Positions 1-42,745 of a DNA stretch of 42,745 nt are shown one piece after another. The notes beneath the pieces were generated by a model that searched no databases, was not told where the DNA came from, and was given only the letters and a program-made list of their open reading frames with translations. The DNA is from a virus. Position 1 is the first letter of the stretch. Every line of letters starts with the position of its first letter. Both the position numbers and the translations under genes were made by a program. The stretch is taken from positions 1 through 42,745 of IMG/VR virus record IMGVR_UViG_3300043399_000251; one strand, given 5' to 3'.

Positions 1-1
1 A

Positions 2-100
2 GAAGCACACGCAATTCTAGCCGAGATGATTGAAGATGACTTTATCCGAGAAACAGCCGAGTGGGAACTTGGCGAGATTGAATTGAGTAACCTATCGTGA
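2..100 (+). CDS. Partial hypothetical protein, C-terminal end only
   Basis: Thirty-two in-frame codons run from the left edge to a TGA at 98-100. The 5' end lies outside the window. The peptide is acidic (ends EIELSNLS). The stop overlaps the GTG start of the next gene (GTGA), so the two are probably translationally coupled in one rightward operon. No function can be assigned. Confidence 0.6.
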   Translation, partial: EAHAILAEMIEDDFIRETAEWELGEIELSNLS

Positions 101-300
101 AATACTTTGATGTGCCTGTAACAGTTGTAGCACAGGGAGAAACCCTAGAAGAAGCCCAATTAAATGTCTATAAATTTATGCCGTGGATACAAGATGACGG
201 AACTTGGAATGGTAGATTAGATAATCAGATTATTGACAGTTGGTATGTCAATAATGTAGACAACCAAGTGCTCGAAGCCAAGATGAGAGGTTTCGTGTAA
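97..300 (+). CDS. Small hypothetical protein, 67 aa
   Basis: The GTG start overlaps the stop of the gene before it and the TAA stop overlaps the next start as TAATG. This is the second gene of a rightward run of six small genes. The sequence begins MKYFDVPVTVVAQGE and contains a conserved-looking segment around WIQDDGTW. There is no signal peptide or membrane segment. Family unknown; the coupling to both neighbours is the main evidence that it is translated. Confidence 0.6.
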   Translation: MKYFDVPVTVVAQGETLEEAQLNVYKFMPWIQDDGTWNGRLDNQIIDSWYVNNVDNQVLEAKMRGFV

Positions 301-521
301 TGTCATTTAGAGAAGGACAAAATGTAGTTATAAGTAAGTTTTCTAACATAGCCTACTTCAAAAACAAATCAGGTAAACTTTGTCAGGCTCCTGTAAACAC
401 CGAAGGCGGTATTGACTTTCGTGAGGCTAGTATGGTAGACTACTTCTTTCTTACCACAGATGAACTAGAAGAGGCTTTTATGGCATTAGAAATTATGGAG
501 GAACAAGATGAAATACAGTAA
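300..521 (+). CDS. Small hypothetical protein, 73 aa
   Basis: The ATG at 300 overlaps the previous TAA by one base. The first half is basic and aromatic (EGQNVVISKFSNIAYF), the C-terminus strongly acidic (ELEEAFMALEIMEEQDEIQ). The last 14 bases overlap the next gene. No domain recognised. Confidence 0.6.
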   Translation: MSFREGQNVVISKFSNIAYFKNKSGKLCQAPVNTEGGIDFREASMVDYFFLTTDELEEAFMALEIMEEQDEIQ

Positions 522-840
522 AGACGACATTGGTATCTTTATCGCAGGTGCAAGTGAGAATAACTCAACAGAGCAGAGTTTCAAGATTTTAGAGTTCGCT
601 TCTGCTAATGGTATGGCAATAGATGATAATGAAATCCAACACGCTAAACTAGATTACCAAGATAATGATGACCTTCCAATTGACTTCTTTGAAGATTTAG
701 GTTATGCAGTTGAAGAAGCATTAGACTATTTAAATAATAACTGTTGTGAGAAGGGTGTAGCCTTTACTTTCCGAGATACGGATTTTGTCCTAATTTCAGG
801 AAATGGGCTTGACAATGCGTGGAAGGATTTGGTAGAATAG
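508..840 (+). CDS. Hypothetical acidic protein, 110 aa
   Basis: The ATG at 508 follows GGAGGAA within the previous gene, a good ribosome binding site. The protein is acidic and appears soluble, with a DNAWKDLVE C-terminus. Its last codons also carry the promoter of the next gene (TTGACA at 809, TAGAAT at 833). No family recognised. Confidence 0.6.
   Translation: MKYSKDDIGIFIAGASENNSTEQSFKILEFASANGMAIDDNEIQHAKLDYQDNDDLPIDFFEDLGYAVEEALDYLNNNCCEKGVAFTFRDTDFVLISGNGLDNAWKDLVE
809..838 (+). promoter_or_regulatory. Rightward promoter predicting a leaderless transcript
   Basis: TTGACA at 809-814 and TAGAAT at 833-838 are separated by 18 bp. The start codon of the next gene lies exactly 6 nt after the -10 hexamer, which places transcription start on the A of the ATG at 845. 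There is no Shine-Dalgarno in the six intervening bases (AGACCT). Confidence 0.6.
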
Positions 841-844
841 ACCT

Positions 845-1147
845 ATGACTAATTACATCTATCGCCAACGCTATGCCTATGTCACTATTGTAGAACGAGT
901 AGAACTTCCAGAGGGTCTTTCTGCACAAGAAGCATTTGACAACCACCGACCAACTTACGGAACAGACAACGACCTTGCTTTCTCTCATTATGCTAATGGT
1001 CAAGATGTTGAAATTGTAAGTGTTGAAACCGAAGGTGACGAAGAAGACGATTATGCCGTATGGTATTCAGACCAAGACGGAAACGACACAGAAGCAATTG
1101 ACCCAATGTTTGAAACTTGGTATCAGGAGAAACTCAAGGAGGAGTAA
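845..1147 (+). CDS. Hypothetical acidic protein, 100 aa, probably leaderless mRNA
   Basis: The ATG at 845 lies 6 nt behind a TAGAAT hexamer with a TTGACA further upstream, so the mRNA probably starts at the initiation codon. The protein has a beta-rich start (YIYRQRYAYVTIVERVELP) and a very acidic middle (TEGDEEDDYAVWY). It resembles no family I can name. The stop overlaps the next start as TAATG. Confidence 0.65.
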   Translation: MTNYIYRQRYAYVTIVERVELPEGLSAQEAFDNHRPTYGTDNDLAFSHYANGQDVEIVSVETEGDEEDDYAVWYSDQDGNDTEAIDPMFETWYQEKLKEE

Positions 1148-1398
1148 TGCCACAGAGCCGAGAAGAAAAGGCGGCGAATAAAATCGCAGACATCTTCGCA
1201 GATGAAAGGCTCAATGTGGTTCAGTTAGGTTACGACACTTCCCTGACTTTTACTCCAAACATAATCAACAAAATAAAAGGTTGGTTACATTGGCACGACC
1301 AAATTGCAGAAAGCGTTCATTTGCGTGATGATGGGGGAATGGATTTCATCGATGGTGATTATTTAGAATACATCAAACGGAATCGCAACAGATTATAA
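1147..1398 (+). CDS. Hypothetical protein, 83 aa
   Basis: The ATG at 1147 is preferred over an upstream in-frame ATG at 1117 because AAGGAGGAG lies just before it and it forms a TAATG overlap with the previous stop. The N-terminus (MPQSREEKAANKIADIFADE) looks helical and the C-terminus is basic. It is the last gene before the hairpin terminator at 1410. Function unknown. Confidence 0.6.
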   Translation: MPQSREEKAANKIADIFADERLNVVQLGYDTSLTFTPNIINKIKGWLHWHDQIAESVHLRDDGGMDFIDGDYLEYIKRNRNRL

Positions 1399-1409
1399 AA
1401 ACATGCAAC

Positions 1410-1435
1410 AGCTCCAGTGCGGATGCACTGGGGCT
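1410..1435 (+). terminator. Hairpin terminator of the first rightward operon
   Basis: An 11-bp stem (AGCTCCAGTGC with GCACTGGGGCT, one G-U pair) closes a GGAT loop 11 nt past the last stop codon. Only a short T tract (CTTT) follows, so termination may be partial. The non-coding origin-like region begins just after it. Confidence 0.7.
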
Positions 1436-1516
1436 TTGGCATACCCGCAAGCAGGGGGACCCCCACAAATTGTCGACAAATCCACATATATCCTTATTTA
1501 TCCTAATATACATAAG

Positions 1517-1644
1517 TTATCCACAACCTTATCCACAGACAAAATATGACAAAATAGGACAAATATTGAGTTATACACAAGGTTATCCACAGATATTAGG
1601 AACTTATACACATGTGGATAAAGTTATACACAGGGTTATACACA
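1517..1644. repeat. Left cluster of DnaA boxes
   Basis: Within 128 bp there are four perfect TTATCCACA boxes (1517-1525, 1529-1537, 1583-1591, and inverted at 1613-1621). Four boxes with one change, TTATACACA, lie at 1571-1579, 1604-1612, 1624-1632 and 1636-1644. A weaker inverted site (TGTGGAAAA) follows at 1649. The sites match the E. coli DnaA consensus rather than the TTGTCCACA form common in high-GC actinobacteria. Confidence 0.8.
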
Positions 1645-1691
1645 ACCTGTGGAAAAAATTTATCAAAAATTTATTATTCATTTAAAAAAAG

Positions 1692-2020
1692 ATTACGATG
1701 GACTCAAAAAATCACGGGGAACTTTTTTCAGGAATAGATTACGAAGGGCTTAAAAAATCACGGGGAGTTTAGATAGATGTTTAATACTGATATATATAGT
1801 AATAATAGCTTAGCTTCAAACCTCCCCAAAATATCTTAAAATCTAGAATATTTATGTATGTTTAAATATAAATACATTACGAATATCTCAAAATATCACA
1901 GAAATATGGGGAAATTTTCACTGTTTAAATAGGGTTATATAAGGATATATAAGGATATGTAGGTAAGGATATAAGTATATATGTCGATAAATAGATATTA
2001 CGATGGGGGCTGGAAATCAC
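1692..2020 (+). repeat. Four iteron-like repeats, ATTACGA-N12-ATCAC
   Basis: Copies lie at 1692-1715, 1738-1761, 1876-1899 and 1997-2020. All are exactly 24 bp and in the same orientation, with ATTACGA and ATCAC conserved and a variable 12-bp middle. The first three share CT[CT]AAAA before ATCAC, and the first two extend into CGGGGA. Start-to-start distances are 46, 138 (three times 46) and 121 bp. They are not palindromic, which fits iterons bound by a replication initiator or regulator. Confidence 0.65.
1941..1972 (+). repeat. AAGGATAT direct repeats in an AT-rich segment
   Basis: AAGGATAT occurs at 1941-1948, 1951-1958 and 1965-1972, with an inverted copy at 1488-1495 near the start of the DnaA-box cluster. 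The segment could be the duplex-unwinding element of the origin, judged from composition only. Confidence 0.45.
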
Positions 2021-2082
2021 CAATTACTCATATATCAATATATTTTTAACTTATTAGACATTTATTCAAAGTTATTACTAAG

Positions 2083-2113
2083 TTATCCACAGGTTGGGGG
2101 TACTTGTGGATAA
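2083..2113. repeat. Right pair of inverted DnaA boxes
   Basis: TTATCCACA at 2083-2091 and its reverse complement at 2105-2113 face each other across 13 bp. The pair lies 35 bp upstream of the promoter of the proteasome-like gene, so DnaA binding here could also affect that promoter. Confidence 0.7.
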
Positions 2114-2147
2114 CTTTTCTGATATTAAAATAGGACATATCAGACAT

Positions 2148-2176
2148 TTGACTTGTAGTCAATCTTCTGATAGAAT
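2148..2176 (+). promoter_or_regulatory. Promoter of the proteasome-like gene
   Basis: TTGACT at 2148-2153 and TAGAAT at 2171-2176 are spaced by 17 bp. The start codon of the downstream gene is 31 nt beyond, with GGAG at 2196-2199 as ribosome binding site. The promoter stands alone and serves one gene. Confidence 0.7.
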
Positions 2177-2206
2177 TGGCTATGTCAAGAGATATGGAGA
2201 TTATAT

Positions 2207-2743
2207 ATGACATGTATTGCAGTATTAAAACAAGATGATTCTTTATATATGGCTGGTGATAGAGCTGTAAGTAATGATAGTGAAATCAACTTCCTATCCA
2301 CCCCGAAAGTTTGGAAAGCAGGAGCGTATCTCTTTGGATATGCTGGTCATCTCTCTGCATTAACTCTATATCATACCTTTAATCCTCCACAACCCCCGAG
2401 GGGCTTGTATGGAGAAGAACTAGACAAGTTTATGTATAACAAGTTTCTAGGATATATGGCAGACTTCTACGATAAGCGTAGCATTAAGACAGATGGTCTG
2501 GATTTACTCATAGCGGTTAGAGACCGCATTTACGAACATTCTACAGACAACATGTCTTTGTATTCCTACGACACGGATTACAATGCAATTGGAACAGGTT
2601 CGCCATATGTTATGGCAAGTCTTTTCTCTACCGCCGACTTCGAGCTTTCTGGGCGAGAGCGTATCAAACTTGCTGTAGAATCTGCCTGTAAATTTTCGCC
2701 TTCTTGTGGCGGAAAAGTAGATGTTATTTCTGTAAAAATCTGA
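2207..2743 (+). CDS. Proteasome beta / HslV-like Ntn-hydrolase
   Basis: This 178-aa protein looks like a self-compartmentalising threonine protease of the proteasome beta/HslV superfamily. After removal of Met1 the N-terminus is Thr-Cys-Ile-Ala. Counting that Thr as residue 1, Asp falls at 17 (in MAGDR) and Lys at 33 (in STPKVW), exactly the catalytic triad spacing of the family. A GYAG segment near 45, the AIGTGSPYVMASL block (about 127-139) and a C-terminal GGKVDVISV strand match family landmarks. There is no propeptide, as in HslV. No HslU/ClpX-like unfoldase is encoded in the window, so the ring might use a host ATPase or act alone. The gene has its own promoter beside the origin region. 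A plain Ntn-hydrolase with another substrate cannot be excluded. Confidence 0.82.
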   Translation: MTCIAVLKQDDSLYMAGDRAVSNDSEINFLSTPKVWKAGAYLFGYAGHLSALTLYHTFNPPQPPRGLYGEELDKFMYNKFLGYMADFYDKRSIKTDGLDLLIAVRDRIYEHSTDNMSLYSYDTDYNAIGTGSPYVMASLFSTADFELSGRERIKLAVESACKFSPSCGGKVDVISVKI

Positions 2744-2781
2744 TAAATTATCCATTTATTTTTAGATTTTTTATCAGATTT
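2736..2781. terminator. Bidirectional hairpin between convergent genes
   Basis: A 12-bp inverted repeat (AAATCTGATAAA at 2736-2747 and TTTATCAGATTT at 2770-2781) spans the stop codon of the proteasome-like gene. Flanking A and T tracts allow use in both directions. It ends the rightward transcript and could also stop the long leftward transcript. The rest of the gap to 2928 is very AT-rich with repeated TTTAGATTTT and holds no gene. Confidence 0.6.
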
Positions 2782-2928
2782 ATTTTTAAATTATTTTCAA
2801 ATTTTATTTGAATTTTTAATTAGATTTTTATTTAGAATTTTCTTTAGATTTTAATTCAATTTCTATCTTGCTTACCTTATATAAAAGAAAGATAATTGCA
2901 AAGTTTTGTAATAAGTCAAAGTATTCCA

Positions 2929-3498
2929 TTATTCATCTCCGTCTAATAGTTTTATGGTTGAACAGGGATAGTTTATATACCCTGCATCTTCATCTTGTTC
3001 ATTACTGCATCCCTGACAAATAATCCAAGTTCCTAAATCATCAATATCTATTGGATTGTGATATTCACGGATACGCTGGATAGATTGTTCTGCTCTTCCA
3101 AATTCATTAGCTAGAACTCTTAGGTAGTCGGTATCAATAGACATAGCGTCTACCCCACCCTCCTGACATTCGCAGTTGTATCCGTCTGCTTCGATAGAAG
3201 CCAATAGGTCTATGCTATTATGTTTATATGTTGACCCTGCTGCATGAGGAAATAGTGGTTCATATGTTTTTCTAAAAATCTCGGACTTACAAGGATAGAA
3301 CTCACCGTTAATTCCCTTAATAATCCAGTCACCTAACCTAGCAGTCATGTAGCCCTCTATAGTTCTAATTACCATGTTATCTCCATCCATCCAGACGGCA
3401 TCAATATCATAACCGTCAAAATGGTCTGAGATTTCATCCCAGTTATCTCCCCTAAACTGCACAGCATCTATTTCTATAGGTTTCTTATAAAACTTCAT
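2929..3498 (-). CDS. Phage protein with MKFYKKP N-terminal domain and Cys-containing tail
   Basis: The start at 3498 (MKFYKKPIEIDAVQF) is preferred over an upstream GTG because this motif opens a common phage protein family whose first domain ends with GDWIIKG..GEFYPCK..IFRKTYEPL (about residues 60-85). The C-terminal part has a CQGC pair followed by INYPCSTIKLL, which recurs in the gene at 4359-4664. It is the last gene of the leftward block, ending at the AT-rich convergent gap. The biochemical role of the family is unknown to me. Confidence 0.7.
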   Translation of the reverse strand: MKFYKKPIEIDAVQFRGDNWDEISDHFDGYDIDAVWMDGDNMVIRTIEGYMTARLGDWIIKGINGEFYPCKSEIFRKTYEPLFPHAAGSTYKHNSIDLLASIEADGYNCECQEGGVDAMSIDTDYLRVLANEFGRAEQSIQRIREYHNPIDIDDLGTWIICQGCSNEQDEDAGYINYPCSTIKLLDGDE

Positions 3499-4006
3499 TA
3501 TTTTCACATCCACAATTATCTAAAATAGTATCACAATCCGTACAGGTAGTATGCATCCACCCACAATCAGAAACAGTTCTATCAAAGTCTTGATTTAGAT
3601 GCTCACATTTTAACAGTGGATTTGAAACCAATGATAAAGATACTATAGTGGCATTATCTATAGTTTTTACCTTATTTGTAGTAATATCAACATCTTGTTG
3701 TTGGTCAATGGCTGTTTGTCTATCTTTATTTACTGCATCCTGCTCACCGTCTAACTGAAGACGAATCAGTTCCGCAATGTAGAACCCATAGAATGGAGTT
3801 CCTTCATCTTGCCTATCAAAATATTCAGCAAGTTCACGCACACGCTTGACAGCATCTGCTACTTCATAGTGGTCTCTAACATTAGGACAAGACTTATAGT
3901 CAAAAGAGCAAAACAAATTCTTACAATACGAAGTATGAAGACCCTGCTGGTATCCTGCCAAAAAAACCCGTGTCCATTTATCTTTACGCTCTTTATAAAA
4001 CTTCAT
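3485..4006 (-). CDS. Hypothetical cysteine-rich protein, 173 aa
   Basis: The ATG at 4006 overlaps the stop of the previous gene as TAATG. The middle contains YFDRQDEGTPFYGFYIAELI. The C-terminus has several Cys and His residues (KCEHL, HTTCTDCDTIL, CGCENN) that could bind zinc. Family not recognised. Confidence 0.6.
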   Translation of the reverse strand: MKFYKERKDKWTRVFLAGYQQGLHTSYCKNLFCSFDYKSCPNVRDHYEVADAVKRVRELAEYFDRQDEGTPFYGFYIAELIRLQLDGEQDAVNKDRQTAIDQQQDVDITTNKVKTIDNATIVSLSLVSNPLLKCEHLNQDFDRTVSDCGWMHTTCTDCDTILDNCGCENNEVL

Positions 4007-4359
4007 TAAGATTCCTTGTCTAACATGCCTAATTCAACCTCTAGTTTACGCATTTCATTTAATGCTTTGCGTTGCTCTAATCTATCTTTAACTCTAGGAA
4101 ATAGGGCTGCATCAGCACCTTTAGTTATATTAACTTTAACGGTATTTTCTTCTCTTCTCCAATGAATATAGGATTTAATATAGACTGCAGCATAGGCTAG
4201 AGCCATTACGATAAACCCATATTGCTTTGTAGCTAGTGCATAGGCAATCCAGATACATTCATTTACCAATAGGATTAACCAACCCCATACTGTCTTTTTA
4301 CCGACAAAGAACATGCCTGTAACGCCGATGGCTGCTAATACCCAAGACCAAAGTTCCAT
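4006..4359 (-). CDS. Small membrane protein, 117 aa
   Basis: The ATG at 4359 is chosen over a GTG at 4371 because it follows GGAG and makes a TAATG overlap with the previous stop. Two to three hydrophobic helices fill residues 3-65 (WSWVLAAIGVTGMFFVG, WGWLILLVNECIWIAYAL, YGFIVMALAYAAVYI). A charged cytoplasmic-looking tail follows. The helices resemble the repeating unit of PnuC-type transporters and small phage membrane proteins, but it is too short for a full PnuC. Role unknown. Confidence 0.6.
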   Translation of the reverse strand: MELWSWVLAAIGVTGMFFVGKKTVWGWLILLVNECIWIAYALATKQYGFIVMALAYAAVYIKSYIHWRREENTVKVNITKGADAALFPRVKDRLEQRKALNEMRKLEVELGMLDKES

Positions 4360-4664
4360 TATCTCCAGCACCTTTCACATCCACGATATACACCATGAGC
4401 ACAGTATCCTAATTCAATTAAAGAGATAATTGTTTCGCATGGATACTCAATATATATAGGCTCTTCTATAAGTGGGTCAACGGCAATATTAGCCAGATAA
4501 GTACAATGCTCACAGGCTGTATCGTCATATGGTCCGTTTACTTCTTTGTGAAGTTCCTTTATTTTACTAATCTTTTCAGACATACTGCCTAAATCAGCCA
4601 TGACACTATCTACAAACTCTACATTTAAAGAGTTATATTTACGACTATCACATTGGTTACACAT
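4359..4664 (-). CDS. Small Cys-rich protein sharing the YPCxTI module, 101 aa
   Basis: The start overlaps the previous stop as TAATG. It opens with MCNQCDSRKYNSL and carries CEHC in the middle, IEYPCETIISL, then CAHGVYRGCERC at the end, enough ligands for one or two zinc sites. The CxxC plus YPCxTI segment is shared with the C-terminus of the gene at 2929-3498, suggesting a duplicated module. No known domain assigned. Confidence 0.6.
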   Translation of the reverse strand: MCNQCDSRKYNSLNVEFVDSVMADLGSMSEKISKIKELHKEVNGPYDDTACEHCTYLANIAVDPLIEEPIYIEYPCETIISLIELGYCAHGVYRGCERCWR

Positions 4665-4828
4665 TATAGTTGTTCCTCAATCCAGCGTTTCTTTTCTCTA
4701 CGCTCTCGTTTGTGGGTACGCTTTTTAATAGCCTTTACCACCCCAGCACGACTTAGATAAGTTAAATACTTACGACCCCAACGGCTGTAAGCATCTTGTT
4801 CATCTCCGTCTTTAGCTATCCGCTTCAT
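4664..4828 (-). CDS. Small basic phage protein, 54 aa
   Basis: A short reading frame from ATG 4828 to TAA 4664. The protein (MKRIAKDGDEQDAYSRW then a run ending KRTHKRERREKKRW) is highly basic. It resembles small basic proteins common in actinobacteriophages, where SHK/THK..ERRE is conserved. It overlaps the upstream gene by 17 bp and the next start as TAATG. It may bind nucleic acid, judged only from charge. Confidence 0.65.
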   Translation of the reverse strand: MKRIAKDGDEQDAYSRWGRKYLTYLSRAGVVKAIKKRTHKRERREKKRWIEEQL

Positions 4829-5018
4829 TTTCTTTTACGACTTCTTCACGCTCATAGAATCCGAACATATGTAGCATAACCTTTTCACGGATATACTCCA
4901 GTTCTTCAACCTGAAGTGGTCTGCCTAGACCCTCTTCACTCTTTTTAACTAAATCGTTAAACATTTCTACTGCTTCATCAGCCAACTGCTGCGAAGTCTT
5001 TTCTGTATCATTTTCCAT
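4812..5018 (-). CDS. Hypothetical helical protein, 68 aa
   Basis: A short acidic, mostly helical protein with no cysteines. It overlaps both neighbours by 11-17 bp, as do many genes of this operon. No family recognised. Confidence 0.55.
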   Translation of the reverse strand: MENDTEKTSQQLADEAVEMFNDLVKKSEEGLGRPLQVEELEYIREKVMLHMFGFYEREEVVKENEADS

Positions 5019-5373
5019 CTTCTAAAAACCTATCTATTTCTTCAAACATTTTATCAGAGTCAATTGCCCCAAACCTAAACTTAAGGGCTTCGACAAGGTA
5101 CTTTTGAGTTACGGCTAGGTGTCCTTCCATGGCATCTTGTAGGCTAGTATATCTTTCCATATAGATATCCTCACCTATGCTATTGAAAACCAAAGTCTCA
5201 AAAACATATGGATTTCCTTCATCGTCTGTGCCATGTCTCATGCCTAACCAGACTGTGGAAATCATAATTCCATCGATATCAGATTTGCCAATAATTCTAG
5301 TGTCGCTTTCAAATCTTTCAGCCCACTGTGTATATGAAATTGGAAAACCATGCATATCGAAATACTTACTCAT
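5008..5373 (-). CDS. Conserved-type phage hypothetical protein, 121 aa
   Basis: A soluble protein with the segments ISTVWLGMRHG, YVFETLVF and EGHLAVTQKYL. This combination recalls a widespread phage family with ISTVWLG..H and FETMVF motifs, to which I cannot attach a function. The start overlaps the end of the small coiled-coil gene just upstream. Confidence 0.65.
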   Translation of the reverse strand: MSKYFDMHGFPISYTQWAERFESDTRIIGKSDIDGIMISTVWLGMRHGTDDEGNPYVFETLVFNSIGEDIYMERYTSLQDAMEGHLAVTQKYLVEALKFRFGAIDSDKMFEEIDRFLEDGK

Positions 5374-5500
5374 CTGAGTCTGACTCTTCTTCCTGAAGTT
5401 TATCCTGTAGTTTCTTAAGCTTAGCCTTAGTCCACTCTAGGTCTTTTTCTAACTTTTCAATCTTATTTTGGTAATAAGTCTCTGTTGCATATGTAAACAT
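5366..5500 (-). CDS. Small coiled-coil protein, 44 aa
   Basis: The ATG at 5500 forms a TAATG overlap with the end of the phosphatase gene. The TAA at 5366 overlaps the next start. The product (MFTYATETYYQNKIEKLEK and on) is one long charged amphipathic helix ending EESDSDE. The double overlap supports translation. Confidence 0.55.
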   Translation of the reverse strand: MFTYATETYYQNKIEKLEKDLEWTKAKLKKLQDKLQEEESDSDE

Positions 5501-5922
5501 TAAAAATTTCCTTCCGCTACTTGAAAACATGTAAGACCTAGCTCACGCCACATCTTAACTACTCTATCTCTATCGTCAAACACACCTACTACATCGTAGC
5601 TAAACTTGATGTGTTTGTCATAAATCTCACGCTTTACAATATCGTCTGAACGATTATCTCCAGCCTTACGCATAAGAAGTTTAACAAATGGTGGGCAGTG
5701 CTCTACAAGCCATCTATATGATTCGTTAAAACAAGAGTCTTCTCTTCCAGAAACAAATATAATTTTGTGTCCAGATTCCCACAAACACTTAATTACATTG
5801 ATTACTTCTTTGTTTGGTAAGTCTGTATGAACCAATGTATAGTCAAATGGGTCTCTTCCCACCTTTGGGTCTCTAATTGCTACTGTTCCATCAATATCAA
5901 CAATTATAGTCTTTTTAAACAT
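5500..5922 (-). CDS. Polynucleotide 3'-phosphatase, HAD family (PseT C-terminal type)
   Basis: A 140-aa HAD-superfamily phosphatase resembling the 3'-phosphatase half of T4 polynucleotide kinase (PseT). Motif I DIDGT lies at 9-13 (nucleophile Asp9, acid/base Asp11), SGRE at 58-61 is motif II, the MRKAGDNRSDDIVK stretch holds the motif III lysine, and VFDDR at 114-118 is motif IV. The order DPFDY..DLPN..V..MRW-like spacing and the ending GLTCFQVAEGNF match phage PNKP enzymes. The kinase P-loop domain is absent, so it should remove 3'-phosphates from nucleic acid ends without phosphorylating 5' ends. It may repair RNA or DNA nicks; no ligase was seen in the window. Confidence 0.82.
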   Translation of the reverse strand: MFKKTIIVDIDGTVAIRDPKVGRDPFDYTLVHTDLPNKEVINVIKCLWESGHKIIFVSGREDSCFNESYRWLVEHCPPFVKLLMRKAGDNRSDDIVKREIYDKHIKFSYDVVGVFDDRDRVVKMWRELGLTCFQVAEGNF

Positions 5923-6089
5923 TACTGCCCCTTCTTATGACATTCGCATATACACTCTTGTGTAATTTGATTCCAGTCAAGGTACATCTTTCTACAGTCA
6001 GTATGATGCCCTGTAATACACCACCCAAATCTCATATTATTCTTCTTTGCGTTCGGGTTAATTCTCTCTTGACTTTTCTTTTTCGGCAT
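5922..6089 (-). CDS. Small Cys/His-rich protein, 55 aa
   Basis: The reading frame starts at ATG 6089, with AAGGA 8 nt upstream, and its TAA overlaps the phosphatase start as TAATG. The basic N-terminus (MPKKKSQERINPNAKK) is followed by CITGHHTDCRK and CICECHKKGQ, likely a small zinc-binding fold. Function unknown. Confidence 0.6.
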   Translation of the reverse strand: MPKKKSQERINPNAKKNNMRFGWCITGHHTDCRKMYLDWNQITQECICECHKKGQ

Positions 6090-6228
6090 ATATTTCCTTA
6101 GCTTTATCTTGTACTAGGAGTAAAGCATACACGAAACCTTCAATAAAGTCAAGTGAGTCTTTAGTATTTTTTGATGTCCTGTCAATTAGCTGCTGTGCAT
6201 AGTTGACTATTCTAGCCATATCATTCAT
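6058..6228 (-). CDS. Small helical protein, 56 aa
   Basis: ATG 6228 makes a TAATG overlap with the upstream stop. The product (MNDMARIVNYAQQLIDR and on) is a predicted helical hairpin with no cysteines. Its 3' end overlaps the next gene by 32 bp. No family recognised. Confidence 0.55.
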   Translation of the reverse strand: MNDMARIVNYAQQLIDRTSKNTKDSLDFIEGFVYALLLVQDKAKEIYAEKEKSREN

Positions 6229-6410
6229 TATTTAAAATATCTTCCATCTTGGATTTTGTCAATATAGAACTCTGCCTCATTACATCCCCCTGTATGAGTC
6301 CAAGTCCACCCACTATTATAAGCACCATCTTCTTCAGAATAGACAATCCAGAGATATTTCTTTTGCCAAATCTTTCTATATGTTGCCTTAAACACTACAT
6401 ACTTAATCAT
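6228..6410 (-). CDS. Small aromatic-rich hypothetical protein, 60 aa
   Basis: The product has many Tyr and Trp residues (IWQKKYLWIVYSEEDGAY, GWTWTHTGGCNEAEFYI) and looks beta-rich. It overlaps the upstream gene by 8 bp. It could be a small protein-interaction module, but nothing identifies it. Confidence 0.55.
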   Translation of the reverse strand: MIKYVVFKATYRKIWQKKYLWIVYSEEDGAYNSGWTWTHTGGCNEAEFYIDKIQDGRYFK

Positions 6411-6897
6411 ACTGTTCCATTGTATGAGTTAGCCAGAAGTATGTACAGCCTTTGTCTGGGCAGCACACATAGTCCATGAATATCTTGCCTTCTGGCTCAT
6501 ATTCGGCATAATGAACAGGGTCTTTTTGCCATAGACGACCACGATGTGTAATCATAATTCTATCTGCTACTTCATTGTTTGTCATCCAAGCTGGCATTTC
6601 ATATGGTTGATGTACAAAGTGTGTCTTGTAGATATCTTTGATTACACCCCAATTGTTTTCCCACTTGTATCCACGATTACGCATTTCATTGCGGATAGCC
6701 TTAAGATAAAAGTATAGGTCATGTTCATGACCTTCAAACATTTTAACTGCTGGATGGTTTTTCCATCCACTACCCTTTTGAACACCTGCTAATACAGCCA
6801 TAATCTGACGACCTTCAAGTAGTTGCTTGACAAGTCTTTTATAGTCTAAGGCTTCTGCACAAAGTTGGTAATTATACTCAGGTAAAAATACTTGCAT
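6403..6897 (-). CDS. Pyrimidine-dimer DNA glycosylase-like family protein (MSMEG_6728 type)
   Basis: The 164-aa product begins MQVFLPEYNYQLCAEALDY, followed by KRLVKQLLEGRQIMAVLAG, GWKNHPAVKMFEGHEHDLYFY and RNRGYKWENN. This order matches an actinobacterial and phage family often annotated as pyrimidine-dimer glycosylase/endonuclease V-like, where LD..RL.KQ..E..QI and WRNHPAV.MW.G are invariant. The enzymatic role of this branch is not firmly known, so DNA repair is an inference from the family name. The start overlaps the previous stop as TAATG. Confidence 0.6.
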   Translation of the reverse strand: MQVFLPEYNYQLCAEALDYKRLVKQLLEGRQIMAVLAGVQKGSGWKNHPAVKMFEGHEHDLYFYLKAIRNEMRNRGYKWENNWGVIKDIYKTHFVHQPYEMPAWMTNNEVADRIMITHRGRLWQKDPVHYAEYEPEGKIFMDYVCCPDKGCTYFWLTHTMEQYD

Positions 6898-7169
6898 TAT
6901 TCCTCTTCAAATAGTACTGGTTGTGTTGTATCTACGCTATCATCAACATAGATGTCAATTATACCAGCGTTACGGAGAAATGTAAAGGTTGCCATGAGCC
7001 ATTCTCTAGACTCACAAGTAAAGCATCCACAGTAGGCATCGAAAGGTTGCCAACCTTCTGGAAGTTCACTTTCGTCTAAATTAATAGAATCAAAGCAATT
7101 ACTCATATGAAATTCAAGATAGGATTCTAATTTCTTAGCCAAATCTGTGGATAGCTTCACTTCGTTCAT
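6897..7169 (-). CDS. Hypothetical protein, 90 aa
   Basis: A soluble acidic protein with three cysteines in DAYCGCFTCESREW. It is the second gene of the operon that begins at the promoter at 7641-7669, one base after the secreted protein gene. No family recognised. Confidence 0.55.
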   Translation of the reverse strand: MNEVKLSTDLAKKLESYLEFHMSNCFDSINLDESELPEGWQPFDAYCGCFTCESREWLMATFTFLRNAGIIDIYVDDSVDTTQPVLFEEE

Positions 7170-7170
7170 A

Positions 7171-7593
7171 TTAGAAATAGTCCTCTACCATGTAGATGTA
7201 TTCTGGACAAAGGTTGCCTACAGCAGCACCAATTAGCAATCCAACCGCTTCATATTCTGAATCGGAAGATAGATTAGAGTTATATACAAATTCATAAATA
7301 ATGTCATCAACTGTGTATCCCTCGTCAAGTACAGAACATACTTGGTATCCCATTTGCAACAATTCAGCATCCGAGATGTTTGCAATAACAGAATTTCCAT
7401 ATCCATTTACAGAATTTAAGAATTGCTCTTCATCTGTATACACTGGCTCTGGTTCTGGAGTCCATTCATTAGTTACCTCTGGGGCTGGACTAGTATTATT
7501 ATTTGTAGCACTATTGGAACTTCCAAACATAAACGCTACTGCTGCCAATAGGACAGCACCACCAATAAAGAGTGGCTTTTGATTTTTTTCCAC
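7171..7593 (-). CDS. Secreted or membrane-anchored DUF732-like protein, 140 aa
   Basis: The GTG start follows AAGGAG. Residues 8-26 form a hydrophobic signal anchor (LFIGGAVLLAAVAFMFG), followed by a Pro/Glu-rich linker and a domain with two cysteines (YQVCSVLDEGYTVDDII, AVGNLCPEYIYMV). The D..FL, G..VC..L..G and A...LCP spacing matches DUF732, a small exported domain typical of actinobacteria. It is a paralogue of the next gene. Its place near the lysis block suggests a cell-envelope role. The promoter at 7641-7669 serves it. Confidence 0.7.
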   Translation of the reverse strand: MEKNQKPLFIGGAVLLAAVAFMFGSSNSATNNNTSPAPEVTNEWTPEPEPVYTDEEQFLNSVNGYGNSVIANISDAELLQMGYQVCSVLDEGYTVDDIIYEFVYNSNLSSDSEYEAVGLLIGAAVGNLCPEYIYMVEDYF

Positions 7594-7619
7594 TGTTCTC
7601 CTTAGAACATATTATGAAT

Positions 7620-7634
7620 GTGATTTTTTATCAC
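7620..7634. promoter_or_regulatory. Inverted repeat at the transcription start, possible operator
   Basis: GTGAT-TTTTT-ATCAC lies just downstream of the -10 hexamer at 7641-7646, where transcription should begin. It could be a repressor site or a short 5' hairpin. Confidence 0.4.
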
Positions 7635-7640
7635 TAGATT

Positions 7641-7669
7641 AATATACCAGATTGCTCTGGATTTGTCAA
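7641..7669 (-). promoter_or_regulatory. Leftward promoter, TTGACA-N17-TATATT
   Basis: Read on the minus strand, TTGACA (7669-7664) and TATATT (7646-7641) are 17 bp apart, a near-consensus sigma-70 type promoter. It overlaps the end of the upstream DUF732-like gene and drives the gene starting at 7593. Confidence 0.75.
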
Positions 7670-7670
7670 G

Positions 7671-8021
7671 TTATTTTACCCAAGAATCTACTTGGTACTG
7701 ATATTCTGGACAAAAATATTCTACGCTATATTTAACAACTATAGCACCATATATAAATGTCTCATCATTTCTTTTCTTTTGGTCAAACACAACGGCATAC
7801 ACTGCATCATCGGCTGTTTGCCCCTCTCTTAAAATACCACAAACAAAGTCTGGCATTAAAAGAAGCTTTTTATCACTTTGCTTGCTTGCAATAGAGTGAT
7901 TTAGTTCTTTAATAGAGTTAAGATAGTTTTGCTCTACAAGACCATCTTCATACGAATATACTGTGCTAATAACGCTTATAGCAGTAATAACAATAGCAAT
8001 TTTAATAAATAAATTTTTCAT
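7671..8021 (-). CDS. Secreted DUF732-like protein, 116 aa, probably leaderless mRNA
   Basis: The N-terminus MKNLFIKIAIVITAISVIST is a signal peptide or anchor. The mature part repeats the DUF732-like pattern of its neighbour (PDFVCGILREGQTADDAVYA, SVEYFCPEYQYQVD), with two cysteines in matching places. The -10 hexamer TAGGAT ends 6 nt before the ATG and no Shine-Dalgarno precedes it, so the mRNA likely begins at the start codon. The pair of paralogues, each with its own promoter, suggests two differently expressed exported proteins. Confidence 0.7.
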   Translation of the reverse strand: MKNLFIKIAIVITAISVISTVYSYEDGLVEQNYLNSIKELNHSIASKQSDKKLLLMPDFVCGILREGQTADDAVYAVVFDQKKRNDETFIYGAIVVKYSVEYFCPEYQYQVDSWVK

Positions 8022-8092
8022 TGGGAAATCCTATCATAATAAAAAGATTCTGTCAATAGGAAAACCCTCCCAATGTAGGGAGGGAAATCCAT
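8018..8092 (-). CDS. Possible 24-aa leader peptide
   Basis: A 24-codon frame (MDFPPYIGRVFLLTESFYYD and on) starts 7 nt after the TATACT of the promoter at 8100-8128. Its TGA overlaps the next ATG as ATGA. The hairpin at 8065-8084 lies inside the frame. The arrangement resembles a leader peptide with an attenuator, but the frame is short and could be chance. Confidence 0.3.
   Translation of the reverse strand: MDFPPYIGRVFLLTESFYYDRISQ
8028..8056 (-). promoter_or_regulatory. Leftward promoter, TTGACA-N17-TAGGAT
   Basis: TTGACA (8056-8051) and TAGGAT (8033-8028) are spaced by 17 bp on the minus strand. The ATG of the DUF732-like gene begins 6 nt after the -10, so transcription and translation should start at the same base. 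Confidence 0.7.
8065..8084 (-). terminator. Hairpin terminator or attenuator after the holin genes
   Basis: A perfect 7-bp GC stem (CCCTCCC, loop TACATT, GGGAGGG on the minus strand) is followed by TTTTCC. It lies 22 nt past the stop of the holin-like gene and just upstream of the next promoter. Confidence 0.7.
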
Positions 8093-8099
8093 AAGTTAA

Positions 8100-8128
8100 A
8101 GTATACTACTTCTTTGCTCTTTTGTCAA
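8100..8128 (-). promoter_or_regulatory. Leftward promoter, TTGACA-N17-TATACT, directly before a hairpin
   Basis: TTGACA (8128-8123) and TATACT (8105-8100) on the minus strand are 17 bp apart and overlap the end of the holin-like gene. A transcript starting near 8093 meets the hairpin at 8065-8084 almost at once, giving either a tiny RNA or an attenuated leader. Confidence 0.55.
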
Positions 8129-8348
8129 CCTTAGCGAATGCATCGTTTACTTCATCTCTTGAAAGCTTTCCGTCTTCTAAGTATGCTCTTGCAAGAGACT
8201 CAACAACTGTTGCTACTCCGATACCGCCAGCTAAAACTGCTGCTTGCCAGACTTCAATGCCCACAAGAGAACCAGCACCAATTACGCTGAGACCAGAGGC
8301 TGCGAATACTGCAACAATTCTCATCAAGATATTGCTGATATTATTCAT
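8106..8348 (-). CDS. Putative holin, 80 aa
   Basis: Two hydrophobic helices (about 8-27, LMRIVAVFAASGLSVIGAG, and 30-48, EVWQAAVLAGGIGVATVV) are followed by SLARAYLEDGKLSRDEVNDAF and a basic tail. The VVESLARAYLEDGKL signature occurs in actinophage holin-like proteins near lysis genes. Holins form lesions in the cytoplasmic membrane that time lysis. It overlaps the next small membrane gene by 8 bp, a usual two-holin arrangement. Confidence 0.7.
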   Translation of the reverse strand: MNNISNILMRIVAVFAASGLSVIGAGSLVGIEVWQAAVLAGGIGVATVVESLARAYLEDGKLSRDEVNDAFAKVDKRAKK

Positions 8349-8523
8349 CTTTGCCCTCCTCTCTGATTCCCATAGAGACTAACCAAATAAACACTGACCA
8401 AAGAATTGCCCAACCAACTACTGTCTTAGCACTTCCTTCAAGAACTACCCAAGCAATAAACATACCTAATAGGGTGAATGTTTGATTAAGAATTTCTTTG
8501 AACCAATTAAATAGCCATTTCAT
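8341..8523 (-). CDS. Small membrane protein of the lysis cassette, 60 aa
   Basis: An amphipathic start (MKWLFNWFKEILNQTF) leads into TLLGMFIAWVVLEGSA, then a second hydrophobic stretch (VVGWAILWSVFIWLVSMGI) and a charged tail. It lies one base from the PA14 gene and overlaps the holin. It may be a second holin or an antiholin; the sequence alone does not decide. Confidence 0.65.
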   Translation of the reverse strand: MKWLFNWFKEILNQTFTLLGMFIAWVVLEGSAKTVVGWAILWSVFIWLVSMGIREEGKDE

Positions 8524-9753
8524 CTATCTTATCCTCCCTACCATACTTGCTGTTGTTAGCACTTGACCAGCTATAACTGCTGCTAAAACAACTTTCTGAG
8601 ACTCTTTTCGCTTTTCTGGTGTCATATCTGCACCAATGTTTGCGAAGGCGGTAAGTGCCTTTCCTGGGTCTGTAAAGACCGCTCCGAGAATCTCTGATGG
8701 ATTCTCGAAAACTTGTAGTGCGTCTGCCACTTCTGCTGTTAAAACTACACCATTTTCTAGGGTAACAGGCTGGTCTGGTGGCAACTCCGAGTAATCAATT
8801 CCCATTTCTATAAGAACATCTGCTGGAATTGGCTCAGATTCATATTTATTTAATAGCTCATTTACACCATCTAGTTCTGGTTGCTCTGTAGGCTTCACAG
8901 AAGGCTCTGGTTTAGGTTCTAAGGCTGTTTCCTCTGGAGTAGGTAGATTTGTTGGCTCTGGCTCTTTTGTAGGCTCTACAGTCGGTTCTATGGTCGGTTC
9001 TACCGTAGGCTCTGGAGTGGGTTCTACTGTTTCTGTTTCAGTAGGTTCTGGGGTAGGCTCAACTGTCTCGGTTGGCTCTGGTGTTGGCTCAACTGTTTCT
9101 GTGGGCGTTGGTGTGGGTGTAGGCTCTGATGGACACTCTGATATATCAAAAACTAGGCTTCCGTCCCAACATTCAACATCTGGTTCTGGAACGATTGGTT
9201 CCTGAGAAAAAGCACTAGGTGGAACTACATCAATTGTTTGTGAATTAGGTATGGTCCAAAACAGTCTAGCATCTGCAGCCCCTCCAGACTCATGCTGCAG
9301 AACTTTTATCTCATAAGAGACTCCAGCCTCCAGCTCTATCTGACCAGAACCATTGTATAGCCAGGCTCCCTGTTCCCACCAACTATATACAACATCAATA
9401 CCGTTTATTTTAACAATCATTCCATCATCGTTGCTTGTGTAAAATGTATATAGTCCTGTTTCTGGAACTGTAATATATCCTATCCATAGGTTTGTAAAGA
9501 ATTCAGGGTTATCTGGGTTACATTCTGTAGCGTTACCACCCCATGAGTAATCAATATTATTTGAAACTGTGCAGTATGTATAGTTATTTATATCAAAATC
9601 TGGGGATATTTGGTCTGTATATGCTACATCTATTTTTGAATACCATTTAAGTCCTGGCTGAGTGAGGGCATATGTTGGTGAGATAAGGAAAATTAAATAA
9701 GAAAGTATTATTGGCACTAAAGCAATAATGTTTAATATCTTCTTCTTATTCAA
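8524..9753 (-). CDS. Secreted PA14-domain protein with Pro/Thr/Glu stalk, 409 aa
   Basis: Residues 1-29 form a signal peptide (LVPIILSYLIFLISPTYA). Residues about 33-180 look like a PA14 (GLEYA-type) carbohydrate-binding domain: PETGLYTFYTSNDDGMIVKING, GVSYEIKVLQHESGGAA and ARLFWTIP are its landmark strands. A stalk of TPTPTPTETVEPTPEPT repeats spans about 210-305, then a 100-residue helical part ends in a hydrophobic helix and RIR. Such a layout suits a surface-exposed, wall-spanning protein. It has its own promoter and sits between a lysozyme-like gene and the holins. It might bind host glycans during lysis or superinfection, which is inference. Confidence 0.75.
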   Translation of the reverse strand: MNKKKILNIIALVPIILSYLIFLISPTYALTQPGLKWYSKIDVAYTDQISPDFDINNYTYCTVSNNIDYSWGGNATECNPDNPEFFTNLWIGYITVPETGLYTFYTSNDDGMIVKINGIDVVYSWWEQGAWLYNGSGQIELEAGVSYEIKVLQHESGGAADARLFWTIPNSQTIDVVPPSAFSQEPIVPEPDVECWDGSLVFDISECPSEPTPTPTPTETVEPTPEPTETVEPTPEPTETETVEPTPEPTVEPTIEPTVEPTKEPEPTNLPTPEETALEPKPEPSVKPTEQPELDGVNELLNKYESEPIPADVLIEMGIDYSELPPDQPVTLENGVVLTAEVADALQVFENPSEILGAVFTDPGKALTAFANIGADMTPEKRKESQKVVLAAVIAGQVLTTASMVGRIR

Positions 9754-9767
9754 TTACCTTTCTCCTA

Positions 9768-9784
9768 AGCAAACAATGTTTGCT
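9768..9784. promoter_or_regulatory. 17-bp palindrome in the leader of the PA14 gene, possible operator
   Basis: AGCAAACA-A-TGTTTGCT is a perfect inverted repeat with 8-bp arms. It lies at the predicted transcription start, just after the TATAAT at 9791-9796, and upstream of the AGGAGAAAGG ribosome binding site. Confidence 0.55.
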
Positions 9785-9790
9785 AGGTTA

Positions 9791-9796
9791 ATTATA
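9791..9796 (-). promoter_or_regulatory. -10 element of the PA14 gene promoter
   Basis: On the minus strand the sequence is AGTATAATTAA, a perfect TATAAT. The best -35 at 17 bp (TTCGTA) is poor, so the promoter may need an activator. Confidence 0.5.
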
Positions 9797-9820
9797 CTTT
9801 ATATTTGAACTAAATACGAA

Positions 9821-9848
9821 AAGGGGACAGAAATTAATCTGTCCCCTT
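9821..9848 (-). terminator. Terminator after the lysozyme-like gene
   Basis: AAGGGGACAG and CTGTCCCCTT form a 10-bp stem with an 8-nt loop. On the minus strand it ends in TTTT, a standard intrinsic terminator, 19 nt past the stop at 9867. Confidence 0.8.
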
Positions 9849-9866
9849 CTCTGGGTACATTCTAAA

Positions 9867-10397
9867 TTAATACCAATTTTTTAATTTAAAATGAGCATAA
9901 GCATCACAAGGAGAACCGTATCTAACTTTGATATATTTGACTCCCCATTTAATTTGTGTTGCTGGATTAGTCTTCCAATCTTTACCTTCACTTGCCATTT
10001 TATTAGCAGGAAGAGATTGAGGAATACCATAAGCTCCAGATGATGGATTCTCAGCTAAGTGATTCCATCCGCTTTCGTGTGTCCAAAGATTACTTAAACA
10101 GGTAAATTGTTTCTTTCCCCATTTATGCTTTTCTTGGATATACCACTTTGCGTATATCTTGTTACTTGTTGGTTTTCCTAAAACAATTTTAATAGAAACT
10201 TCATTTGGTCTGTTTCTACTTACTTTTATTTTAGAAGACCTACTAGCAAGGGTCTTGTCATGACCCTTCAGCTCCTTTATTTTAGACTCAGAAATAACTA
10301 CCGCTGAGCCTACTTGAGAAGCTAGAGCAGGGTCTTGACTTGTGTTTGACCCTACTACGGCTAGAGTTACTACAATGAGTGTTGTTGCTATTTTCAT
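9867..10397 (-). CDS. Secreted lysozyme-like (transglycosylase / Apf C-terminal type) protein, 176 aa
   Basis: A signal peptide (MKIATTLIVVTLAVVGSNT) precedes a basic linker and a lysozyme-fold domain at about 75-176. The domain starts FTCLSNLWTHESGWNHLAEN, where Glu in HESGW is the expected catalytic residue. It continues with SGAYGIPQSLPANKM, NPATQIKWGVKYI and RYGSPCDAYAHF. This matches the aggregation-promoting-factor/SLT-like wall hydrolases of actinobacteria. Two cysteines could form a disulfide outside the cell. It may be a second muralytic enzyme beside the endolysin at 21527, or aid late release or entry. Confidence 0.8.
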   Translation of the reverse strand: MKIATTLIVVTLAVVGSNTSQDPALASQVGSAVVISESKIKELKGHDKTLASRSSKIKVSRNRPNEVSIKIVLGKPTSNKIYAKWYIQEKHKWGKKQFTCLSNLWTHESGWNHLAENPSSGAYGIPQSLPANKMASEGKDWKTNPATQIKWGVKYIKVRYGSPCDAYAHFKLKNWY

Positions 10398-10436
10398 AGC
10401 CTTACCACCTTTCGCAACCGCCCTCGTAGGACAGTT

Positions 10437-11456
10437 TTATTTTATTGCATGTGGAACAGACTCACCTTTTGCAAGACTTGACACCTCCACATACATACAT
10501 TCTACACTAAGGTCAGACAATTTGTCAATACCAGTGTAAGAAATGCCCGATTTGATACCATTTTTGAAGGTTTCTAGCGTATCTCTAACATCTCCTTTAT
10601 ATGGAATTGTTGTTGATATTCCTTCAATTACTGATACATTACCTCGTGAACGCTGTGCATCTGCACTAGCCATTCCACGAAATTCTTTGCTAATTGGATG
10701 ATAGTTTTCATCATAATGGGTTTCCCCAGGAGATTGTTGATGACCTGCTAACAGTGAGCCAAGCATAACTGCATGAGCACCTGCAGCAAAAGCCTTTACA
10801 GCATCTCCACTATTTTTAATTCCACCATCAGCAATAATTGCTGCATCACCTTCTTGCCATCTTTCTGCAATATCTATAATAGATGTAAGCGTTGGAATTC
10901 CGTGACCAGTTACAATACGAGTTGTACAGGCTGAACCACCACCGATTCCTACACGGATTGAATCTGCACCAGCATCACTTAAACGCTTAAATCCGTCCCA
11001 AGTTGAAACATTGCCAGCCATGATATGAACACCAAGAGATGATAAATTCTTTACAGCTTTAATTGCATTTTCATTATGACCATTTGCAGTATCTACAATT
11101 AGTCCCATAGCACCATTTTCTACAAGATTTTCTGCATGCTCAAGGTATTTACCAGTAGCACCTACAGCAAAAAATGCAGCGTAATGTCCAAGTCTTTCAA
11201 GTATTTCAAGTTGTTCTTTCTCAGACATATATCTATGAATAGAGCCGACAGCACCTTTCTCTGCTAGTACTGCACACATCTCAACTCCACACACGGTATC
11301 CATTGGTGCGGCAATGATTGGAAACGACAGCCCAATCTTATTCTTCTTACCAAATACCATAGTTAGGTCAATGTCGTGACGACTACTTACATTAGAGTGC
11401 TGTGGCACAAGAAGGATGTCATCAAAGGACAAAGCCTTATCAATATATTTTTTCAT
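10437..11456 (-). CDS. guaB: IMP dehydrogenase / GMP reductase family enzyme without CBS domains
   Basis: The 339-aa TIM-barrel protein starts [20 protein letters not shown] and keeps [10 protein letters not shown], the [11 protein letters not shown] loop with catalytic Cys177, [20 protein letters not shown] and [10 protein letters not shown]. These are core features of the GuaB/GuaC family, which acts on IMP or GMP with NAD(P). Host IMPDH is about 490 aa with two CBS domains inserted; these are missing, as in GMP reductases. GGGS instead of GPGS in the loop is unusual. Substrate direction cannot be decided. It heads the 3' end of an operon with a methyltransferase and a glycosyltransferase, and probably adjusts the guanine nucleotide supply. 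Confidence 0.85.
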
Positions 11457-11459
11457 TAA

Positions 11460-12164
11460 TTATCTATTCCAACATTCTGTATTGTTAATTGCTAATTCTT
11501 TATTTACCCACACTTGGTCTTCAATGTCCCAACCCCATTCATACGATAAGTCTGCAAGATAAAATCCATTATCTTCCATAAACTTCTGAACTTCAAGGTT
11601 GTTCTTGTGGTTAGGATGTGTAGGTTTCTTTTCTGTTTCTAAATGGAGTAATTTGACATTACGAAGATTATGTTTAAATCCCTGTAAAACTTGCCAAGTA
11701 TAACCTTCTGTATCAACTTTTACAACATCAATTATTCCATCGGTAAGGTTAATTGTATCTAAAAATGTATCCATTGTCAATACAAAAACACCAACTTGCT
11801 CTATGTGACCCTCTAAATCTTTTTGATTTGCAATTCTTGTAGAAAATAAAGTTGAACAACCTTCATAGTCTTCTCGTTCATGTGTAATCTTCATAAAGGT
11901 ATCTGTGCCATTAAAATCTGAAATAGCAGTGGCATATACCTCCATGAATCCATAATTCTGATATGTTTTCTGTGCTGCATCCCAATTAGCATCAATTGCA
12001 ATTAATCTATTAACTTTTTCTTTTCCTAGCTTATTGGATAGATATGCTAGGTCATGACCATCTCTAGTTCCTAAATCAATAAAAATCTTTGCAGTTTCAC
12101 CAAAGAATTTACGAAAATTAGTTACTACTGGTTCTAATGGATTTACATTAGGCAGATGTCCCAC
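11460..12164 (-). CDS. FkbM-family methyltransferase
   Basis: The GTG start follows GGAG and overlaps the glycosyltransferase gene by 17 bp. The 234-aa protein has the SAM-binding motif IFIDLGTRDGHDLAYLS at about 27-43, an acidic IAIDAN (motif II) and IDVVKVDTEGYTWQVLQG, the signature DTEG of FkbM O-methyltransferases. LHLETEKK follows near 175. Such enzymes methylate sugars or secondary metabolites. With the neighbouring glycosyltransferase it could modify host or virion glycans, or DNA-linked sugars, which is inference. Confidence 0.85.
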   Translation of the reverse strand: MGHLPNVNPLEPVVTNFRKFFGETAKIFIDLGTRDGHDLAYLSNKLGKEKVNRLIAIDANWDAAQKTYQNYGFMEVYATAISDFNGTDTFMKITHEREDYEGCSTLFSTRIANQKDLEGHIEQVGVFVLTMDTFLDTINLTDGIIDVVKVDTEGYTWQVLQGFKHNLRNVKLLHLETEKKPTHPNHKNNLEVQKFMEDNGFYLADLSYEWGWDIEDQVWVNKELAINNTECWNR

Positions 12165-13299
12165 TTATACTCCTTAAATATTCTTTTAATGGTTCTGTTG
12201 TTCCAGCCCAGGTCAAGCTGTCTGAACCTTGTCTGTATACTGTAGGTATTTTATTTCTACAGGCATCGGCAATATGCATTCTAAATTCGCTTTCTATATC
12301 TACTATACGAACAAGGTCTGAATCTATAAAATCTTCAAATCCTCTAAATGCAATAGATGTTCCCACAACAGGTCTACCAGATACAAGTGCTTCTGCTGTT
12401 TTTAGATTAGAGCCACCGCCATATGGAATTGGAAGAGCAATAACATTTGCAGACTCGATAAGTTTATTTAAATCTGCGTCTGGCAGTTTTCCCATGAATC
12501 TAATTGTTGTATCGTGAAATTCATTTCTCTCTGGTCCAAGTCTTCCACGAAGACTATTACACATAGTGCCAACAAAGATTAAGTCTGTTGAGTCTGGTAG
12601 CCAATCAACCGCATTATTAAAGTATTTGATTGAGCCTTCAACATTTGGTGGGTGTCCACTTCCAACTACCAATACATATGTATGTGACGACTTAACCTGA
12701 CTTAAATAGGCGTTAGTTCCATTATTAATAGCAATAACATTAGTTGCTCCATTTTTTCTAAACCATTCAGCATCTTGTTCTGTTACGCAAACAACTAAGT
12801 CTGAATTCTTAGCAATTTCAATTTCTGTATCTTCTAAAAAATCAATTACAGAATTAAACTTGCTAGAAGATAAACCTTTTAGTAAATCTGGTTTAAGCAT
12901 AAATTCAATGTTATGACTTGAATGAATAATTTTAACTTCTGGATATTTTTCCTTTAGCTTTTTTACTTCAGTCCACATCCACGGATGGTCAAAAATAATT
13001 GCATCTGGAACGCCTTTGATAAATCTTTCAGTTCCAAAGTCTTTAAATAACATTCTAATATCATCTAATTGTGGATGGTTATCCTGCATAAATTCTGGCA
13101 TCGGTAGCCATCCAAAATGTAAGTTATTAGAATTAATTACATATGAATTAGGAAATACATTGCCGATTGCTTTACTTATTTCCCTAGACCTAATTGCACC
13201 GCCCCATTCTCCATCTGCTGGAAATGGCGATAAAGAAACAATTACTGCATCATCTGGTAAGCTAAAATCATTATCTGAATAAGCTCTAATCTTCTTCAT
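12148..13299 (-). CDS. Glycosyltransferase, GT4-like (GT-B fold)
   Basis: The 383-aa product has an N-terminal domain starting VIVSLSPFPADGEWGGAIRS and a C-terminal nucleotide-sugar domain. The latter includes VLVVGSGHPPNVEGSIKYF, IRFMGKLPDADLNKLIESA and PYGGGSNLKTAEALVSGRPV, where the Lys/Glu pair replaces the usual EGFG..xxEA. It is typical of GT4-like transferases. The acceptor is unknown. It overlaps FkbM by 17 bp and the small gene upstream by 14 bp. Confidence 0.82.
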   Translation of the reverse strand: MKKIRAYSDNDFSLPDDAVIVSLSPFPADGEWGGAIRSREISKAIGNVFPNSYVINSNNLHFGWLPMPEFMQDNHPQLDDIRMLFKDFGTERFIKGVPDAIIFDHPWMWTEVKKLKEKYPEVKIIHSSHNIEFMLKPDLLKGLSSSKFNSVIDFLEDTEIEIAKNSDLVVCVTEQDAEWFRKNGATNVIAINNGTNAYLSQVKSSHTYVLVVGSGHPPNVEGSIKYFNNAVDWLPDSTDLIFVGTMCNSLRGRLGPERNEFHDTTIRFMGKLPDADLNKLIESANVIALPIPYGGGSNLKTAEALVSGRPVVGTSIAFRGFEDFIDSDLVRIVDIESEFRMHIADACRNKIPTVYRQGSDSLTWAGTTEPLKEYLRSISGTSA

Positions 13300-13459
13300 C
13301 TTCTACTTTCTCATAAGCAGAATATTCGCTATTTTCTAAATATTCTTCATAAATAATTCCATCTTTGTACCAGTTGACAAGTGAAAAGAAACTACCATGC
13401 TTAATTATAGTTCCTACACACTGCTCATCAAATATCCAGACTAAATCTCCAGAACTCAT
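13286..13459 (-). CDS. Small acidic hypothetical protein, 57 aa
   Basis: The frame starts at ATG 13459, overlapping the previous stop as ATGA, and ends TAG at 13286 inside the glycosyltransferase start. The protein (MSSGDLVWIFDEQCVGTIIK and on) begins like small SH3/Tudor-like beta folds and ends in an acidic tail. Function unknown. Confidence 0.6.
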   Translation of the reverse strand: MSSGDLVWIFDEQCVGTIIKHGSFFSLVNWYKDGIIYEEYLENSEYSAYEKVEDEED

Positions 13460-13725
13460 CTCATACCTTTCCCTGGTGGGTCTCCCTTAGCCCCATCAAA
13501 ATATACTTTAGTTGCACCCATAGACAAAAGTATTCCTCTAAGTTGATGTAAATACTCTAGAACAGAAACCTTCTGTCCATCGGAGAGAGCCATAATTTGG
13601 TTCTCATAAATCCTGATTGCAATGTAATCAGGAAACTCAACAAAGTCAACGGCAATGCCAGCATAAGGTGGTTTAACAGTTCTAACTGCTGTCATCATTT
13701 CTGATGTATATCTATGCTTTTTCAT
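13456..13725 (-). CDS. Conserved-type hypothetical protein, 89 aa
   Basis: A compact protein with MTAVRTVKPPYAGIAVDFVE, IAIRIYENQIMALSDGQK and YLHQLRGILLSMGATKVYF. The pattern recalls a small phage protein often found in actinophages, of unknown role. It overlaps the WhiB gene by 14 bp. Confidence 0.6.
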   Translation of the reverse strand: MKKHRYTSEMMTAVRTVKPPYAGIAVDFVEFPDYIAIRIYENQIMALSDGQKVSVLEYLHQLRGILLSMGATKVYFDGAKGDPPGKGMR

Positions 13726-14014
13726 CTTGTACCGCAGCTAAAATCTCTTCCCATACTTCTTTGGTTTTATGGGCATTACGAGACTTACTTATCTCTCCAT
13801 CAACAAAAAACACACCGCCAAATACGCCGTTAGCCCTATAAGGCTCTTGCATCTGGGTAGCATACTCAAAGCACTCTTTAATGACAGGGCAGTGTAAGCA
13901 AACTGTTGTGTCAATTTTGTAAGCAAGTTCTGAATCCTCTTCATATTTATCAAAAAATAAGTTTATATCTAAGCCAGCACATTTGGCTTTTTCTCGCCAT
14001 TCATCATCGAACAT
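13712..14014 (-). CDS. whiB: WhiB-like iron-sulfur transcription factor
   Basis: The start at 14014 (MFDDEWREKAKCAGLDINLF) is chosen because the longer frame overlaps the upstream gene widely. The 100-aa product has the four cysteines of the WhiB family, Cys12 and then VCLHCPVIKEC (39, 42, 48), which ligate a [4Fe-4S] cluster, followed by NGVFGGV, the G[VI]WGG-like turn. WhiB proteins occur only in actinobacteria and their phages and act with the major sigma factor. A phage copy may redirect host transcription or mimic WhiB2 or WhiB7; the targets are unknown. It is the strongest host-range clue in the window. Confidence 0.88.
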   Translation of the reverse strand: MFDDEWREKAKCAGLDINLFFDKYEEDSELAYKIDTTVCLHCPVIKECFEYATQMQEPYRANGVFGGVFFVDGEISKSRNAHKTKEVWEEILAAVQDEKA

Positions 14015-14213
14015 ATCTCTTGGGAACCTTCCAGCCTTCACGGTCTGGTGAGTATCGCTTCTCAAATCCCCATCTATTTTTATATCTAATTCCACGCTTG
14101 TCATATTCTGCGTTTGCATCAAATTTAAAATCTACGATATCCCAGCCATCCCAGTGTAAGAACTTATTATTCTTAACAACTTCATGTGCTTCTTTGTAAT
14201 TGATTGTAATCAT
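14004..14213 (-). CDS. Hypothetical protein, 69 aa
   Basis: A small aromatic, basic protein with YKNRWGFEKRYSPDREGWKV near the end. It overlaps the WhiB start by 11 bp and follows the gene at 14226 in the same operon. It resembles small phage proteins with W.FE+RY.P...GW; no function known. Confidence 0.6.
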   Translation of the reverse strand: MITINYKEAHEVVKNNKFLHWDGWDIVDFKFDANAEYDKRGIRYKNRWGFEKRYSPDREGWKVPKRYVR

Positions 14214-14225
14214 TTTATCTTTCTT

Positions 14226-14594
14226 TTAGTATTTATATACGGACGAATTTACATTGTATGACTCAGCCTTATGTATGACTGAATCTAGGGTCATTGGAAT
14301 GTCTGTCTTATTCATAAATAACAGTACATGACCGATTTCATAATCTTCAAAGTTTTCCATAACATCTCTATGAACTACTTTTGAAAACTTTATTTTTATT
14401 CCTTTTTGTTTAAAATACTGCTGTGTTTTATTACTAAACTCTGCAGTAAAACTATTAATCTTATAAGGACCAGCTGTGAGAATTTCGATAGTCCTTGTTG
14501 TATCTGTAATTAAGTTATCAATGGCTACTACTATTCCACGCATAAATGTTTCGTAGCTGTCAAATTTATGACTGCCATAAACCAAAATTTTCAC
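14226..14594 (-). CDS. Hypothetical protein, Rossmann-like (SLOG/YspA-like) start, 122 aa
   Basis: The GTG start follows AAAGGT. MKILVYGSHKFDSYETFMRGI followed by IEILTAGPYKINSFTAEF resembles the beginning of small DprA/SLOG-type nucleotide-binding proteins, in which a KILV.G.R.F motif and a GG..G..D loop follow; the second loop is not well conserved here. It is the first gene of the operon containing WhiB, with the promoter at 14618-14646. Confidence 0.5.
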   Translation of the reverse strand: MKILVYGSHKFDSYETFMRGIVVAIDNLITDTTRTIEILTAGPYKINSFTAEFSNKTQQYFKQKGIKIKFSKVVHRDVMENFEDYEIGHVLLFMNKTDIPMTLDSVIHKAESYNVNSSVYKY

Positions 14595-14617
14595 ACTCTT
14601 ACCTTTCTTTGGTATAA

Positions 14618-14646
14618 ATTATACACATTTAATATGAATTTGTCAA
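14618..14646 (-). promoter_or_regulatory. Leftward promoter, TTGACA-N17-TATAAT (consensus)
   Basis: On the minus strand TTGACA (14646-14641) and TATAAT (14623-14618) are spaced by exactly 17 bp. It lies in the gap after the tail-fibre module and drives the WhiB operon, perhaps continuing to the sugar-modification genes. Confidence 0.8.
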
Positions 14647-14648
14647 TA

Positions 14649-14837
14649 CTATTCTGTAATAACTGGATTTGGATTTACCCAAACTCCATCTTGAAGTGTC
14701 CAGCCAATGTTCATTCCTTCTGGTGCGTCTTCAAAAGATATTGCAGACATTTGAGTTACTTCTTCTGCAATCTCTTTTGTATCTGCAAGAATGAAATTAA
14801 CTATCTGTGAACCATCAGAAATAAAATAGCTAGGCAT
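14649..14837 (-). CDS. Small tail-fibre-associated protein, 62 aa
   Basis: A short protein with FISDGSQIVNFILADTKEIAEE and IGWTLQDGVWVNPNP. The V.N.I.A.....A and IGW...G.WVNP elements occur in small proteins encoded beside phage tail fibres, perhaps chaperones or tip proteins. The start overlaps the stop of the Gly-rich protein as TAATG. Confidence 0.6.
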   Translation of the reverse strand: MPSYFISDGSQIVNFILADTKEIAEEVTQMSAISFEDAPEGMNIGWTLQDGVWVNPNPVITE

Positions 14838-15691
14838 TATACATCTCCTGTGTTAGTTGAAGGGTAGGCTCTTCCTGAACCCCAAATAATTCTAACTGCA
14901 CCATTACCGCCAGTTTGTCCTGTAGTGGCATTACCGTCAATGGAGCCAGCTCCACCTCCGTACAGACCACCATTTCTTGTACTAGAGCCAGCGACACCAT
15001 TTGTTCCACCTGAACCACCACTACCACCACCAGCGGTTGCACCAACTCCACCAGCTCCAGAAGTTCCTTCTCCAAGCAATCCTACTCCTCCGCCACCGCC
15101 AGCAGTCGAACCGTCCGAACCTCCACCGCCACCAGCACCACCTGCACCAGAATCACCATTTACTCCAGCTGATGATACAGAAAATTTTCCATTTCCACCA
15201 TTGCCAGAATATCCTCCAGCTCCACCGCCACCGCCAGGATTTGTGCCGTCAGCTTCTGAGCCACCTCCGTTACCACCACCAATGGTTCCACCAATAGTAG
15301 AGCCTGTTCCCCCAGAAATAGTTCCAGAACCTGAAGTTCCTCCAGGTCCACCTCCACCGAGAAGAAGGGTCGTAGCACCTCTTCTAATGGATGTATCTCC
15401 TCCAGTACCAGCAGTTGTCGCTCCAAGGGTTCCTCCAGCACCAACTGTAATTGTTAGCGATTCTCCAGGGGTTACAGAGATAGATGTAGCGTATCTTAGA
15501 CCACCACCTCCACCTCCTTTAGCTCCAGAGGCGTTTTGAATACCTCCACCACCTGCTCCTACGCAAACAGCAGAAATAGTGGTAACTCCTGTGGGTACAG
15601 TAAATGTTCCAGATGTTGTAAATACTTGTTGACCAGATGGACCTCCTCCAGCCTCGAAGTAGCTAGATGATGTAATTCCTATAATTGGCAT
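14837..15691 (-). CDS. Glycine-rich tail fibre / adhesin protein, 284 aa
   Basis: The start at 15691 (MPIIGITSSSYFEAGG) gives a TAATG overlap with the upstream fibre gene. After a beta segment (FTTSGTFTVPTGVTTISAVC) most of the protein is runs of Gly with Ser, Thr and Ala, ending GNGAVRIIWGS. Such domains form polyglycine-II-type or loosely coiled layers in tail-tip adhesins and are common in phages from aquatic metagenomes. The role is probably receptor contact. Confidence 0.75.
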   Translation of the reverse strand: MPIIGITSSSYFEAGGGPSGQQVFTTSGTFTVPTGVTTISAVCVGAGGGGIQNASGAKGGGGGGLRYATSISVTPGESLTITVGAGGTLGATTAGTGGDTSIRRGATTLLLGGGGPGGTSGSGTISGGTGSTIGGTIGGGNGGGSEADGTNPGGGGGAGGYSGNGGNGKFSVSSAGVNGDSGAGGAGGGGGSDGSTAGGGGGVGLLGEGTSGAGGVGATAGGGSGGSGGTNGVAGSSTRNGGLYGGGAGSIDGNATTGQTGGNGAVRIIWGSGRAYPSTNTGDV

Positions 15692-16815
15692 TATGCACTC
15701 AAATCTCCGATTAGAACCCATGTATTTGTTGCTCTTTTAATAAGGGTTGCTGATGACCACTGTGCTCTAAGTTTTAATCCAGGAGTAGCATTAACTGTAA
15801 CACCAGCATCTCCTACAACGGTAACCTGTCCAGCACCTGTTTGTAATAAGTTAATCTGTGTTCCTACTGGATATGTAACAGATGTATTTGTTGGCACTGT
15901 TAATGTAATTGCAGATGCATTTGAAAGTTCTACTAATTTATCTTTATCTGCAAGAACTGGAGTATATGTTGTTCCAGTTTGTGCATTTTGAACAAGTGTA
16001 GATGATGCAAATTCTCTTGCTGTAGTTCCATCTCCAACTATCAATTTATCATTTGTAGCATCCCATGCAATCCTACCATCTGTTGTAGATGTTGTTGTAG
16101 AAAGTGTTAGTGTTGGGGTTGAAATTGTAGGAGAAGAACCTGTTATATAGCTTCCTGAAACAGCAATTGTAATGGTATCTGTTGTTGCATCACCAGTGAC
16201 TGAAATGCCTGTTCCACCTGTTAAAGTTAATGTATCTGTAGAACTGTCAGCAACGACATTGTTTCCAGAAGATGGAACAATTGTAGTAAATGAATTACCA
16301 GAACCACCAGCACCTGTTTCATCTGTGCCATTTATCCAGTTAGTTCCGTCAAACTTTAATACTTGACCAGTGGTTGCCGATGTAATAACAACATCTGAAA
16401 GTCCGTCAAGGGTGTGTGAGTGAGAAGTTGTTGAGTATGTATTTGTATCTAACTCCCAAGTATTTGCAGCAGTCTTTTTAAGAAAACCAGATGTTCCAGT
16501 CAATGCTTCAATTGCTGCTAAGTCTGCCTCTATTCCAATAGTAACTCTTTGATTAATTTCATCCCAAGTAATGTCTACTCCAGGACCTGCTTTAAAATGT
16601 ACTACATCAGTAACTCCATTACTTCCAACTAATTCTAGGTCAACATCGTCTGTGTCGTGTTGTGTTCCTTCAAAATGATATGTTGTGTTAGCATCTGTTG
16701 TTGAATAGCTATCTAATTCAGCATCAATTGCTTCTGCAAGAGCCTGAAAATCTGCTGGAATGTTCGGATTATCCGAACTTGATGGGTATGGAAACCCCTT
16801 ACCTGTTGATGGCAT
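15691..16815 (-). CDS. Tail fibre protein, 374 aa
   Basis: The N-terminus (SSSDNPNIPADFQALAEAID) matches the attachment end of phage fibres. The body is Thr/Ser/Gly-rich beta repeat. VVADSSTDTLTLTGGTGISV and the ending VNATPGLKLRAQWSSATLIK..WVLIGDLSA are shared with the fibre at 18495-20414, so the two are partial paralogues with a common C-terminal module. It has its own promoter at 16835-16863. Confidence 0.75.
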   Translation of the reverse strand: MPSTGKGFPYPSSSDNPNIPADFQALAEAIDAELDSYSTTDANTTYHFEGTQHDTDDVDLELVGSNGVTDVVHFKAGPGVDITWDEINQRVTIGIEADLAAIEALTGTSGFLKKTAANTWELDTNTYSTTSHSHTLDGLSDVVITSATTGQVLKFDGTNWINGTDETGAGGSGNSFTTIVPSSGNNVVADSSTDTLTLTGGTGISVTGDATTDTITIAVSGSYITGSSPTISTPTLTLSTTTSTTDGRIAWDATNDKLIVGDGTTAREFASSTLVQNAQTGTTYTPVLADKDKLVELSNASAITLTVPTNTSVTYPVGTQINLLQTGAGQVTVVGDAGVTVNATPGLKLRAQWSSATLIKRATNTWVLIGDLSA

Positions 16816-16834
16816 TACTTCTCCTTTTCACCTA

Positions 16835-16863
16835 ATTATACCTTATTCTACTACCCTATTCAA
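16835..16863 (-). promoter_or_regulatory. Leftward promoter, TTGAAT-N17-TATAAT
   Basis: On the minus strand TTGAAT (16863-16858) and TATAAT (16840-16835) are 17 bp apart. It overlaps the end of the preceding gene and drives the fibre gene that starts at 16815 behind AAAGGAGAAG. Confidence 0.7.
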
Positions 16864-17154
16864 GATATACTCATGATATCCCTGTTCTCCATATAGGTCA
16901 GGAGACCAACCATAATAAATTTCTGGATTCATTTCTTCGTCTGGTAGTTGATAATATACTTGATTTACTGAGTCCCAATGCCATCCAATTCCTGGCGTAT
17001 AACCTAGATTACAACAACATTCTACTTTATCGCCATTCATCATAGATAGTATATCTTGAAATATTGAATCATCGTGCTCATTGAATGTTCCATTCCAAAC
17101 AACAATGCCATTTTTAATAATAGCATGTGGGTGACTATCTAAATGCTCTATCAT
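16843..17154 (-). CDS. Tail-module hypothetical protein, 103 aa
   Basis: The protein has AIIKNGIVVWNGTFNEHDD, CCCNLGYTPGIGWHWDSVNQ and ILNRVVE. The GIGW.WD element is found in small proteins near phage fibres. It overlaps the stop of the upstream Gly-rich protein as ATGA, so it belongs to the tail-fibre operon. A chaperone or tip role is possible. Confidence 0.6.
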   Translation of the reverse strand: MIEHLDSHPHAIIKNGIVVWNGTFNEHDDSIFQDILSMMNGDKVECCCNLGYTPGIGWHWDSVNQVYYQLPDEEMNPEIYYGWSPDLYGEQGYHEYILNRVVE

Positions 17155-18482
17155 ACAGGATACCTCACAATTACCATTCCACTTCCTCCAGCACCACCTG
17201 TTCCAGAAGCAGCATTTAATCCAGCACCTCCGTTACCAGTATTTGAGCCACCACTAGCACCACCAGTATTCGCACCACCAGTACCAAGCGTACCAACTGT
17301 TGTTCCAGATGATTTATACCAAGTTGAATATGTAGTTCCAGTAGCACCAGAGCCACCTGCCGCTGCAGACGAACCACCTCCAGCACCAGAACCACCAGTA
17401 GAACCTAAACCTCCATTGGCACCTTCTGAACCAGTTCCTCCACTAATAACTGGACCACTTGAAGCACCGCCACCGCCACCACATGAACCATTACCTCCAT
17501 TAGTAAAATAGTTTCCACCGTATCCACCGCCAGAACGAGATGAGCCATTAAATGAAGATGTTGAGCCAGCACTACCATTTACTGCAGAACCTCCGTTTCC
17601 TCCATTTCCAACAACTACCGTATAGTTTCCAGCACTAAGTGTTGTTGCAGATGTTGTAATCGAATCGCTAGCACCACCGCCGCCGCCTCCACCACCAGAA
17701 CCAGTTGCACGAGACCCTCCTCCTCCACCACCGACAATTAAAGCTTCAACGCTGGCTAGTGAGCCACCACTAATTGCAAAAGTTCCACCATTTGTAAATA
17801 CATGATACTTAAATGAACCTTGTGTAAATATTGTATTTCCACCAGTTACTGTAATTGCTGGATTTGGAGTTACTGCAGCAGTTGCGGTAGAAGCAGTTCC
17901 TGTTCCATTAGCATTAATTGCTGCAAGAGTAAATGTATATGCAGTTCCAGATGTAAATGTTCCAGTTACAGAAATAGGGCTTGTAACATCTGTTCCACTG
18001 TAAGATAGTGATATAGATGGACTAGATATAATTTCATATCCAGTAATAGTCTTACCACCTGTGTTTGGTGCTCCTGTCCAAGCAATGCTAACTGTTGTTG
18101 AGTTAGTTACAGTTGCAGTAACACCAGTTGGAGCACTAGGCTCAGATGTGATTAAAACTGAAGATGACGCAGATGATGTTCCACTATTTCCAATTGCATT
18201 TGTAGCTCTAACTGTAAAAGTATGGTTTGTTCCAGATGGAGATGTGTCAAGACCAGTAACTGTTGTAGGTGAGCCATTGTTATCTGTTGCAGAACCTCCT
18301 GGAGAACCTGTAACTAAATATGAAGTAATTGGCATTTTACCATCCCAGGGTGCAGTATATGTTACAGTTGCAGCACCATTATCATATACTCTATTGGTTC
18401 CAACATCTGTTGCAGATGGAGCTGATGGTGTATCTGGAACTGTTCTAGTTGAAGAAGGAACTGATACTACTGGCAAAACCAT
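17151..18482 (-). CDS. Tail protein with fibronectin type III-like repeats and Gly-rich end, 443 aa
   Basis: Residues about 15-210 hold two Ig/fibronectin-III-like repeats (PSAPSATDVGTNRVYDNGAA, TVTGLDTSPSGTNHTFTVRA, PSAPTGVTATVTNSTTVSIA). The rest is glycine-rich adhesin-like sequence ending GMVIVRYPV. A short segment (TQGSFKYHVFTNGGTFAISG) resembles the beta segment that opens the Gly-rich protein at 14837. It is likely a tail-tip surface-binding protein. Confidence 0.75.
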   Translation of the reverse strand: MVLPVVSVPSSTRTVPDTPSAPSATDVGTNRVYDNGAATVTYTAPWDGKMPITSYLVTGSPGGSATDNNGSPTTVTGLDTSPSGTNHTFTVRATNAIGNSGTSSASSSVLITSEPSAPTGVTATVTNSTTVSIAWTGAPNTGGKTITGYEIISSPSISLSYSGTDVTSPISVTGTFTSGTAYTFTLAAINANGTGTASTATAAVTPNPAITVTGGNTIFTQGSFKYHVFTNGGTFAISGGSLASVEALIVGGGGGGSRATGSGGGGGGGGASDSITTSATTLSAGNYTVVVGNGGNGGSAVNGSAGSTSSFNGSSRSGGGYGGNYFTNGGNGSCGGGGGASSGPVISGGTGSEGANGGLGSTGGSGAGGGSSAAAGGSGATGTTYSTWYKSSGTTVGTLGTGGANTGGASGGSNTGNGGAGLNAASGTGGAGGSGMVIVRYPV

Positions 18483-18494
18483 ACTAAGTCACTC

Positions 18495-20414
18495 CTAAGC
18501 ACTAATATCACCAACCAGAAGCCAAACATCTGTAGCTCCGTCCGTTACTTTAATTAATGTAGCCATAGAGTATCTTGCACGAAGATTTTGTCCTGGTGTA
18601 GCGTTTACTGTAGCTGTTCCATCAGCAATATTTAGAGCACCTGTGCCTCCACGAACAAAGCTGATTTGTGAACCTACAGGAATATTTGTATCGTTATTTA
18701 CTGTTACAGTACATGTTCCTGTATTGTTTGCATAAATAGTTTTACCTAAATAAGTCGTATCACTGATTGTTAAAGATGTAGTTCCAGAAGCAATAGTTGT
18801 TGTGTCTAAATCCAATGAAGTAAGTGCAACTGTACCACTTGCATCTGGAAGGGTAATTGTTCTATCTGCTGTTGGATTTGCTACTGTTAAGGTTGTTTCA
18901 TTTGCATCATCGGATGAGCCTTCGAATACTAAAACATCGGATGTTCCTAAAGTTAGATTTCCATTAAGTTGAATACTATGGTTAAATGTTGTAGTTCCTG
19001 TACCAGCACCAATTGAAATTGCAGTAGCAGCACCACCAATGTTTAGTATAGTAACACCAGTATTTAGCAAATTAAATGTCGATGAAGCAGAACCAACACT
19101 GCTACCATTAATATTAAAATCTCCACTAGTGTTCAATGTAGCAGCAGTTATTGAAAGTGTTCCTCCACCAATTGAGCCTGTTCCACCAGATGCTAGAATT
19201 CTAGAGTCATAATCCACTGCAGTTGCTCCAGAGTGGAAGTCTAAAAATGGGGTTGAAGATGTACCATCTGTTCTTCCAATTTCAATGCTATTGTTGTGAG
19301 CACTATCAATTGTAATCTTAGTAGAAAATGTTGGGTTTGTTGCAAAGACAAGAGAGCCTGTTCCAGTTTCATCGGAAACTACTCCTGCTAGTTGTGAGGA
19401 TGTGGTAGATGCAAATTGTGCAAGAGTTCCAGATGTTACTGCAAGACCAGCTTCAGATGCGGTTTGATTTTTCCAAAGCCCAGAAGCATCGTCCCAAGCA
19501 AGAACTTCATTATCTAAAATATCATCTTCTGTTTCAATTTGAACTCCATGAAGTTCATTAAGTTCATATCCATTTTGAACATTAACAAAAATTTCTCCAG
19601 CAGTTGCATGAGCTTTTACTACATATCCAACAAATACTAGATGTGCAGGTTCTGCTGGAATAGATGTTTGATATCCACCAGCAGTAGATGATAGCCAAAG
19701 TGCAGAACCCTCTGTAAGACCAAATGTATCAACTCCACGAAGAACACCAAATGTAGTTACGAATCCTTCTGCTCCATCGGCAATTGATTCTGATGTAAGA
19801 CCTAGAGTTTTTGAGGATGTAGTTTCAGCATCAGCATCGGCGAGGGCGATAGTCGGTCTTTGACCCTGTGCTCCATTAATATAAACAACTTTACCCTTAT
19901 CAATAGCGGAGCCTGTTGCATTTTTTACAAGAGCAACCTGTGTTTGTCCAACACCAATTTCAACATTTGGATTAAGAATAACTTTTGGAAGACCATCGCC
20001 AGAGTCCCAATACATTGTGCCAGTAGCAGTAGATGATGCCTCTGGAGTAGTATCAAAAGTAATATAGTCTGGATATGTAATTGAATCCACATTGGTATAG
20101 TTACCTGCGGAATTAATAGTAATTGAGTCTGTTGTAGCATCTGTAGTTATAGAAACATTTGTGCCAGCAACAAGCGTAAGTGTGTCAGTAGATGAATCTG
20201 CAACTACACTGTCTTGTCCAGATACTGAAATTGTTTTAAAAGAATCTGATGCAGAACCACCTGCACCACCAACAGTAGTCCAAGAACCATTTGCATAAAG
20301 CCTAATAACATCGCTAGCAGTATTATAATAAATATCACCTTCATCGGCAGATGCAGGGTCAGATGCTAGGTTCAATAGGTTTACAGGAACATTAAACTTA
20401 CGATTACTTGCCAT
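18495..20414 (-). CDS. Large tail fibre protein, 639 aa
   Basis: MASNRKFNVPVNLLNLASDP starts a typical fibre N-terminus, followed by GDIYYNTASDVIRLYANGSW. Beta-rich segments follow, including phage fibre landmarks TNPTFSTKITI and TITLPDASGTVALTS. The C-terminus (VNATPGQNLRARYSMATLIK..WLLVGDISA) matches the smaller fibre at 15691. The start overlaps a 23-aa frame as TAATG. It is probably the main long fibre or receptor-binding protein. Confidence 0.8.
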   Translation of the reverse strand: MASNRKFNVPVNLLNLASDPASADEGDIYYNTASDVIRLYANGSWTTVGGAGGSASDSFKTISVSGQDSVVADSSTDTLTLVAGTNVSITTDATTDSITINSAGNYTNVDSITYPDYITFDTTPEASSTATGTMYWDSGDGLPKVILNPNVEIGVGQTQVALVKNATGSAIDKGKVVYINGAQGQRPTIALADADAETTSSKTLGLTSESIADGAEGFVTTFGVLRGVDTFGLTEGSALWLSSTAGGYQTSIPAEPAHLVFVGYVVKAHATAGEIFVNVQNGYELNELHGVQIETEDDILDNEVLAWDDASGLWKNQTASEAGLAVTSGTLAQFASTTSSQLAGVVSDETGTGSLVFATNPTFSTKITIDSAHNNSIEIGRTDGTSSTPFLDFHSGATAVDYDSRILASGGTGSIGGGTLSITAATLNTSGDFNINGSSVGSASSTFNLLNTGVTILNIGGAATAISIGAGTGTTTFNHSIQLNGNLTLGTSDVLVFEGSSDDANETTLTVANPTADRTITLPDASGTVALTSLDLDTTTIASGTTSLTISDTTYLGKTIYANNTGTCTVTVNNDTNIPVGSQISFVRGGTGALNIADGTATVNATPGQNLRARYSMATLIKVTDGATDVWLLVGDISA

Positions 20415-20485
20415 TAATCTTCACTCCAATGACATTCACATTTGCAAAGAATAAAAGAAAACGATGTATCACAAATACTATGCAT
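20414..20485 (-). CDS. Possible 23-aa Cys-rich peptide
   Basis: A 23-codon frame ending CKCECHWSED lies between the small protein gene at 20478 and the large fibre, with its TAA overlapping the fibre ATG as TAATG. The coupling and the CxCxCH motif, similar to CICECH at the end of the gene at 5922, suggest it may be real. Chance is possible at this length. Confidence 0.35.
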   Translation of the reverse strand: MHSICDTSFSFILCKCECHWSED

Positions 20486-20687
20486 CTCGTTTAGGCAACT
20501 GACGGTTTTTTCTGGCAAAGAATTTTCCTCCCCAGAATTTTGAAGCTTCTGGCTCAGCAGCGTATAACGCCCTTTGCTGAGCAATAGCAGCACTGCGGGT
20601 GCTATGACACCCAACAACTTCACCGTTTTCTTTAACAACCGCATATCCTTTGCACCCACCATAGTTCCTTTTTATATCCCAAGGCAT
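20478..20687 (-). CDS. Small phage protein with GGCKGYAVVK motif, 69 aa
   Basis: The frame starts at ATG 20687. The product (MPWDIKRNYGGCKGYAVVKE, VGCHSTRSAAIAQQRALYAAE) has the AVVK..GEVVGCH.T...A.AQ.RALYA pattern seen in many phages, often next to head maturation genes. A -10-like TAAAAT lies 5 nt before the start, so it may also be leaderless. Function unknown. Confidence 0.75.
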   Translation of the reverse strand: MPWDIKRNYGGCKGYAVVKENGEVVGCHSTRSAAIAQQRALYAAEPEASKFWGGKFFARKNRQLPKRDA

Positions 20688-20698
20688 AGTCTATTTTA

Positions 20699-20986
20699 TC
20701 ACAAATCGAGGTCTTTTGCGAGTGCATACTTGGGCTTAGCACCTATGATTTGCTTGTTTACCTGTCCATTTTCAACCAACATTATGACTGGAATAGAAGT
20801 AATTCCAAACTCACCTGCTAGTTCTGGCTCTTCATCTACATTGATTTTAATTAGTTCTAGATTGTGCTCATCTGCTAATTCCTGTAAAACTGGGGCAACC
20901 ATCTTACATGGTCCACACCATTCAGCCCAGAAATCTAGGATAGCCTTTTTATCTTTCACTGAATCTAATAATTCTTGCTTATTCAT
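20699..20986 (-). CDS. trxA: Thioredoxin
   Basis: The 95-aa protein contains ILDFWAEWCGPCKMVAPVLQ with the redox pair Cys24/Cys27, INVDEEPELAGEFGITSIPV with the cis-proline, and ENGQVNKQIIGA. All are classic thioredoxin elements, though the length is slightly short. It reduces disulfides in the cytoplasm; phage thioredoxins can serve ribonucleotide reductase or a polymerase, and neither partner is evident here. Its AAGGAG ribosome binding site is inside a palindrome (20991-21006) next to a structured RNA, so translation is probably controlled. Confidence 0.92.
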   Translation of the reverse strand: MNKQELLDSVKDKKAILDFWAEWCGPCKMVAPVLQELADEHNLELIKINVDEEPELAGEFGITSIPVIMLVENGQVNKQIIGAKPKYALAKDLDL

Positions 20987-20990
20987 AAAA

Positions 20991-21006
20991 CTCCTTATAT
21001 AAGGAG
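20991..21006 (-). promoter_or_regulatory. Palindrome sequestering the thioredoxin ribosome binding site
   Basis: CTCCTTATATAAGGAG is a perfect 16-bp palindrome. Its second half contains the AAGGAG that lies 4 nt before the thioredoxin ATG. Folded as CUCCUU-AUAU-AAGGAG it would block ribosome access. Its first three bases (CTC, 21006-21004) are also the last three of the 13-bp stem of the adjacent structured RNA, so the two helices compete. Confidence 0.6.
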
Positions 21007-21143
21007 GGTGACGGATGCAAAATATCCAACTGCACCAAATAGCGTAACGGAATCAGCCTATTACGCTGTCGCAGACCAAGACTCTGCGAATGTCGGGATA
21101 TCGGAATAAGTAACTACACCATCCTAAGATATCCGCCACCCTC
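21004..21143 (-). ncRNA. Structured leader RNA of thioredoxin, riboswitch-like
   Basis: On the minus strand a 13-bp helix (one G-U) joins 21143-21131 (GAGGGTGGCGGAT) to 21016-21004 (ATCCGTCACCCTC). Inside lie a 6-bp hairpin CGCAGA/TCTGCG (21070-21088) and a 7-bp hairpin AGCGTAA/TTACGCT (21041-21067). A 7-bp pairing GGATATC/GATATCC (21134-21128 with 21102-21096) overlaps the closing helix and would compete with it. The element begins one base after tRNA-Asn and ends in the helix that hides the thioredoxin ribosome binding site. I could not match it to a known RNA family. It may sense a ligand or tRNA processing. Confidence 0.6.
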
Positions 21144-21144
21144 G

Positions 21145-21216
21145 CTGGAATGAGAGGATTCGAACCTCTAACCCGCCGATTAACAATCGGCTGCTCTGCC
21201 ATTGAGCTACACTCCA
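21145..21216 (-). tRNA. tRNA-Asn (GUU)
   Basis: Cloverleaf on the minus strand: acceptor TGGAGTG pairs with CATTCCA (one G-U), discriminator G. The D arm begins TAGCTCAATGGCAGAGC, the anticodon arm is GCCGA-TTGTTAA-TCGGC with anticodon GTT, and the T arm is AGAGG-TTCGAAT-CCTCT. No CCA is encoded. It lies one base from the structured RNA downstream. Confidence 0.93.
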
Positions 21217-21255
21217 AAAATGGACAGGTGGATTGTCTATTACCACCAAGGAGAA

Positions 21256-21358
21256 GTCTAGATACCATTTAAGTACCGCCTTAATCCTACCAGACCTTTA
21301 CTCCGCTAAGAGTTGAGACGCTAATCTCAGACCTGTGCAATTCTCGCCCCATCTAGAC
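21256..21358 (-). ncRNA. Candidate structured RNA between tRNA-Thr and tRNA-Asn
   Basis: GTCTAGAT and ATCTAGAC close a 103-nt element. Inside are two adjacent 4-bp hairpins with the same TTAGCG loop (minus strand GAGA-TTAGCG-TCTC at 21328-21315 and ACTC-TTAGCG-GAGT at 21313-21300) and a 5-bp hairpin TTAAG-GCGGTA-CTTAA (21284-21269). AGGTCTG occurs twice, flanking the hairpin pair. More hairpins flank the element at 21227-21247 (GGTGG stem), 21361-21383 (GGGAC stem) and 21383-21404 (9-bp CAAGTTCTT stem). There is no reading frame. It is not a tRNA: no T arm is present. Confidence 0.45.
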
Positions 21359-21408
21359 AAGGGACTTCGTTCTGCCATGTCCCAAGTTCTTCGTCAAGAA
21401 CTTGTTTG

Positions 21409-21479
21409 AGCCTCTTGTTGGAATCGAACCAACACTTGTGCTTTACAAGAGCACTACACTACCATTATGTTAAAGAGGC
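21409..21479 (-). tRNA. tRNA-Thr (UGU)
   Basis: Acceptor GCCTCTT pairs with AAGAGGC and the discriminator is T. The D stem ACAT pairs with GTGT around AATGGTA. The anticodon arm is GTGCT-CTTGTAA-AGCAC with anticodon TGT, reading ACA. The T arm is GTTGG-TTCGATT-CCAAC. No CCA is encoded. It is the first gene after the promoter at 21495-21523. Confidence 0.92.
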
Positions 21480-21482
21480 GAA

Positions 21483-21510
21483 CTCCATAGGATAAATATA
21501 CCCTATGGAG
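21483..21510 (-). promoter_or_regulatory. Inverted repeat spanning the tRNA operon -10
   Basis: CTCCATAGG and CCTATGGAG (21483-21491, 21502-21510) form a 9-bp inverted repeat that encloses the -10 hexamer. It may be an operator. As RNA read from upstream it could also terminate the endolysin transcript, although no T tract follows. Confidence 0.5.
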
Positions 21511-21523
21511 AACGAAATGTCAA
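21495..21523 (-). promoter_or_regulatory. Leftward promoter of the tRNA / structured RNA / thioredoxin operon
   Basis: On the minus strand TTGACA (21523-21518) and TATATT (21500-21495) have 17 bp between them. It starts right after the endolysin stop codon. Transcription should begin about 10 nt before tRNA-Thr. Confidence 0.8.
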
Positions 21524-21526
21524 TAG

Positions 21527-22321
21527 CTACTTGACTTTTGCTGCAAGTTTTTTAAACTCTGCAAATGTTTTTGGACCAACAATTCCATCAGCAGCACCAA
21601 ATTTTGTATTTGCTTTTTGCCAAGCAATAACTGCCTTTTTAGTTACTGGACCATACTGACCATCTACTGCTTTTCCAGTTAGACCAACAGCCTTTTGAAT
21701 AACCTTGATATACTCTCCGACCTCACCTGGCTGGATTGGGTCATTTGGATATGCCGCTGGGTCATGTGGTTTTTCAGCCTTTGGCTTAAGAGCCTTTTCA
21801 GGACCTGGAAACTTTGGACGACCAAAGCCAACAATGCTAATCATTACATTGCCCTTATTCTTCTTGTATCCACGAACTTTCTTAAGAACCATGCCACCAT
21901 TTCTTTGGTCTCCAGTAACACCAGCAGTATTACCTTCAACGGTTGTCACAGTTCCATCGCCATTGTCTTTAATAACAATACCGACATGCGAAATTCGCTC
22001 GACACCATCTCCAGGAAAATTGAAATAAGCGACATCTCCTGGTTGTGGTTTTGCATCTTTTGCATCAAACCATGACTTTGCCTTTTGAAATGCTGCTGCT
22101 CCATTTGGTGTGTAGATTGTTGCCTTATCACCAGGAAGCTTAAATCCTGCTTGATTTGCACACCAGATTACAAATGAACCACACCATGCAACAAAGTTAG
22201 CACCTGTAAAAGCACCGTACTTGGTTTGATTATCTTTTGGACCTTCAACAACGCCGACTTCTTTGAGAGCAACCTCTACAAACTTTTCGGCAGTGCCAAG
22301 TTCCGCTGGTTTCTTAGCCAT
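21527..22321 (-). CDS. lysA: Endolysin: CHAP-like amidase/peptidase with peptidoglycan-binding domain
   Basis: The start at 22321 (MAKKPAELGTAEKFVEVALK) follows GAGGTAAA; the longer frame would run through tRNA-Glu. Residues about 10-170 form a CHAP/NlpC-P60-type domain with Cys47 in WCGSFVIWCANQAG, His112 in ISHVGIVI and TVEGNT at 127-132 as third active-site element, plus the QPGDVAYF turn. Residues about 195-262 match PG_binding_1 (YIKVIQKAVGLTGKAVDGQY, GPVTKKAVIAWQ, DGIVGPKTFAEFK). It cleaves peptidoglycan at the end of infection. There is no signal peptide, so a holin (8106-8523) should release it. It is far from those genes, which is unusual. Confidence 0.9.
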   Translation of the reverse strand: MAKKPAELGTAEKFVEVALKEVGVVEGPKDNQTKYGAFTGANFVAWCGSFVIWCANQAGFKLPGDKATIYTPNGAAAFQKAKSWFDAKDAKPQPGDVAYFNFPGDGVERISHVGIVIKDNGDGTVTTVEGNTAGVTGDQRNGGMVLKKVRGYKKNKGNVMISIVGFGRPKFPGPEKALKPKAEKPHDPAAYPNDPIQPGEVGEYIKVIQKAVGLTGKAVDGQYGPVTKKAVIAWQKANTKFGAADGIVGPKTFAEFKKLAAKVK

Positions 22322-22366
22322 ATATTTTTTACCTCTTCTAATTAGATTTGATAGCTTGGCTATCAG

Positions 22367-22439
22367 CACCCCCAACGAGATTCGAACTCGTGGTTTCTTC
22401 CGTGAGAGGGAAGCGTCATGACCGCTAGACCATGGGGGC
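22367..22439 (-). tRNA. tRNA-Glu (CUC)
   Basis: Acceptor GCCCCCA pairs with TGGGGGT, with a G-U first pair, and the discriminator is G. The D arm starts TGGTCTAGCGGTCATGAC. The anticodon arm is CTTCC-CTCTCAC-GGAAG with anticodon CTC, reading GAG. The T arm is ACGAG-TTCGAAT-CTCGT. No CCA is encoded. Confidence 0.92.
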
Positions 22440-22477
22440 TTAGATTGTGATTTTATCACAATGAGTATTTACATTAG

Positions 22478-22552
22478 CACCCCCTGCAGGATTCGAACCT
22501 GCGACCTAATGGGTAGAAGCCATTCGCTCTGAATCCGCTGAGCTAAGGGGGC
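22478..22552 (-). tRNA. tRNA-Arg (UCU)
   Basis: Acceptor GCCCCCT pairs with AGGGGGT, again with a G-U first pair, and the discriminator is G. The D arm is TAGCTCAGCGGATTCAGAGC. The anticodon arm is AATGG-CTTCTAC-CCATT with anticodon TCT, reading AGA. The T arm is GCAGG-TTCGAAT-CCTGC. It lies 5 bp after the stop of the gene at 22558. Confidence 0.92.
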
Positions 22553-22557
22553 AATTT

Positions 22558-22791
22558 TTAGTTAGCTGCAGGTGAAGGTTTTGCGTTAATGAATTCTCTA
22601 TCATCAATAATTTCAAAAGCATATTCACGAATCTTAGATTCGCTTTTAGTGAAATGATGACCACAGAAAAATAGGTCACCATTAATACCATTTACCCATA
22701 CAAATGCTTCTGCATTGCATGCGTCACAACGGTCAGCCGTTGTTGTTTGTCGCTGTTTAACTGTTTCTTGTGTCTCTACTGTCTCTGTCAT
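22558..22791 (-). CDS. DUF7455-like zinc-binding protein, 77 aa
   Basis: The core DRCDACNAEAFVWVNGINGD with LFFCGHHF and a helical REYAFEIIDD end matches a small actinobacterial family (DRCDACGA.A.V......L.FCAHH). CxxC plus CxHH is a zinc knuckle. The ATG is 7 nt from the TATACT of a consensus promoter with no Shine-Dalgarno, so the mRNA is probably leaderless. It is followed at once by tRNA-Arg, and the promoter likely also serves tRNA-Glu and the endolysin. Confidence 0.8.
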   Translation of the reverse strand: MTETVETQETVKQRQTTTADRCDACNAEAFVWVNGINGDLFFCGHHFTKSESKIREYAFEIIDDREFINAKPSPAAN

Positions 22792-22798
22792 AAGGATA

Positions 22799-22827
22799 AG
22801 TATATAACAATATTAGTCAGTTGTCAA
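22799..22827 (-). promoter_or_regulatory. Leftward promoter, TTGACA-N17-TATACT
   Basis: On the minus strand TTGACA (22827-22822) and TATACT (22804-22799) are 17 bp apart. The ATG at 22791 is 7 nt past the -10. The promoter covers the end of the upstream gene and leads into the DUF7455-like gene, two tRNAs and the endolysin. Confidence 0.8.
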
Positions 22828-23094
22828 GTGTTTTTCAAAACGAGTATCGGACAAATACCCCATTGCTTTTTCTGTCTTTTTCCATTCTTCTGGAAGCATT
22901 TCAACTAGACCTAGTGCTCTAGCTCTACGAATAATATGACGCTTTGCTGCAGCATAATTTCCAGCTCTACCGACAGACTGTATGGCGTTTTGAAGGTCTG
23001 CTTCATCTGCAATTGGAAATGAGCCATCTTTCATTGCTTGCCCATTGGCAGCCATTCTGCGTCTTTGTGATGCTGAATAATCTCTTTTTTCCAC
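22813..23094 (-). CDS. DUF6582-like protein, 93 aa
   Basis: The GTG at 23094 overlaps the previous TAG as TAGTG and gives MEKRDYSASQRRRMAANGQA; a GTG at 23103 is also possible. The segment KDGSFPIADEADLQNAIQSV, RAGNYAAAKRHIIRRARALG is the DUF6582 pattern, frequent in actinophage head genes and often fused to the capsid maturation protease. Here it stands alone, behind the gene at 23094. A head-assembly role is inferred from context. Confidence 0.75.
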   Translation of the reverse strand: MEKRDYSASQRRRMAANGQAMKDGSFPIADEADLQNAIQSVGRAGNYAAAKRHIIRRARALGLVEMLPEEWKKTEKAMGYLSDTRFEKHLTTD

Positions 23095-23792
23095 TACTTC
23101 CACTTCCTTAAATCAAACGCTGAGCCAGACCATTTCTTCATGTTTTTAATCTGGTTCCATTTAGTGCGAGACCAAGAAAATCCTGCATCTCCACCCCATA
23201 AGTCCCAAGCAACTCTACCTGGACTTGGAAAACCTTCTTCACCAGAATTAAATCCAGTGGCTTGCTTATCTACTTCGTGACGAGAAAAGAAAGAGTACAT
23301 TCTTGCAACTGTAGATGGAGTAAGATTAGTTCCATTTACAATTTGATTTGCACGAGCAAGACCAACTCTTGTTCCTCCACGCTTTCCTTCTGCTTTCCAT
23401 GCTAACGCTCTACGAGCAGCAGCCTTCATGCCATCGGTTGGACGAAGATTAATATCTGCCTTATACATTTCATCATACTTTTCCCAGTCTTCCATGTCGT
23501 CTTCATCATCATCCATATTTTCCATAGAATGACCTTCAAGGGTCTCTAGTCTTTCGGCATCAGAATGCATCATGCCAATGCTGAATGGGGTAGGCATCCA
23601 CTGACCGCCTTCTTCTTCCATGTAAATTCTAACTGACATTGCTGGATTTTCTGGTGGCATAGACTCAAGTGCATATCTATCTCCTGGAGTTCCGAGAGTT
23701 CCACCCTCAATCATAATGTGTTCTACACGACCATGAACTACTCCAGCAGCAGTTCTGCCCATTACATAGTCGCCTTCTTTAATGTGTGCCAT
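23094..23792 (-). CDS. Phage head-module protein with DUF2945-like N-terminus, 232 aa
   Basis: Residues 1-65 (IKEGDYVMGRTAAGVVHGRV) resemble a Tudor/SH3-like DUF2945 domain. An acidic linker follows (DDDEDDMEDWEKYDE). The C-terminal part (MKAAARRALAWKAEGKRGGT, LARANQIVNGTNLTPSTVAR, FFSRHEVDK, GRVAWDLWGGDAGFSWS) is a widely spread phage domain usually attached to portal or protease genes; its function is unknown. The ATG is 6 nt from a TATAAT, predicting a leaderless mRNA. Confidence 0.75.
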   Translation of the reverse strand: MAHIKEGDYVMGRTAAGVVHGRVEHIMIEGGTLGTPGDRYALESMPPENPAMSVRIYMEEEGGQWMPTPFSIGMMHSDAERLETLEGHSMENMDDDEDDMEDWEKYDEMYKADINLRPTDGMKAAARRALAWKAEGKRGGTRVGLARANQIVNGTNLTPSTVARMYSFFSRHEVDKQATGFNSGEEGFPSPGRVAWDLWGGDAGFSWSRTKWNQIKNMKKWSGSAFDLRKWK

Positions 23793-23795
23793 AGG

Positions 23796-24164
23796 TTAAT
23801 TATACCCTTCTTTTTTACTTAAATCATTAAATATCTGTATGAATAGGACAAATTCATCTTCTTCAAGCTCTTCTTTTGCCTTTATGTGGTCAAGGCTATT
23901 CTCGTTCAGGCTGATGTTCCAGTCACCTTCTTCATTTATTGGATTCATCTCAATAAATCCTTTATTCCAGATACCAAATAGCGTATCATTTACGATTTGT
24001 TCATGAATCTCATAGAATTCTGGCATTGTTAAAAGCTCGTCTGAAAATCTATATAGTGGATTTCCATCTGGTGTATATCCAACTACAATTAAATATCCTT
24101 CATCTACAAACAACCTAAACATTTCAGCTATTTCTTCCTGACTAATTTCAAAATCGTCTTCCAT
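23796..24164 (-). CDS. Hypothetical acidic protein, 122 aa
   Basis: The ATG follows GGAGG. The first 55 residues (EISQEEIAEMFRLFVDEGYL, VVGYTPDGNPLYRFSDELL) look like a winged-helix DNA-binding fold, the rest is acidic and helical. It sits between the terminase large subunit and the head-module gene. It may be a packaging accessory protein; not recognised. Confidence 0.6.
   Translation of the reverse strand: MEDDFEISQEEIAEMFRLFVDEGYLIVVGYTPDGNPLYRFSDELLTMPEFYEIHEQIVNDTLFGIWNKGFIEMNPINEEGDWNISLNENSLDHIKAKEELEEDEFVLFIQIFNDLSKKEGYN
23799..23804 (-). promoter_or_regulatory. TATAAT hexamer 6 nt before the start at 23792
   Basis: The minus strand reads GGGTATAATTAACCTATG. The -35 region is weak. 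Position and sequence match the other leaderless starts of this phage. Confidence 0.5.
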
Positions 24165-24172
24165 ATGCCCTC

Positions 24173-25954
24173 CTATATCATTCCGATATTAATTAAGTAA
24201 TCTTTCATGTTATCTGGCATATTCCTTTTAGGTGCATAGATAACATTATCTTCTTGCTCTCTTCTTTCATCTCTACCTAGCGAAGCATATGTATGAATTT
24301 CAACTTCACGCACTCCCATGTCTTTTGGAGTTCCAGAAATAGCATTGTATATTGCTCCACAAACAGCATCCGATAAGTCTTTAGAACCTTTTCTTGGATG
24401 GTCTACTTTATCTCTTACAATTCTTAATTGAACAAGCTCGTCTCTTAGTAATTGAATGGCTGGACCAACAATTCTTTCTTCAGAAACTAACATTTTCATA
24501 TCCTCGTAGTGCTTTTTTGCAACAGATAGGGTTTCAGTATTGATTCCGTAAGCTTTTAGCTCATTCATAATGTCAAACGAGTTCCATCTGTCAAAGGTTA
24601 CTTTCTTAACTCTAAATCCACGATTTCTAACATCTAGAATGTAGTTTTTAACATCTGTAAAGTTTACAGGATTATCTGCTGTTGGAGTCCACCAACGAAC
24701 TACATCTACTACAACAATAGGAACTACAATATCTATATCATTTATTGTATGAGTTTTTACCCATTTCTCAACATGTGCTAGTGCTACTGCACAATGGTCA
24801 TGCTTTTGGGCTAAGTCAACATGCATAAAGTATTGCTTATTGTCATCTGGTACAAACCACTCTGCAAACCTTCCACCGTCATCAAGTGCAATCTGTGTCT
24901 GGTTAAAGCAGACCTCAATCTTCTCCTTTGAAGGGAAAAAAGCATCTACTGCATCTGGTGGCATACACGCAAATCTAGATAGTGCATCTAGTCTATTTGT
25001 TAAGAACTGAATCTTAAAGTCTTCAATCTTTCTTGTTGGGTTTACTTCCCAGGTTGGTCTACGCAAAGCAAATACCTTTGGCACTGCATATGCATTAATA
25101 TGGTCTTCTTCCCATTGAATTGTAAATCTATTATTGGGGTCAAATGGGTCTCCCTCTTCATCAATCAGAAATTCGTGCTCTCTAATCATAACTTCTTTAT
25201 CTGCAACTACAGCATTGTATCTTGTTTGAATGTAGTCATTCTTATAGCGGGGAAATGAAAGAAGAATTACTTTACCAAAGTCTGGAAAACGAGAGTCTAC
25301 TGATGCACGATACATATCATAGATAGCTCCAGCAGTTTTTGCTTGGTCGTGACCTGTAGTATTTTCAGTAGCGAAACCAGAAATCTCGTCAAGGATGATT
25401 GCAATAACATTGTATCCCTCAAAAGCTTCTCTTTCTGAGTGACCAGAGTGACAGTTAATAGACTTATCAAACTTAATCATCTGTGCTTTAGGGTCATATT
25501 TTCCAGCAAACCAAGGGCTATTTTCAATACGCTTTTTAAAGTTATCAAAGAAAACATTCTTTGCCTGTTCTGCGTTAATAGCAATATTAATGATATCAAT
25601 TGAATCCCCTGGTGGCTTTCCATAATATCTTGCAGGGTCTCTTAGGCATAGCAAAAGATAAACCATATAGGAAACAGCAATAGTAGACATATAGTCTTTA
25701 CCAGAACCTTTACCCAACTGAAGAATAACCTCGTTCATGGTCTGCTTCCATCTCTTAGAACCTTCTTCTTCTCCATAAAGATGAATTAAGGTTTCTTTTT
25801 TATAGATTTGTGACATTGCACGAATAGATGTATATTGATATTCTGATAGTGGTGGTAGTCCAAGGTAATCTTTGCTAGTTACAAACTCTTCAATAGTTAC
25901 TGGTCTTTCTTCAAAGTCCTCACCACCTAGCATGTCAATAATGTCATCAAACAT
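24173..25954 (-). CDS. terL: Terminase large subunit
   Basis: The 593-aa motor protein has a Walker A-type ILQLGKGSGKDYMSTI (about 77-92), Walker B IAIILDE (184-190) with the catalytic Glu, and the coupling segment following. The nuclease domain starts with FMHVDLAQKHDHCAVAL (Asp380), then KKVTFDRWNS and a late Asp in KDLSDAVCGAIYNA. It packages DNA into the prohead and cuts it. The start overlaps the stop of the small subunit gene as TAATG. Confidence 0.93.
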   Translation of the reverse strand: MFDDIIDMLGGEDFEERPVTIEEFVTSKDYLGLPPLSEYQYTSIRAMSQIYKKETLIHLYGEEEGSKRWKQTMNEVILQLGKGSGKDYMSTIAVSYMVYLLLCLRDPARYYGKPPGDSIDIINIAINAEQAKNVFFDNFKKRIENSPWFAGKYDPKAQMIKFDKSINCHSGHSEREAFEGYNVIAIILDEISGFATENTTGHDQAKTAGAIYDMYRASVDSRFPDFGKVILLSFPRYKNDYIQTRYNAVVADKEVMIREHEFLIDEEGDPFDPNNRFTIQWEEDHINAYAVPKVFALRRPTWEVNPTRKIEDFKIQFLTNRLDALSRFACMPPDAVDAFFPSKEKIEVCFNQTQIALDDGGRFAEWFVPDDNKQYFMHVDLAQKHDHCAVALAHVEKWVKTHTINDIDIVVPIVVVDVVRWWTPTADNPVNFTDVKNYILDVRNRGFRVKKVTFDRWNSFDIMNELKAYGINTETLSVAKKHYEDMKMLVSEERIVGPAIQLLRDELVQLRIVRDKVDHPRKGSKDLSDAVCGAIYNAISGTPKDMGVREVEIHTYASLGRDERREQEDNVIYAPKRNMPDNMKDYLINIGMI

Positions 25955-26469
25955 TAGAATGCCTCTGCTTTATCTGTTACTTCACTAAGTCTAGCCATAA
26001 CCTTTGGCTTGCATGTATCGCACTGAGATACAACATCTTTGATAATATCTGCTAGAAGTTGCTGCTTTTCTTCTGTTGCAATAATCTTTTCAGCCATTTC
26101 GTTATTTTCAAGTACGCCAGCTTTTTGTAGCATATCAATTTGTTTTTGTTGAATATCGGCTACAAGTTTAACTGCAGCAGTACGCTGTGCTAAGTTTTGT
26201 GTGTTTGTTGCCTCTTGGATAATGTCCCAAGCTTCTTTAATTAACATTGAATAATGAGCATCTGCACCACTCAATGCTTCTCTTGCTCGCATTTGAACTT
26301 GTCTATCAGACTGAACAACTCCACGCCATTCATTCAAATACTCAATTACATCTTTACGAGTAAAGCCAGTAATCTTTGCAATTTTTGTAGGGTCAGTATT
26401 TCCTTTAAGAAACTCATTAACAACTCTGTTAATTCTTTCCCAATGGTCTGCTAATTCTAAATCAGACAT
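25954..26469 (-). CDS. terS: Probable terminase small subunit
   Basis: The 171-aa protein begins with a helix-turn-helix-like segment (KGNTDPTKIAKITGFTRKDV, YLNEWRGVVQ). A long helical region follows (AAVKLVADIQQKQIDMLQKA) and a C-terminal CDTCKPK. Position directly upstream of terL, with a TAATG overlap, and the fold layout fit the DNA-recognition subunit. The sequence is not diagnostic by itself. Confidence 0.75.
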   Translation of the reverse strand: MSDLELADHWERINRVVNEFLKGNTDPTKIAKITGFTRKDVIEYLNEWRGVVQSDRQVQMRAREALSGADAHYSMLIKEAWDIIQEATNTQNLAQRTAAVKLVADIQQKQIDMLQKAGVLENNEMAEKIIATEEKQQLLADIIKDVVSQCDTCKPKVMARLSEVTDKAEAF

Positions 26470-26740
26470 CTTTCTTTACACGCTTCTTTCTAACTTTTAC
26501 CAAGCCTTTGAGTCTGTCAATATAAAACGCTCTATATCCACCAGAGTTATAGCAGTCAACCCATGTGACATCTTTTTCTGTGTGGTAGACAACCCTTTGG
26601 AATATAAATACTCCTCTTTCTCCCTTAATCTTGATTTGCATTCCTGGGAGAATAGTATCTCTGCCATGCTGGTGTTGATAGCTTATATTCCAGAATGGGT
26701 TTTCTTCTTGAACACTTTTATATTGTTTTCTTCTAGCCAT
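26462..26740 (-). CDS. Hypothetical protein, 92 aa
   Basis: A basic, beta-rich protein (PGMQIKIKGERGVFIFQRVV, VTWVDCYNSGGYRAFYIDRL) that resembles a small SH3-like phage fold, DUF7246-type. It overlaps both the terminase small subunit and the FmdB-like gene. Function unknown. Confidence 0.65.
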   Translation of the reverse strand: MARRKQYKSVQEENPFWNISYQHQHGRDTILPGMQIKIKGERGVFIFQRVVYHTEKDVTWVDCYNSGGYRAFYIDRLKGLVKVRKKRVKKDV

Positions 26741-26916
26741 TATCCACCTGTACTATAAAATCCAGAACCCTTAAATTGAATTTGGGGGGTTGTAAAAGAC
26801 CTAGACATTGTATATCCACACTTTTCGCAAATAACAGCGTCATCTCTTTCATCTACAGACCTGGCTAGGTCTTTAGATATATCACACTCTATACATGTAT
26901 ACTGATAAGTAGGCAT
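26740..26916 (-). CDS. FmdB-like zinc ribbon protein, 58 aa
   Basis: MPTYQYTCIECDISKD with CEKCGYTMSRSFTTPQIQF and GSGFYSTGG matches the FmdB zinc-ribbon family (Cys8, 11, 30, 33). The ATG at 26916 is 6 nt after a TATAAT, so the mRNA is probably leaderless. The TAA overlaps the next ATG as TAATG. FmdB-type ribbons are common in actinophages; their partner is unknown. Confidence 0.85.
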   Translation of the reverse strand: MPTYQYTCIECDISKDLARSVDERDDAVICEKCGYTMSRSFTTPQIQFKGSGFYSTGG

Positions 26917-26922
26917 AGTCCT

Positions 26923-26928
26923 ATTATA
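26923..26928 (-). promoter_or_regulatory. TATAAT hexamer 6 nt before the FmdB-like gene
   Basis: The minus strand reads GGGTATAATAGGACTATG. No good -35 is present at 16-18 bp. Confidence 0.5.
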
Positions 26929-26930
26929 CC

Positions 26931-27275
26931 CTATCCTTGTAACTTTCGGTAGACCTTTTTTAGAATAAGATATCCAATTAGGTCGTCAATATCGTTATCT
27001 CCGTCATAGGATGTACCCCTCATTAACCTTGATAATTTGTCGTCAATACGGACATTTAACTGCTCTTCCGTATCTGACTTTGATAGAATTCTTAGTGGTT
27101 CTAGGGCTGAGTTTCCATAAGCCTTATTTTTACCAATTAAAAAGTCTTTAATTTCATCGCAAACTATTGCAATAACTTCTTGTGTCTCGTTCATAGGTTT
27201 ATTCCTTAATTTGTTTGTCATATATGGTTCGTAATATGTGTCAGAAATCCAGTCTCTGTGTATGTATTCTTTCAT
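26931..27275 (-). CDS. DUF1599-type nucleotide-modification-associated protein, 114 aa
   Basis: The pattern IKDFLIGKNKAYGNSALEPL, LNVRIDDKLSRLMRG and DNDIDDLIGYLILKKVYRK matches DUF1599 (Nmad1-type), seen in many phages and linked to nucleotide or base modification. An internal ATG (MNETQEVI) at 27194 could be the true start. It follows the second glycosyltransferase, overlapping it by 4 bp. Confidence 0.75.
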   Translation of the reverse strand: MKEYIHRDWISDTYYEPYMTNKLRNKPMNETQEVIAIVCDEIKDFLIGKNKAYGNSALEPLRILSKSDTEEQLNVRIDDKLSRLMRGTSYDGDNDIDDLIGYLILKKVYRKLQG

Positions 27276-28300
27276 TTCATTCCCTCTGCTATTTCCTTAA
27301 GTCTTGGAATTGCGTATTTTTCCAGTACATCTTCCCAATTCCATTCTTTATGTACCTTAATTGCTAAATTAGCACTTTCAATAAACTCTTTTTCTCTATT
27401 CTCATAAACTTCCCTCATGAGCTTTTTAATAGACTCTTTTTGTGGCTGATATATTGTTCCAAAATATGTATCCTTTAAGTATTGTGGCATGTTGCTTGGA
27501 ACTGGAACAATATCACTATCTATTTTATGTTTGATTAGGTCTTTGTACTCAGCCCATTCCCAGCTAGAAATTACTGGCATTCCTGTACCCATACATTCTA
27601 ATGGAATCATTCCAAATCCTTCACCCCATGAAGGATATACTAAACAGTGTGTATTGTGTAAGAGTTTTAAATAATCTGAAAAACTTAAAGAGTCTTTTAT
27701 AACTTTAATATTCTTGTATAGTCTTTCTGGTGGCAGCATTTTCCCATTACCATCGTCAACAAGAACTGTGTGACCCTGCGGATATGCCTTGATAATAAGC
27801 ATTACATCTTCTCGTTCACCAAACTCTTCAATAAAAGCCTCTACAGTTACCTGTCCACCTTTACGAATATAAGGCTCTCCAATATGAAGAAATGCAAAAA
27901 CTCCATTGTCTTTTCTTTTTGCTGGAACAAATCTTCCACCGATTCCATGGGGAACAACACGAACTGGTTTATCTACTATTTTAGCAAATGCCTTAGCTGT
28001 CCAAGAAGATGTTGCCCAGATTTCATCACCTTTATTCAAGCACCAAGCCCAATCTTTTGATATTTCCGTAGTCTCGTGAGCAGAATACAATATGTTATAA
28101 CAATTAGCTAGCATAATATGATGGTATGGAACTGCAAACGAAATATTGATGTCAGCCATGTGGTCTAGTCTAGACATCTCAAATCCAGACTGCTCTAGTG
28201 TTTCATATATCCTATGGCTTGCAGTAGAATATCCAGAATCACCAGCAGAGTAATCTGAATACATTGTCGAGCCTGTAAGATTTATTTTTATCTTTTCCAT
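27272..28300 (-). CDS. Glycosyltransferase, GT4 family
   Basis: The 342-aa protein has the C-terminal GT4 features: RVVPHGIGGRFVPAKRK, AFLHIGEPYIRKGGQVTVEA, and PSWGEGFGMIPLECMGTGMP with the donor-binding Glu pair. The N-terminus lies in STASHRIYETLEQSGFEMSR. It is distinct from the glycosyltransferase at 12148. The neighbouring DUF1599-like gene suggests a link to DNA base modification, but a surface target is equally possible. Confidence 0.87.
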   Translation of the reverse strand: MEKIKINLTGSTMYSDYSAGDSGYSTASHRIYETLEQSGFEMSRLDHMADINISFAVPYHHIMLANCYNILYSAHETTEISKDWAWCLNKGDEIWATSSWTAKAFAKIVDKPVRVVPHGIGGRFVPAKRKDNGVFAFLHIGEPYIRKGGQVTVEAFIEEFGEREDVMLIIKAYPQGHTVLVDDGNGKMLPPERLYKNIKVIKDSLSFSDYLKLLHNTHCLVYPSWGEGFGMIPLECMGTGMPVISSWEWAEYKDLIKHKIDSDIVPVPSNMPQYLKDTYFGTIYQPQKESIKKLMREVYENREKEFIESANLAIKVHKEWNWEDVLEKYAIPRLKEIAEGMK

Positions 28301-28449
28301 GTTCTCTGATTTCTAATAAGGTTATGCTTTTCAAGTGCTCTTTGTATGGTCATGTGGCTAACGCCAGCCTCTTCTGCCATCTCCTTGATACCTTTTCTTT
28401 CAACTACATATCTTTTATGCAGCCAAGTTTTTGATTCGTATAGTTTCAC
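28288..28449 (-). CDS. Small helix-turn-helix protein, 53 aa
   Basis: The GTG at 28449 overlaps the RuvC stop as TAGTG. The product (VVERKGIKEMAEEAGVSHMT, IQRALEKHNLI) is a clean helix-turn-helix of the kind found in sigma-region-4 or Hin-like domains. It may be a small regulator or DNA-binding accessory factor. Confidence 0.7.
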   Translation of the reverse strand: MKLYESKTWLHKRYVVERKGIKEMAEEAGVSHMTIQRALEKHNLIRNQRTWKR

Positions 28450-29009
28450 TACTTTACTTTCTCTTTATATGCATAATAGGCAATTCCCATAGCATCCCCG
28501 ATATCGTTATCATCGGTTTCTACACCAAACTTCTTAAAGAAATCCATAGTCTTTTGCTTACGAATTTCACGAATACGAGCCTTGATAAAAGCTTCGCCTT
28601 TGCCTGGATATTTTAACTTTACTTCTTCTTTCATAGCTTTAGTAAAGTTGTTATTGCCTATATAAGACTGCCACTGAATAGGTGTCAGCGTTACTACTTG
28701 TGTTTTCTTATCTAAAAGATTTGTTAATAAGGCACCAACAATCATTGCAATCTTTAGTCCAGCATCTGCAGATTTTACCATAATTGCCTGTTCTACCGCA
28801 ATATAGTCTGGAGATGTAATTTTTTTAATTGCTTTAGCTTTTGTTCCAGCATCCTTAATTTTCTCGTATATGGTTTCTCCATAAATAGGAAGCTTTCCAA
28901 TATTAACAATCTTTCCATTATCTATTAAGCAAAAAGCAACTGAAGCTGTTGATGCGTCAATTCCCAGAATTCTTTTTGCGTTTACCTTTTTCAATTCCGA
29001 CAATGACAT
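28449..29009 (-). CDS. ruvC: RuvC-like Holliday junction resolvase
   Basis: The 186-aa protein has the RNase H-fold active site: Asp18 in ILGIDAST, Glu73 in AVEQAI, and Asp169/Asp172 in DNDIGDAMGIAYYAY. It cleaves four-way junctions to resolve packaged DNA. It overlaps the upstream zinc-ribbon gene by 53 bp and is followed by a tiny helix-turn-helix gene. Confidence 0.88.
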   Translation of the reverse strand: MSLSELKKVNAKRILGIDASTASVAFCLIDNGKIVNIGKLPIYGETIYEKIKDAGTKAKAIKKITSPDYIAVEQAIMVKSADAGLKIAMIVGALLTNLLDKKTQVVTLTPIQWQSYIGNNNFTKAMKEEVKLKYPGKGEAFIKARIREIRKQKTMDFFKKFGVETDDNDIGDAMGIAYYAYKEKVK

Positions 29010-29274
29010 TTCTTATATCTCCAATCGCTTTTACTGTGTCATACTTTACTAACTCTGATTCACATTTTGCACATACTTCGTTAGCGTTATACTTGCTTAA
29101 AATGCTTTCGCACTTATCACATCTTCTTTCTTTACCAGAAAGTCTTTCTCTTTTTTGATAATATTTCTCCATTATCCTTTTATTAGTTGCAATACGGCAA
29201 CATTGGTTGGAGCAATATTTTTGATTATGAGTTTTGAACTCAAAATCTTGTCCACATTCAGCACACTTTTTCAT
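28957..29274 (-). CDS. Zinc-ribbon protein, 105 aa
   Basis: MKKCAECGQDFEFKTHNQKYCSNQC forms one zinc site, CDKC and CAKC a second. A basic end (EKGKRKKNSGN) follows. Such proteins often accompany HNH or resolvase genes. The long overlap with RuvC is unusual but both frames look coding. Confidence 0.7.
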   Translation of the reverse strand: MKKCAECGQDFEFKTHNQKYCSNQCCRIATNKRIMEKYYQKRERLSGKERRCDKCESILSKYNANEVCAKCESELVKYDTVKAIGDIRNVIVGIEKGKRKKNSGN

Positions 29275-30059
29275 AGCTTCCTTACCTGAAGTGGCTCAAT
29301 TTTAGTACGACCATCTGGTGCTTCTTGACAAGCCTCAAAGATAGGGCAATACTTACACTGATAAGAACTCTTTGTATAGCCACGCTTTACATTCTTTTTA
29401 TCAACCCACGCCTGACGGACTTCACGCATCCAGTCAAAGATGTAGTCTGCGTACTCTTGATTATCTTCTGTCATAAGTACAGGGAATGTAGCAATCTCAT
29501 GTGTATTCTTATTCTCATAAAGGAAGAAACCTTCTTGTGCTCCTGTACCCTTCATGTAAATAAGAATCTGCACAAGGTGAGAATCCGATGGTGTCTCTGT
29601 CATTTTACGAAGGTCATATTGCTCAGATTTAATAGTCTTAATCTCACCAATAATTTCTTCTCCGTCAACATCCATTACGACATCGATAAAGCCACGAACA
29701 GGTGGGTCAGAGAGCTTTAGTTCTCTTTCTACCTCTTTTACAGTTCCAACCTTTGTAACTCGTTTAAGAGCCTTTTGAATACGGTCATGGCTTGCCGTTC
29801 CGTTCTCCATTGCAGCCATACCTTCGGCTGTAAATGAATCTTTAAACTCTACACCATTAAACGCAAATTGCCAGTATCTAGGACAGGTTCCAAATCCATA
29901 TCCAACAGTAGATGGTGAAAATGAATATTTAGTTTGAAAAGCATCTCTCTGCTTACCTTCTAGACTTGCAACCTTAAGCTCTTTCATTAGCTTTTTATGG
30001 TCTAACTTTGTTTCTCTCTTACGATTCTTTAATGCATTAATATGATTAGTTGGTGACAC
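29271..30059 (-). CDS. Cas4-like PD-(D/E)XK exonuclease with Fe-S cluster
   Basis: The 262-aa protein has Cys59 in GTCPRYWQFAFNG, His91, the nuclease core RGFIDVVMDVDGEEIIGEIKT (Asp126, Glu139, Lys141), Gln164 in HLVQILIYMKG and a C-terminal CKYC-x5-C (235, 238, 244). Together these match Cas4/RecB-like exonucleases with an iron-sulfur cluster. There is no CRISPR array or other cas gene; its place next to RecA and RuvC points to recombination and end processing. GTG start. Confidence 0.88.
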   Translation of the reverse strand: MSPTNHINALKNRKRETKLDHKKLMKELKVASLEGKQRDAFQTKYSFSPSTVGYGFGTCPRYWQFAFNGVEFKDSFTAEGMAAMENGTASHDRIQKALKRVTKVGTVKEVERELKLSDPPVRGFIDVVMDVDGEEIIGEIKTIKSEQYDLRKMTETPSDSHLVQILIYMKGTGAQEGFFLYENKNTHEIATFPVLMTEDNQEYADYIFDWMREVRQAWVDKKNVKRGYTKSSYQCKYCPIFEACQEAPDGRTKIEPLQVRKL

Positions 30060-30067
30060 AATTTCTC

Positions 30068-30394
30068 CTAATAAACTTTCGTAGTGTACTTCAATGCTCC
30101 TACAAGCTTATCTATTGTATCAGACATTGTGTAATAAACATTCTTTTTGGTATGATTTACCGACCCACTTGGACCTTTTGCCACAGTAGTATACCAAGTC
30201 GCTAGAATTTGAAACTTAGCAGACATAGCCTGAAGTTTAGTAATTAGAGAGATTGCTTGCATGGCTGGTACATCTGGCTTCATTAAAAGCTTTACTACAA
30301 TTGCCAATGCTTCATCTAAATCCTCATCATTCATAAACTCATGAAGGTCATTAAATTCTGTAATTTTATTAATATAATCAAGACTCGTTTCCAT
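30068..30394 (-). CDS. Hypothetical helical protein, 108 aa
   Basis: A helical protein (DLDEALAIVVKLLMKPDVPA, ISLITKLQAMSAKFQILATW). It lies between the Cas4-like nuclease and the Hjc-like gene, so it is likely part of the recombination unit, but no domain is evident. Confidence 0.65.
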   Translation of the reverse strand: METSLDYINKITEFNDLHEFMNDEDLDEALAIVVKLLMKPDVPAMQAISLITKLQAMSAKFQILATWYTTVAKGPSGSVNHTKKNVYYTMSDTIDKLVGALKYTTKVY

Positions 30395-30683
30395 TTGCTC
30401 TCCTCACTAAATCTTCTAGCATAGCCCACTCAATTACTGCGAGCCTTGTCTTGTATTTGTCTCCTAGAACTACCATAAGTGCTGGAGACTTTTCTTTATC
30501 TGTTCTAAGGGCATCTGTTACAATCTTTGCCCAGTTATCTTGTGAAATAGAATATGACTTTTCATACTCCTTGATATCAATTACAAACTCTTCCCAGCTG
30601 GCATCACCTTTTTGGTATTGACCACGACCAGAGTTCTTGTGTGCTTTTGCACCAATCTTTTTTATTTCTCCACGCTCGCTCAT
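30378..30683 (-). CDS. Small Holliday-junction-resolvase-like nuclease, 101 aa
   Basis: The sequence KKIGAKAHKNSGRGQYQKGD, ASWEEFVIDIKEYEKSYSIS, NWAKIVTDALRTDK, ALMVVLGDKYKTRLAVIEW recalls a PD-(D/E)XK fold: Asp/Lys in IDIKE, then a KI..DA helix. It is short and could be a Hjc/VRR-type resolvase. If so the phage encodes more than one junction-cleaving enzyme. It overlaps neighbours on both sides. Confidence 0.6.
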   Translation of the reverse strand: MSERGEIKKIGAKAHKNSGRGQYQKGDASWEEFVIDIKEYEKSYSISQDNWAKIVTDALRTDKEKSPALMVVLGDKYKTRLAVIEWAMLEDLVRRANGNES

Positions 30684-30868
30684 AGCTTAGCCTCCGAAGA
30701 ATGGTTACTGGAACACTGCCAAACAATTTTTCTTTTTGCTTCATCTAGTCTAGCACTACGAACTGTCTCATTGCACTCTTGACAAATAAATGTTCCAGAT
30801 ACTGAAACAGAATCATCTATCTCTATATCATTATTGTTTTTATTTAAAAACTCTTTTGGGTCTATCAT
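30680..30868 (-). CDS. Small zinc-binding protein, 62 aa
   Basis: GTFICQECNETVRSARL and VWQCSSNHSSEA give CxxC..C..H, a probable zinc ribbon. It overlaps RecA by 4 bp and Hjc-like by 4 bp. Unknown role. Confidence 0.65.
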   Translation of the reverse strand: MIDPKEFLNKNNNDIEIDDSVSVSGTFICQECNETVRSARLDEAKRKIVWQCSSNHSSEAKL

Positions 30869-31872
30869 ACTTTTTCGTACACCAAAGTCTTTAGCTGGTC
30901 AAATACTTCTTTGTTCTCACGAACCATATCAACTACTTTTGCACGACCCTGAATACGCTCTCCAAGAACTGTATACCAAGCACCACCACGCTCAATGACT
31001 CCCATCATTTCAGCAGTGTCTACTAAGTCTGCAACCTCGTCTACTCCAACATGGTCTCCTTGAAAATAGAAGTCATACGAACCTGTAATGAACTGTGGAC
31101 CAGTCTTGTTATAGTCAATTGTCCAGTTTACAGGACGACCAACCTTTTGCTCAATGAGTTTATCTCCAACAGCTACCTTATCCTTAATAGAGTTTGCTTC
31201 TGCTTCTGAAGACCAGAGCTTTACAATTGTGCTACTAAAGAATTTAACTGCCATACCTCCTGTTGGGATATGTGTTGCATGCATAGAGCCAAACTGATTA
31301 CGCTGCTGAGAAATAAGAACCAATAATGTATTCTTATTTGCATAGTTAAGCATCTTAACTGCGTGAGTCATGTCCTTAGCTTCTGCACCAATCTGTTTTG
31401 TATCTTGTAAATGCTTTAGCTCTTCTCCATCTTTTTCAAAATAGATAGCTGGCAGCAGTGCTGAAATAGAGTCAACTACAACTAGGTCAACACCTGCGTT
31501 CATAAGTTGCACACCAATATCAACCATGTCATTGATAGTCTTTACTGGTGAATAAATAAGTTTGCTAGAGTCTACACCTAGCTTTTCTGCCCACTCTTGG
31601 GAATATGACTGCTCTGCGTCAATCCATGCACAGGTCTTTCCTTTTTTCTGTGCCTCTGCAATCATTTGCAAACAGAATGATGATTTACCTGCAGATTTAT
31701 TTCCCCAGATAAGAACCTGTCGCCCATAGGCAAATCCACCTTTAAGTCCAACATTAAGACTAAGGCTTGGTGTTGCCTGTTTTTCGATTACGACTTCTGT
31801 TGCCGACTGAACTCTTTGTCTTGTTTTCGGGTCTAGTCTGGACAGAATGTCCTCTATAGTTATCTCGCTCAT
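30865..31872 (-). CDS. recA: RecA-like recombinase
   Basis: The 335-aa protein has Walker A GNKSAGKSS (57-65), the catalytic Glu in WIDAEQSYSQEW, Walker B VVVDS (131-135), and LVLISQQRNQFG. The N-terminal LDPKTRQRVQSATEVVIEK fits phage RecA proteins. It promotes strand exchange and repair of replicating DNA. The start codon is inside the frame of the gene at 31760-32044, a 113-bp overlap. Confidence 0.93.
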   Translation of the reverse strand: MSEITIEDILSRLDPKTRQRVQSATEVVIEKQATPSLSLNVGLKGGFAYGRQVLIWGNKSAGKSSFCLQMIAEAQKKGKTCAWIDAEQSYSQEWAEKLGVDSSKLIYSPVKTINDMVDIGVQLMNAGVDLVVVDSISALLPAIYFEKDGEELKHLQDTKQIGAEAKDMTHAVKMLNYANKNTLLVLISQQRNQFGSMHATHIPTGGMAVKFFSSTIVKLWSSEAEANSIKDKVAVGDKLIEQKVGRPVNWTIDYNKTGPQFITGSYDFYFQGDHVGVDEVADLVDTAEMMGVIERGGAWYTVLGERIQGRAKVVDMVRENKEVFDQLKTLVYEKV

Positions 31873-32044
31873 AAAAATGATTCTCCAATATATCTGCTAG
31901 TTTTCTTATATCATCATTTCTCATTGATGAAAGTTTTTTAATTATTGAGAAGATTAAATCTTCATCGTGACTCTTGATTACCATTAGGTATTCTCCCTCA
32001 GAGCCTTCTAGGAAGTACCCTGAGATATTATCCTTTGACACCAT
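31760..32044 (-). CDS. Hypothetical protein overlapping recA, 94 aa
   Basis: Without this gene there would be a 155-bp gap upstream of recA. The first 60 residues (GYFLEGSEGEYLMVIKSHDE, LSSMRNDDIRKLADILENHF) look like a real folded protein. The last 35, inside recA, are basic and low in complexity (RPENKTKSSVGNRSRNRKT). The start overlaps the end of the MazG gene by 17 bp. Confidence 0.55.
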   Translation of the reverse strand: MVSKDNISGYFLEGSEGEYLMVIKSHDEDLIFSIIKKLSSMRNDDIRKLADILENHFYERDNYRGHSVQTRPENKTKSSVGNRSRNRKTGNTKP

Positions 32045-32372
32045 GAAGATATGGTCGCTCTCTATTCTTGTTAATCTTTTCTACAAAGACTTCCTCAAGA
32101 GAAGATGTTGTTACTCCATTGGCATCTAAACCTGCCCATAGGTCAAGAACACGGACAATAATGTCTGCTAGTTCTTCTACCACTTCTCGCTCACCCTTGC
32201 TCTTTCTAAGTGCCTCTAGCACCTCTGTAGCCTCTGAGTGAATCATTGCAATCTGCTTTGCATAAAATACAAATGCATCCTGCTCCTGAATACGCTTGGT
32301 TGGTTCCCAAAAACCCTTATCTTGGGCAGTTCTGTGTAAATCTTTTGCTAGTAAGTCAAAGCTTACATTCAT
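32028..32372 (-). CDS. MazG-like nucleotide pyrophosphohydrolase
   Basis: The 114-aa helical protein has HSEATEVLEAL (Glu47, 50) followed by VVEELADIIVRVLDL (Glu66/67, Asp70), the metal-binding ExxE..ExxD pattern of MazG-type all-alpha NTP pyrophosphatases, and ends EKINKNRERPYLHG, a family signature. It would hydrolyse non-canonical or excess NTPs. It overlaps the polymerase gene by 4 bp. Confidence 0.85.
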   Translation of the reverse strand: MNVSFDLLAKDLHRTAQDKGFWEPTKRIQEQDAFVFYAKQIAMIHSEATEVLEALRKSKGEREVVEELADIIVRVLDLWAGLDANGVTTSSLEEVFVEKINKNRERPYLHGVKG

Positions 32373-35300
32373 CGTACAAACTCCTTAATAGTTAATGTTC
32401 CAGTTCTAGTTTCTTGCAATACTGGTTTGCAGCGAGTTCCTGGCTTTGCGTTAACCAAAGCATTTGAATACATGCCAGAAAATACAGTAGTTGCAAATAA
32501 TTCTTTATCGTTATTGGCAAATACGATGTTTCCCATCTTATCGCCTTTCTTTGTTTTTCTACCACTAAATGATACCACATACATCTCATCATCGATTAAA
32601 TTAAGATTCTTCGCTGCAAGAAACTTGGTAAATGGAGTGTCTGCCTTCTTAATATCCTCTGGAGTGCAGTATTCTGCCATTCTGTTATCTCCTACAAGGA
32701 TAATATATTGTTTTCCAGTTTCAATAGTGGTATCTTGCTTATCAAATACGCCTACAGCACCTGTCTTATCTACAAGTTCTACACGACTCCAGCCATCTCC
32801 ACGCTTAATTGATTTAACCATAGCCATTACTAAGAATGAGCCAGTCTCTTCATATTCTTCCAGTGGCTTGATAAAAGCATCCATCCATCGTGGAAGGTCG
32901 TTAACAAACTCAGGGATATTTAGCATTTCATAATAGTGTTCATGCTCATTACCAGTTCTAGGGTTGTCATCAAATGCCGCACCACCAATCTTATTTAAAG
33001 ACTCAACGGCACGAGCATTGATTCCAGAACCCTTTTCACGAGTTACCTTGCGAAAATTCTCGTAAGAAGTATATGGTCTACGCTTAATAATAGCATTAGC
33101 AATGTTTTCAGAAATATATTTGATATTGCCTAGACCAAATCTAATTGCATCTCCTTCGAGTGTGAAGTCTACACCGCCCTCATTGATATGTGGCAAACGA
33201 ATCTTAATTCCCATACGCTTTGCTTCGATTAGATACTCTGTACGAGTGTCCTTATCTTTTTCGTTTCGTAGAAGAGAGTGCATAAACTCTACAGGGTAAT
33301 AACGCTTTAGCCAAGCAGTCCAATATGAAAGCATAGAATATGCAACGGCGTGAGACTTGTTAAATGAATAACCTGCGTGTGCTTCAAAGTCGTGCCATAG
33401 GTTTTGTGCATCATGTGCATCAATGTGTTTGCTTGCACCCTTAATGAACTCATCTTTATACTTGTCAAATTCTCTAGCATCCTTTTTCTTACCGATAATC
33501 TTACGAACCTTATCGGCTTCTGCCATAGTCATTCCACCAAGTTTTACACAGGCAAGCATAACTTGTTCCTGATAAAGAATACATCCATAGGTATCTTTTG
33601 TAAACTCTTCAATAATTGGATGAAGATATGTTACTTTAGACTTACCCTTCTTACGCTTAATATACTCAGCACCAATTGTATTCATAGCTCCTGGACGAAC
33701 AAGAGCATTTGATGCAGCAAGTTCATCAAAGTTTGATACACCCATCTTAATCAAGAGGTTTGTATAAGGTACGGTTTCAGCTTGGAATACGCCTCTTGTG
33801 TGACCTGCAGTAAGGTCTAGATATACTTCTGGGTCTGCCAAGTCAAGTTCTGTTAGGTCAATTTCTTTACCAGTTCTATCCTTGATACTGTTTAGCGTAT
33901 CATGAATTACGGCAAGAGTTTTAAGACCTAGAGCATCAATCTTAATCAAACCAATGTCTGCTGCTTGTTCCATATCCACTGCCACTACAGGAATTCGGTC
34001 ATCACCCTGCGTATCTTTACGAGTCTCCATTGGAGCAAACTGAGAAATCTCATCTTTAGCTGTAACGATACCTGCAGCATGCATACCAGTGCCACGAATT
34101 CGACCACGAAGTCTGTCTGCATACTGAACCACTTCTGGATACTTCTGTCTAAACTCTGCTGTGCTTTTACTTGTAATAAACTCTTCCCAAGTATCTACTT
34201 GCTTTAGTGCCTTATTTACTTCTCCAAGTGGGACATGGAAAGCACGAGCAACATCTCGCACAACACCTTTATCCTTAAAGGTAAGAAATGTAGCAATAGA
34301 TGCAACATGACCATACTTAGATGTTAGATACTCCTTGACTTCACTTCTACGGCGGTCTTCATAGTCTGTATCAATATCAGGAAAGTCATTACGCTCGGGG
34401 TTAATGAATCGGAAGAATAGCAAACCATACTTAATTGGGTCTACTTCTGTAATGCCAAGAGCATAACAAACTAAAGAACCTGCAGCAGAACCACGACCTG
34501 GACCAACAAGAATATCATTACTCTTAGACCAGTTAATCATATCTGCTACAACAAGAAAGTATGAACTAAAGTTTTTATCTTTAATAATTTCTAGTTCATC
34601 ATACAAACGCTTTTTATATTCTTCATTAACTGCAAGACCTTTACGAACAAGCCCAGAGTATGCCAGCTTTTCTAGCTCTGCATGGGGGTCTGTGTATTGG
34701 GCTGGTAGAAGGTCTAGGTTTTTCTTTTCTGTGTACGAGCCGATTTTATCGCTAATTGCTACAGAGTTTTCATATAGGTCTGGTCTGTCAATCCCTTGTG
34801 CTTCCATCTTAGTTTTAACATCGTTGTGTCCAGACAAATAGATATCGAGTTCAGAGAATGACATCTGACGGTCTCCGTAAAGATAGTCAAGTCGCTGCAT
34901 AAGGTCTTTAATCTTTGTGCTACCCTCATAAGTAGAACCCTTTTGAATGTTAGGGTGCGTACCAAGAATAAGCATAATTTCTTCTGCAATACGGTCTTTA
35001 GGGTCTGCATAGTGGCAGTCTAGTGTAACGGTACTCTTTACACCCATCTCATCTGCAAGTTTAAGTAATGCATGATTAAGTTCTGCAGGATTATGTGGCT
35101 GCAGTTCCATGTAAAAGTCTTCACCAAATACTTGCTTAAACCAGTCTGTATATTGTTTAGCAAGCGACATATTGTCATTCTCAATTGCTTTTGCAATAAT
35201 GCCATTCATACATCCAGATAGCACAACAAGACCGCTTGAATGCTTTTCTAGAATGTCAAAGTCCATACGAGGCTTCATAAAGAAACCATCATTCCAAGCA

Positions 35301-35629
35301 TCTTCTGATAGCTTGCCTAAGTTTTGTAATCCTGCATCATCTTTAGCAAGAATAATTAAATGGTTATAAATTTGGTCTTCCGCTTCACGGTCTTTACGAC
35401 TACGCTTGTCGAAACGGTCATTGGTAAAGTATGCTTCAATACCTAAGATTGGCTTTACGCCTGTTTCTTTTGCTGCATTAAGCATATCAATGTGACCAGA
35501 CAGTGTTCCATGGTCTGTAATAGATAATGCTGTCATACCTAGTTCTTTTGCACGAGTCATAAGCTCAAGTGGTGACGAGAATCCGTCAAGCAAACTATAG
35601 TATGAATGCGAGTGATGATTATGATACAT
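32369..35629 (-). CDS. dnaE: DNA polymerase III alpha subunit (DnaE type)
   Basis: The 1086-aa polymerase begins with a PHP domain (HNHHSHSYYSLLDG, ITDHGTLSGH, ILGIEAYF). It carries VGPGRGSAAGSLVCYALG (375-392) and FPDIDTDYEDRRR (416-428), the C-family catalytic Asp triad region, and late helix-hairpin-helix and OB-fold parts (YIIL, VVSFSGRKTKKGDKM). It is a full-length bacterial-type replicase and the likely replicative polymerase of the phage. No separate DnaQ or clamp gene is seen. The ATG follows GGAG; the promoter is at 35655-35683. Confidence 0.95.
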   Translation of the reverse strand: MYHNHHSHSYYSLLDGFSSPLELMTRAKELGMTALSITDHGTLSGHIDMLNAAKETGVKPILGIEAYFTNDRFDKRSRKDREAEDQIYNHLIILAKDDAGLQNLGKLSEDAWNDGFFMKPRMDFDILEKHSSGLVVLSGCMNGIIAKAIENDNMSLAKQYTDWFKQVFGEDFYMELQPHNPAELNHALLKLADEMGVKSTVTLDCHYADPKDRIAEEIMLILGTHPNIQKGSTYEGSTKIKDLMQRLDYLYGDRQMSFSELDIYLSGHNDVKTKMEAQGIDRPDLYENSVAISDKIGSYTEKKNLDLLPAQYTDPHAELEKLAYSGLVRKGLAVNEEYKKRLYDELEIIKDKNFSSYFLVVADMINWSKSNDILVGPGRGSAAGSLVCYALGITEVDPIKYGLLFFRFINPERNDFPDIDTDYEDRRRSEVKEYLTSKYGHVASIATFLTFKDKGVVRDVARAFHVPLGEVNKALKQVDTWEEFITSKSTAEFRQKYPEVVQYADRLRGRIRGTGMHAAGIVTAKDEISQFAPMETRKDTQGDDRIPVVAVDMEQAADIGLIKIDALGLKTLAVIHDTLNSIKDRTGKEIDLTELDLADPEVYLDLTAGHTRGVFQAETVPYTNLLIKMGVSNFDELAASNALVRPGAMNTIGAEYIKRKKGKSKVTYLHPIIEEFTKDTYGCILYQEQVMLACVKLGGMTMAEADKVRKIIGKKKDAREFDKYKDEFIKGASKHIDAHDAQNLWHDFEAHAGYSFNKSHAVAYSMLSYWTAWLKRYYPVEFMHSLLRNEKDKDTRTEYLIEAKRMGIKIRLPHINEGGVDFTLEGDAIRFGLGNIKYISENIANAIIKRRPYTSYENFRKVTREKGSGINARAVESLNKIGGAAFDDNPRTGNEHEHYYEMLNIPEFVNDLPRWMDAFIKPLEEYEETGSFLVMAMVKSIKRGDGWSRVELVDKTGAVGVFDKQDTTIETGKQYIILVGDNRMAEYCTPEDIKKADTPFTKFLAAKNLNLIDDEMYVVSFSGRKTKKGDKMGNIVFANNDKELFATTVFSGMYSNALVNAKPGTRCKPVLQETRTGTLTIKEFVR

Positions 35630-35644
35630 TAAACTCCAATGATA

Positions 35645-35675
35645 GTGGGACGGTAGAATACACTACCGCCCCCAC
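35645..35675 (-). promoter_or_regulatory. Inverted repeat overlapping the dnaE promoter, also terminator-like
   Basis: GTGGG-A-CGGTAG and CTACCG-CC-CCCAC (35645-35656, 35663-35675) pair around a 6-nt loop. It lies 11-41 bp past the stop of the SSB gene and spans the -10 of the polymerase promoter. It could terminate SSB transcription and also be an operator. Confidence 0.55.
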
Positions 35676-35683
35676 TTTGTCAA
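35655..35683 (-). promoter_or_regulatory. Promoter of the dnaE operon, TTGACA-N17-TATTCT
   Basis: On the minus strand TTGACA (35683-35678) and TATTCT (35660-35655) are 17 bp apart, between SSB and dnaE. It can drive dnaE, mazG, recA and the recombination genes. Confidence 0.75.
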
Positions 35684-35685
35684 TA

Positions 35686-36336
35686 TTACCAGTCTACTGA
35701 GGTGCTGGCGGTTGAGTCTACATCTAGACCCATATAGAAACCTTCTTGGTCGGTATACGCAACTTGACGAGTAGCGGTTTTCATCAAATCAAATGGTTCA
35801 ACGCCGCTAAAGTCAAATGGTGTTTCATCGACTGCACCTGGAATCAAAACATAGTTTGTTGAAGTTCCAGTTCCGTTTCTGCGAAGTGACCAAACGAGAT
35901 TGGTAATAGAACCAGTTTCATCGTCAAAGTCGCTAATAGTGTTAGTAGTTGTTGATTTAGGACCAACGCCTTGTGACCAAATGGCTACATAGTTTTCTTC
36001 ATTATCATACACATAAACATTTGTGTAAAAACGAAGCTTTGCTTTCCATCCAGCTTTTGGGTCTTTACGATTTTGTTCGCAACCATAGCAACGACCTTCA
36101 TCGTCCATAGAGCAAAGTGCTTTACGGCGATAATCTTTTGGATTTGTATGTTCTGCGACTACAATAGCTTGACCTAGCTTTTCGTCATAATTTTTTGAAT
36201 CGGCACTAAGTTCGTTAACAAAACGAAGCTTGACCTTCTGTCCATCGTCTAGCTTAAGCCAACGACCCTTTGGACCTTCTGCTGCACGAGCATCAATCTC
36301 TTTGTGTGCTTGTTTTAGCGATTTTACAATTGCCAT
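35686..36336 (-). CDS. ssb: gp32-like single-stranded DNA-binding protein
   Basis: The 216-aa protein has WLKLDDGQKVKLRFVNE at the start of an OB-like core and a zinc site His63, Cys75, Cys83, Cys86 (LCSMDDEGRCYGCEQNRKD). T4 gp32 uses His64, Cys77, Cys87, Cys90, so spacing is close. KLRFYTNVYVYDNEENYVAI follows; the C-terminus is acidic and Ser/Thr-rich (GLDVDSTASTSVDW), as expected for a protein-contact tail. It covers ssDNA at the fork and helps RecA. It has its own promoter. Confidence 0.8.
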   Translation of the reverse strand: MAIVKSLKQAHKEIDARAAEGPKGRWLKLDDGQKVKLRFVNELSADSKNYDEKLGQAIVVAEHTNPKDYRRKALCSMDDEGRCYGCEQNRKDPKAGWKAKLRFYTNVYVYDNEENYVAIWSQGVGPKSTTTNTISDFDDETGSITNLVWSLRRNGTGTSTNYVLIPGAVDETPFDFSGVEPFDLMKTATRQVAYTDQEGFYMGLDVDSTASTSVDW

Positions 36337-36388
36337 TTATATCATCTCTTTCTAAATAGTTGAACCTATAGGTGGTTCGTGTAGGATA

Positions 36389-36417
36389 AGTATATCAGAG
36401 TTGGAACAATAAGTCAA
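36389..36417 (-). promoter_or_regulatory. Promoter of ssb, TTGACT-N17-TATACT
   Basis: TTGACT (36417-36412) and TATACT (36394-36389) on the minus strand have 17-bp spacing and overlap the end of the primase gene. A 10-bp palindrome ACCTATAGGT follows at 36365-36374, in the leader. Confidence 0.7.
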
Positions 36418-37345
36418 GTGTCTTGTTGTCCATGGCTGATAAAATTTCTTCTTTAGTCATGTCCCCTATGTCCTTTTTTCCCTCTGGAATAGGAATAATG
36501 CTTATATCTCTAGACTTTATATTATCTGTAATCTTCTTTACAAAAGACTGCCCAGCATCGTCTGAGTCTGGTGCTAGAATAATCTTAGTTGCGTACTTTT
36601 CAAGCAGTTTTATTTGCTCTCTACTGATATTTGCTCCTAAAGTAGCTACTGCTGGAAATCCCATCTGATAAAGTTTAATTGCATCAAATGATGACTCTAC
36701 CACAATGATATCTTGGAACTTACATCTATTTAGATTAAATAGAACCTTAGAGCGTGGTAAGTTAGTAGAGTTCTTGAATGACTTACCCTCAATTGAACGA
36801 GCAACAAATCCAACATACATTCCATTTTCTGTTTGTACTGGAACTGTTACCATATCTTGGTTTACTGAATATCCCAAGTGAAAAGCAAGTACATCGCTCC
36901 TAGAAATCCCCCGAAGATTAAAGTAGCCCATGCTGCGGTCAGAATTAAGGCAATCGTTGTGAAGGCGTTTGATAAGGTCGGAGTCGAATGGCTCCAGGTC
37001 TTTAGTCTTGTTAGTTTCTGTAAAAATTTGCTTTGCAAAATCTGTCTCCTTTGCTGCAGAGCTAATCATTCTATTTGCTTCAAAGTATGAACGCTTTGTA
37101 GTTTTCATTACAAAGTCTAGCAATGTTCCATTCTCTCCACAGGAGAAACAAAGAAACAGTCCTTTTTCTTTATCTACTTCGCAAGCAGGTGTGTGTCTGT
37201 TATTATGAAACGGACAAAATATTAAAAAGTGAGACTCAAGCTCTGAGCCTATAGTTATACCGCATTGGGCGAGAACTTCTTTAACCTGTCCTTGGGTATA
37301 GGATTCATTGGTATTAGTCTTGTTCCGACTACTGCCTGATAGCAT
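36395..37345 (-). CDS. dnaG: DnaG-type DNA primase
   Basis: The 316-aa protein has an N-terminal CHC2-like zinc site (Cys44-Pro-Phe-His47 ... Cys66, Cys69 in FLCFSCGENGTLLDFVM) and a TOPRIM domain (Glu217 in IIVVESSFDAI, LGANIS, LAPDSDDAGQSF at 258-268). It lacks the C-terminal helicase-binding part of host DnaG. It lays RNA primers at the fork. Its first 91 bp overlap the upstream gene and no other ATG start is available, which is unusual. Confidence 0.9.
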   Translation of the reverse strand: MLSGSSRNKTNTNESYTQGQVKEVLAQCGITIGSELESHFLIFCPFHNNRHTPACEVDKEKGLFLCFSCGENGTLLDFVMKTTKRSYFEANRMISSAAKETDFAKQIFTETNKTKDLEPFDSDLIKRLHNDCLNSDRSMGYFNLRGISRSDVLAFHLGYSVNQDMVTVPVQTENGMYVGFVARSIEGKSFKNSTNLPRSKVLFNLNRCKFQDIIVVESSFDAIKLYQMGFPAVATLGANISREQIKLLEKYATKIILAPDSDDAGQSFVKKITDNIKSRDISIIPIPEGKKDIGDMTKEEILSAMDNKTLDLLFQL

Positions 37346-37584
37346 CTTGCTTTTGCCTTTCCAACATATACTCCATATCTTGTATATTTAAAATTGTACC
37401 CAGCCGTAGTATACTCTATTGTAAATACTGGGTCAAGGTCTAAATGAGGGATATATCCCTTATTTCTCATGTACTCTTCGGCAATAATTTCATATTTCGC
37501 CCTTAAGCGAATAATGTCTTTGTCATCATGGATAGTCCCATTAAAATCAAAATTATGAATCTTTTTGTGAGTTGCGTACTCCAT
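37255..37584 (-). CDS. Hypothetical protein, 109 aa, probably leaderless mRNA
   Basis: The ATG at 37584 is 6 nt from a TATAAT (GAGGTATAATTGGTGAATG). The product (YATHKKIHNFDFNGTIHDDK, YGVYVGKAKARCYQAVVGTR) is beta-rich and basic. It overlaps the primase by 91 bp. No family recognised. Confidence 0.6.
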   Translation of the reverse strand: MEYATHKKIHNFDFNGTIHDDKDIIRLRAKYEIIAEEYMRNKGYIPHLDLDPVFTIEYTTAGYNFKYTRYGVYVGKAKARCYQAVVGTRLIPMNPIPKDRLKKFSPNAV

Positions 37585-37590
37585 TCACCA

Positions 37591-37596
37591 ATTATA
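37591..37596 (-). promoter_or_regulatory. TATAAT hexamer 6 nt before the start at 37584
   Basis: The minus strand reads GAGGTATAATTGGTGAATG. No clear -35 is present. Confidence 0.5.
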
Positions 37597-37608
37597 CCTC
37601 AAATCGGA

Positions 37609-38070
37609 CTAGAAATTAGGGTCTGACAGATAATCAGCTGCTCTTCTTAGAACCTCTGGACTATCCTTTAGCATTCCTATCGCTCTATTGCAAGCATTGC
37701 ATAGGAGACCTCTTACTTTTCCAGTTTTATGGTCATGGTCTACAGATAAAGAGTTTTTAGTCTTACACTCTTCTTTGCATATCGCACACACATACCCCTG
37801 TGACTCTAACATTGCTGCATAGTCTTCTATAGTTATACCATATAGCCTTTTTAGTTCTTCTTTTCTTTTTGCTAGAGGGTCTTTTTCTTTTCTTCTTGAC
37901 TCTCTTATTTGCCTTTTAACTTTTTCAATAGGATTACTTGCATATTTTTCTCTTTGCATAGAATTATGACACTCTCTGCAATAAGTCTGATATCCATCTC
38001 TTCTATTTGACCTATTAAAGCTATCTACTGGCAACTCTAGTTTACACCTAGGGCATATTTTTATTTTCAT
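37609..38070 (-). CDS. Recombination endonuclease VII-like HNH nuclease
   Basis: The 153-aa protein has zinc pairs CPRC (6, 9) and CREC (31, 34), then CAIC (95, 98) and CNAC (124, 127) around the metal-binding LSVDHDHKTGKVRGLLCN. This is the Endo VII (His-Me finger) signature. It may resolve branched DNA in packaging or act as a free-standing mobile nuclease. The ATG is 6 nt after a TATAAT in an 11-bp direct repeat. It sits between dnaB and the gene before primase. Confidence 0.85.
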   Translation of the reverse strand: MKIKICPRCKLELPVDSFNRSNRRDGYQTYCRECHNSMQREKYASNPIEKVKRQIRESRRKEKDPLAKRKEELKRLYGITIEDYAAMLESQGYVCAICKEECKTKNSLSVDHDHKTGKVRGLLCNACNRAIGMLKDSPEVLRRAADYLSDPNF

Positions 38071-38093
38071 ATGCCAATTATATCATATGCCAA
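38067..38093 (-). repeat. 11-bp direct repeat carrying the start of the endonuclease gene
   Basis: TCATATGCCAA (plus strand) occurs at 38067-38077 and 38083-38093, with a period of 16 bp. Each copy is followed by a TATAAT on the minus strand (38082-38077 and 38099-38094). The nearer one is 6 nt before the endonuclease ATG. Confidence 0.55.
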
Positions 38094-38094
38094 A

Positions 38095-39321
38095 TTATAA
38101 AAAGCTAGAATCTTCTACCTCTCTAAACTTTCCCTTGTCAAAATCTACCTCTAGGATAAAGTCTCCAAGGAATCCATGCCTATTTTTTCTAAATGCACAC
38201 TCTAGAACATCTGTATTTTGCTTTCTACCCATTGCTAAAACAAAGTCAGCATCGTAGGCAATCTGTCTAGACCATGCTACCTGTCCTAATTGTGGGACAG
38301 ATTCTAGGTCTGTTGCATCATCTGGTGTAGCAGATGCAATAGCAATAATTGGAACTTGTTCTGAAATTGCCAAAAGCTTTAGTTCTCTAGACAAGTTCTT
38401 AATCTTTACAGTCTCATTTGCATTAGTGTTAGAATTATCAGTCATTAACTGTAAGTAGTCAATAAACACAATGTCTGGTTTATACTGGTCAATCTTTGCC
38501 CTAATAACACTTGGCGTTACTGCACCTTCGCCATCACCTGAGATAATCTTAAATGGCGACTTACCTACAAGGTTTTCGTCAGCCCATTCTTTAAAGTCTT
38601 CTTGGTCAACTTTTCCAGAAGACATAACTCTATGGCTAAACTTTCCATCTCCAATTACTGTAAAGATACGATTTCGTACTTCATTCTCAGTCATTTCAAG
38701 CGATAGAATCATTGGCACACGACCAGCTTTCCAAGCCTGTACTGCAAAATATAGTGCCAGCCAAGACTTACCAATTGCAGGATAGGCTAGCAAAATACCT
38801 AATTGTCCTTTTGAGATTCCCATTGGGAGGCAGACATCGAACGATGGGATATTGGTGCGGATTCCAATGTCTCCGTTCTTAGCAGCTTCACGAGTCTTTT
38901 CAAAATGAGCCAAGGCATCTTCAACATCTGTAACTTCAACATCACGAACCTTTGCTGTTATTCTAGAGAGATTTGACACTGCACCGTTTACAAAGTCAAG
39001 TGCTTTACTTGTCTCTCCGTTTTGTAATAACTCTGCAGACTGTCTAAGGGTTTTTCTAAGTGTTTCATCTAGAAAAGCTTCTTTTAGTTTATTTACATGA
39101 TAAACAGTAGGACCAACCTCTACAGGCTCAAAGTCCCTGAATCTAGTTTCTAGAATCTCTATACTTGGAATCTGCTTTGTATCATTGTAATAATCCTTGA
39201 TGAATTCCCAAACATCACCACAATTTTTCATCATTGGGTCTATTGCGTTTTCAAAAAGAATGTGGATATCTTTATTCTTACATACTGCAGATAATACTTC
39301 TACTTCTTCACGAATTGTCAT
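38095..39321 (-). CDS. dnaB: DnaB-type replicative helicase
   Basis: The start at 39321 follows AAGGA with 8-nt spacing. The 408-aa protein has the RecA-like helicase core with Walker A-type ILLAYPAIGKSW (about 176-187), ILSLEMTENEVRNRIF, Walker B IVFIDYLQLM, SRELKLLAISEQVPIIAIA and a late arginine region. It unwinds DNA ahead of the polymerase and is typical of phage DnaB relatives. It is preceded by a gene that may be its loader. Confidence 0.9.
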   Translation of the reverse strand: MTIREEVEVLSAVCKNKDIHILFENAIDPMMKNCGDVWEFIKDYYNDTKQIPSIEILETRFRDFEPVEVGPTVYHVNKLKEAFLDETLRKTLRQSAELLQNGETSKALDFVNGAVSNLSRITAKVRDVEVTDVEDALAHFEKTREAAKNGDIGIRTNIPSFDVCLPMGISKGQLGILLAYPAIGKSWLALYFAVQAWKAGRVPMILSLEMTENEVRNRIFTVIGDGKFSHRVMSSGKVDQEDFKEWADENLVGKSPFKIISGDGEGAVTPSVIRAKIDQYKPDIVFIDYLQLMTDNSNTNANETVKIKNLSRELKLLAISEQVPIIAIASATPDDATDLESVPQLGQVAWSRQIAYDADFVLAMGRKQNTDVLECAFRKNRHGFLGDFILEVDFDKGKFREVEDSSFL

Positions 39322-39646
39322 CAACCATTTCCTTAACAATCTTTTGAGTCATTACTCTTCTTTCAGCCCTAAGTCTATCATCTCGTTCTTTATCTGTCAA
39401 TGTCTTAATTAAAACTTCGCAGTTGTTATAAAACCAATTTAGAGGATGACCCTCTTTATTTAAAGTGAAATAATAATCTATGGCTTTTTCTACATTCTCT
39501 TCGGAGAAGTCTTCAATAAGTGAGACCATTGCCCACTTTTCTTTATACTTATTTATTGGTAAAACCTTTCCATATCTAGTTTTGTACTTATTAGCATAAT
39601 ATGCGAGCATACCAAATGCTGCACTAGACTGGTCTTTAGTCACCAA
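39308..39646 (-). CDS. Hypothetical protein, possible helicase loader, 112 aa
   Basis: A helical protein (YYANKYKTRYGKVLPINKYK, AMVSLIEDFSEENVEKAIDY, RAERRVMTQKIVKEMVDD) lies directly upstream of dnaB with overlap, where phage helicase-loader genes are often found. There is no diagnostic motif, so the loader role is inference from position. Confidence 0.5.
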   Translation of the reverse strand: MVTKDQSSAAFGMLAYYANKYKTRYGKVLPINKYKEKWAMVSLIEDFSEENVEKAIDYYFTLNKEGHPLNWFYNNCEVLIKTLTDKERDDRLRAERRVMTQKIVKEMVDDNS

Positions 39647-39836
39647 GTTCCTCCGAAATTTCTTCTACTTTTTCTTTTAGCTTTGCTTCAACAAACTTAT
39701 AAACTCTTTCAGTTGCTTCCCCAACTGATTCTCCTTGTCTGACATAATCCTCAACGCCAATGTCAACATGTAGGCTTTCGTAGTTGCCTAAGTTCTTAAC
39801 AAACTTAAGACCAACCTTAACCGTGGTTGTGTTCAT
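39636..39836 (-). CDS. Small hypothetical protein, 66 aa
   Basis: The start at 39836 (MNTTTVKVGLKFVKNLGNYE) is preferred; upstream residues lie within the previous gene's frame overlap. It has SLHVDIGVEDYVRQGESVGE then a helical charged end. A conserved-looking small phage protein of unknown role. Confidence 0.6.
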   Translation of the reverse strand: MNTTTVKVGLKFVKNLGNYESLHVDIGVEDYVRQGESVGEATERVYKFVEAKLKEKVEEISEELGD

Positions 39837-40080
39837 TCTTTTCCTCATTACCCATAGTAAATCCAAGAGGAGTTCTGTCATCTTCAGGTTCTAATAACCT
39901 TGCCAACTGAGTCCACCTATCGGAAATAGCGATTATTGCCTCTAGGTCTCTATTAAACCTAGCAATCTTAAGTGCTTCGTTCAAAGCTTTTGCACTCTGA
40001 ATATATGCACTATCTGATGATACCACTAGGTGACTGGACTTGTCAACTATTTTTTTAGCTTTTTCTTTTTTCTTAAACAT
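39817..40080 (-). CDS. Hypothetical helical protein, 87 aa
   Basis: A basic start (MFKKKEKAKKIVDKS) and a helical middle (ALNEALKIARFNRDLEAIIA, SDRWTQLARLLEPEDDRTPL). The start forms a TAATG overlap with the previous stop. It may be a DNA-binding accessory of the replication module; unrecognised. Confidence 0.6.
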   Translation of the reverse strand: MFKKKEKAKKIVDKSSHLVVSSDSAYIQSAKALNEALKIARFNRDLEAIIAISDRWTQLARLLEPEDDRTPLGFTMGNEEKNEHNHG

Positions 40081-40616
40081 TAAAAATCAACTCTCTTCCA
40101 AATTGGGACAAATTCCCCATTCTTATTCTTCACATAAATCATTTCTCTTTTTCCTAAAAGAGCATCTAGTTCTTCTACTGTTGGTACTTTATACGATGTA
40201 ATCTGACCATCTGCTCTTGGTCTACCTTTATGAACATTAGCAAAATAATCTCTTATCTCATAGATGTTGTCTTCAGAAAAGTAGTAGATTCCAACTCTTC
40301 CAGAAGCAAACTTACCCTTTCCTGCATCTTTATTTGTTGGCAGCAAGAATGGCTTAGAGACATCCCCCCTATCGATAGCTTTCCATATAGCAGTTACATC
40401 TCTTTGAATAAACGAAGACACATGCTTGATTGTATAAGCCTGTTGCTTAAATTTTTTGTAGTCAGCCATGCTGTATGAAACCACTGCATTATCTTCATAG
40501 TTATATGCCCTAATCATTCCAGCAGAACGATTAACATTTACTATTTCATGAAATTGACCATTTATAAAGAATCTCTTCTTATTTAGTCTTAATGGTTTGT
40601 CGTCCACTCTACCCAT
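40080..40616 (-). CDS. Hypothetical protein with possible DNA-binding segment, 178 aa
   Basis: The N-terminus is beta-rich (INGQFHEIVNVNRSAGMIRA). Residues about 65-150 (VSSFIQRDVTAIWKAIDRGD, IYYFSEDNIYEIRDYFANVH, KGRPRADG) look like a winged-helix or MerR-like DNA reader. The C-terminus ends VKNKNGEFVPIWKRVDF. Upstream of replication genes, it may be an initiator or regulator. Not identified. Confidence 0.6.
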   Translation of the reverse strand: MGRVDDKPLRLNKKRFFINGQFHEIVNVNRSAGMIRAYNYEDNAVVSYSMADYKKFKQQAYTIKHVSSFIQRDVTAIWKAIDRGDVSKPFLLPTNKDAGKGKFASGRVGIYYFSEDNIYEIRDYFANVHKGRPRADGQITSYKVPTVEELDALLGKREMIYVKNKNGEFVPIWKRVDF

Positions 40617-40816
40617 TCCATTTCCATATTATGAAGCCACTGGATAAACTCTCCATGATTTTGTGGATAATGATAAATCCATAATTCTCCACAGCTAAAG
40701 CATGATAGTTCTAGGTGTACTGCTGATAAATATTCTCTATTAGAAAATACTCTTCCACCGCATTTATTGCATAAAAGATTTAGATTATTGTTTACTGACC
40801 TTCTTGGGGGCTTCAT
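40589..40816 (-). CDS. Zinc-ribbon protein, 75 aa
   Basis: CNKCGGRVFSNREYLS and LSCFSCGELWIYHYPQ form a four-Cys ribbon; the end is tryptophan-rich. It overlaps the next gene by 28 bp and meets the phosphoesterase stop as TAATG. Unknown role. Confidence 0.65.
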   Translation of the reverse strand: MKPPRRSVNNNLNLLCNKCGGRVFSNREYLSAVHLELSCFSCGELWIYHYPQNHGEFIQWLHNMEMEWVEWTTNH

Positions 40817-41625
40817 TATGCACTAAACTTCTTCCCATCCACATAACATGTATAGTCTGGACTAACATGAATTAATTGGATATGTGGATAATCTCCGTTT
40901 TCAATATGTGCAACAGCAAAAGCTTTTTGCCAGTTATGTACATTTGTATAAGCCATTCCTGGACCCTTTTCGTCTGCCATATGACCAATTTCATAGCCAC
41001 GAAGAATCTCTCCCTTTCCACCATTACGAAGTTCGTATGTCTGGAACATTGCACCTGCACGATGTGAGTGACCACGAATAATTGAAACGCCAAAGTTTTC
41101 AACATCCTTCTTAACTGACTCACCAGCATTTTGTGAAATTGCTACACCGTGGTGAACATGGATATCTCCAAACCTATGCTTTGGAAGTTCGTTATAGTAA
41201 ATATAATCATATCCAAGAGAGTCTAGTTTCCAAAGTGCCTCTGGAGTTACAGCCTCTACATAATCTGGAAGTTTCGCATCAACATAGTCAAAGATACGAA
41301 TATCGTGGTTGCCTAGTGCAGAAAATAGTTGAGCCTTTGGCAAAGCTTTACGAGTACGCTCATAAAACTCTCTGGCTAACTTTGCTTCGTGTTGCATAAG
41401 TGGAACAATCTCATTTCCAAGTTCATCCTTATGCATTTTAAGGAACTCTGCTGAACGACCTTCTGTATACTTGCTGTAGCAAGCTTGGTCGTCAGTATCT
41501 CCTAGATAATCAACAACATGTGGCTTAAACCATTGCATAACTTTAAACCATAGTTCAATCATCCTATCATCTTGATAAGGAAATTGTTGGTCGGACGATA
41601 TCATCCACCGTAAATCATTTGACAT
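40816..41625 (-). CDS. Calcineurin-like metallophosphoesterase
   Basis: The start at 41625 (MSNDLRWMISSDQQFP) fits because the longer frame runs into the upstream HNH gene. The 269-aa protein has SSDQQFPYQDD, YLGDTDDQ, LFSALGNHDIRIF, IHVHHGVAIS and IIRGHSHRAGA, the ordered metal-binding motifs (DxQ, GDxxD, GNH, H, GHSH) of the calcineurin superfamily. It may act on nucleic acid ends, nucleotides or cyclic nucleotides; the substrate is unknown. Confidence 0.85.
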   Translation of the reverse strand: MSNDLRWMISSDQQFPYQDDRMIELWFKVMQWFKPHVVDYLGDTDDQACYSKYTEGRSAEFLKMHKDELGNEIVPLMQHEAKLAREFYERTRKALPKAQLFSALGNHDIRIFDYVDAKLPDYVEAVTPEALWKLDSLGYDYIYYNELPKHRFGDIHVHHGVAISQNAGESVKKDVENFGVSIIRGHSHRAGAMFQTYELRNGGKGEILRGYEIGHMADEKGPGMAYTNVHNWQKAFAVAHIENGDYPHIQLIHVSPDYTCYVDGKKFSA

Positions 41626-41636
41626 TCTTAGCCTTT

Positions 41637-42128
41637 CTAAGCTATATTCTTTGCCCTTAGTCGGCAAATTTTTGAGCAATACTTATAATGCTTCTCTGCG
41701 TATGCAGGAACAGAATACGAATTGTAGCAGAAAAAACATTCTTTTTCAACCCTTTTCTGTAACTTACATTGAGAATTACATTTTTTCTTTTTTTTAATTA
41801 TATGTGGTGGACCAAAAAACTCTCTGTCACAAGTAGTACAGTTTCTAGATATCCACTTTGGATGCAGTTTTACGAATGATACATTTCTCATTCCATGTGC
41901 TTTATCGTGTTCCCTGCGAGAACAGACAAATAAGTTTTCAATTCTATTGTCATCTTTTATCTCATTAATATGATGAACGGTTTCCCAGTGTTTTAATTGT
42001 CTACCGAGATGAGCCTCAGCGACTAGTATGTGTTGAAAATACCAGCCGCCGAAAGATTTAGGATGCTTGGACTCTACCAAGACATAACCATTTAAATATC
42101 TATACGATAGCTCGTTTTCCGATTGCAA
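41637..42128 (-). CDS. HNH endonuclease with C-terminal zinc fingers, 163 aa
   Basis: The frame opens at a TTG (42128), with 29 bp of overlap with the upstream gene; a later start is possible. YFQHILVAEAHLGRQLKHWE, VHHINEIKDDNRIENLFVCS and REHDKAHG (His52/53, Asn55, His78) form an HNH nuclease. A Cys-rich C-terminus (CTTCDREFFG, CNSQCK, CFFCYNSY, CSKICRLR) could bind two zinc ions. It is probably a free-standing homing endonuclease. Confidence 0.82.
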   Translation of the reverse strand: MQSENELSYRYLNGYVLVESKHPKSFGGWYFQHILVAEAHLGRQLKHWETVHHINEIKDDNRIENLFVCSRREHDKAHGMRNVSFVKLHPKWISRNCTTCDREFFGPPHIIKKKKKCNSQCKLQKRVEKECFFCYNSYSVPAYAEKHYKYCSKICRLRAKNIA

Positions 42129-42543
42129 TGTATTTTATCTCAAACTTTTCATTCTTGATATTGTTGTCAGCATCAAATACCTGAATATGTGCATCAAACT
42201 TCTTTGCTGTGACGGCTCCGATTGAGATTGCTGCAGGGTTTGGCTTTGTGCTGTTATTTGTAGGAGTATGCGATACAGTGGCAACTACCACCACATCGTT
42301 ATCCTTAAACGCTACTGGAAACTTAATTCCAGTTCTATTAATCTGAACACCCTTTTTAGTGCCAGAAACTGATACATCAATTTTACCAGTAACAACTTGT
42401 ACATCAGTATCCTTAATGTATCCAGAAACCAAAACATTAGAATTGTTTTTATTATCTACCTCAAGGGCATTGATAGCGTTAGCAACGCTGTTTAACCATT
42501 CAAATGTTAGTGGTGTTCCATCACTAAGAATAGGTACTGGCAT
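42100..42543 (-). CDS. Putative structural protein, beta-rich, 147 aa
   Basis: MPVPILSDGTPLTFEWLNSV with ANAINALE recalls the start of phage baseplate and tail-tip proteins. The rest is beta-rich (VTGKIDVSVSGTKKGVQINR, VVVVATVSHTPTNNSTKPN). It is coupled to the coiled-coil gene upstream as TAATG. A tail or virion surface role is inference. Confidence 0.55.
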   Translation of the reverse strand: MPVPILSDGTPLTFEWLNSVANAINALEVDNKNNSNVLVSGYIKDTDVQVVTGKIDVSVSGTKKGVQINRTGIKFPVAFKDNDVVVVATVSHTPTNNSTKPNPAAISIGAVTAKKFDAHIQVFDADNNIKNEKFEIKYIAIGKRAIV

Positions 42544-42728
42544 TAGTCTCTCTTACCTTTCGCTGGCTCTGTTTGTAAAGCCTTTAGTTCCTGAATTTCA
42601 GCATCTTTAGCTTGTAGGGCTTCAGTAGCTTGAGCCTTCAGTACGGCTAATTGGGTCTCATACTGAGATGTAATTTGACCAATTCTATTTTGTAGTTCTT
42701 GAACTACTAGTTCTAGTGTTGTAGCCAT
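42543..42728 (-). CDS. Small coiled-coil protein, 61 aa
   Basis: MATTLELVVQELQNRIGQIT continues as one long coiled-coil helix and ends in a charged tail (EPAKGKRD). It starts 17 bp from the right edge behind AGGAGAA. Such helices form trimer stalks or assembly partners near tail genes in other phages. Confidence 0.6.
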   Translation of the reverse strand: MATTLELVVQELQNRIGQITSQYETQLAVLKAQATEALQAKDAEIQELKALQTEPAKGKRD

Positions 42729-42745
42729 TATTCTCCTAATTTCTC

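Follow-up and report, generated by a model that had tools for sequence, protein, structure and literature searches.

A conserved module of host-type DnaA boxes in an uncultured relative of the Stanwilliamsviridae, a candidate replication origin

Introduction

Little is known about how the start sites of replication are selected in large phages that encode a polymerase, a primase and a helicase of their own. The question was raised here by a window of 42,745 bases (the whole stretch of DNA analyzed, IMG/VR record IMGVR_UViG_3300043399_000251), in which a non-coding gap is crowded with DnaA boxes of host type. An earlier note on this DNA had taken the boxes for a phage replication origin that recruits host DnaA, an unusual choice for a virus with a private replisome. 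Since a module of this type is conserved in Streptomyces phages that are in culture and form plaques, the question can be put to a direct test in laboratory strains. DnaA boxes were also tied concretely to long terminal repeats in two phage groups, the relatives of the Stanwilliamsviridae and the T5-like phages.

Results and Discussion

Identity and gene content of the phage

As judged from its sequence, the phage is an uncultured relative of the Stanwilliamsviridae (Streptomyces cluster-BE phages), a family presumed virulent (PMC10690885). The best named-phage matches of its DnaE were to Streptomyces Stanwilliamsviridae, with an identity of at most 56% among the named phages listed. The window encoded DnaE, a single-strand DNA-binding protein (SSB), primase, DnaB, a UvsX-like recombinase, a Cas4-like exonuclease and a terminase. 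All four replisome proteins named in the earlier note were thus present:

32369..35629, minus strand, DnaE-type DNA polymerase
35686..36336, minus strand, single-strand DNA-binding protein
36395..37345, minus strand, DNA primase
38095..39339, minus strand, DnaB-like helicase

No PHROGs match to a portal, major capsid or tape-measure protein was found among the 18 window proteins scanned, so the window is probably a genome fragment. One further record (G001) overlapped it at 99.97% identity where compared and extended past its right end, and a 95 kb record (G002) was syntenic with it, at ~72–85% identity in the longer blocks. A host search with DnaE and the dehydrogenase returned no relative in genome_contigs. 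The protein encoded at 7171–7593 carries a DUF732 domain, which is mainly actinobacterial, and gives a hint at the host.

Anatomy of the gap

The gap contained the tail of the upstream frame and a single TTG-started ORF (1470–1685), which was taken as spurious because its region held 50 gap columns in the alignment with G002; the earlier description of the region as non-coding was upheld. Small plus-strand genes lie to its left and a plus-strand gene to its right. From position 2929 onward the long ORFs were almost wholly on the minus strand, so that two gene blocks converge. The features of the gap and its right flank were as follows:

1399..2206, no strand, non-coding gap holding the module, more conserved than fourfold sites
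1403..1442, plus strand, hairpin downstream of the preceding gene, with 18-nt arms that are 83% complementary (pair I7)
1517..1656, no strand, main DnaA-box array, with boxes at 1517+, 1529+, 1571+, 1583+, 1604+, 1613-, 1624+, 1636+ and a one-mismatch box at 1648-
1683..1715, plus strand, direct repeat 1, ATTACGA...AAAAATCAC (D1)
1729..1761, plus strand, direct repeat 2, ATTACGA family (D1)
1867..1899, plus strand, direct repeat 3, ATTACGA family (D1)
1988..2020, plus strand, direct repeat 4, ATTACGA family (D1)
2080..2116, no strand, inverted DnaA-box pair 2083+/2105-, 15-nt arms, 93% complementary (I10)
2148..2176, plus strand, promoter-like TTGACT-17-TAGAAT upstream of the 178-aa gene
2207..2743, plus strand, HslV/proteasome-like peptidase gene, 178 aa, E=7e-5 to 1m4y_A
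2754..2862, no strand, tandem 12/24-mers forming an AT-rich tract where the gene blocks converge

The main array included three tandem pairs at 12 bp start-to-start, and each of the four 33-nt direct repeats consisted of ATTACGA, a spacer and AAAATCAC, all on the plus strand. No element-encoded Rep was identified among the window proteins scanned, a subset of the ORFs. The tract at 2754–2862 was ~90% AT and the most AT-rich stretch of the window, as its homologue was in G002, and it is a possible unwinding element or (bidirectional) terminator. Local AT content reached 80% at 1831 and 90–91% at about 2756–2761, where a terminator role is also possible. Searches for structured RNA gave sub-threshold matches only.

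The HslV-like gene that adjoins the module had homologues in G002 (74%) and, at a different location, in G018 (41%); no relatives were confirmed in viral_contigs through this 178-aa protein.

Number, phasing and form of the boxes

The motif TTATCCACA occurred six times in the gap (1517+, 1529+, 1583+, 1613-, 2083+ and 2105-) and TTATACACA, an R2-type DnaA-box variant (PMC5835720), four times (1571+, 1604+, 1624+ and 1636+), exactly the counts, strands and coordinates, in both orientations between 1517 and 2113, given by the earlier note. The one-mismatch box at 1648-, TTTTCCACA, and lone boxes elsewhere in the window (40662-, 40883- and 14619+) can be added to that description. Dinucleotide shuffles of the whole window held on average 0.65 copies of TTATCCACA and 0.88 of TTATACACA, and none of 100 shuffles reached eight of the former or five of the latter, in agreement with the statement that the cluster is far beyond chance. 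In IMG/VR the three-box pattern was found in at least 120 stretches and the reversed pattern in 19; these counts represent an enrichment, yet box clusters also occur in many other viral contigs.

Adjacent same-strand boxes no more than 60 bp apart formed 31 pairs in 14 records (G009, here a near copy of G010, and the T5-like phage SPC35 being left out), with 21 of them at 11–12 bp start-to-start and the others at 13, 20–22 or 42–43 bp. Phasing near 10–10.5 bp was strong in these 14 records (R 0.91, p about 5e-5), and 45 adjacent pairs were obtained with the real motif versus none with the reversed one. Since the records were chosen for having boxes, these statistics test spacing and not presence. 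A chance origin of the cluster was rejected on the basis of the shuffles together with the spacing and reversed-motif control. Escherichia coli DnaA prefers, and binds in vivo, box pairs 2–3 bp apart (PMC11317965), and the 2–3 bp between the tandem boxes would suit cooperative DnaA, the distance of mostly 11–12 bp between neighbors being the one that DnaA dimers favor. The DnaA domains PF08299 and PF00308 were found in none of 18 records, whereas control genomes matched; a phage-encoded DnaA was thus rejected within the records searched, and any DnaA bound would be that of the host.

The form of the boxes is puzzling in this respect. The earlier note had recognized the E. coli form rather than the high-GC actinobacterial one, and where the host is known this was borne out, the gaps of eight Streptomyces phages holding 21 copies of TTATCCACA and none of TTGTCCACA, despite the preference of Streptomyces DnaA for the latter, which is the high-affinity box of S. 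coelicolor (PMC4285127). However, one Streptomyces oriC has been annotated with boxes that permit A at the third position (PMC3583192), which makes binding of Streptomyces DnaA to the phage TTATCCACA boxes plausible.

With its many boxes of the high-affinity E. coli type, the module could also act as a sink, in which boxes multiplied by the phage copies would titrate host DnaA and halt initiation on the chromosome, and titration of DnaA by plasmid-borne boxes is established in E. coli (PMC5835720). A pure sink, however, needs neither a second repeat, nor a fixed order, nor an inverted pair, all of which were kept, and the gaps of several relatives held only one to four boxes. A sink is for these reasons quite unlikely.

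Conservation in related phages

The order of array, repeats, inverted pair, promoter-like site and AT tract was kept in G002. Identity between the two over aligned bases was 72% for the array, 77% for the repeats, 74% for the inverted pair with the promoter and 83% for the AT tract, compared with 57.5% (239/416) at the fourfold sites of DnaE, a protein that was 93.5% identical. Constraint on the non-coding module thus exceeds that on silent positions of codons.

An 8-mer count that did not presuppose the motif gave TATCCACA as the only 8-mer occurring at least twice in all of 13 corresponding gaps (Bmoc and Ankus excluded), followed by TTCGTAAA, from the second element, in 7 of the 13. For G008, G010, BillNye, Byblos, NootNoot, Riptide and Bmoc the analyst drew the gap limits around the boxes, and the gaps of Ankus and Byblos, which are unannotated, could be placed by the boxes only. 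The TTACGA element was enriched in most but not all gaps (6-mer P of 0.10 in Wakanda, 0.09 in BillNye and 0.18 in Byblos).

The earlier note had proposed searching related phages for conserved boxes. They were retained in G002, and the corresponding gap contained one or more copies of TTATCCACA in each of the ten named phages of Stanwilliamsviridae type that were compared, so the named family does not refute the proposal. Two copies lay within 25 bp of each other in eight of the ten, while Mildred21 and Bmoc each had one exact box and a degenerate partner. In a blastn search the gap region of Mildred21 matched 83 Streptomyces phage records, and in 49 of these the match spanned 80% or more of the region.

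The metagenomic relatives were less uniform. Among 29 identified through DnaE, nine, including all five records >80 kb, had at least two TTATMCACA within 60 bp, and the other 20, many of them fragments, did not. G015 contained the switch from plus to minus strand without a long gap or an array, and G018 does not seem to cover the switch, as it shows no block on the opposite strand. Boxes in G004 and G016 lay near the divergent rather than the convergent switch, with pairs beside divergent gene blocks at 8865–8888 and 10290–10323 of stretch L215 (G004) and within 6527–10494 of L220 (G016). Variants of ATTACGA were spread, rather than gathered in one gap, in L221 (G017; 4152, 4208, 4487, 5501 and 11173) and occurred at 8797–9619 in L223 (G029), the scatter in G017 and G029 covering about 1–7 kb.

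Control of transcription, with DnaA at the boxes regulating early or convergent transcription, for example from the promoter-like site at 2148–2176, would fit the position of that site next to the inverted pair, its retention in G002, and the box pairs near divergent genes in G004 and G016. Promoter-like sites in 1300–3000 were nevertheless not above shuffles (6 versus a mean of 9.9), the main array is >400 bp from the promoter-like site, and in the Boydwoodruffvirinae the gap sits between the 3' ends of convergent genes. A primarily regulatory role is accordingly very unlikely.

A replication origin as the best reading

The gap at 1399–2206 appears to be a DnaA-binding module of origin type, and a replication origin is the best reading of it, held at about even confidence. 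With its boxes, second repeat, inverted pair and AT-rich tracts it looks like a composite DnaA/iteron origin. Phased boxes, a second direct repeat, AT-rich tracts, strong conservation and the absence of a DnaA of the phage's own from the records searched would together find their best explanation in an origin served by host DnaA. On this view the host protein would bind cooperatively to the phased array at 1517–1656 and to the inverted pair 2083/2105, and the four ATTACGA...AAAATCAC repeats would be occupied by a further factor. The strands would then open in an AT-rich stretch, either around 1831 or in the 12-mer tract at 2754–2862, and the phage DnaB, primase, SSB and DnaE would take over. 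The central claim of the earlier note thus gains from the sequence and spacing of the boxes, their conservation, the lack of a phage DnaA and the iteron-like and AT-rich neighbors, while DnaA binding, strand opening and a start of replication at the module are predictions drawn from these features.

GC skew, which had been suggested as a check, gave an ambiguous answer. In the total skew an extremum did occur near the module, but as a cumulative maximum that tracked gene orientation, and its sign was reversed at fourfold sites. In G002 the total cumulative skew likewise peaked near the module, as gene orientation predicts, and fourfold sites gave the opposite sign. Because the skew follows gene orientation, and its extremum coincides with the switch in that orientation, it cannot decide on an origin, and it was rejected as uninformative proof of one. 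Wakanda, with plus-strand genes around its gap, showed a weak change in fourfold-site skew, from -0.04 before the gap to +0.13 after it (SE 0.05–0.06).

Several observations argue against the origin, namely the 20 of 29 metagenomic relatives without a cluster, the boxes at the divergent switch in G004 and G016, the single exact box in Mildred21 and Bmoc, and the lack of TTGTCCACA. The satellites MiniFlayer and MulchRoom are said to lack key replication genes (PMC10690885), and satellites that borrow the replication machinery of a helper might carry its origin. No array was found in either (MulchRoom had no boxes, and MiniFlayer one TTATCCACA inside coding sequence), which speaks weakly against an origin.

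Position relative to terminal repeats

Direct terminal repeats of about 11 kb have been described in BE1 phages (PMC5764925). Five of six Boydwoodruffvirinae had the inverted pair 60–62 bp outside their terminal repeat of ~11–12 kb. In Mildred21, NootNoot and Riptide, sequence comparison placed the start of the right repeat copy 62 bp past the inverted pair, as against 81 bp in Bmoc, and repeat lengths taken from the literature (PMC10690885) gave distances of 62 bp for MulchMansion and 60 bp for MindFlayer. The repeat edge read GTGTAAT plus one base in all six Boydwoodruffvirinae and GGGTAATG in Wakanda, where it is >5 kb from the boxes, and differed in BillNye. A GTAAT(G)/GTG edge motif is thus common to Streptomyces phages of different subfamilies, including cases in which edge and boxes lie far apart; the GTAAT...GTG motif was noticed after the fact.

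When the distance of 62 bp was mirrored from the inverted pair of the window, it led to the following position:

2020..2021, no strand, predicted edge of a direct terminal repeat lying to the left, by analogy with the Boydwoodruffvirinae

Here the minus strand reads GAGTAATTG/GTGATTTCC, with the slash at the predicted edge. The pattern GTAATT?GGTG had four occurrences in the window, both strands counted, and in G002 the sequence GTAATAATGTG stands no more than about 2 nt from the corresponding predicted edge. The predicted terminal repeat would then enclose the array and the direct repeats and leave the inverted pair immediately outside. In a search for contigs ending at the predicted edge, G002 alone matched the two exact patterns, and its own end lies elsewhere.

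Because one subfamily has the module at a constant position by the terminal repeat, the main rival of the origin is a role in end formation or DNA entry. Pair, repeats and array would mark the edge of the repeat and act in cutting, in duplication of the ends or in a pause during entry, with DnaA perhaps as a structural partner. The constant distance in five Boydwoodruffvirinae (and 81 bp in Bmoc) and the landing of the mirrored 62 bp on GAGTAATTG/GTG are in its favor, as are the two tandem box pairs inside the left terminal repeat of SPC35 and the DnaA boxes listed among the features of a proposed T5 injection-stop signal (PMC13250531). For the window phage, however, the terminal repeat is itself a prediction, and the boxes of Wakanda and BillNye are about 5 kb from the start of the terminal repeat. 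Boxes so detached from the edge imply that the role they share is not end formation, and this reading is on balance rather doubtful.

Initiation and end formation might also be coupled. In a phage family with a full private replisome, host DnaA would be recruited to a composite DnaA/ATTACGA module where the terminal repeat has its edge, and one nucleoprotein site would link the two processes; T5-like phages would have arrived at a similar layout independently. This combined scheme is unlikely as it stands.

Comparison with known systems

P1 oriR is a DnaA/iteron plasmid-type origin. Like such origins and chromosomal oriC (PMC4285127), the module favored here as an origin is non-coding, with phased boxes that follow the 9-mer consensus, second direct repeats and AT-rich tracts. 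Unlike them, it is known from sequence alone and belongs to a phage with its own DnaE, primase and DnaB, and the phage records gave no match to a DnaA domain. The E. coli loci datA and DARS (PMC5835720) are also box clusters outside oriC, but they are chromosomal and have no second repeat family.

DnaA boxes as such have already been reported in phages, among the features of the proposed T5 signal (PMC13250531) and as Ori-Finder predictions in a Pseudomonas phage (PMC11512268), and the kind of element is therefore known. No prior description of the present module was found by title or abstract in the openly licensed literature on phage DnaA boxes, actinobacteriophages, Stanwilliamsviridae and cluster BE.

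Close counterparts were the gaps near the genome end of Stanwilliamsviridae (Wakanda, BillNye, Mildred21, MindFlayer and others), which like the window combine TTATCCACA pairs with repeats of TTCGTAA, the reverse complement of TTACGAA, over about 1.0–1.4 kb. They differ in having fewer boxes (one to four exact) and in being GC-richer. The gap is found at about 121 kb in Mildred21, 118 kb in MindFlayer and 119 kb in Wakanda. Convergent genes at the gap were seen in annotated Boydwoodruffvirinae, as in the window, whereas the gap of Wakanda lies among plus-strand genes.

T5-like phages belong to another family, and for the T5 region an injection-stop signal has been proposed (PMC13250531). Of the features of that signal the window has the boxes, the repeats and the inverted pair, and a terminal repeat is predicted. 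The ATTACGA repeat of the window was not seen in the compared stretch of SPC35. In SPC35 (L227, 3505–3586) two tandem box pairs are laid out like those at 1517–1591 of the window, with similar intervening sequence. Window and T5-like phages were 78–79% identical over about 87 bp, and the tandem pairs in the left terminal repeat of SPC35 (5417/5429 and 5478/5490) resemble those of the window in their 12 bp spacing and non-coding setting.

Follow-up and report, generated by a model that had tools for sequence, protein, structure and literature searches.

What is the function of a structured RNA that lies between a tRNA gene and a thioredoxin gene in the genome of an uncultured phage? The locus is found on the minus strand of a viral DNA stretch of 42,745 nt (IMG/VR record IMGVR_UViG_3300043399_000251, analysed at its full length and called the window below), and the original prediction, made from this sequence alone, took the RNA for a riboswitch-like element controlling thioredoxin. 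What stands of this proposal is a structured and covarying RNA of no known class, collinear with tRNAs; the thioredoxin riboswitch does not stand. We find instead that a conserved core of the RNA is complementary to helix 69 of the 23S rRNA, in the version carried by the probable host.

The element within its tRNA cluster

The individual features of the proposed switch can all be recognized in the window (Table 1). The 13-bp closing helix (P1) is present on the minus strand and consists of 12 Watson-Crick pairs and one G·U pair, with 114 nt between the arms. It encloses the two strong hairpins, and CTC is common to P1 and the perfect palindrome, which includes the AAGGAG preceding the thioredoxin ATG. 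Both segments of the alternative GGATATC/GATATCC pairing are present as well. By our reading the RNA starts one base past the discriminator base of tRNA-Asn, and tRNA 3' processing is a plausible event for freeing the 5' end of the element. The fold has a predicted energy of -55.7 kcal/mol (z -3.5), which none of 200 dinucleotide shuffles reached. In the predicted ensemble P1 is dominant, and the palindrome hairpin forms only partially.

Table 1. Features of the window at and around the structured RNA
Feature	Positions	Strand	Remarks
Whole structured RNA element, window type	20991..21143	-	about 140-153 nt; fold z -3.5; homologues L002-L005
P1 helix, 5' arm GAGGGTGGCGGAT	21131..21143	-	covariation
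P1 helix, 3' arm ATCCGTCACCCTC	21004..21016	-	covariation
AS1 core CTTAGGATGGTGTAGTTAC	21110..21128	-	reverse complement of 23S rRNA ~1910-1930 (helix 69 and 3' flank), actinobacterial form
Extended antisense block TTCGC.GAGTCT..GACAGC..CGTTACGC..GTGCAG.TTGGA	21025..21090	-	colinear with the reverse complement of 23S ~1957-2017
Internal hairpin AGCGTAA/TTACGCT	21041..21067	-	arms 21041-21047/21061-21067
Internal hairpin TCGCAGA/TCTGCGA	21069..21089	-	arms 21069-21075/21083-21089
Palindrome CTCCTTAT/ATAAGGAG over the thioredoxin ribosome binding site	20991..21006	-	perfect; not conserved in relatives
GGATATC/GATATCC pairing	21096-21102/21128-21134	-	read from sequence
tRNA-Asn (GUU)	21144..21216	-	directly upstream of the element
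manA RNA (RF01745)	21217..21402	-	55.9 bits, just above the gathering score of 55.2
tRNA-Thr (UGU)	21408..21479	-	
Promoter-like site TTGACA-17-TATATT	21495..21523	-	11/12 match; just before tRNA-Thr
Thioredoxin gene, neighbour	20699..20986	-	Pfam Thioredoxin E 3.5e-26

The promoter-like site points into tRNA-Thr, a manA RNA that sits between the two tRNAs, tRNA-Asn, the element and thioredoxin, in that order. Covariance model searches against Rfam gave no family for the element, just as the original prediction had recognized no class: no match at gathering score was obtained for the element of the window, for those of ten carriers or for twelve loci of a second scan. In the window region the element also stayed unmatched at E values up to 5, where only the neighbouring positions 21217-21402 matched manA RNA.

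A family of covarying phage RNAs

A search based on the thioredoxin gene returned an identical copy of the locus (L002) and three diverged ones (L003-L005). The palindrome is absent from the three diverged copies, and in two of them (L004 and L005) thioredoxin is separated from the element by a tRNA gene. At more distant thioredoxin loci, tRNA-Thr is followed by a shorter RNA that shares with the element the core CTTAG(N)GATGGT(N)TAGTTAC. When viral contigs were scanned with this core pattern, at least 120 stretches were obtained, compared to 9 matches for the reversed pattern; an initial scan with exact 16-mers had, besides the identical copy, produced only chance matches to coding sequence. 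The family set comprises, among the matches listed, 137 instances in 34 clusters, nearly all of them non-coding. The element thus belongs to a large RNA family that has no Rfam match and is so far undescribed. None of the cultured phages examined carries the RNA.

Linear members possess a helix of 11-15 bp closing 1-5 nt before the core, and for 39 of 77 the start lies no more than 15 nt, in most cases 0-2 nt, from the 3' end of a tRNA. In about ten contigs the RNA is circularly permuted, i.e. GUGCAG precedes the core and the closing helix is a different one. Compact members are without adjacent tRNA and lie between two promoter-like sites, as seen directly in a sample collected via a neighbouring HNH gene; in many compact copies a promoter-like TACAATATA is found before the RNA and GTATAAT after it. 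They are located just upstream of this small HNH gene (L468-L547, e.g. L112 6989-7804), and in L112 they follow an Hsp20-like gene.

According to the original prediction, a lack of covariation in homologues, or loss of pairing in relatives that keep the thioredoxin gene, would speak against the structure. Neither was observed. The P1 arms of L003-L005 differ from those of the window and still pair, and across 24 linear clusters compensatory changes occurred at 11 of 11 inner P1 positions, so the helix reflects more than chance. All cells (100%) pair in this comparison, compared to 46% (maximum 62%) for re-dealt arms; as P1 was picked as the best helix, the percentage paired is partly given by construction, but this does not apply to the variety of pair types. 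In the sample obtained via the HNH gene rather than via the core, no break of P1 occurs in any of the 33 sequences, and compensatory changes are seen in 9 of 11 pairs (sliding controls: 33-52% paired). The core is kept in this sample, with one recurrent change that retains a G·U pair with the rRNA.

The strand can be deduced as well. The wobble pairs of P1 in A3, the HNH-gene sample, are G·U and never A·C, which fits a minus-type strand, and all 110 tRNA genes found within 600 nt of 88 instances are co-oriented with the RNA, none being opposite. A covariance model of the compact type, run over 192 kb, placed its five best matches on the elements of five other loci, on the expected strand; the window is included among the matches and is one of the two weakest, at E 3.1. 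Taken together, the element is confirmed as a real structured RNA on the minus strand, the strand of the tRNAs.

A switch between palindrome and P1, with the former hiding and the latter opening the ribosome binding site, would be expected to come with a conserved expression platform. We found the palindrome only in the window genome and its identical copy. Nor is there a conserved linkage to one gene or pathway, as members precede tRNAs, the HNH gene or other genes. Riboswitches are likewise compact covarying RNAs and sometimes lie upstream of genes; the family differs from them in being attached to no single kind of gene and in lying between tRNA genes, and its compact members differ further in having a promoter-like site of their own. 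Because a tRNA gene intervenes in close relatives and the palindrome is not conserved, we conclude that the element is not a thioredoxin riboswitch, and this candidate was rejected. Thioredoxin genes also occur in the tRNA arrays of Streptomyces phages that lack the RNA, BRock (L461, 793-1107) and LuckySocke (L553, 659-979), so the linkage of thioredoxin and tRNAs is older than, or independent of, the element.

Complementarity to rRNA

What the original prediction overlooked is a complementarity to rRNA: read as reverse complement, the conserved core CUUAG(N)GAUGGU(N)UAGUUAC gives helix 69 of the 23S rRNA together with its 3' flank, in the actinobacterial form. Scanning bacterial genomes with the core gave at least 119 stretches; among the matches listed, all are identical over 20 bases, which represent GUAACUAUAACCAUCCUAAG of the 23S rRNA in reverse complement, with the actinobacterial stem (E. 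coli ~1910-1930; all 23S numbers are E. coli-like and approximate). A control pattern of the same format, built as antisense of the sarcin-ricin loop, which is likewise a universal site of the rRNA, gave 3 matches. In the phage RNAs the complement is interrupted opposite U1917-A1918. The 2-nt linker completing it is present in 119 of 119 genome stretches and in 0 of 137 phage copies, among the matches listed. Since these two bases never occur, the phage copies are not rRNA fragments; contamination with rRNA is ruled out by the missing linker together with the sequence context. For the window core and its 23S site a duplex of -25.3 kcal/mol is predicted. Within the predicted window fold the core is partly paired (mean unpaired probability 0.42). 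In compact members UAGUUAC lies in the loop of a hairpin of its own (P2 in A3) and is complementary to the helix 69 loop, so that a loop-loop contact would be allowed.

In the longer members, that of the window included, the complementarity extends beyond the core to 23S ~1957-2017. The segment following the core in the window can be aligned in order, over 68 columns, with the reverse complement of 23S ~1957-2017. The best score, 42 with a Nocardia 23S, was reached by none of 500 shuffles (23.8 +/- 2.6, maximum 35). When the element was compared with a whole actinobacterial rRNA operon in both senses, the antisense optimum fell at ~1949, followed by 1969 and 1909, and nothing was found in sense orientation. 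Neither the manA RNA nor tRNA-Asn nor a coding control gave a signal against the operon; the idea that the manA RNA of the window is a further anti-rRNA RNA was consequently dropped. Over 24 clusters the antisense excess is significant (Fisher p 2.5e-7), and 1950-2010 ranks first among 128 windows. Compact members match the core and GUGC only. The order of core, 2017 to 1957 and P1 corresponds to a circular permutation of the antisense order, with P1 in place of helices 70-71. Compared to a perfect complement, the extended block shows 16 substitutions that keep a wobble pair, 8 that break it and 40 transversions, a pattern indicating that the block is not strictly maintained by pairing. The 23S similarity is visible only in these element-level and family-level tests: blastn, with the whole window as query and actinobacterial operons as subjects, found nothing at E 0.5.

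The core follows the host. In the four carriers of the actinobacterial version tested, the window included, the DNA polymerases or a terminase find their closest counterparts in Streptomyces phages, the hosts being assigned from such protein relatives. A core in E. coli form, with GACCGT in place of GATGGT, was predicted, and the search for it gave 99 stretches, 2 of them rRNA-like, among the matches listed. Most of these stretches belong to a second class of phage RNA (L344-L438, e.g. L381 about 2400-2490 and L369 about 4885-4990). Two carriers of this class were tested; their proteins are nearest to those of Sinorhizobium/Agrobacterium (Rhizobiales) and of Methylophilales/Pelagibacter phages, so that both resemble phages of proteobacteria. 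The complementarity to rRNA thus tracks the host lineage, as proposed for a class of trans-acting anti-rRNA RNAs.

The second class combines the antisense core with UUCGCUACC (antisense to 23S 1929-1937, helix 70) or UCGUGC. It also contains a hairpin with the loop CGGCUGCUG in 35 distinct copies (CGGCUACUG in one copy); of these two loops CGGCUGCUG is antisense to the 530 loop of the 16S rRNA (519-527). The two pairs beside the loop CGGCUGCUG are always C-G or G-C, switching between the two. No Rfam family fits the second class in the twelve loci searched. The class ends in a conserved AAGUGAGCA, and one phage carrying it also contains a group I intron (L393 11273-11500; RF00028, 80 bits). 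An E. coli-type core with the full-complement linker TA occurs near tRNA genes, in a different surrounding structure, in a tRNA-rich 144-kb phage contig (L357, about 4190-4260), possibly as a further variant.

Possible function and related RNAs

As the core complements the host's own version of this piece of 23S rRNA, the RNA is probably directed at the ribosome rather than acting as a thioredoxin switch. Judging from sequence, we favour, with a probability of roughly 0.55, a trans-acting and host-matched anti-23S RNA that is released from a tRNA transcript and whose pairing target is the helix 69-72 region of 50S subunits that are free or still immature. Transcription would start at the promoter-like site before tRNA-Thr, tRNA 3' processing would cut the element free of tRNA-Asn, and the RNA would then act in trans by base-pairing to this region, either in nascent 23S rRNA or in free 50S subunits. 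Helix 69 makes an intersubunit bridge and, on the free 50S subunit, is exposed; the putative target would thus lie on the face that docks with the 30S subunit. The likeliest effect would be that 50S subunits are kept out of translation or that their maturation is blocked, as part of the phage takeover of translation beside the phage's own tRNAs; of all steps, this consequence for the host is the least certain. By leaving U1917-A1918 unpaired, the linker would interrupt a long duplex, and whether this serves avoidance of RNase III or another purpose is speculation. Against an anti-ribosome function it has to be said that the phage needs host ribosomes and that blunt inhibition is not obviously useful.

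Several other explanations have to be weighed. The family might descend from antisense 23S sequence and act by protein binding or another route, so that the complementarity would reflect ancestry and not mechanism. The many transversions in the extended block and the location of parts of the core in a hairpin of the RNA itself (P2 in A3) would fit this. We nevertheless consider it unlikely, given that the core follows the host lineage (GATGGT or GACCGT) and that the second class presents other rRNA antisense sites in loops, with covarying stems and a constant loop. An element serving as spacer or processing signal, to mature or stabilize adjacent tRNA 3' ends, would account for the position of 39 of the 77 linear members close behind a tRNA (at most 15 nt, usually 0-2 nt), but it leaves the conserved core unexplained, and the compact members have a promoter-like site of their own and no adjacent tRNA; we regard it as improbable. 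Much the same low standing is given to a mimic of 23S helices 69-72 made from the opposite strand, i.e. a decoy for factors that bind rRNA or toxins that cut it, since, although the plus strand does read as a circularly permuted 23S fragment, 110 of 110 tRNAs and the promoter-like sites are oriented the other way, the P1 wobble pairs fit the minus strand and the stem and loop of helix 69 itself are not preserved in most members.

A DNA site for recombination, homing or packaging, resembling rDNA, would require no RNA at all. The rDNA of helix 69 is a well-known target of a homing endonuclease (I-CeuI) and compact members precede an HNH gene, which would agree with such a site; compensatory and G·U changes in P1 across clusters and the strict orientation relative to the tRNAs make it very improbable. 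Least credible of all appears a riboswitch or other cis-regulator of thioredoxin. The CTC common to P1 and the ribosome-binding-site palindrome in the window genome is what speaks for it, and the loss of the palindrome in L003-L005, the tRNAs intervening in L004 and L005 and the varied downstream genes speak against it.

Natural RNAs of bacteria or phages acting by antisense to rRNA are not known to us, and searches of an open-access library found none. Among known systems, the snoRNA guides of archaea and eukaryotes (H/ACA and C/D) resemble the element in being structured and in carrying split segments complementary to rRNA. The element differs in coming from a phage of bacteria, no H/ACA or C/D box motifs were noticed in it by eye, and, unlike in H/ACA guides, its segment order makes the rRNA gap face P1 and not an upper hairpin. 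Nor is a guide-dependent enzyme known. The stable RNA D of phage T4 (species 2 RNA) is, like the element, a stable phage RNA in a tRNA cluster. The T4 rnaD gene (L443 2054-2172) encodes a hairpin closed by CCGG; TCGCTACC in its loop is complementary to 23S 1929-1936, and the hairpin is near-identical in seven aligned T4-like phages. There is otherwise no sequence similarity to the element, and since an 8-nt match is expected by chance, RNA D is only a lead.

More tentatively, phages of at least two bacterial phyla may carry host-matched antisense RNAs to functional centres of the ribosome; these centres would be 23S helices 69-72 and, where the second class is concerned, the 530 loop of the 16S rRNA and helix 70 of the 23S rRNA. 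This would represent a widespread and so far undescribed phage means of acting on host ribosomes, and old phage stable RNAs that lack an explanation, T4 RNA D for instance, might belong here. If the antisense reading is true, it would give phages a further, RNA-based way of controlling host translation. It would also give a reason why some such RNAs travel with phage tRNA genes, and a shared target of long-known phage stable RNAs would become testable. In addition, the host-matched core could help to predict the hosts of uncultured phages.

Other structured RNAs of environmental phages with unknown function are manA RNA and wcaG RNA (RF01761). The element shares these traits, yet the Rfam models of neither match it, and the wcaG sequence differs. 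Using the wcaG model on nine carrier records we found nothing over the cut-off, with one weak partial match of 15 nt in the record of L131; in the positive control the model matched in two cyanophages. The description of manA RNA from 2010 refers to marine samples, gamma-proteobacteria and cyanophages. The manA RNA of the window occurs in a relative of Streptomyces phages.

Follow-up and report, generated by a model that had tools for sequence, protein, structure and literature searches.

A divergent subtype of the manA RNA family located in phage tRNA arrays

A non-coding interval between two tRNA genes

The window, i.e. the whole stretch of DNA analyzed here (42,745 nucleotides, IMG/VR record IMGVR_UViG_3300043399_000251), encodes a terminase that shares ~61% identity with its counterparts in Streptomyces phages like Gilson (Stanwilliamsviridae), which makes an actinobacteriophage its very likely source. 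ARAGORN places tRNA-Thr (21408-21479) and tRNA-Asn (21144-21216), both on the minus strand, on either side of the interval 21217-21408, in agreement with a preliminary description of this interval made from the sequence alone. The same description had reported the absence of a reading frame, and no credible gene is indeed found in 21217-21408: the sole listed ORF overlapping it (21053-21268, minus strand) crosses tRNA-Asn, and a protein-coding reading was hence discarded. The minus strand of the interval folds with -59.8 kcal/mol compared to -49.7 +/- 4.5 kcal/mol for shuffled sequences (z -2.25; 4 of 200 shuffles equal it), and the fold of the plus strand is weaker (z -1.40 vs shuffles). Since the plus strand also yields no Rfam match, an RNA encoded on this strand was discarded. 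The fold energy on its own is modest evidence, and it is the comparative evidence that decides.

Table 1. Location of the manA RNA, its structural elements and the adjacent tRNA genes in the window
Feature	Position	Strand	Arms and loops	Evidence and remarks
tRNA-Thr(TGU)	21408..21479	-		ARAGORN; Rfam 21409-21479; upstream neighbour of manA RNA in transcript
Conserved unpaired AACA	21403..21406	-		alignment A3; precedes 5' hairpin
manA RNA (RF01745)	21217..21402	-		cmscan, model 1-192 of 192, 55.9 bits vs cut-off 55.2
5' hairpin, loop GACG	21384..21403	-	arms 21403-21396 / 21391-21384	compensatory changes in 8/8 aligned pairs
Closing stem P1, GGACA/UGUCC	21222..21382	-	arms 21382-21378 / 21226-21222	97.8% of cells paired, 4/5 pairs compensated
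P2 enclosing P2a	21337..21375	-	P2 21375-21373/21339-21337; P2a 21365-21362/21349-21346	alignment
Pseudoknot GUCUAGAU/AUCUAGAC	21256..21358	-	P2a loop 21358-21351 with 21263-21256	
P3 with twin hairpins P3a and P3b	21291..21335	-	P3 21335-21330/21296-21291; UUAGCG loops 21324-21319, 21309-21304	
P4	21249..21288	-	arms 21288-21285 / 21252-21249	100% paired, 3/4 pairs compensated
3' hairpin GGUGG(UAAUAGACAAU)CCACC	21227..21247	-		most conserved block
tRNA-Asn(GUU)	21144..21216	-		ARAGORN and Rfam; begins immediately at manA RNA 3' end

The interval belongs to the manA family

A scan of the whole window against Rfam 15 returned four tRNAs and one non-tRNA match, the manA RNA, which is covered over its full model length (E 9.7e-12, Table 1). 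The score of the window is marginal with respect to the curated gathering cut-off of 55.2 bits, but the match itself is not in doubt. The cut-off is also reached by the manA RNA found at the corresponding place of a syntenic relative (L003, 82.4 bits) and by that of Rhodococcus phage Francesca (72.9 bits). Altogether, a manA match is present in about 70 viral contigs of this divergent subtype, 37 of which score above the Rfam cut-off, and many other members score below it with E-values of 1e-9 to 1e-15.

For the reverse comparison, a subfamily covariance model termed R1 was built from the relatives alone, marine sequences being excluded from the build. R1 assigns 181 bits to the window over 21217-21411, with the window itself among the seed sequences, and recognizes a marine manA RNA outside its seed (L306, 54.2 bits, E 3e-16). 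The tRNA-array subtype and the marine manA RNAs thus find each other reciprocally by means of the Rfam model and R1. The earlier suggestion that the interval might hold a new small RNA was not borne out, and the Rfam match over the entire manA model rules out a new family. The interval is occupied by a divergent, tRNA-array subtype of the manA family of about 190 nt on the minus strand.

Covariation defines a pseudoknotted structure

The structure was analyzed on an alignment (A3) of 37 distinct members that was made from sequence alone. Standard pairs occupy 91.1% of the cells of a 49-pair structure; the share drops to 71.5% upon shuffling and to 38-47% when the registers are slid. In 39 of the 49 pairs, both partners have undergone compensatory changes. 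The covariation score amounts to 0.539 vs 0.193 for shuffled alignments, a value that none of 500 shuffles reaches. These counts refer to sequences and not to events, and shuffling ignores kinship; the slid registers keep the kinship, yet fall far below the actual alignment. The preliminary description had proposed a structured non-coding RNA linked to tRNAs and had named the absence of a conserved structure in relatives as the finding that would speak against it. The conserved and compensated pairs support this proposal.

The individual helices assigned from the single sequence fared differently. An 8-bp helix had been taken as the closing stem. Its pairing is confirmed, since the aligned part (the first five pairs) is paired in 99.4% of the cells and compensatory changes occur in all five pairs, with variants such as GCCAGCAA/UUGCUGGC (L161) and GUCAA/UUGAC (L566) in relatives. 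Its closing role was however ruled out by covariation: the helix is a pseudoknot that joins the P2a loop to the 3' domain, and the RNA is closed by P1. The twin TTAGCG loops are present on the minus strand as described, and a twin UAGCG is found in 44 of the 50 distinct relatives. Among the proposed flanking hairpins, those at 21383 and 21227 correspond to the conserved 5' and 3' hairpins, while the bases of the one at 21361 pair in P1 and P2a in the relatives. The proposed TTAAG hairpin lies outside the strongest covarying pairs, and conservation is supported neither for it nor for the hairpin at 21361. As the five pairs of the 3' hairpin are invariant in the 37 sequences, this hairpin is without covariation evidence, and its conservation is inflated because its motif doubled as search key. 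The conserved AACA probably marks the 5' end of the RNA.

Relatives reside in tRNA arrays and may carry signals of their own

The relatives were gathered by the 3' sequence motif TGGNGGTAANNNNCAATCCNCC in one pattern scan of viral contigs in which tRNAs were not a criterion; the set comes from a single collection and comprises only members in which the 3' motif is intact. The pattern TTAGCGNCTN{3,8}CTTAGCGG by itself gave chance matches for the most part and was rejected. A tRNA on the same strand lies within 500 nt of the RNA in 42 of 50 distinct subtype loci, the other eight being without a detectable tRNA in that range, and an opposite-strand tRNA was found at none of the 50. Within 12 nt, a tRNA is located upstream in 26, downstream in 20 and on both sides in 17 of these loci, compared to means of 1.1, 1.2 and 0.3 (maxima 5, 6 and 2 in 400 trials) expected for random placement; the observed counts are lower bounds, as ARAGORN overlooks some readable flanking tRNA-like sequences. 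The distance from the manA RNA to the next tRNA is 0-1 nt in the window, L003, Corynebacterium phage Zion and others, and the downstream tRNA differs among phages (Asn, Asp, Gly, Lys, Trp or Ser).

Several members without an upstream tRNA display a -10-like box just ahead of the conserved AACA when read by eye. An intrinsic terminator follows within 70 nt in 12 of 47 members vs 6 of 235 controls and is common where no tRNA abuts downstream; the terminator scan and the -10 reading are both simple ones. The position of many actinobacteriophage relatives between tRNA genes suggests a free-standing RNA rather than a switch ahead of a protein gene.

The many loci in which tRNAs abut the RNA at both ends would likewise agree with a processing scaffold, an option named in the preliminary description, or with a spacer: the RNA would then only serve to separate neighbouring tRNA precursors or to offer them to RNase P, and would be disposed of once they have been cleaved. 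Such a role could also be read from the close relative L005, in which a hairpin of ~40 nt (4642-4682) alone separates tRNA-Thr and tRNA-Asn in the place of manA. A spacer has however no need of a covarying pseudoknot and conserved loops, and the RNA occurs also away from detectable tRNAs. The promoter-like box or terminator that relatives have of their own and the strong conservation of the loops and the 3' hairpin make a scaffold less likely, and we consider it quite improbable.

The cultured phages with a manA RNA, the locus of which is unannotated in each case, infect Rhodococcus, Corynebacterium and Streptomyces. The RNA is flanked by tRNA-Met and tRNA-Lys in Rhodococcus phage Francesca, by tRNA-Trp and tRNA-Ser in Corynebacterium phage Zion and by two tRNAs in Streptomyces phage Sham; Zion and its relatives account for 13 records. 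In the Zion record (NC_042087.1, 43038-43534, L738), the four tRNAs are annotated on the plus strand, while ARAGORN and Rfam put them, together with the manA RNA, on the minus strand. A blastn search with the Francesca sequence for further cultured phages returned Francesca alone, and manA was not found when plasmids were searched with the Zion sequence. When GTDB genomes were scanned with the 3' motif, no filter-passing stretch among the matches listed resembles manA, and a mention of the manA RNA was not found in the Rhodococcus phage WC1 transcriptome paper. A plasmid-borne counterpart has been described in the transcriptome of the Bifidobacterium breve megaplasmid pMP7017, where a tmRNA and a 178-bp manA motif lie in the tRNA array region (PMC10832533). 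It shares the location in a tRNA array with the window but belongs to a bacterial plasmid, and it is likened here by its published description.

Among 50 whole contig records, nearly all of them with a shared thioredoxin or endolysin, the Rfam manA RNA is present in two. L004 and L005, two close relatives, have kept the neighbouring tRNAs and lack manA, so that the RNA is dispensable and, to judge from these sequences, is gained and lost like a tRNA cassette. In relatives, tmRNA genes were observed within or close to the tRNA arrays (L003 3259-3519, L007 981-1236, L035 1793-2043); none was found in the window by ARAGORN or Rfam.

A gain and loss of this kind fits an accessory function, and the company of tRNA arrays, with a tmRNA in that of L003, is consistent with keeping translation running. 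Both would suit a trans-acting RNA that protects the phage tRNAs as a decoy by occupying a host anti-phage nuclease or tRNA-modifying enzyme. A tRNA-like fold was not found, and we give this idea very little credence.

Marine manA RNAs and the cis-regulatory label

The manA RNA was first proposed as a cis-regulatory RNA and riboswitch candidate located in putative 5' UTRs of metabolic genes of cyanophages (PMC2864571). It has been treated in this way mostly on the basis of marine metagenomes and cyanophages (PMC2864571; PMC9964418), and its Rfam type label is cis-regulatory. The manA RNA of the window does not take the position of a protein-gene 5' UTR, as tRNA-Asn directly follows. Judged by gene order, the cis-regulatory label does not fit the tRNA-array subtype because the RNA is followed by a tRNA or a terminator and not by a fixed gene.

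Both groups have in common the full-length covariance match, the closing stem, a CUGAA segment, the 3' domain and the 3' hairpin GGUA..AAUCC, and they differ in the middle domain. The twin UAGCG of the subtype occurs in none of 80 marine manA RNAs; conversely, a GGUGGUG hairpin is found in 79 of these 80, and GGUGGUGC in none of the 50 subtype members. The P2a-loop pseudoknot is likewise a feature of the subtype, whereas the marine alignment has a short loop at this place and no such covariation, and the location in tRNA arrays also distinguishes the window subtype from the marine RNAs.

If the RNA of the window were a cis-regulatory riboswitch, it would sense a ligand and control the downstream tRNA-Asn, a second RNA described below and the thioredoxin gene. 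The original marine proposal speaks for this, and so does the ORF start located 7-238 nt downstream in all 80 marine members, at no more than about 43 nt in half of them. What follows the RNA in the window's subtype, however, is usually a tRNA gene, the identity of which changes among phages, and some members end in a terminator of their own. Even the marine group is not free of such signals. The sequence TAAATA, which we take to be the core of a T4-type late promoter, lies at the 3' edge in 11 of the 80, so that the following gene may be transcribed from a start of its own; a simple terminator follows in 10 of the 80. In 13 of the 80, the RNA is followed by a conserved terminator-like element of 38-40 nt, AGACCUAAGAUGCAAC..GGGCAGAUGGUCU, mostly with a U-run, that is not seen elsewhere in those loci (L283, L287, L293, L296, L314, L317-L319, L323, L342, L345, L351 and L352) and was not matched by Rfam in either of the two loci scanned. 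We therefore regard a riboswitch as an unlikely explanation for the window. A tRNA is present within 30 nt downstream in 6 of the 80 marine loci, and for the marine manA RNAs we lean towards the same free-standing reading.

A possible free-standing role during infection

In our opinion, the RNA of the window is probably a manA RNA of tRNA-array subtype that is excised from the transcript of the phage tRNA array, folds with a pseudoknot and acts as a stable free-standing RNA in infection. It would be transcribed as one element of the array. Its exact abutment to tRNAs and the established course of tRNA maturation point to excision by tRNA-processing enzymes: cleavage by RNase P at the 5' end of tRNA-Asn would set the 3' end of the manA RNA, and maturation of the tRNA-Thr 3' end would place its 5' end close to the conserved AACA. 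The excised RNA is predicted to fold into a compact pseudoknotted domain and may persist during infection as a stable molecule. It might bind a protein or the translation machinery, most likely via the 3' hairpin and the UUAGCG loops. That it acts in trans on a protein or on ribosomes is speculation, prompted by the conservation of the 3' hairpin and the loops and by analogy to GOLLD.

GOLLD and ROOL are structured phage RNAs that often lie near tRNA islands (PMC12286853), and ribosome binding of GOLLD has been reported from pull-down assays (PMC12286853). The comparison to these RNAs drawn in the preliminary description is apt as an analogy between tRNA-linked phage RNAs but does not extend to kinship: both exceed 600 nt and have unrelated structures, compared to a gap of 192 nt in the window, and neither gave an Rfam match in the window. 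A similar arrangement is known from the stable RNAs C and D of T4 (species 1 and 2; 119-139 nt), which are encoded in the phage tRNA cluster on the same strand. Neither R1 nor Rfam detected manA in the T4 tRNA region, nor did R1 in the whole T4 genome; kinship was hence discarded, and RNAs C and D would be analogues of manA at most.

Extended to the whole family, all manA RNAs would form a class of free-standing phage RNAs of ~190 nt rather than riboswitches, a small and unrelated counterpart of GOLLD and ROOL that lies between tRNA genes in actinobacteriophages or between genes in cyanophages and combines a shared core with interchangeable middle domains. To this generalization we give a slight preference. 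The manA RNA has been listed among the riboswitch candidates since 2010, and we found no report of a ligand in the literature searched; if it is free-standing, looking for a ligand has meant asking the wrong question. It would then add a small member to the puzzling RNAs of tRNA arrays (GOLLD, ROOL and the T4 RNAs C and D), the common task of which may be to sustain translation in infected cells. The cultured hosts of Zion, Francesca and Sham make expression and function of manA directly testable.

A second RNA next to tRNA-Asn

A second structured RNA (fold z -4.1) was noticed on the minus strand of the window at 21006-21143, where it separates tRNA-Asn from the thioredoxin gene. It gave no Rfam match in the window or at five further loci. 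Its motif UAGGAUGGUGUAGUUAC is present in 63 viral contig stretches, with a tRNA within 250 nt at 58 of 64 places, and the RNA shifts its position within the tRNA array (L004, L005). A single overall alignment yields no consensus fold, and separate models are thus needed for each sub-group. By eye, the outer stems vary in sequence while retaining complementarity, and this second RNA likely represents a new tRNA-linked RNA family.
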